Shown piece by piece: positions 1-64,000 of a DNA stretch of 64,000 nucleotides. A program made the position numbers and the translations under genes. Source of the stretch: Alphaproteobacteria bacterium. GTDB taxonomy: Bacteria > Pseudomonadota > Alphaproteobacteria > Micropepsales > Micropepsaceae. Within the stretch, counting starts at the first letter, position 1. Every line of letters begins with the position of its first letter. The DNA lies in assembly GCA_013389115.1 (NCBI GenBank), contig JACADY010000015.1, positions 1-64,000 on the forward strand, written 5' to 3'. Below the pieces are notes generated by a model, which ran no database searches, had not been told where the DNA came from, and was given only the letters and a program-made list of their open reading frames with translations.

Positions 1-444
1 CCCCCGCGGCTCATCCTTGAGGCGGATCCAGCCTGTAACCGTGACAACGCCCTCAGCCTGCCCTTCCTTGCGCGCCGAGGGCTCGGCGAGGACCTGAGGC
101 ACGAAACCACGCTCCACCAGGAGCGTGGCGCCGTCGGCCCGGGTCAGGGGGGTCAGAATGGCATAGCCGACGCCCTCGTCCTGGCGCTGGGTGAAAAGGC
201 GCAGTTCCTTTGCGTGGTCGAAAACACCAGCGATGCGGACTTTCCTGAACTCCGCGTCGGTGAGGCCGCCGGCAAGCGCAGCCTCAAGGGTGAGCGGCGC
301 GGACGCCATGCGCGCTTCGACGGCAGCGATGAGCGCGGTTTTCCATTCGCTGCGCTGAAGCTGCCAGACGCCCAGCGATACGAGGACGCCGAGGGCGGCA
401 AGCGTCATGAGCGTAGGCCATATCCAAGGCCGCTGTGCGCGCAT
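1..444 (-). CDS. SURF1 family cytochrome oxidase biogenesis protein (3' end outside window)
   Basis: Minus-strand reading from ATG at 444: MRAQRPWIWPTLMTLAALGVLVSLGVWQLQRSEWK...VERGFVPQ...VTVTGWIRLKDEPRG, SURF1-like; follows ctaE/DUF983. Not in the supplied ORF track because it runs off the edge. Confidence 0.85.
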   Translation of the reverse strand, partial: MRAQRPWIWPTLMTLAALGVLVSLGVWQLQRSEWKTALIAAVEARMASAPLTLEAALAGGLTDAEFRKVRIAGVFDHAKELRLFTQRQDEGVGYAILTPLTRADGATLLVERGFVPQVLAEPSARKEGQAEGVVTVTGWIRLKDEPRG

Positions 445-451
445 GAGGCGC

Positions 452-778
452 CTAGTCCGGAGTCGCGGGGCGGGCGTCGTTCTTGAACTCGAGATAGACG
501 AGCCCCGACTTCAGAACACGCAGGCCACAAACGGCGAGAAGCATCGTCAGGGGGATCCACAGGACGGCGTGGATCCAGGGCGGCGGGGCAAAGGTCAGCT
601 CGGTCCAGATCGCCGCGCCCGCGATGATCGCGCCGACGATGATGATCGCAAACACGGCCGGACCATCCCCTGTGTCGAAGCGGGCAAAATCAAGTCCGCA
701 GCGCGAACAGGAAGGCGCAAGCTTCAACAGGCCGGCAAAGAGTGGCCCCTTGCCACAGCGCGGACAGCGGCCGCGCAA
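452..778 (-). CDS. DUF983 family protein
   Basis: RGRCPRCGKGPLF...C..CGLDF motif plus two TM segments; cox operon position. Reading frame is open upstream of 778, so the real start is probably further 5'. Confidence 0.85.
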   Translation of the reverse strand: MRGRCPRCGKGPLFAGLLKLAPSCSRCGLDFARFDTGDGPAVFAIIIVGAIIAGAAIWTELTFAPPPWIHAVLWIPLTMLLAVCGLRVLKSGLVYLEFKNDARPATPD

Positions 779-822
779 GGCCGCCGGCGCCAGCCCCTGA
801 TCCTCGAACTGCGGCGCGCCGT

Positions 823-1746
823 TCAGCCGTGGCCTCCCGCTACTGACCCGGCGCCCCAGACATAGATGGCCGCGAAGAGGAAGAGCCAGACGACATCGAC
901 GAAATGCCAGTACCAGGCCGCGGCCTCAAAGCCGAAATGGCGCTCAGGCGTGAAATGGCCCGCAATGGCGCGGCCAAGGCAGACCGTGAGGAAGATCGTG
1001 CCGATGATCACGTGTGCGCCGTGAAAGCCGGTGGCCATGAAGAAGGTCGAGCCGTAGATGGCCGAGACATCGCCCATCGGATTTGTCAGCGCGGTGAATT
1101 GCGGCGCAGTCAATTCCTTCAGGCTCGCCGGGTCGACGCCCGCAAGGCCAAAGGTGAAGTCGGCATGGGAATATTCATAGGCCTGCAGGGCCGTGAAGGT
1201 CATGCCAAGCAGGACGGTGATCGCCAGACCCTGGACCGCGCCCGAGCGGTCGCCCGTCTGGATGGCATGGTGCGCCATCGTCACGGTCGTGCCCGAGGTG
1301 AGCAGGATGATCGTGTTGTAGAGCGGGAGGTGCCAGGGGTCGAAGGTCTGGATCCCTTCGGGCGGCCAGGCCGTCATGCCGTGATAGGCAGGAAAGAGCG
1401 CCGCGTCGAAATAGGCCCAGAACCAAGCGACAAAGAACATCACCTCGGATGCGATGAAGAGGATCATGCCATAACGCAGGCCCAACTTCACGACCGGCGT
1501 GTGCTCATGCAGCACGACGGATTCGCGGACCACGTCGTACCACCAGCCCGCCATGGTGTAGAGCACGATGGCAACGCCCAGGATGAAGATCCAGGACGGC
1601 GGAAAGGGAAGCTCCTGAAACAGCGCGTAATCGTGGTTCATCCACATTATCGCGCCCAGCGCCATGATGAAGGCGCCGAGGGAACCCACGAAGGGCCACG
1701 GGCTTGGATCGACAAGATGGTAGTCGTGCTTCACATGCTCGGCCAT
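823..1746 (-). CDS. ctaE: Cytochrome c oxidase subunit III
   Basis: [26 protein letters not shown]...[21 protein letters not shown], classic COX3. Confidence 0.97.
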
Positions 1747-1759
1747 TCCTGAAGGCTCC

Positions 1760-2329
1760 TCAATTCGGCTGACCCGCCCCGTCCTTCTCCACGCGGGAGG
1801 CGGTCAAGGCGGGAAAGAAGGTATACGACAAAGTTATTTCCTGCGTGGCTGCGGCGCGCGGATCCTCGATGATCGCGGGATCGACATAGAACACGACGGG
1901 CATATCGATCGTCTCGCCCGCTTCCAGGCGCTGCTCGCTGAAGCAGAAGCACTGCACCTTTTCGAAGTAGTAGCCGATCTTGTCGGGCGTCACGTTGTAG
2001 GTCGCGTTGCCGACAATCGCGCGCTCCGATCGGTTGGTTGCGCGATAGAAGGCGATCGCCGTTTCACCGATATGGACGCGCATCGTCGTCTGCAGCGGCA
2101 CAAAATCCCAATCAAGATCCGGACTGGTATTGGCGTCAAAGCGAACCGAGATCATGCGATCGAGCACCTCGGCGGAGGGACCATCAGCCACCTGCGGCGT
2201 ACCGCCGAAACCCGTCACCTTGCAAAAAAGCGCGTAAAAGGGTGCTGAGGCATAGGTCAGCGCCACCATGGCCGCAACAAGGCCCGCGCAGGAGAGCAAG
2301 ATCCGGTCGTTGCGGTCGAGCTTGCGCAT
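1760..2329 (-). CDS. ctaG: Cytochrome c oxidase assembly protein CtaG/Cox11
   Basis: [21 protein letters not shown] ... [23 protein letters not shown], Cox11 copper chaperone motifs. Confidence 0.96.
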
Positions 2330-2332
2330 GGT

Positions 2333-2488
2333 TCAGAAGGGCCTGTCTGCCACATGCCCGCCAAGGCGGACGATGGTCACGACGAAGAAGAGGATGACGA
2401 GTCCGCCCAGGACGAAGGCGAGCGCGATATTGCGGCCGCGCCTGGCCTTTGCCTGTTCCTGCGTCAGGGGCGTGAATTCCTGTTTCAC
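2333..2488 (-). CDS. Small single-TM protein of the cox operon (CoxF-like)
   Basis: Manual translation from GTG at 2488: [51 protein letters not shown]; overlaps the ctaB stop by 4 nt and sits between ctaB and ctaG. Missing from the ORF track. Confidence 0.75.
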
Positions 2489-3411
2489 AGCGCCGGCACT
2501 CCCACGATGCGCTCGATGAGCAGCGCGGCAAAGAGCGCAAAGAGGTACAGGATCGAGAAGGCGAAAAACTTCATCCCCTCGCGGGGCAACGCCGGCGACT
2601 TTTCCGGGATCGCCGCAAGTCGTAGGCTGAGGACGAGGAACGCCACGCCCAACAGCGCCGCCAAAAGGAGGTAAGGCAGGCCGGCGATATGCAAGGGCAC
2701 AGGCAGGAAGGTTGCGGGCACCAGCAGCAGACTGTAGCGAACGATCTGATCCTGCGTCGCTCTCACCCCGTCCGTCACCGGGAGCATGGGGATGCCGGCG
2801 CGGGCATAGTCATCGCTCTTTGCAAGGGCGAGGGCCCAAAAATGGGGCGGCGTCCACAAGAAGATGATGGCGAAGAGGCTAAGCGGCGCCAGCTCGATGC
2901 TGCCCGTCACCGAGGCCCAGCCGATCACGGGCGGAAGAGCGCCGGCCGCGCCGCCAATGACGATGTTTTGCGCCGTGCGACGCTTCAGGGCCATCGTGTA
3001 GATGACGGCATAGAAGAAGATCGTGAACGCCAGGAGGCCCGCCGCCATCCAGTTGACGAGGACGCCGAGCGAGGCGATGGAGGCCGCCGAAAGGATGAGG
3101 CCAAAGCCAAGCGCATCCTCGGCCGCGATCCGCCCTTGGGGGATGGGGCGGCCCTTGGTCCTTGCCATCACCGCATCGATGTCGGCGTCATACCACATGT
3201 TGAGCGCCGCAGAGGCACCCGCACCCACCGCGATGCATAGGAGCGCGGCAACCGCGAGCACGGGATGGATGGGCTGTGGCGCCAAGACCATGCCGACAAG
3301 CGCCGTGAAGATCACAAGCGACATCACACGCGGCTTCAACAGCGCCACGAAGTCGCCGACGGAGGCCGGAGCCTCCGCCGTATGCGCCTTGGTGAGCATC
3401 ACATCTGCCAT
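2485..3411 (-). CDS. ctaB: Protoheme IX farnesyltransferase
   Basis: [18 protein letters not shown]...[21 protein letters not shown], UbiA superfamily/COX10. Confidence 0.96.
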
Positions 3412-3432
3412 CGTGCCTGCGCGTCCTTTGGC

Positions 3433-5079
<1,647 letters not shown>

Positions 5080-5136
5080 CTAAGGCGGTCCCTTGTCCGT
5101 CACATGTTCCGTCAATCCGTCACAGCGCCGAAAGCC

Positions 5137-6015
5137 TCAGCGGCCCTCGGCCTCGGCCGTCGCTAGCGAAACCTCCGGCACGATGCCAGCCGCAGCCTGC
5201 TGCTCTGCGACCCATTCCTTGAAGCGCTGCTCGCTGACCACCTCGACCGCGATCGGCATGAAGGCATGGCGCGCGCCACAAAGCTCGGAGCACTGGCCAT
5301 AATAGATGCCTTCCTTGTCGACCTTGAACCAAGTCTCGTTCAAGCGGCCCGGCACGCCGTCAGTCTTCACGCCGAAGGCCGGCACCGCCCAGGAGTGAAT
5401 GACATCCGATGCCGTGACCTGCATGCGCACGACCTTGCCCACCGGCACCACGATGTTGTTGTCCACCGCAAGGAGGCGCGGCTCGCCCGGCTTTACCTGC
5501 TGGCGGGTGGGCATGCCCGGATCGGCAACGCCCTCATCCTCCAACATCGTCGCGGTGAAGCGGAAGCCGCCCTGGTCGGGATATTCATAGCTCCAGTTCC
5601 ACTGATTGCCGATCGCCTTGATGGTTAGATCCGCCTTCACCTCGGCACGGGCCGGATCAAGGTCGTCCAGATAATAAAGAATCCGCAGCGAAGGGACGGC
5701 GATCGAGGCGAGGATGAGGATCGGAATGATCGTCCAGGCAAACTCGAGCAGCGTGCTGTGCGTCAGCTTGGAGGGTGTAGGGTTCGCCTTCGCGTTGTAG
5801 CGGATCATCACCCACAACAACAGGATCAGGACGAAGACCGAAATCGCCGTGATGATCACGAGCAGATAGTTGTTGAACCCGTGCAACTGCTCCATCCGCG
5901 AGGTCGCGGCCGGCTGCAGGTCCATCTGCCAGGGCTGTGGGGCCGCCATGGCGCTCCACCCCATTCCCAAAAGGAGCATTAACGCCACTGTGATCGTTGT
6001 GATCTGCCGCTTCAT
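5137..6015 (-). CDS. ctaC: Cytochrome c oxidase subunit II
   Basis: CuA motif YYGQCSELCGARHAFMPI; N-terminal TM pair. Start chosen at MKRQITTITV (6015). Confidence 0.97.
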   Translation of the reverse strand: MKRQITTITVALMLLLGMGWSAMAAPQPWQMDLQPAATSRMEQLHGFNNYLLVIITAISVFVLILLLWVMIRYNAKANPTPSKLTHSTLLEFAWTIIPILILASIAVPSLRILYYLDDLDPARAEVKADLTIKAIGNQWNWSYEYPDQGGFRFTATMLEDEGVADPGMPTRQQVKPGEPRLLAVDNNIVVPVGKVVRMQVTASDVIHSWAVPAFGVKTDGVPGRLNETWFKVDKEGIYYGQCSELCGARHAFMPIAVEVVSEQRFKEWVAEQQAAAGIVPEVSLATAEAEGR

Positions 6016-6342
6016 TTGATCCGCCTCAATGTCACGTCGGAGTGGGGATGCCATGAAAAGATTGCGGGTACCAGGGCCAATTCGCCCCCGATACCCAGAT
6101 TGCCCTGGTTCGAGCCTTGTCGATCCCTGGGCCGCGCGCGTTTGCGCGTTTCTCTCCCGGCAGCAGACACTTCCGCACTGAGAAAACTCCTAGCGCCGGC
6201 GCGCAACGCGGTCATTGCGACCGTGTGACGCAATACCCTTGAAAAATCCAAAGCTGCACCTGGCCTTACGCCGCCCATGCGTCAGGGTGGCACAAGGGGG
6301 CGGGAGCGCCTATCTTCTCAAGGAACGCGCGATGAGGACACA

Positions 6343-7782
6343 ATGACCGACAGCTCCCCCCTCCCCCCTTCGGACGTCTTTTTTGGACCCAATGGCCTTG
6401 ACCGTTCGCGGATCGAGGGCATCGTCGGGGATGCGCTCAAGGGTGCCGATGACGGTGAACTCTACCTTCAGCACAACGAATCAGAGTCCTTCGTGTTCGA
6501 CGATGGACGGCTGAAAGCGGCCACTTTCGACAGCAGCCTCGGCTTTGGCCTTCGCAGTGTCGCAGGAGAACTGACGGGCTATGCCCATGCGACCGAGCTC
6601 TCCGAAGCTGCGATTCGGCGCGCCGCAGAGACGGTGAGCGCGGTCAGGGCCGGGCATAGCGGGGTCTTCGCAGCGGCGCCGCGAACGACCAACCGGCATC
6701 TCTACACCGACAAGAGCCCGCTTGGCGGGGCGGCTTTCGATGCCAAGATCAAGCTCCTTGAAGACATCAATGCCTATGCGCGCGCCAGGGATCCTCGCGT
6801 GCGGCAGGTGTCGTGCTCGCTTCTTGGCTCGTTCGACGATATCGAAATCGTGCGGCCCGACGGGCATGTGGTGCGCGACCGGCGGCCGCTCGTCCGGCTC
6901 AATGTCTCGGTCGTCGCCGGCGAGGGCGACCGGCAGGAAACGGGCAGCCATGGCGCGGGCGGGCGCACGGGCTATGCGGCCTATCTTGATCCCGCGACCT
7001 GGCAGGCCCATGTCGATGAGGCCCTCAGACAGGCGCTCATCAATCTTCAATCCGTCCCAGCCCCCGCCGGAGAAATGCCGGTGGTGCTGGGCTCCGGCTG
7101 GCCGGGCATTCTGCTGCACGAGGCGATCGGGCACGGGCTTGAGGGCGATTTCAACCGCAAGAAGACAAGCGCCTTTGCCGGGCTTCTAGGCCAGCGCGTG
7201 GCCTCGCCGGGCGTGACGGTGGTCGATGACGGCACACTGGAGAACCGGCGCGGCTCGCTCAGCGTCGATGACGAGGGAACCCCCACCTCTTCAACCGTCC
7301 TCATCGAGGACGGTATTCTCAAAGGCTATATCCAGGACCGGCAAAATGCGCGGCTGATGGGCATGGCGCCTACCGGCAACGGAAGGCGGCAATCCTTTTC
7401 CCACTCGATCCTGCCGCGCATGACGAACACCTATATGATGGCCGGGGCGAGCCCGCGCGAAGAGATCATCGCCAGTGTCACGCGCGGGCTATACGCCGTT
7501 TCCTTCGGCGGCGGGCAGGTCGACATCACGTCGGGCAAGTTCGTGTTCTCCTGCACCGAGGCCTATCTGATCGAAGACGGCAAGATCGGCGCGCCCGTCA
7601 AGGGGGCAACTTTGATCGGAAACGGGCCCGACGCCCTCACAAAAGTCAAAATGATCGGCAATGATCTGGCGCTTGATCCCGGAATCGGGACATGCGGCAA
7701 GAACGGACAGGGCGTGCCGGTCGGCGTCGGCCAGCCCACCTTGCGGATCGATGGACTGACTGTCGGAGGCACCGCGGCCTGA
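6343..7782 (+). CDS. tldD: Metalloprotease TldD
   Basis: HEAIGHGLEGDFNRK zinc motif and GGGQVDITSGKFVFSCTEAYLIEDGKI. Confidence 0.95.
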   Translation: MTDSSPLPPSDVFFGPNGLDRSRIEGIVGDALKGADDGELYLQHNESESFVFDDGRLKAATFDSSLGFGLRSVAGELTGYAHATELSEAAIRRAAETVSAVRAGHSGVFAAAPRTTNRHLYTDKSPLGGAAFDAKIKLLEDINAYARARDPRVRQVSCSLLGSFDDIEIVRPDGHVVRDRRPLVRLNVSVVAGEGDRQETGSHGAGGRTGYAAYLDPATWQAHVDEALRQALINLQSVPAPAGEMPVVLGSGWPGILLHEAIGHGLEGDFNRKKTSAFAGLLGQRVASPGVTVVDDGTLENRRGSLSVDDEGTPTSSTVLIEDGILKGYIQDRQNARLMGMAPTGNGRRQSFSHSILPRMTNTYMMAGASPREEIIASVTRGLYAVSFGGGQVDITSGKFVFSCTEAYLIEDGKIGAPVKGATLIGNGPDALTKVKMIGNDLALDPGIGTCGKNGQGVPVGVGQPTLRIDGLTVGGTAA

Positions 7783-7804
7783 GGGCCAGCAATCGGGGGA
7801 AACC

Positions 7805-8683
7805 ATGAAAGATTTACGCGATCGCGGCACGGTAACCGTCAGCGGGTTCATCCTGCTTGCGGTCGTCATCGCCGCTTTGCTCTACGGGATTCAGCTGTTG
7901 CCGCCCTTCATCGCGGCGATCGACAATGAAAGCCTCAGTCCCAGCCAGATCGGAGGGGCGGCCCTCGCCGTCGTCCTCTTTTTCATCGTGGTCCCCAGCT
8001 TCGTCGTCCTTGCACCCAACGAGGCTGTCGTACTCCTCTTCTTCGGCTCCTATATCGGCACACTGAAGCGCGCCGGCTTCTGGTGGGTCATCCCCTTCAC
8101 CTCCAAGCAGCGCATCTCGCTGCGCGCAGTGAGCCTTAACACCTCGACGCTGAAAGTGAATGATTCGCGCGGCAATCCGATCGAAATCGCGGCCGTCATC
8201 GTCTGGCATGTGGCCGATGCGGCGAAGGCGGCGCTCAATGTCGATGCCTATGGCCCCTTTGTCATGGTGCAAAGCGAAACGGCGGTGCGCAGCCTTGCGA
8301 GCCGCTATCCCTATGATAGCGAGGAGCACGAAGAATCCTTGCGCGGCTCGCCCGACAAATTATCGCTCGAGCTGGCCGAGGAACTGAAGAAGCGGCTTGC
8401 GGTGGCGGGGATCGAGATCATCGAAACTCGGCTTTCGCACCTTGCCTATGCGCCCGAAATCGCCTCCGCGATGCTGCGCCGGCAGCAGGCCGATGCGGTC
8501 GTGAGGGCGCGGCGCATCATCACCGAGAACGCCGTCAGCATGGTTGAGAACGCGCTCTCGCAACTGGAATCGCGCGGCGTCATCAAGATGGATGACTCTT
8601 CAAAGACGCGGCTCGTCAGCAATCTGCTCGTCGCACTCGTCTCGGAGCACGACACGCAGCCAGTGCTTGATCTCAATCCTTAA
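7805..8683 (+). CDS. SPFH/band 7 domain membrane protein
   Basis: Two N-terminal TM segments then APNEAVVLLFFGSYIGTLKRAGFWWVIPF...RLSHLAYAPEIASAMLRRQQADAVVRAR. Confidence 0.88.
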   Translation: MKDLRDRGTVTVSGFILLAVVIAALLYGIQLLPPFIAAIDNESLSPSQIGGAALAVVLFFIVVPSFVVLAPNEAVVLLFFGSYIGTLKRAGFWWVIPFTSKQRISLRAVSLNTSTLKVNDSRGNPIEIAAVIVWHVADAAKAALNVDAYGPFVMVQSETAVRSLASRYPYDSEEHEESLRGSPDKLSLELAEELKKRLAVAGIEIIETRLSHLAYAPEIASAMLRRQQADAVVRARRIITENAVSMVENALSQLESRGVIKMDDSSKTRLVSNLLVALVSEHDTQPVLDLNP

Positions 8684-8712
8684 GGTTGGGACCTTGTGAA
8701 GCATATAAGAAA

Positions 8713-8951
8713 CCTCGCCCTGAGGCGGCCGCATCTGCGGCCCTCGAAGGATGAGGGCCATCCACCTTATCCGTCATCCTCGAGCGGCGAAGCCTGCGAA
8801 GAGGATCCAGCGCAAAAGATCTGGATTCTCGTCGCCGGCTTCGCCGCTCGAGAATGACGCAGTCGTGTCATGGCTGGCGTCGACCGGGCCATCCATTTTT
8901 CACACGCCGCCTCATCCTTCGAGGGCGCTGACGCGCCACCTCTGGGCGAGG
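8713..8951. repeat. REP/BIME-like cluster A including a large hairpin
   Basis: 8713-8757 and 8910-8951 are inverted members of the cluster B/C/D family; 8771-8809/8820-8858 is a 39-nt imperfect hairpin (~35/39 paired). Confidence 0.8.
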
Positions 8952-8971
8952 ACTGGCTTTGTCATCCCGCC

Positions 8972-9454
8972 TCAATGACCCATGTGCTCGGCGGGCTTGT
9001 GCGCCTCGCCCTGTTTCTGGCTCATGAGCTCGACATCCACGCGGCCGGCCTTTTCGAAGATGAGCGTCACGGGGATCATGGCGCCCTCGGAAATCGGCGC
9101 CTTCAATCCGATCAGCATCAGGTGATATCCGCCCGGTTCCAGCTTCACGGCCGCTTGCGGCGCAAGCGCAATCGCCTCGACGGGGCGCATCTTCACCACA
9201 TCGCCTTCGTGGATGTGTTCGTGAAGCTCAACCTTCTCGGACGCGGCCGATTCGGCACCGATCAGCCGGTCGGCCTCTGTGCCCGTGTTTTTCAACGTCA
9301 TGAAGCCCGCGCCGACCTGCTGTCCCGTGGCGGTCGGCCGGGTCCAGGGATGATCGATCTCGATCGCACCCAGCTTGTATTCGTGTGCGCCCGCGGCGAT
9401 CGCCCCTGCAAGCACGAGCGCCGGCAACCCGAATGCATGAATTCTCCAGCTCAT
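8972..9454 (-). CDS. Periplasmic copper chaperone PCu(A)C family
   Basis: IDHPWTRPTATGQQVGAGFMTLKN...VELHEHIHEGDVVKMRPVEAIAL...GGYHLMLIGLK. Confidence 0.92.
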   Translation of the reverse strand: MSWRIHAFGLPALVLAGAIAAGAHEYKLGAIEIDHPWTRPTATGQQVGAGFMTLKNTGTEADRLIGAESAASEKVELHEHIHEGDVVKMRPVEAIALAPQAAVKLEPGGYHLMLIGLKAPISEGAMIPVTLIFEKAGRVDVELMSQKQGEAHKPAEHMGH

Positions 9455-10125
9455 GATCCCTTATCCTCCGCCATGACCTGCCGAATGATTTCGGCAACCT
9501 GTTCGGGCGTTTCGTCGGGGCGGAACAATTTCCTGAACGTTCCGTCCCTGCCCATCAAATAGGTAAGCGCGCTGTGATCCATGGTGTAGGTCCCTTGGTC
9601 ATCGAGCGCGACCTTCTGGTAATAGGCCTTGTATGCCTTGGCGACATTGAAGATGTCGTCGGGCGTGCCGGTAAGCCCGGTGATGCGCGTGTCGAACGAG
9701 GCGACATAATCGCCAATGGTTTCGGGCGTGTCGCGCTCGGGATCGACGCTGATGAAGAGGGGTGCCACCTGCTTGGCATCCTCGCCCAGCGCCTGCAGCG
9801 TCCGGGCGATCTCATCGAGCTTGGTCGGGCAGATATCGGGGCAGAAGGTGAAGCCAAAGAAGACGAGCATGTAGCGGCCGCGAAAATCCTCGTCTGTCAC
9901 CGTGCGCCCACCCGACGCCAACAGCTTGAACGGGCCGCCGATGGGTACCTTACGCTGCGGCTCGGTCACTGGCGTTGCCGAGGGCGTCGCGGCGGTCAGC
10001 GCAAGGGGGGCCGAGGCCTGCGCCGTCCCGTTCGACCAGGGCAGCATCAAGGCCGAGGTCGCGCCCAATGTGAGGCTGCACGCGAAGGCCAAGAACATCA
10101 CCGGAAAGAGGCGCCAATCGTTCAC
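9451..10125 (-). CDS. SCO1/SenC family copper delivery protein
   Basis: GFTFCPDICPTKLDEIA and FISVDPERDTPE motifs. Confidence 0.94.
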   Translation of the reverse strand: MNDWRLFPVMFLAFACSLTLGATSALMLPWSNGTAQASAPLALTAATPSATPVTEPQRKVPIGGPFKLLASGGRTVTDEDFRGRYMLVFFGFTFCPDICPTKLDEIARTLQALGEDAKQVAPLFISVDPERDTPETIGDYVASFDTRITGLTGTPDDIFNVAKAYKAYYQKVALDDQGTYTMDHSALTYLMGRDGTFRKLFRPDETPEQVAEIIRQVMAEDKGS

Positions 10126-10134
10126 TGTCGTTAC

Positions 10135-10182
10135 TTGTATATTGCGGGCCTTGTATCTTGCGGGCCTTGTGTCTTGCCGATG
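10135..10182. repeat. Short direct tandem repeat, 16-bp unit TTGTATmTTGCGGGCC x2 plus a degenerate third copy
   Basis: ttgtatattgcgggcc / ttgtatcttgcgggcc / ttgtgtcttgccgatg read directly. Confidence 0.7.
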
Positions 10183-10252
10183 CGCAGGCTTGACCCGTCC
10201 GGTCGCGGTTGACGAGGCGGTGCAGCGTCGCAGCCATCAGGCGCGAATTGCC

Positions 10253-11647
10253 TCAGTAAGCATACTCCGCAAAGACCTGCGACACATCTCCCGCCCATGG
10301 CCCGCGGTATTTCTCAAGCATTTCCTCCGCCGGGGTGCGGCCGGTTTCTATCGTTAAGCGCAAGGTGTGGAGGAAATGCTCCTCCGTATCGCCAAAGCCA
10401 TCCTGCGCCGCACGGGCGTGCAGACCCTTCGCCGATATCTCCAAAACCTCCCGCGCGACATCCCGCAAGGTCCGGCCGCGAATGGGCGCGCGGAGTCCCA
10501 TTGCGGGAGCAGAGAGGCGCAAGGAGAGGCGATCCTCGGCGCTCCAGTCCTTGATGATTTCCAGCGCCGCGTCGAGGGCCGTGTCATCATAGAGCAATCC
10601 CACCCAGAACGCAGGCAGCGCGCAGATCTTGCGCCAGGGACCGCCATCGGCGCCGCGCATCTCCAGATATTTCTTCATGCGTGCTTCCGGGAAGATCGTC
10701 GTCAGGTGATCGGCCCAGTCGGCAAGCGTGGGTTTCTCACCCGGCAATGCAGGCAGGCGGCCCTCGAGGAAGTCGCGGAACGACTGACCGCTCGCGTCGA
10801 TATAGCGGCCGTCGCGATACACGAAGTACATCGGCACATCGAGCGCGTAGTCGACATAGCGCTCAAAGCCAAAGCCATCCTCGAACACGAAGGGCAGCAT
10901 GCCGGCCCTTGCATTGTCGGTGTCTGTCCAGATCTGACTGCGGTAGGAGAGAAACCCGTTCGGCCTACCCTGGCGAAAGGGAGAATTGGCAAAAAGCGCG
11001 GTGGCCACCGGCTGAAGCGCGAGCGCGGCGCGCAGCTTCTTCCTCATGTCGTCTTCGCTTGCATAGTCAAGGTTCACCTGCACCGTGCAGGTGCGGTACA
11101 TCATTTCAAGGCCGAGGCTGCCGACCTTGGGCATATAGGCCGTCATGATCCGATAGCGCCCCTTGGGCATGACCGGCACGTCGGCAAGCGCCCAATTGGG
11201 CGTGAAGCCAAGCCCGAGAAAACCCGCGCCGATCTCTGAGGCGATCTCGCGCACTTGTTCGAGGTGCAGGTTCACCTCCGCACAGGTTTCATGGACCGTC
11301 TTCAATGGCGCGCCGGAAAGTTCAAACTGGCCGCCGGGTTCAAGGCTGATCGCGGCGCCATTCTTCTTCAGGCCGATGATGTACTCGCCCTCATAAACGC
11401 CTTCCCAGCCGAAGCGCTTCATGCCGTCCAGCATCGCGCGCACGCCATTGGCGCCGGCGTAAGGAAGCGGGCTCAAATCGGACAGGCGAAACCCGAACTT
11501 CTCGTGCTCGGTGCCAATGCGTCAAGCGCTCTTGGGCTTACACCCTTCTGCGAGATACGCGGCGAGTTGATGGCGGTCTTCAATGAGACCTCCGCCTTCC
11601 TGTGGTATCGACACCTGGGGCTCCGTCGAATAGTGGATGTGCGACAC
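10253..11647 (-). pseudogene. gshA: Glutamate-cysteine ligase (plant/proteobacterial type), interrupted by in-frame TGA at 11522-11524
   Basis: Manual upstream reading in the frame of ORF 10253..11476: GTG(11647) [72 protein letters not shown]... Confidence 0.8.
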
Positions 11648-11664
11648 ATGGCGAGCTTCGGCGC

Positions 11665-12447
11665 CTAACGCAAGGGCTCGTACCAATCTCCGCAGATGCT
11701 CTGCCAGAGTGCAAGTGCAGCAAGCGCGGCCGTGTCGGCGCGTAAAATCCTCGGCCCCAGCGTCACCGGCAGGACGTAGGTTTTGCCATGCAGCAATTCC
11801 CGCTCCGCAGGCGTAAAACCCCCTTCAGGACCCGACAGAATCGCGGCTGGCTGTGGTGATGCCGCGCGTAATGCCGCACCGATTTCCGGTGCGCCGCCCC
11901 CTTCATCGCAGAAGATGAGCCGGCGCGTGGGATCCCATTGCTGCAATGCAGCAGAAAGAGTCACGGCGGGATCAATTACTGGCACGGTTAACCGTTCGGA
12001 TTGTTCGGCTGCCTCGATCGCGTGAGCCAGGAGACGCTGATGATTGACACGTGTGACGATCGTGCGCGCCGTGAAGACGGGCTTGATGCGTGATGCGCCC
12101 AGTTCAGCCGCCTTCTCCACGATGAAGTCGATCCCGGTGCGCTTGATGGGGGCACAGAGCAGCCAGAGATCGGGCTCCTGCCGCTGGGGGCGCAGGCGGT
12201 CCTCGACGCGCAGGCAAATCGCGCGGCGCGTCATCGCCTCGATCCGCGCGCGCCATTCGCCATCGCGCCCGTTGAAAAGCCGCACGGCGTCGCCTTCCTT
12301 CGCACGCATGACATGGCGCAAATAGTGGTCTTGCGCCTCCGAGGGCGTTACCTGCCGCCCCTCGCTCAGCGCCGGCTCGAGGAAGAGCCGCAATAGGCCG
12401 CCGGGATAGCTCAAATCCCGTCCCTGTGCCGCATCGCCTTGTTCCAC
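11665..12447 (-). CDS. rsmE: 16S rRNA (uracil(1498)-N(3))-methyltransferase
   Basis: HYLRHVMRAKEGDAVRLFNG ... ILSGPEGGFTPAERELL...LGPRILRADTAALAALA; start uncertain (GTG 12447 or 12492). Confidence 0.93.
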   Translation of the reverse strand: MEQGDAAQGRDLSYPGGLLRLFLEPALSEGRQVTPSEAQDHYLRHVMRAKEGDAVRLFNGRDGEWRARIEAMTRRAICLRVEDRLRPQRQEPDLWLLCAPIKRTGIDFIVEKAAELGASRIKPVFTARTIVTRVNHQRLLAHAIEAAEQSERLTVPVIDPAVTLSAALQQWDPTRRLIFCDEGGGAPEIGAALRAASPQPAAILSGPEGGFTPAERELLHGKTYVLPVTLGPRILRADTAALAALALWQSICGDWYEPLR

Positions 12448-12477
12448 GCGCGCTCTCCTTCGCGTATCACCTTGCCC

Positions 12478-13425
12478 ATGGATCAGGAACAATCAACCGC
12501 ATCGCCGCAGGATCGGCCAGCGGACGCCGTGCCGCTCAGCTTTGTCGACCGTGCGCCGGGGTTCGTGCAACCCTATCTGCGGCTCGCGCGGCTCGACCGG
12601 CCCATTGGCTGGCAGCTCTTGTTCCTCCCTTCCGCGGCGAGCCTTGCACTTGCCTCGCCCTTCGCTTCTTCATGGCTCGAGATCCTCAATCTCGCCCTGC
12701 TCTTCCTTGCCGGCGCCATCGCGATGCGGGGCGCGGGCTGCACCTATAACGACATCATCGACCGGAACATCGATGCCAAGGTCGAGCGCACGCGCGGCCG
12801 GCCCATTCCATCCGGCGCCGTGTCGGTGAGGGCCGCGTTCATTTTTCTCGCCGCCCAGTGCCTCATCGGCCTCCTTGTCCTTGTGCAGCTCAATCTGTTC
12901 GCAATCGTGCTTGGACTAGCATCGCTCCTGCTCGTTGGCGCCTATCCGTTCATGAAGCGGATCACGGACTGGCCGCAGGCGTGGCTGGGGCTCACCTTCA
13001 ATTGGGGCGCGCTCATGGGGTGGGCGGCGGTGACGGGGTCACTCGGCGCCGCGCCCATCCTCCTTTACCTCGGCTGCGCGTTCTGGACGCTTGGCTATGA
13101 CACGATCTATGCGCTCCAGGACAAGGAGGATGACGCGCTCATCGGCGTGCGCTCAACGGCGCGGCTGTTCGGCCATCGGAGCGCCCATTTCGTGTTTCTC
13201 TTTTACGCTGCGGCCATCCTCTTCTGGTTCGCGGCCGGGTTCGTCGCCGGGTCCGGTCTTGTCTTTGCGCTCCTGCTGATGCTGCCGGCGATGCACCTCG
13301 TCTCGCAGGTGCTGCGGATCGATATCGATGACGGTGCAGGCGCGCTCCGCCTGTTCAAGAGCAACCGCGACACGGGCCTGCTCCTCACCCTTACCTTGCT
13401 CGGCGGATCAATTTCAGGCGTGTGA
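12478..13425 (+). CDS. ubiA: 4-hydroxybenzoate octaprenyltransferase
   Basis: RLDRPIGWQLLFLPS...GAGCTYNDIIDRNIDAKVERTRGRPIPSG...GYDTIYALQDKEDD. Confidence 0.95.
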   Translation: MDQEQSTASPQDRPADAVPLSFVDRAPGFVQPYLRLARLDRPIGWQLLFLPSAASLALASPFASSWLEILNLALLFLAGAIAMRGAGCTYNDIIDRNIDAKVERTRGRPIPSGAVSVRAAFIFLAAQCLIGLLVLVQLNLFAIVLGLASLLLVGAYPFMKRITDWPQAWLGLTFNWGALMGWAAVTGSLGAAPILLYLGCAFWTLGYDTIYALQDKEDDALIGVRSTARLFGHRSAHFVFLFYAAAILFWFAAGFVAGSGLVFALLLMLPAMHLVSQVLRIDIDDGAGALRLFKSNRDTGLLLTLTLLGGSISGV

Positions 13426-13444
13426 AAAGGCCCCGTGCCGCCAC

Positions 13445-14215
13445 TCAGCTCATCACATGCACGCCCGCGTCGATATGCACGCGGCTGCCTGTCATGCCGC
13501 TGGCCGCATCGCTTGCAAGGAAGGTCGCGACCTGGCCCACCTCCTCGATCGTGACGAGGCGGCTCAGCGGTGATTTCGACGCGGCGTGGTCGACCAATTC
13601 ATCGAAATGATCAATGCCCGAGGCCGCCCGGGTGCGGATGGGGCCGGGCGATAGCGCAAAGACGCGTATCCGGCGCGGCCCCAGCTCCACCGAGAGATAG
13701 CGGCAGGCGGTCTCCAGCGCGGCCTTGACCGGACCCATGAGGTTGTAGTGGTCGACGACCTTTTCCGCACCGTAGTAGCTGACCGTCATCATGCAGCCGC
13801 CGTGCTGCATCATCGGTTCTGCAAGGCCCGCCATGCGCAGAAAGGAATGTACCGAGACATCCATGGCGCGCAGGAACCCCGCACGCGAGGAATCGATCAG
13901 GCGGCCGTGGAGATCCTCGCGCGGGGCGAAGGCAATCGAGTGCACGAGGATGTCGAGCCCGCCCCAAAGCGTGCGGACCCGCTCAAACAGGGCCTCCATC
14001 TCGCCCGGCTCCTCGACATTGAGCGGCGCGATGAGGGTCGCGTTCAGCTTCTCTGCGAGGGGACGGACGTGAGGCTCCGCCTTCGCGTTCAGATAGGTGA
14101 TGCCAAGCTCTGCGCCCGCGCCCGCAAAGGCAACCGCGCAGCCATGCGCGATCGAGGACTCGTTCGCAATGCCGACAATGAGGGCGCGCTTGCCCCGAAG
14201 CAGGTCTTTCATCAT
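13445..14215 (-). CDS. fabI: Enoyl-ACP reductase FabI family (SDR)
   Basis: GKRALIVGIANESSIAHGCA...SYYGAEKVVDHYNLMGPVKAALE...LSPGPIRTRAASGI. Confidence 0.9.
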   Translation of the reverse strand: MMKDLLRGKRALIVGIANESSIAHGCAVAFAGAGAELGITYLNAKAEPHVRPLAEKLNATLIAPLNVEEPGEMEALFERVRTLWGGLDILVHSIAFAPREDLHGRLIDSSRAGFLRAMDVSVHSFLRMAGLAEPMMQHGGCMMTVSYYGAEKVVDHYNLMGPVKAALETACRYLSVELGPRRIRVFALSPGPIRTRAASGIDHFDELVDHAASKSPLSRLVTIEEVGQVATFLASDAASGMTGSRVHIDAGVHVMS

Positions 14216-14279
14216 GGGGGCAAAATAACGCCCGTTCGTGTCACTTTGGCAAGGGCGGCCTTGCCCTCAATCAGTATTG

Positions 14280-15089
14280 TCAGGCCGGCTCCGCCGCCTC
14301 TTCCGCTTCGGCGCGTTCAGCCTCGCCCTTGCCTTGCGGGCTCGTATAGCCGCGCCAGAACATTTGCTGCGAGATGCGCTTCATGGCGGAGGCAAGGAGG
14401 GTGAGGAAGGACACGAGCAAGGCGAAGCGGAAGGCGAACACGAAGACGGTGAAGGGGAAATTTCCCAGATTGTGCGACAGCGCCCCGATCCGCCAGCCGA
14501 ATACATCAAGGAGAAACAGCGTCGCGGCGCGGGCCGCCTGATCGAGGCCGAACATCACGGCATCGTCAATGGTGATGTCCGCATTCGCCACCGGCATGCC
14601 GTTGCGCACAAAGAGGGGGATTCCCGCCTCGAAAGTGTGGGCGAAATTATAGCAAAGCGCCGGGAAGATGAGCGCGAAAAGCAGCATGCCGACAAGAAAG
14701 ACGATCATCGCATTGATGCGGTTCGATTCCATTGCCTCGCGGTCATGGTGGAGCGAGCGCAGGACCTCGCCGCATGCCTCGTCCGAGACATGGGGCGAAC
14801 GCTTCAGCGTATCGTGGAGGGCCTGATAGCTTCCGATCTGGCCCTCGCTGAGGACAGGCACAAGGATGAGGTAGGAGGCGCCAAGGATCGCCGCGCCATT
14901 GACGAAGACGAGCAGGGACAGGAAGAGATAATTCGATTGCGGCCCCGTGCCCAGGCCGATCAGCTTTGCAAACCAGGCCGTCGCCAGGCCGCCCACGCCC
15001 GAAAGCGCCAGCACGAACAGCGCGATCATCAAGATGTTGATGAAGATGACACCCAAGAGAAGATGAATCAGCGTAAATCGCCTGAGCAC
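14280..15089 (-). CDS. Uncharacterised polytopic membrane protein
   Basis: 270-codon ORF with several hydrophobic segments; low-complexity Glu/Ala-rich C-terminus; no family recognised. Confidence 0.75.
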   Translation of the reverse strand: MLRRFTLIHLLLGVIFINILMIALFVLALSGVGGLATAWFAKLIGLGTGPQSNYLFLSLLVFVNGAAILGASYLILVPVLSEGQIGSYQALHDTLKRSPHVSDEACGEVLRSLHHDREAMESNRINAMIVFLVGMLLFALIFPALCYNFAHTFEAGIPLFVRNGMPVANADITIDDAVMFGLDQAARAATLFLLDVFGWRIGALSHNLGNFPFTVFVFAFRFALLVSFLTLLASAMKRISQQMFWRGYTSPQGKGEAERAEAEEAAEPA

Positions 15090-15178
15090 GTCGGTCCCCT
15101 TTGCTCCCCAAATCCAAGGCGAACGCCCTAGAATCCCCTTTCTTTGACTATAGCGAGTGCCCGTGACGGTGCCAAAAC

Positions 15179-15823
15179 ATGCCTGACGCGAAAGCCTTCA
15201 TCACCGCCAATACTGTGCTGCAAGTGCCGCCGCATGTGACCGAATTGCATCTGCATCTGGCCAGCGAGATCGTGCCCATCTGGCAGAAGACCGAAGAACA
15301 ATTGCAGCAGGAAGGGATCGATCCGCCCTTCTGGGCCTTTGCCTGGGCGGGGGGACAGGCGGTGGCGCGCTATGTGCTCGATCATCCGGCAGAAGTCAAA
15401 GGTCGGCGCGTGCTCGATTTCGGCTGTGGCTGCGGGCTCATCGCCATCGCCGCGATGCGGGCGGGCGCCGCGCAGGCGCTGGCGATGGATATCGACCCCA
15501 TGGCGCTGACCGCCAGCGCCATGAACGCGGCCGCCAATGGCGTTACCATCGAGACGACATCGCGCCCGGTCATCGGCCTCGATGAGGGCTGGGACGCCGT
15601 TCTGGTCGGCGACATGTGCTATGAGCGCGACCTTGCGGCACGCGTCATGGCCTGGCTTCGGCAGCTTTCGTCACGGGGCTGTCATGTTCTGCTGGGCGAT
15701 CCGGGGCGGACCTATCTGCCGCGCGAGGGACTGGCGGCACTCGCCACCTATGAGGTGCCCACGACGCGGGAACTGGAAGACCTGGAAGTGCGCCGGACGC
15801 GCGTGTTCCGGGTGCTGCCCTGA
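15179..15823 (+). CDS. Class I SAM-dependent methyltransferase (nicotinamide N-methylase/ETFB-lysine methyltransferase-like)
   Basis: VLDFGCGCGLIAIAAMRAGAAQALAMDIDP ... VLVGDMCYERDLA. Confidence 0.85.
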   Translation: MPDAKAFITANTVLQVPPHVTELHLHLASEIVPIWQKTEEQLQQEGIDPPFWAFAWAGGQAVARYVLDHPAEVKGRRVLDFGCGCGLIAIAAMRAGAAQALAMDIDPMALTASAMNAAANGVTIETTSRPVIGLDEGWDAVLVGDMCYERDLAARVMAWLRQLSSRGCHVLLGDPGRTYLPREGLAALATYEVPTTRELEDLEVRRTRVFRVLP

Positions 15824-15961
15824 CGCCAAGGGCGGCCTTGGCGCGCGTCACCTGTGCCTCCCGGGCAACTGCGCCAACAACAATAACCAACCGGTTGAAT
15901 CCTCGCGCGATTCCCTCCGGCCAGCGCATAAGGTCGCGCGCATGCCTTTGAGGGGACAGCC

Positions 15962-17257
15962 ATGAGCCGCGGGAACAGTGAAGCCGTCATTGAAAGCGTC
16001 ATTCCCGCCTATGGCTTCTTCCGGCTGCGAGCGCGCATCCGGCGGGATGCGAGCCTGATCGCCGAAGATCCGGTCTTGCGGTCGACCAACGCGCTCAATT
16101 TCGCAGCGTCCGAGGCCTATGTCGCGGCCGGTATCGCCACCATCATCACATCGCTCTTCAATTTCTTCTTCATCGATCAGCCGCTCATCTGGGACATCGA
16201 AACCGGCGATGGCGTCGCGATCGTCTTCAATCAGGTATTTGCAACGCTTTCGACCTTCGCGGTTCCGCTTTCGGCCATCTTGTCCGCGGGATTTGTCGCG
16301 CGGGCGGCGCCTTCGGCCGAGGCTTTGCGTGTTCTGGGCGCTCGCGAGATCCGGCGGCGATTTCTCATCAGCGAGGGCGCCGTTGGTCTTTGGCCGACCG
16401 TGCTCCTTGCTTCCGCGCTTGCGGTTGCAACTAGCATCAACTCCCTCTCCGCCCAGGCCGATGTCTCGGTCGCGAATTTGATCGGCGAAGCGCTGGAGTG
16501 GTGGATCATTGGTGCCCTGATCGTCACGATTGCGATCTACGGTCTTACGTCCTTTGTCCAGACCTTGGTGCTTTTTGCCCGCAGCGTCGATGCGTCGGGC
16601 CGGTACCGGACGCAATGGGGCACGTTCGCCCGTGGGCTCTTGGCCCTCCTCCTTGTGCGGCCGGTGATTGGCGCGCTCCTCTATGCGCTCTTGATCCTTC
16701 TCTCGCTCGCGCTCACGATCGGAATCTATGCGGGCGGCATCAAAATGCGCGAGGCGGTCGGGCTTGAAGATCCCGAAGCGGTCAGCGAATGGTTCGAAGA
16801 ACTCTCTTATTCCGCGCGCGGCCTGTATCGAGGCTTCAACGATTGGGTCTACGACACGACTGATCTCACGTTGCCGGCGTGGGAAGAATCCGCCGCCCCT
16901 GTGACCCCTGCACCTGCCCTGTCGGTGCCGGTCGAGATCACCGCATATTTCTACTATGAGTCCGCCAAACTCTCGAGCGAATCCATGGCCGTGTTGGATC
17001 AGGCTGTCCCCAAAGCCGGCGCGGCTTACCTCATCATCGGCCACGTCGATACGAGCGAAGCCGCCTCTTCCGCGGATGAAGGTGCGGCGCTGTCGCTCGC
17101 CCGTGCGCAGGCCGTCAGGACCCGGCTGATCGCCCTTGGCGTTGCGGAACAGGAGATGGACGTGCGCGGCGCAGGCGCCGCAGAACCCGCCGTCGTCACG
17201 GGGCCGGGGATCAAGGAGCCCCTCAATCGCCGGGTTCAGATCTTGCGCAATCGATGA
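15962..17257 (+). CDS. Polytopic membrane protein with C-terminal OmpA-like domain
   Basis: Several TM stretches over ~270 aa, then FYYESAKLSSESMAVLDQAV...IIGHVDTSEAA...LSLARAQAVRTRLIALGV...NRRVQI. Confidence 0.82.
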   Translation: MSRGNSEAVIESVIPAYGFFRLRARIRRDASLIAEDPVLRSTNALNFAASEAYVAAGIATIITSLFNFFFIDQPLIWDIETGDGVAIVFNQVFATLSTFAVPLSAILSAGFVARAAPSAEALRVLGAREIRRRFLISEGAVGLWPTVLLASALAVATSINSLSAQADVSVANLIGEALEWWIIGALIVTIAIYGLTSFVQTLVLFARSVDASGRYRTQWGTFARGLLALLLVRPVIGALLYALLILLSLALTIGIYAGGIKMREAVGLEDPEAVSEWFEELSYSARGLYRGFNDWVYDTTDLTLPAWEESAAPVTPAPALSVPVEITAYFYYESAKLSSESMAVLDQAVPKAGAAYLIIGHVDTSEAASSADEGAALSLARAQAVRTRLIALGVAEQEMDVRGAGAAEPAVVTGPGIKEPLNRRVQILRNR

Positions 17258-17320
17258 TCTTGCTTCACCGCGCACTTTGGTGGAGTTGCCTTGCGCGCAG
17301 GGTGAGATAGTTTCCCGCGC

Positions 17321-18862
17321 ATGTCCTATCGATCCTTGCGCGAGTTCATCGCGAAACTGGAGGCCGAGGGCGAGCTCGTCCGCGTGGCGGAGCCCGTCTC
17401 GACCGTGCTTGAGATGACCGAGATCCAGACGCGGCTGCTCGCCACGGGTGGGCCGGCGGTGCTCTTTGAAAAGCCCCTTCTGGCTGATGGCCGGCCCTCG
17501 CCCCATCCCGTGCTCGTCAATCTCTTCGGCACGGTGCGCCGGGTCGCCATGGCCGTAACGATGGACGGGCATGAGCGGCGTGACGCGGCCTCCTTGCGCG
17601 AGGTCGGCGAGATGCTGGCCTTCCTGCGTCAGCCGGAGCCGCCGCGCGGCCTTGGCGAGGCGATGGAATTGCTGCCGTTGGCGCGGACCGTTCTTGCCAT
17701 GAAGCCCAAAGTCGTCGGCGGCATGCTCTCGCAGACGCCGCCCGCGCAGGAGATCGTGCTCACCGGCGATGCCGTCGATCTCTCAACCCTTCCCATTCAG
17801 ACCTGCTGGCCGGGGGAGCCCGCCCCCCTCATCACCTGGCCGCTGGTCGTCACAAAGGGGCCATCCGAGGCACGGGAGGATAATTTCAATCTCGGCATCT
17901 ACCGGATGCAGGTGATCGGGCGGAACCAGACCTTGATGCGCTGGCTCAAGCATCGCGGCGGCGCCCAGCAGCATCAGCGCTGGTCACGCGAGAAGCGCGA
18001 ACCCTTTCCCGCCGCCGTGGTGCTCGGCGCCGATCCCGGCGTGATCCTTGCCGCCGTGACGCCCGTTCCCGACACTCTGTCGGAATACCAGTTCGCCGGC
18101 CTTTTGCGCGGGAGCCGCGTTACGCTTGCGCCTTGCAAGACCATCCCCCTGCAGGTGCCGGCCGAGGCGGAGATCGTGCTTGAAGGCACCGTCAGCCTCG
18201 ATGCGTATCGCGACGAAGGGCCCTATGGGGATCACACGGGCTATTACAATTCGGTCGAGAAGTTCCCCGTCTTCACGATCAGCGCGATCACGATGCGGCG
18301 GGACCCCATCTATCTCTCGACCTTCACGGGACGGCCGCCCGATGAGCCGAGCGTGCTTGGCGAAGCGCTGAACGAAGTCTTCATTCCGCTGCTGCGCCAG
18401 CAATTCCCCGAGATCACCGATTTCTGGCTGCCGCCGGAGGGCTGTTCCTATCGCATCGCCGTCATTGCCATGAAGAAAGCCTATCCGGGCCATGCCAAGC
18501 GCGTGATGATGGGCGCGTGGTCCTACCTGCGCCAGTTCATGTACACGAAGTGGCTGATCGTCGTTGATGACGACATCAACGCGCGGGACTGGAAAGACGT
18601 GATGTGGGCCATCAGTACACGGATGGACCCGGTGCGCGATGTGACATTGGTCGAGAATACGCCCATCGACTATCTCGATTTCGCCTCGCCCGAAAGCGGG
18701 CTTGGGGGAAAGATCGGGCTTGATGCCACCAACAAGTTGCCGCCCGAGACCCGGCGCGAATGGGGTGTGCAGATCCGCATGAGCGAGGAGGTCATCAAGA
18801 CGGTCAGCGAAAAATGGCCGCGCCTTGGCCTTCCGGGCGGGGGCAAGCCGATCTGGCGGTGA
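17321..18862 (+). CDS. ubiD: UbiD family decarboxylase
   Basis: [70 protein letters not shown]. Confidence 0.95.
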
Positions 18863-18866
18863 GCGA

Positions 18867-20198
18867 TCATCCTGCAAAACAGCGGCGGAAGGTCTTCATT
18901 AGATTGCGATCGCCCTTCAGGCGCAGGCGGCCCTTCAGCATCGTCTGAAAGAGGCCCTGGCGCCTGCCGATGAACCGCAGCCAGGCATCACCATCGACAC
19001 TGATCTCAAGGCCGGCCTTGCCTTCGAGGCCTTCCGCGATGTGCAGCTTGCCCTTGTCGATGGCGACCGTCGCGTCCAGATTTTCGCGCCCTTTGAAGCG
19101 GAAGTGGAAGACTTGCGTAACGTCTTTTGCGTTTCGCCATTGAAAGCCAAGCCGCAGCCCCATGAGGAATGCACGCAAGGACTGCGGCTCGATCGTGCGG
19201 CGCACCCGCTTCACGACCTTGTTCGGGAAGCGGGCGGCATAGGCCTCGGCATCCGAGCCCTTGAGAACATAGACCGTTTCGGCCTTTTCCTGGAGCGGTG
19301 TCAGAACTTCGCGGCGATAGGCGACGCGATCATCGAGATAGGGGCCGATCACATCTTCGCCCGCGGGGCAAACGGCCAGACAATAGGCGGCCTTGTAGCC
19401 AGGCTTGAAGGACAGGCTTTGCCACATCGAAACGGTTTCACCGTCCGATACCCGGTTGCGGTAGTCGGCCGCGCTCTTGCTGTCCGCCAGCTCCTCGACC
19501 CAGGATTTGAAGCCGCCCAGGAATTCGCGGTAGTTGTGCGTGTAACAGGCAGCGAAATTGAACTCACCCAAGGGGCTGAGCGCGCCAACAGGGCACGCCG
19601 CCACGCAGAGCTTGCAGGAAAGGCAGGGATTGTACTCTATCGGACCCGACTCCGCGTCGATCTCCGCATCGATGAGCACGGTGTCCAGCAAAACAAAGCT
19701 GCCAAAGCGGGGATGAATCACGCTGCGATGGATGCCCATCCGGCCAAGCCCGGCCGCTTCGGCCATCGGCTTGTGGCCCACAGGCCAGGTCTTGCCGGGG
19801 AAATCCTGCGCCTCCATGGGAAAGGCCGCGACCGCGTTGAGCGCCCTTACGCCCTTTTCCGCGAGCGCCTTGACGATGTCGCGCGCGACCGCGTTCACGG
19901 TGTCATAGGTTTCGTGAAACTCCGCGTTCGCGATCGAGCGCACAGGCGTGCGCACGGCCTCGCGGTTCATGCGGCAGAGGATCGAGAGCAGCACGCGCGT
20001 GCCTGGGAACACCTTCAGAATATCGGCGCGCTGGGCGGCGACTTCCGGCCGCGAGATACGAATTGCGCCTGCGTCATCGGCGCCGCAGTCGAGGGCGAGT
20101 TGCTTCAACGCCTCCAGAGTGAGACGCGGCGTGCCGGGCGCCGCCAATTCACGCTTCTTCGCCAGCTTCTGGACGGTCGGGTGTTCCTGAAGTGACAT
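18867..20198 (-). CDS. 4Fe-4S ferredoxin-type protein with C-terminal SCP2-like domain
   Basis: CLSCKLCVAACPVGAL ferredoxin motif plus distal CLAVCPAGEDV; C-terminus FKGRENLDATVAIDKGKLHIAEGLEGKAGLEISVDGDAWLRFIGRRQG resembles SCP2. Confidence 0.85.
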   Translation of the reverse strand: MSLQEHPTVQKLAKKRELAAPGTPRLTLEALKQLALDCGADDAGAIRISRPEVAAQRADILKVFPGTRVLLSILCRMNREAVRTPVRSIANAEFHETYDTVNAVARDIVKALAEKGVRALNAVAAFPMEAQDFPGKTWPVGHKPMAEAAGLGRMGIHRSVIHPRFGSFVLLDTVLIDAEIDAESGPIEYNPCLSCKLCVAACPVGALSPLGEFNFAACYTHNYREFLGGFKSWVEELADSKSAADYRNRVSDGETVSMWQSLSFKPGYKAAYCLAVCPAGEDVIGPYLDDRVAYRREVLTPLQEKAETVYVLKGSDAEAYAARFPNKVVKRVRRTIEPQSLRAFLMGLRLGFQWRNAKDVTQVFHFRFKGRENLDATVAIDKGKLHIAEGLEGKAGLEISVDGDAWLRFIGRRQGLFQTMLKGRLRLKGDRNLMKTFRRCFAG

Positions 20199-20230
20199 GC
20201 GATGCTCCTGGCCGAAAGATTTTTATATGC

Positions 20231-20249
20231 ATATACATATATTGTATAT
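20231..20249. promoter_or_regulatory. AT-rich inverted repeat, candidate operator in divergent MarR/ferredoxin promoter
   Basis: ATATACA-TATAT-TGTATAT, perfect 7-bp arms, between starts at 20198 (-) and 20290 (+). Confidence 0.55.
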
Positions 20250-20289
20250 ACACTTAACTGCGGATAGGATGCCAGTCAAGGAGCGCGTG

Positions 20290-20868
20290 ATGGCAAAACG
20301 GGACGCAAGCAGGGCGCCTGGAGCAACTCCCGACCAGAAAGAAACGGGCAATGACCGCAAGTCCTCGTTCGGTCGCGCTTCTTTTGGTCGAGCCGGTACC
20401 CATTTCGCCGAAAAGCGCTCTGGCTGGCAGGTTTGCGATTGCACCTGCCTTCGCCTGCGAAAGACGTCGCGCATTGTCACGCAGATCTATGACGAAGCCC
20501 TTGCTCCGCTCGATCTGACCATCACCCAGTTCAGCATCATGGCGCACCTCTTCGAGCTCGATGGCTGCGCGATCGGCCGACTTGCCGTGCTGCTCGTCAT
20601 GGATTCAACGACACTTACCCGCACCCTCAAGCCTCTGGAGGCGCGCGGACTCATCGAAAGCCGGGTCAGTACGCAAGACAAGCGCCGCCGCGCCCTTCAT
20701 CTCACGCCCTTGGGCCGCTCAAGCTTCGAGAAGGCGCGCCCGCTCTGGCACAATGCCCAAAGAAAGCTTGGAGAAATCCTGGGCGTTGCGGAGGTCGAGG
20801 CGCTTAACAGCAGGCTGGAGCAGACAATAGACGGCCTTGGCTCCCTTGCCCCTCGGCTTGGGGATTGA
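20290..20868 (+). CDS. MarR family transcriptional regulator with repeat-derived N-terminal extension
   Basis: CTCLRLRKTSRIVTQIYDEALAPLDLTITQFSIMAHL...DSTTLTRTLKPLEARGLIE; ATG 20290 (GTG 20287 also in frame). Confidence 0.9.
   Translation: MAKRDASRAPGATPDQKETGNDRKSSFGRASFGRAGTHFAEKRSGWQVCDCTCLRLRKTSRIVTQIYDEALAPLDLTITQFSIMAHLFELDGCAIGRLAVLLVMDSTTLTRTLKPLEARGLIESRVSTQDKRRRALHLTPLGRSSFEKARPLWHNAQRKLGEILGVAEVEALNSRLEQTIDGLGSLAPRLGD
20321..20421 (+). repeat. ~101 bp palindrome-containing dispersed repeat, copy 1 (inside MarR CDS)
   Basis: Ungapped alignment to 56069-56169, ~82/101 identical by eye. Confidence 0.8.
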
Positions 20869-20943
20869 GACGAACTTGCTTGTGACGCGCGGCGCGGCTC
20901 CTGTATGGATGGTGGCCTTCCACCCGCCCTTGTTCCGGCCACC

Positions 20944-21342
20944 ATGCTCAGCACACCCCCGACGATTTTTGCCTTCTATGCCGGCCTTAACGGGCTTATC
21001 CTTCTTTTTCTCGCGGTGCTCGTTACAAGGGCCCGGCGCAAGACACTGACCAGCCTTGGTGATGGCGGTCATGCACTCTTGCAGCGCGCCATCCGCGCCC
21101 ATGGCAATGCGGCGGAGTATATTCCCGTGCATCTGCTGCTGCTTTTGGGGCTTGTCCTCATTCCGGCCGAGCCGGGATTGCTGCATGCGGTCGGCGCGAC
21201 AGGGACGGTGGGGCGGGTGCTGCATGGCGCGGCGCTTTCCCTGTCCTCAGGGCCAACGATCGGGCGGCAAGTCGGTATAATCCTTACCTGGGGCGCCATG
21301 CTGGCCGGCAGCATCGCCCTTCTCATCAGGGCCTTTCCATGA
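20944..21342 (+). CDS. MAPEG family membrane protein
   Basis: FYAGLNGLILLFLAVLVTRARRKTLTSLGDGGHALLQRAIRAHGNAAEYIPVHLLLL. Confidence 0.9.
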   Translation: MLSTPPTIFAFYAGLNGLILLFLAVLVTRARRKTLTSLGDGGHALLQRAIRAHGNAAEYIPVHLLLLLGLVLIPAEPGLLHAVGATGTVGRVLHGAALSLSSGPTIGRQVGIILTWGAMLAGSIALLIRAFP

Positions 21343-22673
21343 GCGAGCCACTCAACCGCCTCAGCGATCTTATCACCGCCGCCAAGCGGCTCGGCGCGGA
21401 TGCCGCGGACGCCATATTCGTTCAGGGCGTCTCGGTGGGGGTGAGCTGGCGCATGGGTCAGCTTGAGGATGTCGAGCGCTCAGAGGGCCACGACCTGGGG
21501 CTTCGCGTCTTCATCGGCAAGCGACAGGCCAGCGTGTCGGCGACCGATCTCAGCGATCGCACGCTGGGGCCGCTGCCCGAAAGGGCGGTCGCGATGGCGC
21601 GGCTTGCGCCGGAGGATCCCTATTGCGGCCTGGCGCCGGCCGCTCTTCTTGCCCGCACGGTGCCGGACCTTGATCTTGCCGATCCCTACGAGCCCTCCAC
21701 CGAAGCGCTGATCGCCCTTTCGCGCACGGCCGAAGAAGCCGCGCTGGGGGTTGCCGGGATCACCAATTCAGAAGGCGCCGGCGCCTCGTGGGGATCAAGC
21801 CGCGTCACGCTCGTCACGAGCGAGGGCTTCGCCCAATCCTATGCGAGCACGTCATCCTCGTTCTCGTGCAGCGTGCTTGCCGGTTCGGGCACGTCGATGG
21901 AGCGCGACTATGATTTCGACTCCGCGCGCTTCTTTGCCGATCTTGGATCCCCACAAAAAGTGGGCATCAGCGCGGCCGAACGCGCGCTCAAACGGCTCAA
22001 TCCGCGCAAGGTCGCCACGCAATCAGTGCCGGTCGTCTTTGATCCGCGGGTCTCGATGAGCCTTGTCGGCCATCTCGCTGGCGCCATCAACGGCGCGGCC
22101 ATCGCCCGGGGCACCAGCTTTCTCAAGGACAAGATGGGTCAGCAGATCTTCGCGCGCGGCATCACGGTGATCGATGACCCGCACCGCAGGCGCGGGCTGC
22201 GCTCACGGCCCTTCGATGGCGAAGGCGTCGGCAATGACCGCCTTGCACTCATCGCGGACGGCGTGCTTCAGACCTGGCTCCTCGATATGGCGAGCGCGAA
22301 GCAATTGTCGCTTGCAAGCAATGGACGGGCCGCGCGCGGTACATCGGGCCCGCCCTCGCCCTCGACGACGAATTTATGGATGGAGCCGGGGCCGGTAACG
22401 CCGCGTGAGCTTATCCGCGACATTGGAGCCGGGTTCTACGTCACCGAGCTGATCGGCATGGGCGTCAATGGCGTCACCGGGGATTACAGCCGGGGTGCGG
22501 CGGGCTTCTGGATCGAGAATGGCGAAATCGCCTATCCTGTCAGTGAAGTGACGATCGCGGGCAATCTCAAGAACATGTTCCTCAATCTGACGCCGGCCAG
22601 CGACCTTGCCTTCAAGTACGGGACGAACGCGCCCACCTTGCGCATCGAGAGGATGACGATTGCAGGCTCCTGA
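21339..22673 (+). CDS. pmbA: TldD/PmbA family metalloprotease (TldE)
   Basis: RRGLRSRPFDGEG...FYVTELIGMGVNGVTGDYSRGAAGFWIENGEIAYPVSEVTIAGNL. Confidence 0.94.
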   Translation: MSEPLNRLSDLITAAKRLGADAADAIFVQGVSVGVSWRMGQLEDVERSEGHDLGLRVFIGKRQASVSATDLSDRTLGPLPERAVAMARLAPEDPYCGLAPAALLARTVPDLDLADPYEPSTEALIALSRTAEEAALGVAGITNSEGAGASWGSSRVTLVTSEGFAQSYASTSSSFSCSVLAGSGTSMERDYDFDSARFFADLGSPQKVGISAAERALKRLNPRKVATQSVPVVFDPRVSMSLVGHLAGAINGAAIARGTSFLKDKMGQQIFARGITVIDDPHRRRGLRSRPFDGEGVGNDRLALIADGVLQTWLLDMASAKQLSLASNGRAARGTSGPPSPSTTNLWMEPGPVTPRELIRDIGAGFYVTELIGMGVNGVTGDYSRGAAGFWIENGEIAYPVSEVTIAGNLKNMFLNLTPASDLAFKYGTNAPTLRIERMTIAGS

Positions 22674-23457
22674 CGCCCTTGCCGATCTTCTCCTCCTCGA
22701 GCAGAAGGTGCGCGAGGCGGGAGCCGTGGCGATGGCGTATTTCGGCCAGTCGCCGAAGACTTGGGACAAGGGGCCGGGCATGCCCGTCACGGAGGCCGAC
22801 CTTGCGGTCGATGCCTTGCTGCACCAACAGCTCATCGCGGCGCGGCCTGGCTATGGCTGGCTTTCTGAAGAGACGCATGACGACGGGTCGCGGCGCGCGC
22901 ATAGCACGCTCTTCGTCGTCGATCCGATCGATGGCACCTCCGCCTTCATCAAGCGCAAGCCGGAGTTCACGATTTGCGCCGCCTCCGTCCATTTGCGACG
23001 CCCGATCGCCGCCGCCGTCTTCAATCCCGTGACGCAGGAAATGTTCACGGCCGCACAAGGCCATGGCACGCGGCGCAACGGAGAGGCCATCTCTGTCTCC
23101 CGCCGTAATCAGATCGCAGGCTGCCGGATGCTGGGAAGTCCCGCAATATTTAGCCACCCCGCCTGGTCCGAGCCCTGGCCAGCGATGGAGATTTCCAACC
23201 GCGCCTCCATTGCCTATCGCATGGCGCTCATCGCGCAGGGCCTCTTCGACGGCCTCGTCGCCCTCTCGCCGAAGAAGGACTGGGATATCGCGGCGGCCGA
23301 ACTCCTCGTCGCCGAGGCGGGCGGCGTTGTTTCCACGCATGACGGGCAGACTTTTCTCTACAACGGCGAGGCACCGGAACAGGCAAGCCTTGTCTGCGCC
23401 GGGGCCGCGCTGCATCCGCTCCTGCTTCAGCGCACAAAATCGGTTAGGCTCCCCTGA
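22660..23457 (+). CDS. cysQ: 3'(2'),5'-bisphosphate nucleotidase / inositol monophosphatase family
   Basis: GWLSEETHDDG..., VVDPIDGTSAFIKRKPEFTIC, KKDWDIAAAELLVAEAGG. Confidence 0.88.
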   Translation: MQAPDALADLLLLEQKVREAGAVAMAYFGQSPKTWDKGPGMPVTEADLAVDALLHQQLIAARPGYGWLSEETHDDGSRRAHSTLFVVDPIDGTSAFIKRKPEFTICAASVHLRRPIAAAVFNPVTQEMFTAAQGHGTRRNGEAISVSRRNQIAGCRMLGSPAIFSHPAWSEPWPAMEISNRASIAYRMALIAQGLFDGLVALSPKKDWDIAAAELLVAEAGGVVSTHDGQTFLYNGEAPEQASLVCAGAALHPLLLQRTKSVRLP

Positions 23458-23490
23458 CGGCACGAATCACAAAAGGAACCCAGCCTCACC

Positions 23491-23802
23491 ATGGGCGAGC
23501 GGCAATTGCTCCATCTCGTTTTCGGCGGCGAGTTGAAGAGCCTTAAGGGCACCGAATTCAAGGACCCCGCAAAGCTTCACGTCGTCGGCGTCTATCCCAG
23601 CTATGCAAGCGCGCACGAAGCGTGGCAAGGCGCGGCGCGGGCGACGGTCGACAATGCGCATATGCGCTATTTCATCGTCCATATTCACCGGCTGCTCGAC
23701 CCCTCGGTCGAGGTAAAGGCCGTGAAGACGCGCGCGAAAAAACCGGCCGCCAAGGCTGGCGCGCCGGCCCGCAAGCCTGCGGCGAAGCGCGCGCGCAAGT
23801 AA
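23491..23802 (+). CDS. DUF4170 family protein
   Basis: LLHLVFGGELKSLKGTEFKDPAKLHVVGVYPSYASAHEAWQGAARATVDNAHMRYFIVHIHRLLDP; Lys/Ala-rich tail. Confidence 0.82.
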   Translation: MGERQLLHLVFGGELKSLKGTEFKDPAKLHVVGVYPSYASAHEAWQGAARATVDNAHMRYFIVHIHRLLDPSVEVKAVKTRAKKPAAKAGAPARKPAAKRARK

Positions 23803-23812
23803 GGGGCGCGCC

Positions 23813-24562
23813 CTACTCCCGATTGAGGATGCGGTCGACGAGGATGTTCGCCCACCACTGCGACATGAAGGCCGATTTCATGGCCTCGGGGTCGTATTCG
23901 CGTTCCACCCAGTCCCAGAAATCGATACCGGTTTCAGCATGACGCGCGGCGTAGTTGTCCCAGAAATAGTCGAGCACGCCCGTCTTTCCCTGGCGCACAT
24001 GGCCAAAGCGCAGCGAAAGGTGCTTTTGCGCCTCACCGAGTGGCACGCCCTCATGGGCGAAGAGATAAAAGACGCTCATGAAGCCGACGCGGTCGGCGCC
24101 CGACTTGCAGTGCATGAGGGCGGGATAGGCGATGGTGCCGAACATTTCCCGGGCCGCCTTCAGCGCCACCTTGCGCGGCGGCTCCCGCGAGCCGATCGAG
24201 AAGTCCATGAGGGCAAGTCCGTGCTTGGCGCAGGCCTCGGCCTCCAGGGCATAGGTGCCGCTGGGCCTCCTGCCGCGCAAGTTTACGATGGTCTTGACCC
24301 CCATCTGCGCAGCCTTGGCGATGCGCCCCGGGCCTGGCTGGTTTGAGCGCCACATTTGCGGGCTGATCCGCTGAAGGCTCGTCCAATAGTGGCGCAAAAT
24401 GCCGTGGTCGATGAGCGCCATGTCGAGATAAGCGCGCAGGCGTCGCAAGGGCGTTGAAATGTCGTTGCGCCAGGGCCGCTCGTCCAGGTGGACCTGTTCG
24501 ATCTTGCGGCGGCTTTCCAGCCATTGGCGCAGGTAAGAGGGTTCGTTCAGCGTCTCAGCCAA
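23813..24562 (-). CDS. Tyrosine/dual-specificity phosphatase-like protein
   Basis: P-loop HCKSGADRVG (HCX5R), RISPQMWRSNQPGPGRIAKAAQMGVKTIVNLRG. Confidence 0.9.
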   Translation of the reverse strand: MAETLNEPSYLRQWLESRRKIEQVHLDERPWRNDISTPLRRLRAYLDMALIDHGILRHYWTSLQRISPQMWRSNQPGPGRIAKAAQMGVKTIVNLRGRRPSGTYALEAEACAKHGLALMDFSIGSREPPRKVALKAAREMFGTIAYPALMHCKSGADRVGFMSVFYLFAHEGVPLGEAQKHLSLRFGHVRQGKTGVLDYFWDNYAARHAETGIDFWDWVEREYDPEAMKSAFMSQWWANILVDRILNRE

Positions 24563-24768
24563 GTTTGCCGCCCTCTCCTACCCGCGAACCCGACCGGGCG
24601 CGGCCGGGCGCAATACCTCAAGCGTTAACGATAGGCTGCGGCTCTTGATCCAGTCCCCACCGCCGCCAGGATCAACCAGATTTCTTTCCAACCCGCAACC
24701 AGGATAAAGAATGACCATGCTAACGTCCGGCATTTCCCCAAGCCGGCGTTGCCACATGGAGACGAGCC

Positions 24769-26568
24769 TTGGATTTGCCTGCGACCCAGAAAAACCCGCC
24801 GCCAAGCCTTGCGCTTCTGGCGCGGCTTTGGCGCGACTGGGTCAGATCCTACCGGTTCGAGCTCTTCTTGTGCATCGTGTTCATGGGCCTTGTGGCCGCG
24901 TCGTCCTCGGCCTATCCGCTCCTGCTCAAATGGACGTTCGATCTCTTCGAGGCACGGGACACCCGCGTCCTGACCCTCATCCCCCCGCTTGCCATCGCGG
25001 CGACCGCCCTGCGCGGCACGGCGCTTTATCTGCAGGCGGTGCAAATGACCGCGTTTACCTTGCGGATCACGACCAACATCCAAAAGGCCATGTTCGCGCA
25101 TCTGCTGGCGAGCGACCTCGCCCGGCTGACGCGCGAGCCGGTGGGCAAGCTGATCTCGCGCTTCACCTATGATCTTGGCGCCTTGCGCGAAGCCCTGTCG
25201 CGGATCACGACCAATCTCTTGCGTGATGTGCTGACCGTGATCGGGCTCTTCGCCACGATGTTCTATCTCGACTGGGCGCTGACGCTGGCGCTTCTTGTGA
25301 TTGTGCCCATCGTCACGGTTCCCATCGCGCGGATCGGTAAACGCCTGCGCGGCCTTGCGGCTTCGACGCAGGAGCAGGCCGGCGTGATGACATCATTCCT
25401 GAACGAGAGCCTTTCAGGCGCGCGCATGGTCAAGACCTATGGGCTTGAGGCCTATGAAACGGGACGCGCGGCCAGCGCCTTTGAGACCTTGCGCAAGTTG
25501 CAGCTCAAGGTCACGCGCTCGCGGGCGCTCATCGATCCCTTGATGGAGATCTTCGCCGGGCTCGCGCTTGCGGGCGTCATCGGCTTTGTCGGCTATCGCA
25601 TCACCTCCGGCGCCAGCACGATCGGCGATTTCGTTGGCTTTGTCGCCGCAGTTGCTGCCATCGCCCAGCCGGCGCGGGCGATCGGCTCGCTCAATGCGGC
25701 CGTGCAAGAGGGGCTCGCGGCGGCCCAGCGGGTGTTCGCGCTTCTCGATGAGGTGCCGCGCATCAAGGACAAGGAGAATGCACGGACCTTGCCCATCAAG
25801 GGCGGCGCGATCGCCTTTGAGCATGTCTCCTTCTCTTATGGACCACAGACGGGCGCCAGCGCGCTCAACGATGTCAGCTTCACCGTCCCGGCAGGTTCGA
25901 CACTGGCGCTTGTGGGGCCGAGCGGCGCGGGCAAGAGCACGGTCATCAATCTCATCCCGCGGCTCTTCGATGCGAGCGCGGGCCGGATCCTGATCGATGG
26001 CGAGGACATCACGGGCGTCACCCTTGCCTCCTTGCGCGAGGCCGTCGCGCTTGTCAGTCAGGACATCGTCCTCTTCGATGACAGCGTGCGCGCGAATATC
26101 GGCTTCGGGCGGCTATCGGCCAGCGATGCCGAGATCGAGGCGGCGGCGCGCGCCGCGGCGGCGGACGCGTTCATCCGCGCCTTGCCGCAGGGCTATGACA
26201 CACAGGTGGGCGAGCGGGGCCATACGCTTTCGGGCGGCCAGCGCCAGCGCATCGCGATCGCGCGGGCGATGCTGCGCGATGCGCCGATCCTGCTCCTTGA
26301 TGAGGCGACAAGCGCGCTCGACAGCGAGTCCGAGCGGCAGGTGCAGGAGGCGCTGCAAACCCTGATGAAAGGGCGCACGACGATCGTGATCGCGCACCGG
26401 CTCTCAACCGTTATCCATGCGGACCGCATTGCCGTGATGGAGCGCGGGCGGATCGTCGAGACCGGCGCCCATCTTGAACTGATGACCCGCGATGGGCTTT
26501 ATGCGCGCCTCTATGCGACGCAATTCAGTGTGCCGGCCGCCGAGATGCGGCTGCGCACGGCGACGTGA
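24769..26568 (+). CDS. msbA: MsbA-type lipid A export ABC transporter (TM-ATPase)
   Basis: Walker A GPSGAGKST, LSGGQRQRIAIARAMLRDAPILLLDEATSALD; N-terminal ABC membrane domain; adjacent to waaA/lpxK. Confidence 0.9.
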   Translation: MDLPATQKNPPPSLALLARLWRDWVRSYRFELFLCIVFMGLVAASSSAYPLLLKWTFDLFEARDTRVLTLIPPLAIAATALRGTALYLQAVQMTAFTLRITTNIQKAMFAHLLASDLARLTREPVGKLISRFTYDLGALREALSRITTNLLRDVLTVIGLFATMFYLDWALTLALLVIVPIVTVPIARIGKRLRGLAASTQEQAGVMTSFLNESLSGARMVKTYGLEAYETGRAASAFETLRKLQLKVTRSRALIDPLMEIFAGLALAGVIGFVGYRITSGASTIGDFVGFVAAVAAIAQPARAIGSLNAAVQEGLAAAQRVFALLDEVPRIKDKENARTLPIKGGAIAFEHVSFSYGPQTGASALNDVSFTVPAGSTLALVGPSGAGKSTVINLIPRLFDASAGRILIDGEDITGVTLASLREAVALVSQDIVLFDDSVRANIGFGRLSASDAEIEAAARAAAADAFIRALPQGYDTQVGERGHTLSGGQRQRIAIARAMLRDAPILLLDEATSALDSESERQVQEALQTLMKGRTTIVIAHRLSTVIHADRIAVMERGRIVETGAHLELMTRDGLYARLYATQFSVPAAEMRLRTAT

Positions 26569-26574
26569 GGGTTC

Positions 26575-27315
26575 ATGGCGCTGCGCGATATTTTCAAGCA
26601 GGATTGGGTGCGGCGAGCGGGTTGTTTCATCGCCGCCAACTATATCCGCCTCGTCTATGCGACCTCGCGCTTTGAGGTCATCAACGGTGCGACGCCGCAG
26701 CGTTACTGGGACGAAGGCCAGCCATTCATCCTTGCCTTCTGGCATGGGCGCATTGCGATGATGCCCTATTCCTGGCGCCGCGCGGTGCCGATGAATATGC
26801 TCATCTCCAAGCATCGTGACGGCGAACTCATCGCCGACACGATCGCCTATTTCGGCCTCAAATCGGTGCGTGGGTCGGCCTCGAAGCCGGGCAAGGACAA
26901 GGACAAAGGCGGGCAGGCCGCGCTCATGGCGATGATCCGCGCCCTGCGAAGCGGCGAGTGCGTCGGCATCACGCCCGATGGCCCGCGGGGGCCGCGCATG
27001 CGCGCCAGCGGGGGGGCAGCGGCGCTCGCCCGGCTCAGCGGCGTTCCCGTCATTCCCGCGGCCTACTCGACCCGACGGCGACGGGTGCTGTCGAGCTGGG
27101 ACCGGTTCGTCCTTCCCCTGCCCTTCACGCGCGGCGTCTTTGTCTGGGGCGAACCCATCCATGTCGATCGCAAGGCGGACGAGGCCGCGCTCGATGCTGC
27201 GAGGCTGGCCATCGAGGACGGACTCAACCGTGTGAGCGGCATGGCCGATGAACTCGCCGGACAGGAAGTGATCGCGCCCGCGCCGCTGCCCTTGCCTGCG
27301 GAGCGCCAATCATGA
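26575..27315 (+). CDS. DUF374 lysophospholipid acyltransferase family
   Basis: FWHGRIAMMPYSW...SKHRDGELIADTIAYFGLKSVRGSASK...GITPDGPRGPRM. Confidence 0.9.
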   Translation: MALRDIFKQDWVRRAGCFIAANYIRLVYATSRFEVINGATPQRYWDEGQPFILAFWHGRIAMMPYSWRRAVPMNMLISKHRDGELIADTIAYFGLKSVRGSASKPGKDKDKGGQAALMAMIRALRSGECVGITPDGPRGPRMRASGGAAALARLSGVPVIPAAYSTRRRRVLSSWDRFVLPLPFTRGVFVWGEPIHVDRKADEAALDAARLAIEDGLNRVSGMADELAGQEVIAPAPLPLPAERQS

Positions 27316-28610
27316 GCATCGCGGGCGAAGCGAGCCTGCGGCTCTATCGGGCCGTGACGTCGGTTGCCGAACCGCTCGCGCAGTTCCTGCTGCGGCATCG
27401 CGCGACGCAGGGCAAGGAAAGCAGCGAGCGCCTGCCCGAGCGTGTGGGGCTTTCCCATCGCGCGCGGCCGGACGGCGCGCTTGTCTGGGTGCATGGGGCG
27501 AGCGTGGGCGAATCGCTTTCCGCCCTTCCCCTCATCGAGGCCTTGCTCGCCCAATACCCCAACGCGCATGCGCTCGTGACGACGGGAACCGTGACCTCGG
27601 CGGCGCCGATGGCCGATCGCCTGCCGGCACGGGCCTTTCACCAGTTCGTGCCCGTTGACAGCCCTCGCTTCGTGCGCCGCTTCCTTGATCACTGGCGGCC
27701 GGATCTGGCGTTGTGGCTCGAATCCGAGTTCTGGCCCAATCTCCTGCTCGAGGCCGAGGCGCGGGGTATCGCCATCGCCCTTGTCAATGGCCGCTTATCG
27801 GAGCGGAGTTTCAAGGGCTGGCAGCGTGCCCGGCCCGTATTCCGGCGCCTCATCGACGCGTTCAGTCTTATCCTTGCCCAGGACAAAGCGACGGCCGAGC
27901 GGCTGTCGGCGCTGGGCGCGCGCGATCCCATTGTTACCGGCAATCTGAAGACCGACGCCGAGAAGCTGCCCGTCGATGAGACCGCCCTTCGGGTCCTGCG
28001 CGAGTTGATCGGCGCGAGGCCCCTATGGCTCGCCGCGAGCACACATCCGGGCGAAGACCTGCCGGTGGCGGAGGCGGCCCGCGCGGTGCGGGCGCAAATT
28101 CCCGATGCGCTTCTCATTCTGGTGCCGCGGCACCCGGCAAGGGGGCCGGGCATCGCCGAAGCGCTGCGCGAGGCGGGCGAACATGTCGCAAGGCGGGGCG
28201 CGGGCGAGGCTTTGCAACCCCAAACGCAGATCTATCTCGCCGATACGCTGGGCGAGTTGGGGCTTTACTACAGGCTCGCGCCCGTCGCCTTTGTCGGCGG
28301 CAGTCTCGTTCCGCATGGCGGGCAAAACCCCTATGAACCTGCGCGGCTCGGCGTCACGATCCTGCATGGCCCGCATATCGCGAATTTCGCCGACGCCTAT
28401 CGCGCACTCGATGGTGTGCAGGGCGCCATCGCGGTCAATTCAGCCCGCGCGCTCGGCGAGGCCGTGGGGGGCCTCCTCCTTGACGAGACGGCCCGCAGCC
28501 AGATCGCGGCGCGCGCCGCCGAGGCGCTGGCAGGCGGGCAGGCGCTTGGCGCGACGCTTGCGGCGCTGGGGCCGCTTTGCCGGCAAAGGCTTGCGCATGC
28601 GGGCGCCTGA
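27312..28610 (+). CDS. waaA: 3-deoxy-D-manno-octulosonic acid transferase
   Basis: VWVHGASVGESLSALPLIEAL...LWLESEFWPNLL...FVGGSLVPHGGQNPYEPARLG. Confidence 0.95.
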   Translation: MSIAGEASLRLYRAVTSVAEPLAQFLLRHRATQGKESSERLPERVGLSHRARPDGALVWVHGASVGESLSALPLIEALLAQYPNAHALVTTGTVTSAAPMADRLPARAFHQFVPVDSPRFVRRFLDHWRPDLALWLESEFWPNLLLEAEARGIAIALVNGRLSERSFKGWQRARPVFRRLIDAFSLILAQDKATAERLSALGARDPIVTGNLKTDAEKLPVDETALRVLRELIGARPLWLAASTHPGEDLPVAEAARAVRAQIPDALLILVPRHPARGPGIAEALREAGEHVARRGAGEALQPQTQIYLADTLGELGLYYRLAPVAFVGGSLVPHGGQNPYEPARLGVTILHGPHIANFADAYRALDGVQGAIAVNSARALGEAVGGLLLDETARSQIAARAAEALAGGQALGATLAALGPLCRQRLAHAGA

Positions 28611-29583
28611 GTTCTGGTATCCCGCGCGGCCCGGCACGCCCTGGCAGGCACTCTTGCTCTCACCGCTCAGCGCGCTTTACGCCTTTGGCGGCGCGCTCAG
28701 AGCCGCGTTGGCGCAACCATTCGATGCGGGCATTCCCGTCATCTGCATCGGCAATCTGACGGCCGGCGGCACGGGCAAGACGCCCGTTGCGATCGCCGTC
28801 ATCGCGCGACTGAAGGCGCTGGGACATCGGCCCTTCGCGCTGACGCGCGGCTATGGCGGAACGATGAGCGGGCCGATACTCCTCGACCCCTTGCGGCACG
28901 ATGCACGTGCGGCGGGGGACGAGCCGCTGCTGCTTGCGCGGCATGCGCCGACCATCATCAGCGCGCGGCGGCCGCAAGGCGCGCGCCTTGCCCGGGAGAG
29001 GGGCGCGAGCGTCATCGTCATGGATGACGGCTTTCAGAACCCAACGCTGAAGAAAACCCTGTCGCTCGCCGTCATCGATGCGGGCGTGATGTTCGGCAAC
29101 GGGTTCGTCATTCCGGCGGGGCCATTGCGCGAGCCCGCCGCCATCGGCCTCAAGCGGGCGGATGCCATCATCCTCATGGGCGAAGGCGCGGCGCATCTCG
29201 ACGCGCGCGGCAAGCCCTGCCTTCGCGCCCGGCTTACCCCCGCGCCCGAGGCGGCAGCGCTTTCAGGCGCGCGGGTGCTTGCCTTTGCCGGGATCGGGCG
29301 GCCGGAAAAATTCTTCGCCACGCTCAAGGATCTGGGCGCGATCATCACAGCCACCGCCGCGTTTCCCGATCACCACGCCTACAACGCTGGCGAGCTTGAA
29401 CAGGTGTTGCAACAAGCCCGTGCGCTTGACGCCCTTGCCGTCACGACCGAAAAAGACGCGGTCAGAATACCCGCAGCGCTGCGCGGCGCCTTCCGCGTGG
29501 CACAAGTTTCGGCACAATTCGACGAGCCCGATGCCCTCGACCGGCTCCTCGTTCACGCAACAGGCGCACAAACACCTTCATGA
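28597..29583 (+). CDS. lpxK: Tetraacyldisaccharide 4'-kinase
   Basis: APEFWY...VICIGNLTAGGTGKTPVAIAVI...VIVMDDGFQNPTLKK; ATG at 28597 within ORF 28105..29583. Confidence 0.95.
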   Translation: MRAPEFWYPARPGTPWQALLLSPLSALYAFGGALRAALAQPFDAGIPVICIGNLTAGGTGKTPVAIAVIARLKALGHRPFALTRGYGGTMSGPILLDPLRHDARAAGDEPLLLARHAPTIISARRPQGARLARERGASVIVMDDGFQNPTLKKTLSLAVIDAGVMFGNGFVIPAGPLREPAAIGLKRADAIILMGEGAAHLDARGKPCLRARLTPAPEAAALSGARVLAFAGIGRPEKFFATLKDLGAIITATAAFPDHHAYNAGELEQVLQQARALDALAVTTEKDAVRIPAALRGAFRVAQVSAQFDEPDALDRLLVHATGAQTPS

Positions 29584-30575
29584 GCGCTCCTGCCATCAAA
29601 CGTCCGCCGCGACGGACATCGCCCGCGATGCAGCTCCTCTATCTGCTGGAAGCTGGCGCGTTCTATGCGCTGATGGGGTTCTTCCGTATCCTGGGGCCGC
29701 GGACAGCCTCACACGCGGGCGGGGCCTTTGCGCGCTTTCTTGGCCCGCGCATCGCCGTGTCGCGGCGCGCGGAGGAGAATCTCAAGCGAGCGATGCCCGA
29801 ACTCTCAGCACCACAGCGCCAGGCGATCATCGCCGATATGTGGGAAAATCTCGGGCGCACATTCGCCGAATACGCGCATCTCGACTGGTTCCACTCGACG
29901 GGCGATGACGCGCAGATCACGGTTGAAGGGGAAGAGCATTTCCGCGAGGCGATCGCGCGCGGCGATGGCGTTATCATGGTGTCCGGTCATTTCGCCAATT
30001 GGGAATTGCTGCTGATCGGCGCTCGCCAGCGGGGCTTTCGCGGCGGCACGGTCTATCGGCCGCTCAACAACCCTTACGTCAATGCCTATATCGAGCGGCA
30101 GCGACGCCTCTATGCGCTCGATGAGCAGATCCCCAAGGGAGGCGAAGGCGTGCGGCGGATCATCAGTGTACTGAAGAACAAGGGCATCCTTGGCATGCTG
30201 ATCGATCAGAAGATGAACGATGGCCTGCCCGTGCCCTTTTTCGGCATTCCCGCCATGACGCCGACAGCGGCGGTGCAACTTGCCATGCGCTATGGCGGAA
30301 CGCTCGTACCCGCCTCCATCCGGCGGACGGACAAGACGCGCTTCGTGCTGAAAGTCTTCCCCGCGATCGACATTCCAAGGACGGGTACGCGCAACAATGA
30401 CGTGCGCGCGGCGCTCGGCGAACTCAACCGCTTCCTCGAAGCGCGGATCCGCGAGGCGCCCTCTCAGTGGCTCTGGCTGCACCGGCGCTGGCCGGACGAA
30501 GCGACGGCGGCCCGGCTCAAGAAGGCATCGGACCTGCCGCAAGCTGAGGGTCGAGACGTTCCTGAAACCAATTGA
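29580..30575 (+). CDS. LpxL/HtrB-family lysophospholipid (lipid A) acyltransferase
   Basis: MVSGHFANWELLLIGARQRGFRGGTVYRPLNNPYVNAYIERQR...LIDQKMNDGLPVPFFG...WLWLHRRWP. Confidence 0.92.
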   Translation: MSAPAIKRPPRRTSPAMQLLYLLEAGAFYALMGFFRILGPRTASHAGGAFARFLGPRIAVSRRAEENLKRAMPELSAPQRQAIIADMWENLGRTFAEYAHLDWFHSTGDDAQITVEGEEHFREAIARGDGVIMVSGHFANWELLLIGARQRGFRGGTVYRPLNNPYVNAYIERQRRLYALDEQIPKGGEGVRRIISVLKNKGILGMLIDQKMNDGLPVPFFGIPAMTPTAAVQLAMRYGGTLVPASIRRTDKTRFVLKVFPAIDIPRTGTRNNDVRAALGELNRFLEARIREAPSQWLWLHRRWPDEATAARLKKASDLPQAEGRDVPETN

Positions 30576-31350
30576 GACGCCAGCACAGATGTGGGCCGGT
30601 CGCCCGGCCAGTCTTGCCGACCGCACCGAGGACGTCGCCCCGCGCGAGGCGGTCGCCGACCTTCACATCCATCCGGCTCATATGCAGATAGGACGTCGAA
30701 ATGCCATGCCCGTGATCGAGGATCGCGGTTGCGCCCGTGTAGTAAAGATCAGGTTCGGCCATAGCAACGATGGCATCCATGGGGGCGTGGATGTCGGAGC
30801 CCTCGGGCGCAGCGATATCGACGCCGAAATGGGGGCGGCGCGGCTCCCCGTTCAAGATGCGCTGACTGCCATAAACGCCGGAGATGGGACCGCGCAGGGG
30901 CCAATCGAGGCCTTGGACAAACCACTCAGCCTCGGTATCGCGGGCGCGGGCGGCGCCGATGAGCGCATTGTCGCGCTTGATGCGGGCAAGGACTTCGGCG
31001 GGCGGCGTTACCATCGCGTCGGGCAGTCCATCGATCTTCTGAACTTGATACTCGCGCTGCTCGATCGCGAGGGGGATCCTTTCCACCTTTCCGTCAACCC
31101 AGGTGACGGAAAGGAGCGCCTCCTTGCCCTGGTCGCGGCCAAAGCCGAAGGCGAAGTAACGGTTCTTCGAGAGGCGCAAGGGCTTGTCGTCGAGCGCGAC
31201 TGTGCCTTCGCCTTCGAGCCTGCCAATGATCAGACCGCCCTGCTTCAGAGGACCGACAAGGCCTGGTCCCGCGCGAACCGGCGATGTCAGGATGCCAGAC
31301 ATGCCCGCCGACAGCGCCCCCAGCAGAATTGTCCGGCGTGGCAGATCCAT
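30517..31350 (-). CDS. M23 family metallopeptidase (H-x-C variant)
   Basis: RPHFGVDIAAPEGSDIHAPMDAIV...HGHGISTSYLHMSRM...GKTGRATGPHLCWRLNWFQERLDPQL; start at MDLPRRTILLG. Confidence 0.9.
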   Translation of the reverse strand: MDLPRRTILLGALSAGMSGILTSPVRAGPGLVGPLKQGGLIIGRLEGEGTVALDDKPLRLSKNRYFAFGFGRDQGKEALLSVTWVDGKVERIPLAIEQREYQVQKIDGLPDAMVTPPAEVLARIKRDNALIGAARARDTEAEWFVQGLDWPLRGPISGVYGSQRILNGEPRRPHFGVDIAAPEGSDIHAPMDAIVAMAEPDLYYTGATAILDHGHGISTSYLHMSRMDVKVGDRLARGDVLGAVGKTGRATGPHLCWRLNWFQERLDPQLAAGPMPS

Positions 31351-31354
31351 GGCG

Positions 31355-31570
31355 TCAGCTGACCTTGCCGGAAAGGCGCTCGCGATAGCGGGCGTGGGCG
31401 AGTTCGGGGGTCGCGTAGGCCTCCTGATAGTCGACGCTCCAGTAACGGAGCTGATCGAGGGGAATGTGCTGGCCTGACACCGCGCACACGACATAGGAGC
31501 CGGGCGCGACGACGTAGTACTCGCCATCCCGGTATTCGACTTTGGCAGGGCCTGAGTAGATCTTGTGCAT
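31355..31570 (-). CDS. DUF2093 domain protein
   Basis: AKVEYRDGEYYVVAPGSYVVCAVSGQHIPLDQLRYWSVDYQEAYATPE. Confidence 0.88.
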   Translation of the reverse strand: MHKIYSGPAKVEYRDGEYYVVAPGSYVVCAVSGQHIPLDQLRYWSVDYQEAYATPELAHARYRERLSGKVS

Positions 31571-31599
31571 GGATTCAGTCTAACGCTTGTTCCTTAAAA

Positions 31600-33042
31600 T
31601 CAGAAGAGCGTGCCCTGCCCGCCTTTCCGGGGAGGTGCCGTTTTCGGGCGGCGTTGCGGCTGCGGCATCGCCTCGCCCTCGCTTGCGGCCGTGGCGGGCG
31701 CGTCCCCGTCGGCGAAGGTGATCCTCAAAGGCTCTCCGGCATGGATTTGAGCCGCAAGCCGGCGCAACTGCCCGTCCGCTCCGCGCACCACGGCAAAGCC
31801 GCGCGTCAGGGTGGCGCGATAGCTCAAGGTCTCGGCCAGGCGCGCGGCGGCGGTCAGCGCCCGCTCGGCATTCTCCAGGCGGCGGCGCGTCGCCAGTACC
31901 TGGCGGCGCGAGAGATCGGTCAGGCGATCGGCGCCGCGGCGCATGGCTTCTGAAATGAGGCGCGGGGTCATCTTGGCGCCCGTCTCGGCAAGGCGGGTCT
32001 GCTGGCGCTGAACGAGGCGGAAGAGGCCCGCGGCAAGGCGCGTCGAGGCAAGGTCGAGACGCTGGGCCTGGCTTGCCATCAGATCCTCTCGCCGCGGCAG
32101 CGCGCGGGTGAGATCCTGGAGGCGCGTGCGGCGCTGGTCGAGCGCACGGTGCATGCCCCTCAAGAGGCGCTGTTCAAGCCCTAAAGTCTGAGCCTTGAGC
32201 TCTGCGCGCACGGGCACGGCCAGTTCTGCGGCCGCTGTCGGGGTCGGCGCGCGCATATCCGCGGCGAAGTCGATCAGGGTCGTGTCGGTCTCATGGCCCA
32301 CGGCCGCTATGAGCGGAATGGCGCTCGCGGCCGCCGCGCGCACGACACCCTCCTCATTGAAAGCCATGAGGTCTTCGAAGGAGCCGCCACCCCTTGCCAC
32401 GATGATCAGGTCCGGGCGCGGCACGGCGCCCCCTTCCCGCAACGCGTTGAAGCCGCGGATGGCGGCCGCGACCTCGCCAGCGGCGCGCTCGCCCTGCACG
32501 GCTACCGGCCAAAGCAAGACGCGGCGCGGGAAGCGATCGGCGAGGCGATGGAGAATATCGCGGATGACGGCGCCCGTGGGCGAAGTGATAACGCCGATCA
32601 CCTCGGGCAGGAAGGGAAGGCTTTTCTTGCGCGCGGCGTCGAAGAGGCCCTCGGCGGCGAGCTTGCGCTTGCGCTCATCCAGAAGCTTCATGAGCGCGCC
32701 GAGCCCGGCCAGTTCCAGGCGCTCGATCACGAGCTGGTACTTGGACTGGCCGGGAAAGGTGGTGATGCGACCGGTCGCGATCACCTCAAGCCCCTGTTCT
32801 GGCGCAACGGCAAGGCGTGCGGCCGTTCCCTTCCAGATGACACCCGCGATCACGGCGCCCTCGTCCTTCAGGTCCAGATAGATGTGGCCGCTCGTGTGGC
32901 GCTTCACCGGCCCCAACTCGCCACGCACGCGCACAAAGGGGAATGCGTCCTCCACCGTGCGCTTGAGCGCGCGGGAGAGCTCGCTCACGCTATATTCGCG
33001 CGTATTGGCGAGGGGCTGGCCGCTGCCTTCCGATTCAGTCAT
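31600..33042 (-). CDS. xseA: Exodeoxyribonuclease VII large subunit
   Basis: YSVSELSRALKRTVEDAFPFVRVRGEL...GVITSPTGAVIRDILHRLADRFP...VARGGGSFEDLMAFNEE. Confidence 0.96.
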   Translation of the reverse strand: MTESEGSGQPLANTREYSVSELSRALKRTVEDAFPFVRVRGELGPVKRHTSGHIYLDLKDEGAVIAGVIWKGTAARLAVAPEQGLEVIATGRITTFPGQSKYQLVIERLELAGLGALMKLLDERKRKLAAEGLFDAARKKSLPFLPEVIGVITSPTGAVIRDILHRLADRFPRRVLLWPVAVQGERAAGEVAAAIRGFNALREGGAVPRPDLIIVARGGGSFEDLMAFNEEGVVRAAAASAIPLIAAVGHETDTTLIDFAADMRAPTPTAAAELAVPVRAELKAQTLGLEQRLLRGMHRALDQRRTRLQDLTRALPRREDLMASQAQRLDLASTRLAAGLFRLVQRQQTRLAETGAKMTPRLISEAMRRGADRLTDLSRRQVLATRRRLENAERALTAAARLAETLSYRATLTRGFAVVRGADGQLRRLAAQIHAGEPLRITFADGDAPATAASEGEAMPQPQRRPKTAPPRKGGQGTLF

Positions 33043-33112
33043 GGTCCTGCCATGATACAAACTGGCAGGGCCGCGCGCCCAGGACTAAATCACGCGAAGG
33101 AGACAGCTTGAG

Positions 33113-34399
33113 ATGCATGTGCTGGTGATCGGTTCGGGCGGGCGAGAGCATGCGCTTTGCTGGGCTATCGCCAAGAGCCCGCTGTGCGGCCGGCTTTCAG
33201 CCGTGCCCGGCAATGGCGGCATCGCGGAGATCGCCACCTGCCTGCTGCTCGATCCGCTCGATTTTGCCGGCATCACCGCCTTCTGCCGGGCGGAGAATGT
33301 CGGGCTCGTCGTTGTCGGCCCCGACGCACCGCTGGCGGAGGGGATCGTCGATCACCTGGAGGCGGCGGGGATCAAGGCCTTTGGCCCCACGGCCGGCGCG
33401 GCACGGCTTGAAAGCTCAAAGGGCTTCACCAAAGACCTGTGCACCGATGCCGGTATCCCAACAGCCCGGTACCAGCGCTTCGCCAGCGCGGCAGCGGCAA
33501 TGGCCTATGTGAAGGACCATCCGCTGCCGGTCGTCATCAAGGCGGACGGGCTTGCGCTTGGTAAGGGCGTCATCATCGCCACGACCCGCGCGGAGGCCGA
33601 AGCCGCGGTGTCGATCATGTTCGCGGGAGAATTCGGGGCGGCCGGACATACAGTCGTGATCGAAGAATTCCTTGAGGGCGAAGAAGCGAGCTTCTTTGTG
33701 CTCAGCGATGGGGAGACGGCGTTGCCGCTCGCATCCGCGCAGGACCACAAACGCGCCTTCGACGGCGATACCGGTCCCAATACCGGCGGCATGGGCGCCT
33801 ATTCCCCCGCGCCCGTCATGACCGAGGCCGTCACGGCGCAGGTGATGCGCGCCATCATCACGCCGACGCTCGATGCCATGCGAGCGATGGGATGCCCGTT
33901 CAAGGGCGTGCTCTATGCCGGCCTCATGATCACCGCCACCGGACCCAAGCTCATCGAATACAATGCCCGGTTCGGCGACCCGGAGGCGCAGGTGCTGATG
34001 CTGCGGCTAAAATCCGACCTCCTGCCCGCCCTCATCGCGGCCCGCGAGGGAAGGCTCAAGGAGATCGCGCTTTCCTGGTCTGAGGAAACCGCCATCAGCG
34101 TCGTCATGGCGAGCCGGGGCTATCCCGGGAGGTATCAGAAGGGATCGGTCATCAAAGGACTCGATAAGGCAGCCACCCTCCCCAACGTCACCGTTTTTCA
34201 TGCCGGCACGCAGCGGCGGTCCGACGGGGCGGTCACCGCCAATGGCGGGCGGGTGCTCAACATTTGTGCCACAGGCTCGGGCATCGCCGAGGCCCGCGGA
34301 CGCGCCTATGACGCCGTCAGGCTCATCGATTGGCCTGAAGGCTTCTGCCGCAACGATATCGGCTGGCGGGCGCTTGTGCGGCTTGAGCCCAAGGCGTGA
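33113..34399 (+). CDS. purD: Phosphoribosylamine-glycine ligase
   Basis: MHVLVIGSGGREHALCWAIAKSP...TGPNTGGMGAYSPAPV...YNARFGDPEAQVLMLRLKSDL. Confidence 0.97.
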   Translation: MHVLVIGSGGREHALCWAIAKSPLCGRLSAVPGNGGIAEIATCLLLDPLDFAGITAFCRAENVGLVVVGPDAPLAEGIVDHLEAAGIKAFGPTAGAARLESSKGFTKDLCTDAGIPTARYQRFASAAAAMAYVKDHPLPVVIKADGLALGKGVIIATTRAEAEAAVSIMFAGEFGAAGHTVVIEEFLEGEEASFFVLSDGETALPLASAQDHKRAFDGDTGPNTGGMGAYSPAPVMTEAVTAQVMRAIITPTLDAMRAMGCPFKGVLYAGLMITATGPKLIEYNARFGDPEAQVLMLRLKSDLLPALIAAREGRLKEIALSWSEETAISVVMASRGYPGRYQKGSVIKGLDKAATLPNVTVFHAGTQRRSDGAVTANGGRVLNICATGSGIAEARGRAYDAVRLIDWPEGFCRNDIGWRALVRLEPKA

Positions 34400-34455
34400 T
34401 CCCCTTAACTTCAGGGGCCCAATAATTCAAAAAGACGTCCAAACGAGGAAAGCCC

Positions 34456-35550
34456 ATGAGTTCTGAGGCGCCATCCCGGCAGGAGCAATTCTCCGGAACG
34501 AAGGAAGTTGCCGACGCGCTGCGCTTCGATGAGCAAAGGCTTCTGCCTTGGCTCGCCGCGCATGTGCCGGGCTTCTCCGGGCCGCTCAGCGTTCGGCAGT
34601 TCAAAGGCGGGCAATCGAACCCCACCTATCAACTCGTCACGCCGGGGCAGAAATATGTGATGCGCCGCAAGCCGCCGGGCAAGCTCTTGCCCTCCGCGCA
34701 TGCGGTCGATCGTGAGTTCAGGGTCATTTCAGCACTGCACAAGGTCGGCTTTCCGGTGCCGAAGCCGTTTGCTCTTTGTACGGACGAAAGCGTCGCCGGG
34801 ACCATGTTCTATGTGATGGAGATGGTCGAGGGCCGCGTTTTGTGGGAGCCTTTGCTGCCCGGCATGGACCCGCAAGGGCGTGCGGCCACCTATGATGCGA
34901 TGAACGCGACGCTCGCCCAGCTTCATTCCTATGACTACAAGGCGCTCGGCCTTGAGGATTTCGGCAAGCCGGGAAACTATTTCGCGCGGCAGATTTCACG
35001 CTGGGGCAAGCAATATGTCGCTTCAGAAACCGAAACGATCGCGGAGATGAACCGCCTCCTTGCCTGGCTGCCCGACCATATTCCGCCTGGCGAGCGCAGC
35101 ACGATCGTTCATGGCGATTTCAGGCTCGACAACGTGATCCTGCATCCGAGCGAGCCGCGCGTGATTGCCGTGCTCGACTGGGAAATCTCCACGATCGGCG
35201 ATCCGCTGGCCGATTTCACCTATCACATCCTGCAATGGCGGATGCCGGGACAGGGCACGGGCGGCGGCACGGGATCGCTCCTCGGAGCGGATCTTGGGGC
35301 GCTGGGCATTCCAAACGAGGAAGCCTATGTCGCATCCTATTGCCGACGCACGGGGCGCGACGGGATCGACAATCTCGACTACTATTTCGCGTATAATTTC
35401 TTCCGCCTCGCCTGCATTCTGCAAGGCATCGTCGGAAGGGTGCGCGACGGGACGGCCGCAAGCGCGCATGCCGTGCAAATGGCGGCTCAGGTGCGACCGC
35501 TTGCCGAACTTGGCTGGCATTTTGCGCAAAGGGCCGGCGCCATCGCCTGA
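34456..35550 (+). CDS. APH-like phosphotransferase (ACAD10/11 kinase-domain type), copy 1
   Basis: RQFKGGQSNPTYQL...MRRKPPGKLLPSAHAVDREFRV...VHGDFRLDN...VLDWEISTIGDPLADF. Confidence 0.92.
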   Translation: MSSEAPSRQEQFSGTKEVADALRFDEQRLLPWLAAHVPGFSGPLSVRQFKGGQSNPTYQLVTPGQKYVMRRKPPGKLLPSAHAVDREFRVISALHKVGFPVPKPFALCTDESVAGTMFYVMEMVEGRVLWEPLLPGMDPQGRAATYDAMNATLAQLHSYDYKALGLEDFGKPGNYFARQISRWGKQYVASETETIAEMNRLLAWLPDHIPPGERSTIVHGDFRLDNVILHPSEPRVIAVLDWEISTIGDPLADFTYHILQWRMPGQGTGGGTGSLLGADLGALGIPNEEAYVASYCRRTGRDGIDNLDYYFAYNFFRLACILQGIVGRVRDGTAASAHAVQMAAQVRPLAELGWHFAQRAGAIA

Positions 35551-35591
35551 GCCTTTCCTCTATCGTCCCGACCAGCAAGGCAAGGTGCGCC

Positions 35592-36650
35592 ATGAACACT
35601 CTTTCGCCCGACGCCAATGCAGGCCCCGTGAACGCGGCGCACGCGATCGATGAAGCATCCCTCACGCGCTGGTTCTCAGCCCATGTCGAACCGGCGCCCC
35701 AGGGCCTTGCGGTGCGCCAGATCGCGGGCGGGCAATCCAACCCGACCTATCTGCTCGACACCGGGAAGGCGCGCTTTGTCCTGCGCAAAAAGCCTCCCGG
35801 CACGCTGCTCAAGAGCGCGCATCAGGTCGAGCGCGAATACAGGATCATGAAGGCGCTCGATGGGACGGGGGTGCCTGTGCCCAAGGTTCTCGCCCTCTGC
35901 GAGGACGACAGCGTCATCGGAACGCCCTTCTATGTGATGGCATATCTCGACGGCCGGATCTTTCGCGATCCGCAACTCCCCTCGCTTTCACGCGAGGAGC
36001 GCGCGGCCATCTATGATTCCATGAATGCGGTGCTCGCGCGCCTTCACCAAGTCGATGTCGCGGCGGCCAGGCTCTCCGATTTCGGCAAGCCCGGCAATTA
36101 TTTCGAGCGTCAGATCACTCGCTGGATCGCGCAATATCGCGGCGCGCAGACGACGATGATCGAGGCCATGGAGCAGCTTATCGCGTGGATGCCCGCTCAT
36201 ATCCCGGCCGACCAAAGCGTCTCCATCGCGCATGGCGATTTCCGGCTGGAAAACTCCATCTATCACCCGACGGAACCGCGAATGATCGCTGTGCTCGATT
36301 GGGAACTCTCAACGATCGGCCATCCGCTCGCCGATCTTGGCTATAACTGCATGGGCTACCGGATGATCAGCCCGACCCAGAGCGGCCTTCTCGGCCTTGA
36401 TTTCGCGGCGACCGGCATTCCTTCTGAAGAAGACTATGTCAGGGCCTATTGCCGCCGGACGGGGCGCCCCTATCCGATCCCGGACTGGGATTTCTATATC
36501 GGCTTTTCCATCTTCCGCCTGGCGGCGATCGCACAGGGCGTCTACAAGCGCGGCCTTGACGGCAATGCCAGTTCGGAGAAGGCGCGCAGCTATGGCGATG
36601 CCTGCCGCTTTCTTGCTGAGACCGCGTGGAAGCTCGTTTCCAAAACGTAA
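35592..36650 (+). CDS. APH-like phosphotransferase (ACAD10/11 kinase-domain type), copy 2
   Basis: RQIAGGQSNPTYLLDTGKARFVLRKKPPGTLLKSAHQVEREYRI...AHGDFRLEN...VLDWELSTIGHPLADLGY. Confidence 0.93.
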   Translation: MNTLSPDANAGPVNAAHAIDEASLTRWFSAHVEPAPQGLAVRQIAGGQSNPTYLLDTGKARFVLRKKPPGTLLKSAHQVEREYRIMKALDGTGVPVPKVLALCEDDSVIGTPFYVMAYLDGRIFRDPQLPSLSREERAAIYDSMNAVLARLHQVDVAAARLSDFGKPGNYFERQITRWIAQYRGAQTTMIEAMEQLIAWMPAHIPADQSVSIAHGDFRLENSIYHPTEPRMIAVLDWELSTIGHPLADLGYNCMGYRMISPTQSGLLGLDFAATGIPSEEDYVRAYCRRTGRPYPIPDWDFYIGFSIFRLAAIAQGVYKRGLDGNASSEKARSYGDACRFLAETAWKLVSKT

Positions 36651-36725
36651 ATCCGCGCACTTATGCGTTAGCGTTCGTGAGGGAAAATACCGAACCTTAA
36701 GGCCTAGCGCCTAGATTCGGCGCCG

Positions 36726-38297
36726 ATGGTTACTCGCGCAACGTCAAATTGCATGTGCATCAAACCGGCGGCCGGCGGGTCGGAGGCCGTGTTCGAGCGC
36801 GTCGAGCGCGTCGCGCGGCTGGGTCATTGGCGGGTCGTGATTGCGACGGGCGAAGTCTATTGGTCGCCCGGCATGTACGCGCTCATCGGGCATGAGGCGG
36901 ACGGCAAGGTGCCCGATTCGAACTGGCTCTTGCGGCGGCTGAGCCCGGAGGACCAGGTAAAGGTTGCCGACGCCGTCCGATCGGCCCTCGAAACGCGGCG
37001 GCCGTTCTTCTACCGGACCAGCGATCCTCATGACAACGGGATCGTGCGCTACTATGACACAAGCGGCGATGTCGAATGCGATGGCGCGGGGAACGTGGTT
37101 GCGCTCACCGGTGTCGTCCAGGACGTCACCGAAAAAGTCGTTGCCGAACATGCGCTCGTTGCAAGCGAGGGCCAGTACCGGGTTCTCACCGAGAACGCCA
37201 GCGACATTCTCACGCGGCACCGCAAGGACGGCACTTGCACCTATGTCTCCGGCGCGAGCAAGCGCATCCTTGGCTTTGAGCCGCACGAAATTCTGGGCAT
37301 GCAGGCGGTCAATATCGCGGTCGAAGAGGATCGCCCGCATGTCGGCAGCGAACTCTACAATCTTGCAAACGCCGCCATGCGGGGCGAAGCCCCACGTATC
37401 CGCTTCCGTGCCAGGCGCAAGGATGGGCAGATCGTCTGGCTTGAGACGACGGCGCGGGCCATTCCCACTAGTCTGCCTGATCGCAAGCACGAAGTCGTCT
37501 GCGTCACGCGCGACATCACCGAGCAGAAGAACCACGAGGCCGAGCTTTTCGCCGCACGGGAGCGCGCGGAAGCGGCAAGCCAGACGAAGTCGCGCTTCCT
37601 TGCCAATATGAGCCATGAGCTGCGCACGCCGCTCAACGCCATCATCGGCTTTTCCGATATCCTGCGCCAGGAGATGTTCGGCAAGCACACGACTGCGCGC
37701 TATAAAGAGTATTCGGGCCTCATCTATGAATCGGGGCAGTTGCTGCTCGATCTCATCAGCGACATCCTCGACATGTCGAAGATCGAGGCCGGCAAGTATG
37801 AGTTGCACCCTGAAATTCTCGACGGGTGCGAGGTGTTGCGCGCGTGTCTTCGCATCGTACAGGGCCGGGCCGATGAGCAGGGCCTTACAATTTCCGCGCA
37901 GGCGCCGCCTGGCCGCCTGGAGTTCATCGCCGACAAGCGCGCGATCAAGCAGATCCTGCTCAACCTGCTCTCCAATGCGGTCAAATTCACGCCCAAGGGG
38001 GGCAAGGTCACAGCCTCGCTTTGCGTTCAGGGCGGGGACATCCAATTCATGGTCCAGGACACGGGGATCGGAATACCCGAAGAAGATCTGCCAAGACTTG
38101 GCCGGCCCTTCGAACAGGTCATTTCCGATGCAACCTTGAGCAAATCGGGAACGGGGCTCGGGCTTGCGCTCGTCAAATCACTCGTTTCGCTCCATGGCGG
38201 CGAGCTTTCAATCGAAAGCGCGGTCGGCATCGGCACGACATTGCGGGTGAGCCTGCCCAAGAGCGGGTCCGGCATCGCTACGGCAAGCGTTGCCTGA
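36726..38297 (+). CDS. Soluble PAS-PAS sensor histidine kinase
   Basis: Two PAS regions, His[20 protein letters not shown], HATPase [27 protein letters not shown]; no obvious TM. Confidence 0.94.
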
Positions 38298-38306
38298 CAA
38301 GAAAAC

Positions 38307-38336
38307 GGGGCGGGTGTCGGCCCGCCCCCTTCTCTT
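38307..38336. terminator. Candidate intrinsic terminator between convergent genes
   Basis: GGGGCGGG-TGTCGG-CCCGCCCC then CTTCTCTT; perfect 8-bp arms. Confidence 0.7.
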
Positions 38337-38356
38337 TCGCGTTCGAGCGCGGAGCA

Positions 38357-39598
38357 CTATTCCGCGGCGGCCTTTGCCGGCAGCGCGGCGTACTTGCCGT
38401 ATTCAAGCCGCGCGATCGTGCGGTTGTGCACCTCATCGGGGCCATCCGCGAGGCGCAGCGTGCGGATACCCGCATACATTTTGGCTAGGCCCGCATCGGT
38501 CGTGACCCCGGCGCCGCCCCAGGCTTGAATCGCATCGTCAATGACCTGAAGCGCCATGCGGGGCGCGGCCACCTTGATCATCGCGATCTCGGTGCGCGCG
38601 ACCTTGTTGCCGGCCTTGTCCATCATGTCGGCGGCCTTCAGCGTCAAGAGGCGGCACATGTCGATGTTGATACGGGCTTCCGCAACGCGCTGCTCCCATA
38701 CGGAGTGTTCAGCGATCTTCTTGCCAAATGCCTCACGCGTCAGCAGGCGCTTCACCATGATCTCAAGCGCGCGCTCGGCAGCGCCGATCGTGCGCATGCA
38801 ATGGTGAATGCGGCCTGGGCCCAAGCGCCCTTGCGCGATTTCAAAACCGCGACCCTCGCCCAGGATGATGTTCTCCGCGGGAACCTCGACATTCTCGAAC
38901 AAGACTTCTGCGTGGCCATGGGGGGCGTCGTCGTAGCCGAACACAGGCAGCATGCGTTTGATGGTGACGCCCTTCGCGTCAACAGGCACGAGAATCTGGG
39001 ATTGCTGGCGGTATTTGTCGGCGCTGGGATCGGTCTTGCCCATCACGATCATGATCTTGCAGCGCGGATCTCCCATGCCCGATGACCACCACTTGCGGCC
39101 GTTGATGACATATTTGTCGCCCTTGCGCTCAATACGGGTGCGGATGTTGGTCGCATCGGAGGAGGCAACCTCCGGCTCCGTCATGATAAAGGCCGAGCGG
39201 ATCTCGCCCGCCAGCAAGGGCTTCAGATATTTCTCTTTCATCCAATCGGCGCCGTAGCGCTCAATCACTTCCATGTTGCCCGTGTCGGGCGCCGAGCAAT
39301 TGAAAACCTCGCTTGCAAAGCCCACGCGGCCCATCATCTCGGAGAGCGGCGCATATTCAAGATTGGTAAGGCCAGCGCCATGCGGGCTTTCGGGCAAAAA
39401 CAGATTCCAAAGCCCCGCCGCCTTCGCCTTGGCCTTCAGTTCCTCTACCACCGGAACGACGATCCAGGGTTTGCCCTTTTCGCGGGCCTCCTTCATCTGC
39501 GCGTCATAAACGGCCTCGGCCGGATAGACATGGCGGTTCATGAAATCGCCAACCCGGCCGATCCAGTCCTTCATGCGTGGCGTGTAATCAAAGTTCAT
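38357..39598 (-). CDS. Acyl-CoA dehydrogenase, ACAD10/11-like
   Basis: GLWNLFLPE..., [90 protein letters not shown]. Confidence 0.95.
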
Positions 39599-39807
39599 CG
39601 CATTTCTCCCTGTCTTGTCTGGCGCTCAGAAGGCGTTTCAAAAGAGGCTACAGCGCCGTTCGGACCCAAGGAAGCACCTGTTCCGGCCGCCTTGGCCGGC
39701 CCAACGCGACAGCGCCGCTCGCCCGCCTTTATATGCCTCCACGTACACTTCACAAAATTGATTGTTTGAATTTATATCATAACTGACATTTATGGACAGA
39801 CACGCCG

Positions 39808-40740
39808 ATGCAGTTCCATTCCTTCGATCTCAATCTCCTCACCGTGTTCGAGGAGATCTATGCCGAACTCAATCTGACGCGCGCGGCACAGAACCTGCGG
39901 GTGACACAGCCTGCCGTCAGCAACGCGCTTTCACGGCTGCGCCAGGCGCTCAGCGATCCGCTCTTCGTGCGCATGGGGCGATCGCTGGCGCCCACGCCCT
40001 ATGCGCAACAAATCATCGGACCTGTTCGGCAGGCCCTGTCGCGATTGAGACTGAGCCTTGAGCAGCGGACGGGATTCGACCCGGCGAGTTCCGACCGGAT
40101 CTTTCACATTGCGCTGCGCGACACCGTCGCCGTTGAACTGATGCCCTCCTTGATGCGCGGCGTCGCGGAAGAGGCGCCCCATATCCGCATCCAGTGTCAT
40201 CTGCTGGACCGCGCCGAGATTGCGCATGAGCTTGCGGCGGGAACGCTGGATTTCGCGATCGACATTCCAGAGCTGCTGCGCGCGGATCTGTTGAGCATGA
40301 AGCTGAGCTCGGACTCCTATGTATGCGCGATGCGCAAGGATCATCCGGCGGCGAAGGGCAGGCTCACGCTCGAGCGGTTCCTTGCCTTGCGCATGATCAC
40401 GATCTCGGGGCGCCGGCGCGGGCGAAGCCTCGTCGACCTCGCCCTGTCGAGGATCGGGATGCAGGCCAACTCGGTGCTACGCCTGCCCTATTACCAGCCC
40501 GCGTTTCACATCGTGATGGCCAGCGACCTTGTGATGGCCGCCCCTTACGGCGTTGCGCGACAATATGACCTTGCCTTGCGGGCCCTGCCGTTCGAAGCCC
40601 CAGTGCTCCAGTCGCGCCTGTTCTGGCATCGCCATGCCGATGCCGACCCCGGCGTCCTATGGTTCAAGGAGCGGATCGGCTCCGCCAGCGCGGCATCGGA
40701 ACGCGCGCGGGCGCATGGGCAGGGACACGGCGTGTCCTGA
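39808..40740 (+). CDS. LysR family transcriptional regulator
   Basis: FDLNLLTVFEEIYAELNLTRAAQNLRVTQPAVSNALSRLRQALSDPLFVR. Confidence 0.95.
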   Translation: MQFHSFDLNLLTVFEEIYAELNLTRAAQNLRVTQPAVSNALSRLRQALSDPLFVRMGRSLAPTPYAQQIIGPVRQALSRLRLSLEQRTGFDPASSDRIFHIALRDTVAVELMPSLMRGVAEEAPHIRIQCHLLDRAEIAHELAAGTLDFAIDIPELLRADLLSMKLSSDSYVCAMRKDHPAAKGRLTLERFLALRMITISGRRRGRSLVDLALSRIGMQANSVLRLPYYQPAFHIVMASDLVMAAPYGVARQYDLALRALPFEAPVLQSRLFWHRHADADPGVLWFKERIGSASAASERARAHGQGHGVS

Positions 40741-40973
40741 CGCGCGTTATGCCCGCTCGCAATGCAGGCACTCGCGCATGTGACCAAGGATTGCCTAAAA
40801 TTTGTACGGCAATTGATCCATGACAGAGCGTCATTTCGCGCGCCGCAAGGTCGCACCAAACACCGCGCAAGTGTTGCGTTTGGACCCTTTCCAAGCGTCT
40901 CGGGCGACTATATCTCAATCATTGATCCGTATGGATGCTCCACATGCGGACACTTGTGATGTGAGGAAACCCC

Positions 40974-42326
40974 ATGACGACCTTAACGATGCGACGGCTT
41001 TTTGCCGCCGCCGCCTTTTGCGCGCTTTCCGCCTCCCCCGTTCTTGCCGCCGATGCCGCTAGGCTGGACGCCGATCTGACCCCAATCGGGTCGGAGCGTG
41101 CGGGCAATGCGGATGGCACGATCCCGGAATGGACGGGCGGCATCACCAATCCGCCCGCGCATACGCCCGGCTCGTTCTATGCCGACCCTTTTGCCAGCGA
41201 TGCCAAGGTCATGACGATCGATGCGTCGAACTGGCAGCAATATGAGAAGCGTCTGACAGGCGCCCACCAGGCCCTGTTCAAGACCTATAGCGACTACAAG
41301 ATGAACGTCTATCCGACGCGGCGCTCGTGCTCGCTGCCGGCGGTGGCCTATGACTGGAACAAGAAGAACGCCGTGACCTCGAAGATCGTTGCCGATGGCA
41401 ACGGCATCGAGGGGGCGTTCTATGCCGTTCCCTTCCCCATCCCTGAGACGGGCATCGAAATCTTGTGGAACCACCTGCTGCGCTATCGCGGCTTCAAGTT
41501 CCAGCGCGAGTACAACGCCGCCCAGGTGTTCAAGGACGGCAACCTCGTCAAGATCCGCATTGCGGATGAAGGCGTGTTCCGCTGGTCGGATCCCAAGCGG
41601 AACGGGGTGGAGGATCTCGACAACATCTCCATCTTCTTCATTCAGCAGGTGAAGGCGCCCGCCCGCCTCACAGGCACCGCGCTTCTCGTCCACGAAACCA
41701 TCAATCAGCAGAAGCAGGCGCGCCTCGTTTGGCAGTACAGCCCCAGCCAACGCCGCGTGCGCCGCGCGCCGGACGTGCAGTACGACAATCCCGGCACGGG
41801 CTCGGACGCCATGACGACCTCCGATTCGCTCAATGTCTTCAACGGCGCGCCGGACCGCTATGAGTGGTCGCTCATCGGCAAGCAGGAAGCCTATATTCCC
41901 TACAACAACTATCAGTTCGCCGATCCGAGCCACAAAGTCGAGGACATCGCCACGCCGCGCCACCTCAACCAGGACCTGATCCGCTATGAGCTGCATCGCG
42001 TGTGGGTGATCGAGGGCAGCCTGCGTCCGCAGGCCCGCCACATCTATGCGAAGCGCAAATTCTACATCGACGAGGATTCCTGGTTCATCGTGGCCTCGGA
42101 GCTGACGGACGGTCGCGGCCAGCTGTGGCGCGTTCAAGAAGCTCAGATGATCAACTACTACGACGTTCCGTCCTGCGGCGAAGTGGGAACGGCCGTCTAT
42201 GATCTGCAGACGCAGAACTATTGGGTGGATTCGCTGACGAACGAAACGAGCCCCGTCAATTTCAGTGCTCAGGACGTTTCTGAAGACCGCTACACGCCGG
42301 ACGCGCTGCGCAGCCTCGGCCACTGA
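40974..42326 (+). CDS. DUF1329 domain-containing secreted/outer-membrane-associated protein
   Basis: Signal peptide; AARLDADLTPIGSERAGNADGTIPEWTGGIT...QYSPSQRRVRRAPDVQYDNPG. Confidence 0.92.
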   Translation: MTTLTMRRLFAAAAFCALSASPVLAADAARLDADLTPIGSERAGNADGTIPEWTGGITNPPAHTPGSFYADPFASDAKVMTIDASNWQQYEKRLTGAHQALFKTYSDYKMNVYPTRRSCSLPAVAYDWNKKNAVTSKIVADGNGIEGAFYAVPFPIPETGIEILWNHLLRYRGFKFQREYNAAQVFKDGNLVKIRIADEGVFRWSDPKRNGVEDLDNISIFFIQQVKAPARLTGTALLVHETINQQKQARLVWQYSPSQRRVRRAPDVQYDNPGTGSDAMTTSDSLNVFNGAPDRYEWSLIGKQEAYIPYNNYQFADPSHKVEDIATPRHLNQDLIRYELHRVWVIEGSLRPQARHIYAKRKFYIDEDSWFIVASELTDGRGQLWRVQEAQMINYYDVPSCGEVGTAVYDLQTQNYWVDSLTNETSPVNFSAQDVSEDRYTPDALRSLGH

Positions 42327-42362
42327 AGACACTCACTTCGGCTTTTCAATTCACAATATCTG

Positions 42363-42394
42363 GAGGCCCGCCTAACCGGCGGGCCTCTTCGATT
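42363..42394. terminator. Candidate bidirectional intrinsic terminator
   Basis: GAGGCCCGCC-TAACC-GGCGGGCCTC then TTCGATTT; perfect 10-bp arms between convergent DUF1329 and tadA. Confidence 0.75.
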
Positions 42395-42844
42395 TCAGCG
42401 CCGGGCCTTGAAAAAGCCGCGCAAAAGAGCCGCCGCTTCGGCCTCCCTCAGTCCCGAGGCGACGTGGGGACGGTGATGGCAGGTCTTGCCTTCAAAGAAA
42501 CGCGGACCGTTGAGGACAGCGCCGCCCTTTGGGTCTTCCGCGGCGAAGAGCAGCCGGGATAGGCGGGCAAGTGAGATGGCGCCCGCGCACATGGCGCAGG
42601 GCTCCAGCGTGACGATCAGCGCCGCACCCGTAAGCCGCTCGTTGCCAAGGCGGGCCGCCGCCGCCCTGATAACCATTATCTCAGCATGCGCGGTGGGATC
42701 GCGCCGCTCGCGGATGCGGTTGCCATCGGCCGCCAGGATCTCGCCTGACCCCGACAGCAAGACGGCGCCGACGGGGACCTCGCCCCGCGCGGCGGCGGCC
42801 TCAGCCTCGCCCAAGGCCAGCGCCATCGCGTCTTCATCATTCAT
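42395..42844 (-). CDS. tadA: tRNA-specific adenosine deaminase
   Basis: AMALALGEAEAAAARGEVPVGAV...DPTAHAEIMVIRAAA...LEPCAMCAGAI. Confidence 0.94.
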   Translation of the reverse strand: MNDEDAMALALGEAEAAAARGEVPVGAVLLSGSGEILAADGNRIRERRDPTAHAEIMVIRAAAARLGNERLTGAALIVTLEPCAMCAGAISLARLSRLLFAAEDPKGGAVLNGPRFFEGKTCHHRPHVASGLREAEAAALLRGFFKARR

Positions 42845-42903
42845 GGGGGGCCATTGTCACGAAAATTTTCCTCGCGTTCCGTCGCTCTGCTACAAGGATC
42901 GTC

Positions 42904-43668
42904 ATGACATCGCAACCTGACATGCCAGAATGCGACCGGATCGCCAAAGTGCTCGCCCGCGCCGGGGTCTGTTCGCGGCGGGATGCGGAAAAGCTGATCG
43001 AGGCCGGGCGCGTCGCCGTCAACGGCACAATCCTGACGACGCCTGCCTTCAAGGTGCCCGACGGCGCGCTCATCACCGTCGATGGACGCGCGGTGAAGGA
43101 GCCCGAGCCGGCACGGCTGTGGCGCTATCACAAGCCTTCGGGCCTTGTCACCACGCACCGGGACGAGAAGGGCCGGCCGACGGTGTTCGAGCGGCTGCCG
43201 AGCACCATGCCACGTGTCGTCTCGATCGGACGGCTCGATCTCAATTCGGAAGGGCTGCTGCTACTCACCAATGACGGCGAGCTGGCGCGCAAGCTTGAAC
43301 TGCCGGCGCAGGGCTGGGTCCGACGCTATCGGGTGCGGCTGTTCGGCAAGGTGAGCCAGGAGGAACTCGACACGCTGAAGAACGGCGTCACCATCGATGG
43401 GGTCAAATATGGGCCGATTGAGGCCAAGCTCGAGCGGTCCAAGGGCGTCTATGGCTGGGCGATGGTGTCGCTGAAAGAGGGAAAGAACCGCGAGGTGAAG
43501 CGGGTGATGGAGCATCTGGGCCTCAAGGTCGCGCGGCTCATTCGCGTTTCCTATGGGCCGTTCCATCTTGGTCAATTGAAGCCGTATCAGGTCGATGAGA
43601 TTCCGATGAAGGTGGTGCGCGAGCAGCTGGGTCTCAAACGTCCCCAACGCCGGGAGAAGGCGGCCTGA
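42904..43668 (+). CDS. rluB: Ribosomal large subunit pseudouridine synthase B
   Basis: S4 domain AKVLARAGVCSRRDAEKLIEAGRV; SIGRLDLNSEGLLLLTNDGELARKL. Confidence 0.92.
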   Translation: MTSQPDMPECDRIAKVLARAGVCSRRDAEKLIEAGRVAVNGTILTTPAFKVPDGALITVDGRAVKEPEPARLWRYHKPSGLVTTHRDEKGRPTVFERLPSTMPRVVSIGRLDLNSEGLLLLTNDGELARKLELPAQGWVRRYRVRLFGKVSQEELDTLKNGVTIDGVKYGPIEAKLERSKGVYGWAMVSLKEGKNREVKRVMEHLGLKVARLIRVSYGPFHLGQLKPYQVDEIPMKVVREQLGLKRPQRREKAA

Positions 43669-44237
43669 TGCGCGTCGTCGGCGGGTCGCTCCGTGGACGG
43701 ACGATCGAGGGACCGAAGGATGCGCGTGTGCGCCCCACGTCCGACCGGGTGCGGGAGGCCATCTTCAACGTGCTCGCGCATCGGGATTTGGGGGGCGGCT
43801 TCACGCTCGAAGGCGCAAGGGTGCTCGACCTGTTCGCCGGCACGGGCGCGCTCGGGATCGAGGCCGTTTCGCGCGGGGCAAGGTTCTGCCTTTTCATCGA
43901 TGATCATCTCGAGAGCCGGGCGATCATCCGGCGGAACGTCGAGGCGTTCTCCCTCACCGGCGTGACGAAGATCTGGCGGCGCGATGCCTCTTCGCTTGGG
44001 CCTGTCGAGCCCAATGCGAATGGGCCGTTCGACCTCCTCTTCGCTGATCCGCCCTATCGGATGAACCTGCTGGGGCCGGCGCTGCTGTCCGCGCGCGAGG
44101 GCGGATGGCTCCAGCCTCATGCGGTCTGCGTTGCCGAACTGGCGGCGGATGAAGCGTTCGCGCCGCCCTTCGGGTTTGTGGTTGCCGATGATCGAACCCA
44201 TGGCGAGACGCGGGTCTTAATGCTGAGGCTGGGGTGA
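43668..44237 (+). CDS. rsmD: 16S rRNA (guanine(966)-N(2))-methyltransferase
   Basis: MRVVGGSLRGRTI...RPTSDRVREAIFNVL...VLDLFAGTGALGIEAVSRGA...FADPPY. Confidence 0.95.
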   Translation: MRVVGGSLRGRTIEGPKDARVRPTSDRVREAIFNVLAHRDLGGGFTLEGARVLDLFAGTGALGIEAVSRGARFCLFIDDHLESRAIIRRNVEAFSLTGVTKIWRRDASSLGPVEPNANGPFDLLFADPPYRMNLLGPALLSAREGGWLQPHAVCVAELAADEAFAPPFGFVVADDRTHGETRVLMLRLG

Positions 44238-44240
44238 GAC

Positions 44241-46064
44241 TCAGCGCCGGCCGAAGAGGCGTTCGACATCCGCGCGCTTCAATTCCACATAGGTGGGGCG
44301 GCCGTGATTGCATTGACCGGAATGGGGCGTTGCCTCCATCTCCCGCAGCAGCGCATTCATTTCCTCAGCACTGAGGCGGCGCCCGGCGCGCACCGAGCCG
44401 TGGCAGGCCATGGTGCCGCAAACATGCTCCAGCGCTTCCTTGAGGCTCAAAGCCTCATCGATCTCGGCAAGGTCATCGGCGAGGTCGCGCACGAGGCCCT
44501 TGATACCCGCCTGGCCCAGCAGCGCCGGCGTTTCACGCACGAGCACGCTTGCGCCACCGAAGGCCTCGATCACGAGCCCCAGCAGCGCCAGTTCATCCGC
44601 GCGGGCCAAAAGGCGCGCCATCGAAGGCGGGTCGAGATCAACGACCTCGGGCACCAAGAGCATCTGGCGCTGGACGCCAGTTTCCCCAAGCGCGCGCTTC
44701 ATGCGCTCATAGACAAGGCGCTCATGGGCGGCGTGCTGGTCGACGATGACGAGGCCATCCTCCGTCTCGGCGATGATATAGGTGTTGTGGAGCTGGCCAC
44801 GGGCAACGCCAAGCGGAAAATTGCGCGGCGCGGGATCACTTTGCGTCACCTTCGCGGCAGGAGCAAAAGCCTCTGTCATCAATGCGAGCGCGGCGGGCGA
44901 TGGCCTTGCCGGCATGTGGGCGGCATACGCGTCGGGAGCGGACGCATAAGGAGCGGTACCTTCGGCTAGGCCAGGCGCGCGCAGCGCCTCCGCACGGATG
45001 GAATCGAGGGCCGAGGCGGCGAGCGCCGTTGAGGCCCTGTGGCCCGCGGCCTCGATCGCGCGCTTCAGGGCGCCGACCATCAGTCCACGGATCATGCCGG
45101 GGTCGCGGAAGCGCACTTCGGCCTTGGCCGGGTGGACGTTTACATCGACCTCGCGCGGATCGACATCGATGAAAAGGGCAAGGATCGGGTGACGGTCACG
45201 GGCGAGGAAGTCGGCATAGGCGCCGCGCACGGCACCCAGCAGTAGTTTGTCGCGCACGGGCCTTCCGTTCACGAACAGGAACTGGTGCTGCGCATTACCG
45301 CGATTGAAGGTTGGGACACCTGCAAAACCCCACAGGCGCGCACCCTCGCGCGCCGCATCGATGGGCAGCGCATTCGCCTTGAACTCCCGCCCCAAGATTT
45401 CGCCGAGCCGGGCAAGGCCGCCGTCTTCCCCCTCGCGCGGGGCGCCAAGCCGCAGGATTTCGCGGCCGTCGTCGCTGAGCGTGAAGGCGATGTCCGGCCT
45501 CGCCATCGCCAGGCGCTTGACGACATCCTGAACGGCAAGGCTTTCGGCGCGCGGGCTCTTTTGGAACTTGAGCCGGGCGGGGGTTGCAAAAAAGAGATCG
45601 TGCACCTCGATCAGCGTGCCGCCTTTGCCCGGCCGCAGAAAGGCGGCGGGGGTCACGGGCGCGATGCGGCCGCCTTCAACCGCGATCCGGACGGCATCGC
45701 CATCCCCCGTGCGGCTCGTGATCGCAAGGCGCGCGACGGCACCGATCGAGGGCAGCGCCTCGCCCCTGAAACCGAGCGTGTGGATGAGGGTGAGATCGTC
45801 CTCGCCACGCTCATCGCGGGAGAGCTTGGACGTGGCGTGGCGCTCAATGGCGAGGGTCAGCTCATCTTGTGCCATGCCATGGCCGTCGTCCTCGATGCGG
45901 ATGAGGCCAAGGCCGCCCTCGCTGATCGCGATGTCGATGTGGCGGGCGCCCGCGTCGAGGGCATTCTCCACGAGCTCCTTCACCGCACTTGCGGGGCGCT
46001 CGATCACCTCACCGGCCGCGATCCGGTTGACCGTCGCCTCGCCGAGGCGCCGGATGCGGGTCAT
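44241..46064 (-). CDS. mutL: DNA mismatch repair protein MutL
   Basis: [28 protein letters not shown]...[13 protein letters not shown]...[13 protein letters not shown]. Confidence 0.97.
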
Positions 46065-47371
46065 GCGCGGCCTTCCGCCAGATATTGCCGCGCCAGCACC
46101 TTGCCCTCTTCCACCGCGGGCTGATCGAAGGGATCAACACCGAGGAGCCGGCAAGCGATGATCGTCTCCAGCATGAAGTGCATGAAGAGCGCGCCCAGAT
46201 GGCGGGCATCGATCGCATCGATGCGCATCCGCCGCACCGGCCGGCCGCGCTTTTGAAGGGTGTCGGCGGTCGCGAGCGCCTGCGCGGCGACGAGGTCGCC
46301 TGGCGTCTTGCCCGCAAGATAGGCGGCGCCCAGCTTCTGCGCCCAATCGGGATGGGCCGCGGGGCCGATCCCCTTTTGCGGCGCGGAGAGCACCGTCACG
46401 TGCTTGTCGTTGGGGCCTTCGAGATAAAGCTGAAGCTGGCTGTGCTGATCGACGGGACCGATGGCGGGAATGGGCGTTGAGCCCTTGCCATCCTTGCCGA
46501 TGCTCTCGCCCCAGAGCTGGCGCCACCACAGCGCGAAACGCTCCAGGCGGTCGGCATAGGGCCAGAGCACGATCTGGCGCAAATCCTTCGTCTCCATCAT
46601 CGCGGCAAAAAGGGCGGCGGCATCGGCCGGGGGGCAGTGGGTGGGATCGCCGGCTTTAAGCGTGTCCAGAACCTCAACCGCGCCGGCGCGAATCGCATGG
46701 GGCTCGAGCCCCATCAGCATGGCGGGCAAGAGACCGACAAGCGAGAGCACCGAATAGCGCCCGCCAATCCCGAGCGGATGATCGGCCGTCAGGCAGCCGG
46801 TCTCGCGCGCGAACTTGCGCAAGGCATTGTCCTTAGGCTCGCTCAAAATCGCGAAATGCCGCGCGAGGTATTTGGCGCCACCCTTGTCTTCGATCGCCTT
46901 CACGGCGGCCAGCAATTGCAGCAGCGTCTCGCCCGTCGTGCCCGATTTGGAGACGACGAGAAAGCGCGTCGTGCGCAGATCCATTTCGCCAAGGGCACGG
47001 CCATAGGTCGTGCCGTCGAGATTGTCGAAGAAGTGAAAGCGCGGCGCACCCGTAGCCGGGATATAGCCGGGTGTGAGGCGGCCTGTCACCTGCGCGATCG
47101 CCTGGGCGCCGAGGCTGGAGCCGCCGACGCCGAGGACGACAAGGTCGGTCGTATCCTCAAGCAGCGCAGCGGCGACGGGCCTTGCCGCCTCGATATCGGC
47201 GGTTTCGCGCACGATCGTGAGCAGTTCGAGGCCGCCGCCCTTGCGCTCATCTTCGAGCCTTTCCATCTCGGCCCTGGCGCGGGTGCGCCATGCCTCGAGC
47301 GTCGCCTCGCTGAGGCCGGCGGCGCCAGCGCTCTTGCTCAATGAGGGCAGGAGATCCTGGTGCAGACCCAT
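46061..47371 (-). CDS. pgi: Glucose-6-phosphate isomerase
   Basis: [19 protein letters not shown]...[17 protein letters not shown]...[14 protein letters not shown]. Confidence 0.88.
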
Positions 47372-47463
47372 GCGCTTCTCCTTTGGCTGGCGCGATTCGT
47401 CGGAAATCAATCTTAGGGCGGCGTCAGCGTACAGAAAGCAAGATCAGCGCGCCCTCACCGCCT

Positions 47464-48807
47464 TCAGTTCGCAACGAGGCCCTGCGGCTTACCCACGACC
47501 ACATAAGCGAGCCTGTCGGCATGCAGCAGCCGTTCTGCGACGCGCACCACGTCCTCGCGCGTCACCGCCTCGATCTCGGCATTGCGCCTGTCGATGTAGT
47601 CGATGCCGAGGTCGTAGAGCTGGCACGCCAGCAGGAAGTTCGCGATCTTGGCGTTCGAATCGAGACGCAGCGCGAATGAGCCGGTCAGATAGGTCTTGGC
47701 ATTCGCCAGTTCCTCATCCGTCGGGCCATCCTTACGCAGGCGCTCGATCTCGCTCTTGATGAGCGCAAGCGCCTCGGCCACCTTCGCGTTGTCGGTGCCA
47801 ACCGAGCCCATGAAAAGGCCCACATGGCGCAACGGCGAGACATCTGTCGAGACGCCATAGGCAAGGCCGCGCTTCTCGCGCACTTCATCCATCAGCCGCG
47901 AGGAGAAGCCGCCGCCGCCCAGGATGTAGTTCATCACCACCGCGGCCATATAGTCGGGATCCTTACGGGCAAGCCCCTCGCCGCCGAAAATGACCCGGCT
48001 TTGGGGGTTGTCGATTTCGATGATCTGCGTCTTGCCAAGATCGCTGAAGGCTGGCGCCGCAACCGTTTCTGCGGGGCCGGTCGCCGGCAATTTTCCGAAC
48101 AGCGTATCGAGAAGGGGGGCGAGCTCTTCGGCCGTGATGTCGCCGACAACGGCGATCTTCAGGCGGTCGCGCGTCATCCGCGCGCCAAGGAAGGACTTGG
48201 CCTCAGCGGGCTTGAGGCTCGCGATCGATTGGGGCGAGCCATTCTCGGAGCGGCCATAGGGATGGCCGGGGAAAACGCGGCTGTACCAGGCGCGCGCGGC
48301 CAGCGTGTCGGGGTCCTCGCTCTCCTGCTTCAGCACGGCCTGCATCTGCGCGCGCAGGCGCTCGAACGGCGCCTTGTCGAAACGGGGCGCATTGAGCGCA
48401 AGCCCCAACAGCTCAAAGGCGCGGGCGCGGTGCTCGGCCAGCATCGCGACCGAGACATAGATGGTGTCAAGATCCGCGCTGGCGCCGAAGCGGATCGCCT
48501 TTGCCTCAAGCTCGCGCTTGAAGGCGCCGGCATCGTAGGGCCCTGCGCCCTCATTCAACATCGCGGCCGACACCGTCGCCAGCTCTTCCCTGCCCGCAGG
48601 GTCGAGGCGCGCGCCGCCTTCAAAGGCGATGTTCATGGAGACGAGCGGGATCGCATCCTCGCGCACGAGCCAGGCCTCGATGCCGCCGGGGCTCGTCACG
48701 CGCTCAACCTGCGTCGCGAAGGCGGAAGCGGCGCCCAGCACCAACAGAACCAGCGACAGCATGAGACGCGTCATCATTCTCAATTCCCCCATCGCCCGCG
48801 CCCTCAT
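47464..48807 (-). CDS. M16 peptidase family protein, HxxEH-lacking partner subunit
   Basis: M16 fold segments (GGGGFSSRLMDEVREKRGLAYGVST), no HxxEH; signal peptide. Confidence 0.9.
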   Translation of the reverse strand: MRARAMGELRMMTRLMLSLVLLVLGAASAFATQVERVTSPGGIEAWLVREDAIPLVSMNIAFEGGARLDPAGREELATVSAAMLNEGAGPYDAGAFKRELEAKAIRFGASADLDTIYVSVAMLAEHRARAFELLGLALNAPRFDKAPFERLRAQMQAVLKQESEDPDTLAARAWYSRVFPGHPYGRSENGSPQSIASLKPAEAKSFLGARMTRDRLKIAVVGDITAEELAPLLDTLFGKLPATGPAETVAAPAFSDLGKTQIIEIDNPQSRVIFGGEGLARKDPDYMAAVVMNYILGGGGFSSRLMDEVREKRGLAYGVSTDVSPLRHVGLFMGSVGTDNAKVAEALALIKSEIERLRKDGPTDEELANAKTYLTGSFALRLDSNAKIANFLLACQLYDLGIDYIDRRNAEIEAVTREDVVRVAERLLHADRLAYVVVGKPQGLVAN

Positions 48808-50153
48808 TGCGCCGCCGGCGTCAGATAGCCGGTCACGGAGCGCTCGGCCTTCACATAGGCGGCGAGCGCGGCCTTCACCTCTTCGACCGTCGCCCCTTCG
48901 ATGCGATCGGGCCAAGCCTCGACGTCCTCGATCGACTGGCCGGTCGTCAACGCAGTGCCGTAGATGCGCGCCATGTTGAACTGGCTGTCACGGCCGAAAA
49001 TGGCCGCGGCGCGAAGCACGGTCTTGCTGCGCGCCATTTCCTCGGCCGTGGGGCCCTTGGCGATGAAATCCGCGATGACCTTGTCCATCGCTGCTTCGAG
49101 CTTCTCGAGCGGGACACCCTCTCGCGGCGTCGCGCTCAGCCAGATCGCGGTCTCGTCATAGGCATCGCCGTCATAGTAGATGCTGACCGCGGTCGCGAGC
49201 TTCTGCCTCTCGACCAACGCCTCATAGAGGCGGCTCGTCTCGCCGCCGCCCAAGATGTCACAGGCCAGTTCGAGCGCGTGCGCCTCACTTCCCTTTGCCG
49301 TTGCATAGGAGGGCACAAGGTAGAGCCGCGTCATCTGGGGCTGTTGAACCCGCGCGTCGGACATGGCGAGGCGGCGCGCGGCAAGCTGGGGCGGTTCCTT
49401 CGGGCGCACCCGGAGACTCACGCCCGAAGGCTTCAGATCGGCGAAATGCTTCTCGACCATCGGGCGGATTTCGTCGGCCGTGACATCGCCTGCAAGAACG
49501 AGAATGGCGTTGTCGGGCGCGTAGTGCACGCCATAAAAGGCAATCGCATCCTCGCGCGTGAGCCCCTCCATCTCATGACGCCAGCCGATAATCGGGATGC
49601 CATAGGGATGGGCGAGATAGAGCGCGGCCAGCAACTGCTCGGTCATCTGGCGCTGCGGATCGTTGTCGATGCTCTGGTTGCGCTCCTCAAGGATGACGTC
49701 GCGCTCGGGCAGAACGATCTCGTCCGTCAGGCGCAGGTCGCGCATGCGGTCGGCCTCCATGCCCATCACCTCGTCAAGGCGGTCCTTGGCGATGCGCTCG
49801 TAATAGGCGGTGTAGTCATTGGAGGTGAAGGCGTTGTCCTGGCCGCCAAGGCGCGCCACGCGCTTCGAGAACTCGCCGGGGGGAATATCATCCGTGCCCT
49901 TGAACATCAGATGCTCGAGGAAATGCGCGATGCCGGACTTGCCCTTGGTCTCATCGGCGGAGCCGACGCGGTACCAGACCATCTGGGTGACGACAGGCAC
50001 GCGGTGATCGGGCAGCACGATCACCGTCATGCCATTCTCGAGCTTGAAGGTCTCGGCCTTAAAACCCTTTTCGGCAACGGCCGCGACCGGCACCACGCCA
50101 ACAAGCGCGACCAAGGCTGCCAGGGCCGCGATGGCCCATCCCATTTTCAACAT
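48804..50153 (-). CDS. M16 family zinc peptidase
   Basis: KSGIAHFLEHLMFKGT (HxxEH) with downstream Glu in MGMEADRM; signal peptide. Confidence 0.94.
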   Translation of the reverse strand: MLKMGWAIAALAALVALVGVVPVAAVAEKGFKAETFKLENGMTVIVLPDHRVPVVTQMVWYRVGSADETKGKSGIAHFLEHLMFKGTDDIPPGEFSKRVARLGGQDNAFTSNDYTAYYERIAKDRLDEVMGMEADRMRDLRLTDEIVLPERDVILEERNQSIDNDPQRQMTEQLLAALYLAHPYGIPIIGWRHEMEGLTREDAIAFYGVHYAPDNAILVLAGDVTADEIRPMVEKHFADLKPSGVSLRVRPKEPPQLAARRLAMSDARVQQPQMTRLYLVPSYATAKGSEAHALELACDILGGGETSRLYEALVERQKLATAVSIYYDGDAYDETAIWLSATPREGVPLEKLEAAMDKVIADFIAKGPTAEEMARSKTVLRAAAIFGRDSQFNMARIYGTALTTGQSIEDVEAWPDRIEGATVEEVKAALAAYVKAERSVTGYLTPAAQ

Positions 50154-50178
50154 TCAGTTTTCCCCGACCCGTTCGCTC

Positions 50179-50781
50179 TCAAAACAGCCAGTCCAGCCAG
50201 CCGTCCTCGGATTTCTTCTGCTCGGGCGCAGGTGCAGGCTCGGCACTGGAGGTTTGGGTCTCAACGGGCGTGGTCGGCGCAGGTGCGGGCGCCGTGCCCT
50301 CCGGTGCCGCAGGGGCACCCTTGTTCTCGATGAGGCGTTGGCGTTCCGCGACGGGATCGATCGTTTGCTCGGCCGGGTTCTTGGTCGTGCCAAGGCCCAG
50401 AATCGCGTTCGCAAAGCTTTGATTCTTCTCGGCGAGCTCCCGGTTGTCGCCATCCACCTTGGCGCGGATGTCTTCCTCAGGCGTCCCGGCGCGGGAGAGC
50501 AGCGCGGACTGGCCGCCCGTTTCGCCGGCGGGAGTGCCGCCCGGCAACAGCGCGTTGCGGGCGCGGTCGGTCGGCGAGGGCTCACGCGTCGCGGGGGCGC
50601 CTGGCTGGGGCGGGCGCAAGGTGTAATCGGGCGGCATCACCAGCGGCGCCTTGGTGACGACCGCGAATTCATCGGGCGGGTTCTTGCCCATGCCTAGCTC
50701 TTCGCGCAGCCCGCCGCATCCGGCAAGGCCCGACGCCACAGCCGCGGCGACGGCCCACTTCACCAGCACCTTGTTGCTCAT
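50179..50781 (-). CDS. DUF3035 lipoprotein
   Basis: MSNKVLVKWAVAAAVASGLAGCGGLREELGMGKNPPDEFAVVTKAPLVMPPDYTLRPP. Confidence 0.88.
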   Translation of the reverse strand: MSNKVLVKWAVAAAVASGLAGCGGLREELGMGKNPPDEFAVVTKAPLVMPPDYTLRPPQPGAPATREPSPTDRARNALLPGGTPAGETGGQSALLSRAGTPEEDIRAKVDGDNRELAEKNQSFANAILGLGTTKNPAEQTIDPVAERQRLIENKGAPAAPEGTAPAPAPTTPVETQTSSAEPAPAPEQKKSEDGWLDWLF

Positions 50782-50827
50782 CCTTCGTTTCCTCACTCGC
50801 AATGCGCGTTACCAGGTTTCTTGCGCG

Positions 50828-51376
50828 TTACTCGGTTTCGCCGTGCCGCGTGAGCGGCTTCTTGCCTGCGCCCTCATCGCCCCTCAGCACCAGCGCATCC
50901 AGCAGCAACAGTCCCACACCCATCACAATTGCCGCATCGGCGATGTTGAATGTGTACCAATGGTAGCCGAAAAGGTGGAAATCCAGAAAGTCGGTGACCG
51001 CGCCATAATAAACCCGGTCGATCACGTTGCCCACCGCGCCGCCAATGACAAGACCCAAGGCAATCGTCACCAATCTGTCTTGCGTCCGGCTCATCCAGAA
51101 CGTGAGGGCGGAGGCCACAATTGTCGCAAAACCGATCAGAAAGATCCGATCCAGCAGGGTCTCTGCCTGAAACAGGCCAAAGCTGATCCCCTCGTTCCAT
51201 ACCATGCTCAGGCTGAAAAACGGCGTCAATTCGATCGGCGGACAGCGTATGCAGACATCAATAAACCCGCGACAGGGCGCGCAGTGAATGAAATCCAGTC
51301 CATAAAGGACGGCCGCCTTGCTCGCCTGATCAAGGACGAGGGTCAGCAGAGCGACAAGTAGCCCCAAGCGCAGCAT
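50828..51376 (-). CDS. lspA: Signal peptidase II
   Basis: LDQASKAAV...FSLSMVWNEGISFGLF...VIGGAVGNVIDRVYYGAVTDFLDFH...FNIADAAI. Confidence 0.95.
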   Translation of the reverse strand: MLRLGLLVALLTLVLDQASKAAVLYGLDFIHCAPCRGFIDVCIRCPPIELTPFFSLSMVWNEGISFGLFQAETLLDRIFLIGFATIVASALTFWMSRTQDRLVTIALGLVIGGAVGNVIDRVYYGAVTDFLDFHLFGYHWYTFNIADAAIVMGVGLLLLDALVLRGDEGAGKKPLTRHGETE

Positions 51377-51378
51377 GT

Positions 51379-54255
51379 TCAGGTTCCCTCGGCTTCAACC
51401 ACGGCCTCGCAACGCAGGCAAAGGCCCTTGTGCCTTGCGCTCGTCCCCACTTCGGGCAGCACCATCCAGCAACGCTCGCATTTGTGGCCCGAAGCCTTCT
51501 CGAACACAACCGCGGCACCTTTCACATCATCGAGGGTAAAGGCGTCCGCCGGCGGCGCACCCACCACGATCTGCGCCGCAGAGGTGATGGCAAGCTCGGC
51601 AAGGGGCGCGGCCGCGAAAAGCGCGGCATCCGCCGCATCGGCAAGGTAAAGATGGGGCGCGGCCTCCAGGCTCGAGCCGATCACCTTGTCGCGGCGGGCG
51701 ATCTCCAGCGCACCCGTCACCACCCGGCGCAGGTCGCGCAGGAGCGCCCAGCGCTCGCCCAGCGCCGCATCGCGCCATTCCTGCGGGAGCTGCGGAAAGG
51801 TGCGCAAGTGGATGCTGTCATTGGCGTCCGGGAAGCGGGTCGTCCAGGCCTCCTCGGCGGTGAAGCACATGACGGGCGCAAGCCAGGCCGTGAGACAGGC
51901 GAAGATCTCGTCCAGCACGGTGCGCACGGCACGCCTGCGCACACTCGTCCTTGCATCGCAGTAAAGTGCGTCCTTGCGGATGTCGTAGTAGAAGGCCGAG
52001 AGATCGTTGGTGCAGAAATTGAACAGCGCCTGGAAGACGCCGTTGAAATCGTACCTCGCATAGCCCTCCTTCACGAGCGCATCCATTTCGGACAGGCGAT
52101 GGCGCATGTAGCGATCAAGCGCGGGCATCTCTGTGTGCGCGAGGCGCTCGTCCGGCGCGAAGCCGCGCAGGTTTGCCATCGTGAAGCGCAGCGTGTTCCT
52201 GAGCTTGCGGTAGGATTCCACCGCCGCCTGGATGATCTTCTCGCCAAAACGGATGTCGCTCTGCGCGTCGGAGGAGGCAAGCCACAGGCGAAAGATCTCC
52301 GCGCCGTTGCGGGATGCGACGTCCATGGGCGAAAGCACGTTGCCCTTCGACTTCGACATCTTCTCGACGCCCTTCTCATCGAGGATGAAGCCGTGGGTAT
52401 AGATCTGCTTGAAGGGCGCGCGGCCGCGCGTGCCGCAGCTTTCCAGCAGCGAGGACTGAAACCAGCCGCGATGCTGGTCCGAACCCTCAAGATAGAGATC
52501 GGCGGGCCAGCGGCCCTCACCATCCGTTTCAAGCACGATGCTGTGGGTCGAACCCGATTCAAACCACACATCGATGATGTCGTTCACCCGCTCATACTCG
52601 GCGGCGTCATAGGCATCGCCGAGGAAGTTTTGCGCGGGCTCAGTAAACCAGACATCGGTGCTGCCCTTTTCCACTGCACCCGCGATGCGCGCATTCACCG
52701 CCTCGTCACGCAGGATCTCGCCATCCTTCTTGCGCACGAAGACCGTGATCGGAACCCCCCAGACGCGCTGGCGGGAGATGACCCAATCGGGACGCTGCTC
52801 GACCATCGCGCGCAGGCGATTACGGCCAGCGGCGGGGAAGAACTCGGTCGCGTCGATGGCGGCGAGCGCGCGGTCGCGCAAGGTCTTGTTACCGAGCGAA
52901 GGGATGGGCTTGTCCATCGCGATGAACCATTGCGGCGTCGCGCGGAAGATGATGGGCGCCTTCGAACGCCAGGAATGGGGATAGTCGTGGCGCAGCCTGC
53001 CCTTGGCGAGGAGCGCACCCGTCTCGATCAGCTTGGCGATGACGGCGCCGTTGGCATCGCCGTCCTTGCCGTCCGGAGTGAGCACGCGCTTGCCGGCAAA
53101 AAGTGGAACGTTTGGGAAATAGGCGCCAGCCTCGTCGACTGTGAAGGGCACCTCGATCCCGTATTTGCGGCCAAGCTCGAAATCCTCTTCGCCGTGGCCG
53201 GGCGCCGTATGGACAAGGCCCGTGCCCGCCTCCGCCGTGACGTGATCGCCGGGCAGGAGGGGAACATCGAAGTCATAGCCCTCGCCCCTGAACGGGTGCG
53301 CGAAGTGAAGGCCGGAAGGGTCGACATCGCCGATGCGCGTGCCTTCCACCTTTGCGGCCGCGAGGACCTGGGCGCTCAGGCTGTCGGCGATGATGAGGCG
53401 TTCACCCACTTTCGCAAATGCGCCTTCTTCGGCGACCTCGGTGATCTCATAGAGGCCATAGGCGATCGCGGGCGAATAGGCGATCGCGCGGTTGCCGGGG
53501 ATCGTCCAGGGGGTGGTCGTCCAGATGACAGCCTTGGCGCCGAGGAGCTTCTCCTGCCCCTTCGCGACCTTGAACATCACGAAGATCGTCGGGGAGAGCT
53601 TTTCGTGGTACTCGATCTCGGCTTCGGCGAGCGCGGTCTTTTCGACAACCGACCACATCACGGGCTTTGAGCCGCGATAGAGCGCGCCGTTCATGACGAA
53701 CTTCTGAATCTCGCGCACGATCTGCGCCTCGGATTTCAGCGCCATCGTCGTATAGGGCGCATCCCAATCGGCATTGACGCCCATGCGCTTGAACTCGGTG
53801 CGCTGCACATCCAGCCAGTGCTCGGCAAACTCACGGCATTCGCGGCGGAACTCGATCAGAGGGACCTCGTTCTTGTCCTTGCCGGCGGCGCGGTACTTCT
53901 CCTCGATCTTCCATTCGATGGGAAGGCCGTGGCAGTCCCAACCCGGCACGAACTCTGCGTTCCGGCCCAGCATGTATTGCGAGCGCACGACAAAATCCTT
54001 CAGGACCTTGTTGAGCGCGGTGCCGATGTGAATGTGGCCATTGGCGAAGGGCGGGCCGTCATGAAAGACGAAGCGCGGGCGGTCCTTGGCCTGCTCGCGC
54101 TGGCGTTCATAAAGGCGGATGGCGTCCCAGCGGGCGAGCCATTTGGGCTCAGCCTCCGGCAACCCCGCCTTCATGGGGAAGTCGGTCTCGGGCAAAAACA
54201 GCGTCGACTTGTAATCGTGCTGCGGCGTCGTGGTCTTAGACATCGGTTCTGTCAT
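51379..54255 (-). CDS. ileS: Isoleucyl-tRNA synthetase
   Basis: FHDGPPFANGHIHIGTALNKVLKDFVVR...WDCHGLPIEWK...KMSKSKGNVLSPMD. Confidence 0.97.
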   Translation of the reverse strand: MTEPMSKTTTPQHDYKSTLFLPETDFPMKAGLPEAEPKWLARWDAIRLYERQREQAKDRPRFVFHDGPPFANGHIHIGTALNKVLKDFVVRSQYMLGRNAEFVPGWDCHGLPIEWKIEEKYRAAGKDKNEVPLIEFRRECREFAEHWLDVQRTEFKRMGVNADWDAPYTTMALKSEAQIVREIQKFVMNGALYRGSKPVMWSVVEKTALAEAEIEYHEKLSPTIFVMFKVAKGQEKLLGAKAVIWTTTPWTIPGNRAIAYSPAIAYGLYEITEVAEEGAFAKVGERLIIADSLSAQVLAAAKVEGTRIGDVDPSGLHFAHPFRGEGYDFDVPLLPGDHVTAEAGTGLVHTAPGHGEEDFELGRKYGIEVPFTVDEAGAYFPNVPLFAGKRVLTPDGKDGDANGAVIAKLIETGALLAKGRLRHDYPHSWRSKAPIIFRATPQWFIAMDKPIPSLGNKTLRDRALAAIDATEFFPAAGRNRLRAMVEQRPDWVISRQRVWGVPITVFVRKKDGEILRDEAVNARIAGAVEKGSTDVWFTEPAQNFLGDAYDAAEYERVNDIIDVWFESGSTHSIVLETDGEGRWPADLYLEGSDQHRGWFQSSLLESCGTRGRAPFKQIYTHGFILDEKGVEKMSKSKGNVLSPMDVASRNGAEIFRLWLASSDAQSDIRFGEKIIQAAVESYRKLRNTLRFTMANLRGFAPDERLAHTEMPALDRYMRHRLSEMDALVKEGYARYDFNGVFQALFNFCTNDLSAFYYDIRKDALYCDARTSVRRRAVRTVLDEIFACLTAWLAPVMCFTAEEAWTTRFPDANDSIHLRTFPQLPQEWRDAALGERWALLRDLRRVVTGALEIARRDKVIGSSLEAAPHLYLADAADAALFAAAPLAELAITSAAQIVVGAPPADAFTLDDVKGAAVVFEKASGHKCERCWMVLPEVGTSARHKGLCLRCEAVVEAEGT

Positions 54256-54495
54256 CTCAGAAATATAGGGTCGCGAAAGGGGTGGGGGATAACCCGGCCT
54301 GCAGGGGAGCGCTTTCAAGCGCACTCACGGCCTTGAGGCCGGGCCTGTAATTCGCGCGATTGCTATCGTGAGATGCCTAGCGAGCCGCATGGCGCCATCC
54401 CCCTCGGGACCCAAGACGCTGGTGGATAAGTGGCGCGTTTCTAGCCCATCGGGGAGATCAAGGGAATCCCTTTGTTGGGGGGCCTTCGGGCTTCG

Positions 54496-54612
54496 CCTCA
54501 CCCTTCGAGGGCCGCGAAGGGCGGCCACCTCTGGGTGAGGACTTCCTTTAGCAAACCTGCAAAGACACCTCATCCTGAGGTGCGAGACGAAGCCGAGCCG
54601 CGAAGGATGCGG
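54496..54612. repeat. BIME-like inverted pair of REP-type elements (cluster B)
   Basis: 54496-54540 (CCTCACCCTTCGAGGGCCGCGAAGGGCGGCCACCTCTGGGTGAGG) and 54568-54612 (CCTCATCCTGAGGTGCGAG...CGAAGGATGCGG) in opposite orientation. Confidence 0.8.
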
Positions 54613-54649
54613 CGGTTTACAACATCTTTCCGCCGCAACCCCGGAGACC

Positions 54650-55591
54650 TCACACGGCGCTCAGGATCTGCCTTGCATTAACGCTATCGGCCGCGATCTG
54701 GGCCTTGAGGGCCTCAAGGCCGTCGAATTTGCGCTCGCCCCTTATGTAGTCGATGAAGGCGACCGCGAGCCGCTTGCCATAGAGATCGCCCGCAAAATTG
54801 AAGAGGTGGACTTCGAGCAGGACGTCCTTTTTGTCGAAGGTCGGGCGGCGGCCGAAATTGGCAACGCCGTCATAGGACTTCTGTTCGCCCTCCTCCTCCA
54901 GCGTGACCCGCACGGCATAGACGCCCTCGGCCGGCTCCAGCGTGTTCCTGAGCGCGATGTTGGCCGTCGGGAAACCGATGGTGCGGCCGCGCTGATCGCC
55001 CTTCACCACATGGCCCTCGATCGTCCACCAATGGCCAAGGTCGGCGGCGGCGTCGCGCGGGCGGCCCTCTTTCAGCGCATTGCGGATGCGGGTCGAGGAG
55101 ATCTTCTGACCGTCTTCGGCGCCGACGAGGTCGAACACCGTCACGTTGAGACCCTGCGCGATGCCTAAGCTTCGCAGCGTCGCGGCATTGCCGCTGCGAC
55201 CCTTACCGAATTGGAACTCCGCGCCGACGACGACATGGGAGAGCCTCAAGCCCTTCACCAGCACCTCGTTCACGAAGCGCTCGGGGGTCATCGCCGCCAG
55301 CTCCTCATCGAAGCGCAGAGCGAAAAGCACATCGAGGCCGAAGCGCTCGAGCAGGCGGGCCTTGGCATCAAAACTCGTCAGGCGGAAATTAGGCGCATCG
55401 GGCCGGAAATATTCCTGCGGATGCGGCTCGAAGATGACGGCACCCGAAGGGCGGCGCGTCGCCTCGGCCTGATGCTTGGCGACGTCCAGCAACGCGCGGT
55501 GGCCGCGATGGACGCCGTCGAAATTGCCGAGCGCGGCACTCGCGCCCGTCCATTCCTCCGGCACAAGCCGCCAATCGCGCAAGACCCTCAT
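54650..55591 (-). CDS. ribF: Bifunctional riboflavin kinase / FAD synthetase
   Basis: ALGNFDGVHRGHRALL...VVGAEFQFGKGRSG...GRTIGFPTANI...YDGVANFGRRPTFD. Confidence 0.96.
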   Translation of the reverse strand: MRVLRDWRLVPEEWTGASAALGNFDGVHRGHRALLDVAKHQAEATRRPSGAVIFEPHPQEYFRPDAPNFRLTSFDAKARLLERFGLDVLFALRFDEELAAMTPERFVNEVLVKGLRLSHVVVGAEFQFGKGRSGNAATLRSLGIAQGLNVTVFDLVGAEDGQKISSTRIRNALKEGRPRDAAADLGHWWTIEGHVVKGDQRGRTIGFPTANIALRNTLEPAEGVYAVRVTLEEEGEQKSYDGVANFGRRPTFDKKDVLLEVHLFNFAGDLYGKRLAVAFIDYIRGERKFDGLEALKAQIAADSVNARQILSAV

Positions 55592-55616
55592 GCGCCTGCT
55601 GCCCCCTGCCCCGCGA

Positions 55617-56030
55617 TCAGGCGCGCGCGGGCGCCAGCACCAGCGCCTCGCCCTCGATGACGACAAGGTCGCCGACGCGGGCGATGCAGTCGAGCGTGAC
55701 GCGGCGCTTTTCAGGCACGACCTCGCGCACGGTGCAAGTCGCGGTGACGCGGTCGCCGATGCGGACGGGTGCCTTGAACTTCAAGGTCTGGCCCATGTAG
55801 ATGGTGCCGGGACCCGGCAGCCTCGTGCCCAGAATGGTCGAGAACAGGCTGCCCCCCAGCATGCCATGCGCGATGCGGCCCTTGAACGGGGTCGCCGTGG
55901 CATAGGCCTCATCGAAATGCACCGGGTTCATGTCTCCCGTGACCTCGCCGAACATGGTGATGTCGCGCTCGCTCACGACCTTATCGAAGCTCGATGAAAG
56001 GCCCGGCGTGATGAGATCGATTGTGTACAT
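55617..56030 (-). CDS. MaoC family dehydratase
   Basis: FGEVTGDMNPVHFDEAYATATPFKGRIAHGMLGGSLFSTILGTRLPGPGTIYMGQTLKFKAPVRIGD. Confidence 0.93.
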   Translation of the reverse strand: MYTIDLITPGLSSSFDKVVSERDITMFGEVTGDMNPVHFDEAYATATPFKGRIAHGMLGGSLFSTILGTRLPGPGTIYMGQTLKFKAPVRIGDRVTATCTVREVVPEKRRVTLDCIARVGDLVVIEGEALVLAPARA

Positions 56031-56068
56031 GGGTGCTCCAAAGGCGATCGTCAGGGAGGCGAACTCTA

Positions 56069-56169
56069 GAGCATTTCCCGATCACATAGAATCGGGAAAT
56101 GCTCGCAAGTCGTTGTTTGGTCGCGCTTCTTTACGGCGAACTGGTACCCACTTCGCCGAGAAGCGCTCT
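56069..56169 (+). repeat. ~101 bp palindrome-containing dispersed repeat, copy 2 (intergenic)
   Basis: Perfect 14-bp inverted repeat GAGCATTTCCCGAT-CACATAGA-ATCGGGAAATGCTC followed by CGCAAGTCGTTGTTTGGTCGCGCTTCTTTACGGCGAACTGGTACCCACTTCGCCGAGAAGCGCTCT. Confidence 0.85.
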
Positions 56170-56200
56170 TGTCAAGGCCAAAGGGGCTCACAAGGCCGCC

Positions 56201-57073
56201 CTACCAGCGCAGGCGCGGCATGTAGGCCCGGGCGGTCGCATGCTCGCGCGCCAAGGCTGCCTCGATGAGCACCGGGTCGTGGCCGCCGCCAAGGTCACCC
56301 GCGTGCACGCCCTCAAGGATGAGAAGCGCATCGAGGCCGGCCGCGTTCGCACCCTTGATGTCGGTCTTCAAGCCATCGCCGATGCACAGGATGCGGGATG
56401 AGGCGATCTGGCGGCCCGCAAGCGCCGCCAGCCTTGCCAGAGCCATCCCATAAACGGGAAGGTGCGGCTTGCCCCAATAGGTGACCTCACCCCCCATCGC
56501 GGCATAGTCGCGCGCCAAGGCGCCCGCGCAGTAGATGAGCCGGGGGCCGCGCTCGACCAGGATGTCCGGGTTGGCGCAGATGAAGGGGAGCTTGCGCCCG
56601 GCGCAGTCTTTCAGTCGCGCGTGATAGTCGGCGGGTGTTTCCGTTTCGTCATCGAACAGCCCCGTGCAGAGGATCGCCTCTGCCTCGTCCATGCCGACGC
56701 TCGCGATCGCTAGGCCATCGAGCACGGGGCGGTCGCGCGGCGGACCCAGGTGCCACAGCCTGAGACCCGGCCTTTCGCTCGCGCGGTGCTCGAGATCGGC
56801 GCGGGTCGCATCGCCGGATGTGAGGATCGCATCGCAGGTGCCGTCTGGCACTCCCAGCGTCTTGAACTGGGCCGCGACGGAGGGTGCCGGGCGCGGCGCG
56901 TTCGACAGCATGAGCACCGGCCCGCGCTCGCTTCGGAAGCGTGCCAAGGCCGCGCAGGCCTCGGCATAGGCGCGCACGCCGTTATGGACGACGCCCCAGA
57001 CATCGCAGATGAGCGCGTCATAGCGGGGGGCAAGGATGCCGAGGCCGTCAATCGAGATGAGGTGAGATGTCAT
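56201..57073 (-). CDS. TIGR01459-type HAD superfamily hydrolase
   Basis: YDALICDVWGVVHNGVRAYAEA...VLMLSNAPRPAPSV...YWGKPHLPVYGMAL...CIGDGLKTDIKGANAAGLDALLIL. Confidence 0.92.
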   Translation of the reverse strand: MTSHLISIDGLGILAPRYDALICDVWGVVHNGVRAYAEACAALARFRSERGPVLMLSNAPRPAPSVAAQFKTLGVPDGTCDAILTSGDATRADLEHRASERPGLRLWHLGPPRDRPVLDGLAIASVGMDEAEAILCTGLFDDETETPADYHARLKDCAGRKLPFICANPDILVERGPRLIYCAGALARDYAAMGGEVTYWGKPHLPVYGMALARLAALAGRQIASSRILCIGDGLKTDIKGANAAGLDALLILEGVHAGDLGGGHDPVLIEAALAREHATARAYMPRLRW

Positions 57074-57123
57074 GGCGGGGGTCCCCCTCTCACGGGCGGA
57101 CCCTTCCCGTCAAGCAAGGTCGC

Positions 57124-58422
57124 TCAGCTCGCCGCCGATTTGCGTTGGGGCGTTGCGGGCGCGGCGGGGCCCGCGGGCGTGACGGGCGCGACCATGGCCT
57201 CGCGGATCGGGCGGGGTTCCCCGAAAAGATAGCCCTGGCCATAATCGACGCCGAAATCGAGCAGGTTCACGACATGGCGCTCCTCCTCGACCTTTTCGGC
57301 GATGAGGCTGAGACCCTGGCGGGCGAGGAGCTCCTTCACGTCGCTTGCCGCGATGCCCCGGGCCGAGGCGTCCTGATCGAGCATCAGGCGGGCGGGCGCC
57401 TTGACGAACTTGAACCGCCGCTCGCGCAGGGCGGCGAGGTCCAGGTCGAGCGAGGTCACCTTGTCGAGCGAAAAGGCAAAGCCAAGATCGGCAAGCACGC
57501 GCAGATTCGCCTCCTCGATGTCGCTAAGGCTGCGCAAGGTGTCTTGCGTGAACTCAAAGACGATGTGGCCCGATAGATCGCGGTTGCCGCTCATGAACTC
57601 GAGAAACTGGGGGAAGAACGTCCGGTCGGAAAAGGAATAGCCCGAGATGTTGCAGAAGATGGCGATGTCGCGGGCCGATCGGGTGAGGCGGCGGATCACC
57701 TGCACACAGCGAAAGAGCAGCAGGTTGTCGATCGCGGACATAAGGCCGGCGGGTTCGGCCACGCGCAAGTACTGCGCGGGCATGATGGTCGCGCCATCGG
57801 GCATGCGCAGGCGCGTAAAGGCCTCGTAAAAGCGCAGGCGGCGATGCGGCAGGCTGACGATGGGCTGGAGATAGAGATCGACGCGGTTCTCGATGAGCGA
57901 TTTGCGGATCGCCGCGAGCAGCTCGGGCCCTGCCAGGTCCTCCACATAGGAGCGGCCCGTCGCTTCACCCGGCTCGCCCGCGCGGGGGGCCGGCGGGCGC
58001 ATATCGTTGCCTTGCGCCTCCAGCGCCTTCACCCGCCCGGCAATGCCGTCGGCGAAGTCGCGGATGAGCGCCTCTAACACCTTCACCTCGCCTACGACCT
58101 TGACGCTTTTTTCATCGACCCGGTGCTCGAGCGCCTCTGTCAGGTCGAACATCCGGCGATTGGCCATCGCCAGCGCATGGCTTTGTTCTTCATTGGCAAA
58201 GCGAAGGCGCGCCAGCTCCTCGGCAAGCGCCGCACGCTCGCGGCCGCGCAACACAAGCGCATAGAGATTGCTCGAGAGGATGAAGCCGACCACGGCCACA
58301 AGGGCGCAATCAAGCGCGGGCAAGAGCACGGCCTTGTTCAAGAGCACGCCGAGCGCGCTCCAGATCACGGCAAGGCTCAATGCCACCAAGGCCGGGATGG
58401 CTTTGGACATTGTCGTTTTCAC
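57124..58422 (-). CDS. EAL-domain protein, TipF-like architecture
   Basis: Two N-terminal TM segments, coiled coil, divergent EAL domain (YEAFTRLRMPDG, FCNISGYSFSDRTF, FEFTQ, IAEKVEEE, DYGQGYLFGEPRP). Confidence 0.9.
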   Translation of the reverse strand: MKTTMSKAIPALVALSLAVIWSALGVLLNKAVLLPALDCALVAVVGFILSSNLYALVLRGRERAALAEELARLRFANEEQSHALAMANRRMFDLTEALEHRVDEKSVKVVGEVKVLEALIRDFADGIAGRVKALEAQGNDMRPPAPRAGEPGEATGRSYVEDLAGPELLAAIRKSLIENRVDLYLQPIVSLPHRRLRFYEAFTRLRMPDGATIMPAQYLRVAEPAGLMSAIDNLLLFRCVQVIRRLTRSARDIAIFCNISGYSFSDRTFFPQFLEFMSGNRDLSGHIVFEFTQDTLRSLSDIEEANLRVLADLGFAFSLDKVTSLDLDLAALRERRFKFVKAPARLMLDQDASARGIAASDVKELLARQGLSLIAEKVEEERHVVNLLDFGVDYGQGYLFGEPRPIREAMVAPVTPAGPAAPATPQRKSAAS

Positions 58423-58523
58423 CCCTAGTTCCCCTTCACTGGGCCAGCTTCCATCCCGACCCTTGACAATCGATTAACCCTGCGCCGAGCTGCTTGCGTT
58501 CCACCATTAAGAAAGCGAAAGCC

Positions 58524-59006
58524 ATGTCGAAAACCGCCCATGATTTCAGCTTCACCTCGATCGAGGGACAGCCTTTGCCCATGGCCTCGTTCAAGGGGAA
58601 GGCCGTGCTCATCGTGAACACGGCGAGCCAATGCGGGCTCACCCCCCAATATGAGGGACTGCAGGCGCTTTGGGATGCCTATAAGGACAAGGGGCTCGTC
58701 GTGCTGGGCGTGCCCTCCAACGATTTCGGGCAGCAGGAGCCGGGCAGCGAAGCGGAGGTTCAGACGTTCTGCCAAAAGCGCTTTGGCGTGACCTTCCCCC
58801 TCACTACCAAGCAACCCGTGATCGGCGGGGCAGCGCATCCCTTCTATCAATGGGTGGCGCAAGAGCTCGGCGAGGGCGCGGCGCCCAAATGGAACTTCCA
58901 CAAATATCTCATCGGCAAGGACGGCTCGCTCAAGGGCACGTTCGGCAGCATGGTCGTGCCCGAAGACGCAGGCCTGCGCCAGGCGATCGATGAGGCCGTC
59001 GCGTAG
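58524..59006 (+). CDS. Glutathione peroxidase (Cys type)
   Basis: VLIVNTASQCGLTPQYEGLQALW...GLVVLGVPSNDFGQQEPGSEAEVQTFC; catalytic codon TGC. Confidence 0.95.
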   Translation: MSKTAHDFSFTSIEGQPLPMASFKGKAVLIVNTASQCGLTPQYEGLQALWDAYKDKGLVVLGVPSNDFGQQEPGSEAEVQTFCQKRFGVTFPLTTKQPVIGGAAHPFYQWVAQELGEGAAPKWNFHKYLIGKDGSLKGTFGSMVVPEDAGLRQAIDEAVA

Positions 59007-59046
59007 CCACCGAGGGCGAAGCGAGGCCATGACAGGTTGGGGGTGC

Positions 59047-59147
59047 CCTCACCCTTCGTCGGCCTCGCGAAGGCTCGCATCTCTGGGTGAGGTCGCTATT
59101 AGTTTCCTCATCCTGAGGTGGCGCGTCAACGCCCTCGAAGGATGAGG
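59047..59147. repeat. BIME-like inverted REP pair (cluster C), followed by GC-rich palindromes to ~59430
   Basis: 59047-59092 and 59106-59147 inverted; then tggatggcccgcttccgcgggccatgacg and gtcatggcccggcttgaccgggccaacca. Confidence 0.8.
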
Positions 59148-59456
59148 CTGATGGGAAAGATGGATGGCCCGCTTCCGCGGGCCATGACGGGTCGGGGCGT
59201 GCACGTGGGTTCCTCCCCTTTTGTCATGGCCCGGCTTGACCGGGCCAACCATGCTTCGCAGGCCGCCCCCACCCGAAGCGCTGAGACGCGCTTCGAGCTC
59301 CCCAAGGGGAGGTGGTTGGCATGAACAACCCCTCCCCCGTTCGCGGGGAGGGGCAGGGGGGAAGTTTCGGCCAGAAAAGCGATCCCCACCCTTTGCCCTC
59401 CCCTTTGCAGGGGGAGGGAGGGACGTACATACGCCCCGCATGGGAGGCGGTTATGC

Positions 59457-60122
59457 TTACGACGTGAAGGGCGAGATCTGGATTTCGACGCGGCGGTTGC
59501 GCGGCTCGTTCACGACATCCTTCGTGGGGACGGCAAGGCGGGTTTCACCAAAGCCACGCACGATGATGCGCTGGGGCATCACGTCGAAGGCCACGAGCAT
59601 CTGCGCGACGGAGGCCGCACGGCGCTCCGACAGGTCCTGATTGAACTCGCGCGAGCCGGTGGTGTCGGTATAGCCGAAGACCTCGACATAGGTCTGGTCG
59701 TATTCCTCAAGCACGAGCGAAACCGCGCGCAGCGGCTCGTTGAATTCGCGGCGAATGCGATCAGAGCCAAGGTCGAAGAGAATGTCCGATTCCATGTTGA
59801 GGATGATCGTGTCGCCGACACGCGTCACACTCACGCCCGCGTTGCGCAGGCGCTGGCGCAATTTGGCCTCCTGGGCGTCCATGTAGCCACCGACCGCGCC
59901 ACCCGCGAGCGCGCCGATGCCTGCGCCGATGAGGGCGTTGCGCGCAGCCTGCTTGCCGCTCGATGTATTCGTCAGTGCACCAATCGCAGCGCCGCCAAGC
60001 GCGCCGAAGATGGCGCCGCGCGTCGCGTTGGAAGTTTCCGTTTCGCCCGTGTAGGGATTCTGTGTCTGACAGCCCGACAGCACCATCGCCGCTGCCGCCG
60101 CCATTCCCATCCAAAACTTCAT
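59457..60122 (-). CDS. OmpA family lipoprotein with glycine-zipper region
   Basis: Lipobox VLSGCQ; GAIFGALGGAAIGALTN...GAGIGALAGGAVGGYMD; OmpA domain VEVFGYTDTTGSREFNQDLSERRAASVAQML...NRRVEI. Confidence 0.94.
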   Translation of the reverse strand: MKFWMGMAAAAAMVLSGCQTQNPYTGETETSNATRGAIFGALGGAAIGALTNTSSGKQAARNALIGAGIGALAGGAVGGYMDAQEAKLRQRLRNAGVSVTRVGDTIILNMESDILFDLGSDRIRREFNEPLRAVSLVLEEYDQTYVEVFGYTDTTGSREFNQDLSERRAASVAQMLVAFDVMPQRIIVRGFGETRLAVPTKDVVNEPRNRRVEIQISPFTS

Positions 60123-60357
60123 CTCTTGCTCCCGTGCTCTTAAGAACCGTCTTCTCAGGCCCGTCGCGACCGAGGCAGGGCGACCTTACACTTGCCCTGT
60201 CCGTTCGACCCTGCTTTCGTGGCCTTTCCGACTTCGGCGTCGCGCTGGAGCTGATAGCATAGCCGCGGTCCATTGGACACCGAGGAAAACGAAAACGGTC
60301 TCATCTCTCCTTGTGGAGAGTTACGGCTCTTGATTGATGAATGGGGAATGAACGCCT

Positions 60358-61134
60358 ATGGCAAATACCAACACTCTTTTCGATCTCAGCGGCAAGACGG
60401 CGATCGTCACGGGCTCGACGCGCGGCATCGGCAAGCAGATCGCCTATCGCCTTGCCCAGCATGGCGCGCGCGTCGCTGTTTCCAGCAGGAAGGCAGACGC
60501 GTGCGAAGCCGTGACAGCCGAGATCAACGCCGCCTTCCCCGGTAAGGCCATCTCCGTTCCCTGCAACATCTCCTACAAGGAACAGCTTCAGGCGCTGGTC
60601 GACAAGTCGCGCGCGGCGTTTGGTCAGATCGACATTCTTGTGTGCAACGCCGCCGTCAACCCTTATGCCGGGCCGATGGAAAACTGTCCGGACGAAGCCT
60701 TCGACAAGATCATGGGCGCGAATGTCCGCTCCAATTTCTGGCTCTGCAACATGGTGCTGCCCGAGATGAAGGCGCGACGTGACGGGGTCGTCATCATCGT
60801 CTCCTCCATCGGCGGCCTCAAGGGCAGTCCCATCCTTGGACCCTATGGGATCTCCAAGGCCGCGGACTTCCAACTGGCGCGGAACATCGCGGTTGAATAC
60901 GGGCCCTATAACGTGCGCGCCAATGCCATCGCACCGGGTCTCGTCCAGACCGATTTCGCCCGCTATCTGTGGGAGAATCCGGAAATCCTCAAGGCCTCGA
61001 CCGCCGGGGCACCCCTGAAGCGGATCGGGCAGCCCGATGAAATCGCGGGCGCCGCCGTCTTCCTTTCCTCGCAGGCGGGAGCCTTCATGACCGGCCAAGC
61101 CTTTGTCATCGACGGGGGCGCGACGATCAGCTAG
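60358..61134 (+). CDS. SDR family oxidoreductase
   Basis: GKTAIVTGSTRGIGKQIAYRL...ILVCNAAVNPYAG...YGISKAADFQLARNIAVEYGPYNVRANAIAPG. Confidence 0.95.
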   Translation: MANTNTLFDLSGKTAIVTGSTRGIGKQIAYRLAQHGARVAVSSRKADACEAVTAEINAAFPGKAISVPCNISYKEQLQALVDKSRAAFGQIDILVCNAAVNPYAGPMENCPDEAFDKIMGANVRSNFWLCNMVLPEMKARRDGVVIIVSSIGGLKGSPILGPYGISKAADFQLARNIAVEYGPYNVRANAIAPGLVQTDFARYLWENPEILKASTAGAPLKRIGQPDEIAGAAVFLSSQAGAFMTGQAFVIDGGATIS

Positions 61135-61340
61135 GCCTTGCGCCTTTGCCGCAGGGCTTGCACTCGCCTGCGCGCTGGCCCACGATGGAAATGTTTCCCG
61201 GGGGTCGCCGCGCTGTTCATTGTCCGGCCTCAAGGTGCTCTAGCGCCCGGCCACGTGAAGGCCTCGACCGGCATGTCCGAAACTTGGTGCCGCCGCAAAT
61301 GTGCCGGCGGCGCTTTCAAATTCTCTGATGGGGGCTGCCA

Positions 61341-62129
61341 GTGACGAGTGACGACAAAAGCAATGCCATGAGCCATCCCGATATCCTCAGCACGGGGAGC
61401 GCTCCTGCCGCCCGCACGATGGAAGTCCCTGGCACGCTTTCGGGCGTCAGCCTTCTCAGGCGGCTCCCGCCCGAAGCCATGCAGAAGGTCGACCAGCAGT
61501 GTCTGTGGAAAACGGCGAGCCCAGGCGACCAGATTCTCTCGCGCGACCAGCATTCGAGCGATGTCTATTTCGTCGTCAAAGGCAAAGTCCGGATCGTCAA
61601 TTTCTCGGCCTCGGGCCGCGAGGTCGCCTATGCGACGGCCGAAACGGGCGACTATTTCGGCGAATTGTCGGCGATCGACAATCATCCCCGCTCGGCCAAT
61701 GTCGTCGCGCTCGATGAATGCCGGCTTGCCGTGATGCCGGCCGGCGTCTTTCGCGACGTCGTGCGCGCGGATGCCGAAATTTCATGGTGCGTGATGGAAA
61801 AGCTCTGCGCCATCGTGCGGGCGAGCGATGACCGGATCATGGACCTCGCCACGCTCTCGGCCTATCAACGGGTCTATCTTGAGCTGCTCAAGATCAAGCG
61901 GCCCGACCCGGTGCGGCCCAATTCCTGGCTCATTTATCCCCTGCCCACCCAGGCACAGATCGCCGCCCTTGCCTCCACCACCCGCGAGACGGTGGCGCGC
62001 GTGCTCTCTCAGCTGCAGGCCGATGGCATATCGGAGCGCAAGGGGCGCACGCTCTATATCCGACAGCTCGACCGCTTGCAGCGTCTGGCCGAGCGCGCAC
62101 CGCATCAGCCGGAAGACGCGGCGCGCTGA
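61341..62129 (+). CDS. Crp/Fnr family transcriptional regulator
   Basis: cNMP-binding GDYFGELSAIDNHPRSANVVA; HTH TQAQIAALASTTRETVARVLSQLQADGI. Confidence 0.94.
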   Translation: MTSDDKSNAMSHPDILSTGSAPAARTMEVPGTLSGVSLLRRLPPEAMQKVDQQCLWKTASPGDQILSRDQHSSDVYFVVKGKVRIVNFSASGREVAYATAETGDYFGELSAIDNHPRSANVVALDECRLAVMPAGVFRDVVRADAEISWCVMEKLCAIVRASDDRIMDLATLSAYQRVYLELLKIKRPDPVRPNSWLIYPLPTQAQIAALASTTRETVARVLSQLQADGISERKGRTLYIRQLDRLQRLAERAPHQPEDAAR

Positions 62130-62167
62130 GGCGGCGCCTGATTGCGCGATGGGTTGGAGCCGTGCGG

Positions 62168-62269
62168 CCTCCCCCTTCGAGGGCCGCGAAGAGCGGCCAC
62201 CTCTGGGTGAGGCTTTGACATGAGACCTCATCCTGAGGCCCGAGCCTTCGCGAGCCTCGAAGGATGAGG
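62168..62269. repeat. BIME-like inverted REP pair (cluster D)
   Basis: 62168-62212 and 62226-62269 in opposite orientation, then ggtggatgacccgctttcgccgggccatgacg. Confidence 0.8.
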
Positions 62270-62321
62270 CGGACCGATAAGGTGGATGACCCGCTTTCGC
62301 CGGGCCATGACGATCGGGAAA

Positions 62322-62349
62322 AGGGCCGCGCGATACGCCCCGCGGCCCT
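62322..62349. terminator. Weak candidate terminator hairpin
   Basis: AGGGCCGCG-CGATACGCCC-CGCGGCCCT followed by CCCCTTG; convergent Crp/ald gap. Confidence 0.35.
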
Positions 62350-62503
62350 CCCCTTGACGACGCACCCTCACACGGCGATCGCACGCATGGCCGCGTCAGG
62401 GCGGGCTCACCATTCCGCCCGACATCGCGACAATGCCTTGAATTCGTTCAAAGATCGTTGCCGATATCGCACAGAGCCATGGCCGGATGGACACAAGCCT
62501 GGC

Positions 62504-63622
62504 TCAAGCCGAGAGAAGCGTGTCGGCGCCGCTCCAGGAAAGGCCCTGCGCCTCGGCAACCGCGCCATAGGTGAGCACGCCCTTGTGCACATTGAGCCCC
62601 GCCTTCAGATGGGGATTGTCGAGCAAAGCGCGGCGATAGCCCTTGTTCGCCAGTTGCAGCGTGAAGGGCAGCGTTGCGTTGTTGAGCGCAAAGGTCGAGG
62701 TGCGCGCGACGGCGCCCGGCATGTTCGCCACGCAATAATGCACGACGCCGCCGACCTTGTAGGTCGGATGCGCGTGGGTCGTTGCGTGCGAGGTCTCGGC
62801 GCAGCCGCCCTGATCGATCGCGACGTCGACGATGACGGAGCCGGGCTTCATCCTTTTTACCATCTCGGCCGTGATGAGCTTGGGCGCGGCCGCCCCGAGC
62901 AGGAGCACGGCACCGATCACGAGGTCGGCGCCGAGGACATATTCCTCAATCGAATCGAGGGTCGAGAAGATCGTGTTCAGCTTGGCGCCGAATTGCTGAT
63001 CGAGTTCGGCAAGGCGCGGCAGGCTCTTGTCGATGACGGTCACATGCGCCTCCAGACCCATCGCCATGCGCGCGGCATTGGCGCCAACGACGCCGCCGCC
63101 GATGACGACGACCTTGGCCGCAGGCACGCCCGGCACTCCGCCCAGCAGCATGCCGCGCCCGCCCTGCTCGATCTCGAGACAATGGGCACCAGCCTGGATC
63201 GACATGCGGCCCGCGACCTCGGACATGGGGGCGAGCAGCGGCAGGCCGCCGCGCGCGTCCGTCACCGTCTCATAGGCGATGCCGACGGCGCCGGAGCGCA
63301 GCAGGCCTTGCGTCTGGTCGGGATCGGGCGCCAGGTGCAGATAGGTGAAGAGGATCTGGCCGTCGCGCAGCATGGCGATCTCGGCCGCCTGCGGCTCCTT
63401 CACCTTCACGATCATCTCGGCGCTTGCAAAGACCTCGGAGGCATCGGGCAGGATGCTTGCCCCGGCCGCGCGATAGTGGTCATCGGTGAGGCCGATCGCA
63501 TTGCCGGCATGGGTCTCGACAATCACCTTGTGGCCGTTCGCGACGAGCTCGCGCACCGAAGCGGGGGTGAGCCCCACCCGATACTCGTGGACCTTCACTT
63601 CCTTGGGGACGCCGATAAGCAT
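62504..63622 (-). CDS. ald: Alanine dehydrogenase
   Basis: [36 protein letters not shown]...[44 protein letters not shown]. Confidence 0.97.
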
Positions 63623-63663
63623 GGGTTGAGACCTGTGCGGGAGAAGATTTCTTTCAGGGCAGT

Positions 63664-64000
63664 TCAGGCAGTTGCGTCTATAGCCTTACGCACGCCGCCG
63701 ACGGCGATTGCGATTTCATCCTCGCCGGCAATGAGGGGCGGCGCGATCGCGATCGTGTCGCCGGCGATGCGGATCATCAGGTTTTGATCAAAGAACGCAC
63801 GCTGAAGCAATTCATAGCCACGCTTGCCGGGCATGCCGGCGATGGGCTCAAGGTCGATCGCGGCCGCCATGCCGACATTGCGGATATCAAGGACAAAGGG
63901 CGCTCCCTTGAGCGCGTGAACCGCGTCCTCAAGCACCTTCTCCATCGATCCTGCCCGCTCGAACAGGCCCTCGTCGCGGTAGAGATCAAGGGTCGCAAGG
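63664..64000 (-). CDS. Class III aminotransferase (5' end outside window)
   Basis: LDLYRDEGLFERAGSMEKVLEDAVHALKGAPFVLDIRNVGMAAAIDLEP...RIAGDTIAIAPPLIAGEDEI. Confidence 0.85.
   Translation of the reverse strand, partial: LATLDLYRDEGLFERAGSMEKVLEDAVHALKGAPFVLDIRNVGMAAAIDLEPIAGMPGKRGYELLQRAFFDQNLMIRIAGDTIAIAPPLIAGEDEIAIAVGGVRKAIDATA

Follow-up and report, generated by a model that had tools for sequence, protein, structure and literature searches.

The MarR-family regulator gene at positions 20290..20868 on the forward strand of the 64,000-nucleotide stretch of DNA analysed here (the window) contains, within its reading frame, a copy of a dispersed palindromic element, and a second copy lies in frame inside addA elsewhere in the same genome. 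By its architecture the element resembles the CIRs, or Caulobacter CcrM-associated intergenic repeats (Chen and Shapiro 2003; description taken from Delihas 2007, PMC2229807). We consider the probable explanation, with a probability of about 0.86, to be the frame-neutral insertion of a non-autonomous, TA-flanked, CIR-type palindromic element into marR and addA, where it has been tolerated.

Within the window, positions 20321-20421 align without gaps to an intergenic repeat at 56069-56169, with exactly 82 of 101 positions identical (blastn E 9e-19), as a sequence-only reading of this DNA had estimated; a repeat search found no direct repeat in the window longer than this pair (104 nt, 81%). Chance similarity of the MarR segment to the intergenic repeat was ruled out by the E value of about 1e-18 and the existence of about 60 copies. 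A covariance model places the MarR copy at 20318..20423 on the forward strand (E 1.2e-21), where it encodes GATPDQKETGNDRKSSFGRASFGRAGTHFAEKRS. Its core, GAGC...GCTC, occupies 20321-20420, with TG flanks where other copies carry TA. The stem-loop, already described as decayed in that reading, is eroded in this copy, with a fold z-score of -0.8 compared with -7.7 for the intergenic copy, and the GANTC site has been lost, as have the hairpins.

The product of the MarR gene is 192 aa long with the repeat included, and matches the Pfam MarR family (PF01047, E 3e-12) over residues 76-132. Conceptual translation from ATG 20290 gives MAKRDASRAPGATPDQKETGNDRKSSFGRASFGRAGTHFAEKRSGWQVCDCTCLRLRK..., and the frame stays open through the repeat. 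A ribosome-binding site, AAGGAG, is located on the forward strand at 20278..20283, six bases 5' of that ATG. The in-frame starts available to the ORF, at 20197, 20269, 20287 and 20290, all lie 5' of the repeat. The repeat end and the conserved motif CTCLRLRK are separated by seven codons (GGC TGG CAG GTT TGC GAT TGC) that include no start, and inspection of the sequence found no in-frame ATG, GTG or TTG either inside the repeat or between it and that motif. The earlier proposals that the repeat is embedded in frame and that no start follows it are both upheld by these observations.

The native N-terminus ahead of the insert, MAKRDASRAPG (20290..20320, forward strand), was delimited from the sequence and from the tails of homologues. 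Joining the flanks without the insert gives MAKRDASRAPGWQVCDCTCLRLRK, about as long as the tails of the longer-tailed homologues, and to judge from sequence, MAKRDASRAPG followed by GWQVCDCTC makes a natural tail. In an AlphaFold model, the folded winged-helix domain begins directly after the insert (20443..20865, forward strand); residues 1-50 are predicted to be disordered, and the domain past residue 52 is modelled with confidence. Among MarR homologues from the same order and elsewhere, mostly 4-24 residues are found ahead of the conserved Cys, versus 50 here. The element segment is absent from the homologues compared, and none was found that shares this N-terminus without similarity to the repeat. 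One homologue (L051) has a longer tail through the chosen start, and that tail lacks the repeat. No MarR orthologue was found in the single congener, G001.

An AT-rich TATATGCATATACATATATTGTATATACA block upstream of the gene, at 20226..20256 with no strand assigned, is a putative operator. AT-rich blocks resembling TGTATATGCATATATATT are located upstream of the start in several MarR homologues (L032, L033, L034, L047, L055, L063 and L036), and the block in the window is probably a conserved operator of the MarR gene. The similar blocks ahead of the starts of several homologues speak in favour of 20290 as the true start region. Blocks resembling TATATGCATATACATATATTGTATATACA also precede MarR homologues from distant bacteria (L032, L034, L036).

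The draft genome (2.79 Mb in 83 contigs, 88% complete; the genomes of relatives of the host span 1.8-5 Mb) contains 18-20 close copies of the element by blastn and about 60 recognisable copies by covariance model (E<1e-3), most of them 105-107 bp long over the CTAG-to-CTAG model. The copies form two main subfamilies, both with a core of 100 bp. The ends are YTA-GAGC at the 5' side and GCTC-TAR at the 3' side; 5' CTAG or TTAG is present in 21 of 53 copies and 3' CTAG, CTAA or TTAG in 23 of 53, with the remaining ends degenerate. The consensus folds as two hairpins and a linker (RNA fold). The intergenic copy in the window, delimited by the covariance model at 56066..56171 on the forward strand, is near consensus and has a 5' TA. 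By RNA fold its first hairpin is at 56069..56104, with GAATC (a GANTC, or CcrM, site) at the loop at 56089-56093, and its second at 56123..56166, both on the forward strand. Many copies have GANTC at the loop of the first hairpin; it recurs at one fixed position in roughly half of subfamily 1 and, among the subfamily 2 copies sampled, in the majority, and its density in the window is 1.2 per kb. A CcrM-like methylase is encoded in the genome, as indicated by a RAMA-domain protein over the cut-off and a 368-aa DNA methylase with a DPPYNLQL motif.

Three frames are open in the near-consensus copy. An extra 22-nt hairpin, TCCCCGCCTTCGCGGGGACATG, is present near the 3' end in about half of the subfamily 1 copies; it is missing from the MarR and AddA copies, which have the short form and a 3' end of TG, not TA. 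The extra hairpin is nested at one fixed point (about position 83) in L070, L071, L073, L074, L075, L066 and L067, giving a mosaic-element structure. Most sampled members of subfamily 2, which is the more abundant, have a stop in the frame used by the genic copies, and no wholly internal copies were found among those examined. A search for two transposase families, IS630 and RAYT (PF13358, PF01797), found neither in the 88%-complete genome. Beyond this genome, a full-length relative of the element (76%) occurs in Xanthobacter, and relatives are found in Hyphomicrobiales records. The window also contains a second dispersed repeat family, with motifs CCTCGAAGGATGAGG and GCCACCTCTGGGTGAGG, at 8709-8960, 54495-54549, 59064-59251 and 62167-62318.

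Only the MarR and AddA copies are wholly inside coding sequence, among the 53 copies classified. The addA copy, at G000:C65:33956-34061 in the gene at G000:C65:31552-35046, is 89% identical to the intergenic one. The gene product is assigned to TIGR02784 (addA_alphas) with 1170 bits against a cut-off of 861, and is full-length at 1165 aa, with the nucleotide-binding, V, VI and nuclease motifs all present. The element accounts for residues 804-837, AFPDHGESGNTRKPLQDRASLQRTGTHFAEKRSG, which fall after helicase motif V at residue 773 and before motif VI at residue 871. This insert of 34 residues is absent from all 29 aligned orthologues of the same order, and the alignment is unbroken on either side of the insert point, where the loop varies in length. 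The AddA of the congener G001 is 48% identical to the one described here. A misassembly at addA is unlikely, given that the two flanks are parts of a single unbroken conserved gene. The AddA and MarR copies use the identical strand and frame of the element, and their peptides are basic and closely similar. The addA copy appears to be the younger of the two, and the MarR copy, with its eroded hairpins, the older.

These features would be accounted for if a CIR-type element with a 100-bp core multiplied to about 60 copies in the genome, presumably mobilised by a transposase acting in trans. In one subfamily the short form carries open frames. Its core and a 2-bp TA duplication would together make 102 bp, or 34 codons, so that an insertion inside a gene would keep the reading frame; the form with the 22-nt hairpin would add 124 bp, and would therefore shift the frame. 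The TA target duplication is itself deduced from the length and from other copies, as the genic copies end in TG. Two landings would have survived, an older one near the 5' end of marR and a younger one between addA helicase motifs V and VI. Both would be translated in the same element frame, each adding a closely similar 34-aa peptide, which in MarR would form a disordered tail preceding the winged helix and in AddA would enlarge the inter-motif loop. Most new insertions would survive only between genes. The two insertions most likely persist since they do little harm, and would thus be near-neutral; any benefit to the host would be hypothetical.

A third gene, encoding an EnvC-like M23 peptidase, possibly carries a weaker copy of the element. 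A diverged copy (covariance model E 2.5e-9) at G000:C10:2663-2766 (L161:2663-2766) overlaps the 5' end of this gene in antisense orientation and supplies the N-terminus of the protein, the n-region of the signal peptide, just before the hydrophobic core; no start codon was found downstream of the copy in this gene. Other candidates were rejected. Among the apparent in-frame copies within long open frames in other alphaproteobacteria (G463, G295 and G375), a better start lies past the element in the genes for an aldo/keto reductase and a solute-binding protein, the copy at the aldehyde dehydrogenase gene is probably upstream of a better start, and the open frames of the remaining candidates are antisense or spurious. 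The AztC gene similarly has a better start 3' of the element, and in G000 the long open frames that span the copies at C53 and C71 run antisense to genes for GST and PMT. Searches of plasmid and phage proteins returned nothing decisive.

Several copies meet genes at their ends. An overlap with a neighbouring stop codon of exactly 4 nt, in which the stop uses the terminal TA of the element itself, is found in 14 of 53 copies (overlaps include L074:4195-4198, L075:4225-4228, and L071:4090-4093 and 4213-4216). Outside this genome (CP000782.1:195329-195432, NZ_CP090350.1:339779-339865), Xanthobacter and Methylobacterium show comparable overlaps with the stop codon, of 2 nt, and matches there under annotated genes were discounted as genic copies, as they overlap the genes by these 2 nt only. 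This pattern suggests that the element may insert at the TA of stop codons. Element copies (L080:4107-4147, L076:4084-4122) also provide the terminal 12-14 codons, together with the stop, of genes for a LysR regulator and a PMT-type glycosyltransferase.

The MarR copy might instead be a 5' leader, with translation beginning 3' of it at a non-canonical codon and the repeat not coding at all. Homologues mostly begin 4-24 codons before the conserved Cys, and apparent in-frame copies elsewhere in alphaproteobacterial genomes did turn out to be 5' leader. However, a good ribosome-binding site and an ATG lie 5' of the copy, no ATG, GTG or TTG lies 3' of it, the native N-terminus joins the downstream flank as a natural tail, and the internal AddA copy would be left unexplained; we regard a leader as quite improbable. 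Decay of marR and addA as pseudogenes, in which the frame stayed open by accident after insertion, would agree with the congener having no MarR orthologue, but is very improbable given that both ORFs run their full length without a stop, encode intact domains and score normally for codon use. It is hardly credible that the repeat is a coding fragment that spread out of marR or addA and did not enter them as an element: the shared sequence is all that speaks for this origin, whereas the segment is missing from the homologues of either gene, and other alphaproteobacterial families have related elements, equal in length and alike in their ends, outside these genes.

The insert could also have been domesticated, with the extra basic peptide, an mRNA hairpin or a GANTC site regulating MarR or AddAB. 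The changes in the MarR copy bear on this possibility, since 10 of the 19 fall at third positions; 8 of the 19 are synonymous, compared with 5.3 expected (P 0.11), which weakly suggests selection for coding. That reading has to take into account that a near-consensus copy is already open in three frames, and synonymous changes are not in excess in the AddA copy. The similarity of the basic peptides in MarR and AddA and the CcrM-like methylase encoded in the genome are also compatible with domestication. Yet the hairpins and the GANTC site are gone from the MarR copy, the MarR tail is predicted to be disordered, and conservation across species cannot be shown, so that a regulatory role seems unlikely.

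Tolerated, frame-neutral insertion of a CIR-type element, the preferred reading, can be set beside known repeat systems. By described architecture the element fits a CIR-like designation. The known repeats are about 106-110 bp in length, and the copies here are similar in size; both have two hairpin arms and a linker (here the two arms of the intergenic copy given above), a GANTC site in one hairpin loop, TA at both termini and many intergenic copies in a CcrM-bearing host. The term "CIR-like" is used rather than CIR because of the genic copies and open frames, and because the comparison with CIR1-CIR4 is one of described architecture. PMC2229807 describes CIRs as never intragenic and as having multiple stops in all six frames, and later papers may report genic CIRs; here, in contrast, three frames are open in one subfamily, and two copies sit in frame within genes. 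Absence from genes and stops in six frames are treated as a reported observation on CIRs and not as a defining feature.

The Rickettsia palindromic elements (RPE; Ogata 2000) serve as the model for in-frame palindromes in PMC10969869 and PMC2229807, and a similar mechanism in other prokaryotes has been called conceivable (PMC10969869). The likeness to RPEs proposed in the sequence-only reading gains from the same-frame addA copy and the orthologues without the insert, yet the element fits the CIR type and is probably not an RPE. It shares with RPEs and the Wolbachia palindromic repeats a size of about 100-150 bp, a conserved peptide, and in-frame entry into conserved, mutually unrelated genes at places where insertion is tolerated. 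It differs in that nearly half of RPE copies are genic, versus 2-3 of about 60 here, in that its host appears to lie outside the Rickettsiales (the AddA and CcrM are alphaproteobacterial), and probably in its sequence family. By analogy, the element would work as an RPE does, but it is not assigned to that group. It is rather doubtful that a lineage of CIR elements constitutes, in an alphaproteobacterium outside the Rickettsiales, an independent RPE counterpart, a frame-neutral, stop-free mobile peptide that is added routinely as a 34-residue module and selected to stay translatable.

Rhizobial RIME and Brucella Bru-RS, compared by description, are also palindromic repeats found between genes in alphaproteobacteria, and measure 103-106 bp (lengths for Bru-RS, PMC10800456; intergenic location, PMC2267715); they are reported as intergenic, whereas the element described here is also genic. 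The 107-bp form of Correia and the ERIC elements, with in-frame fusions, are likewise small TA-ended elements, and the genic form of Correia is the shorter, stop-free one, as here. These belong to other proteobacterial classes, and have one terminal inverted-repeat stem rather than the two arms of the present element (PMC2229807).

In-frame palindromic elements have so far been described mainly from Rickettsiales, and CIR-type elements have been regarded as confined to the spaces between genes, with every frame closed by stops. With a conserved repair helicase and a regulator as carriers, another common type of alphaproteobacterial repeat would be able to lengthen proteins. The 102-bp arithmetic offers a simple and testable rule for which forms of the element may enter genes, and as CIR-type repeats are reported to be abundant across the alphaproteobacteria, a class-wide survey would be feasible.
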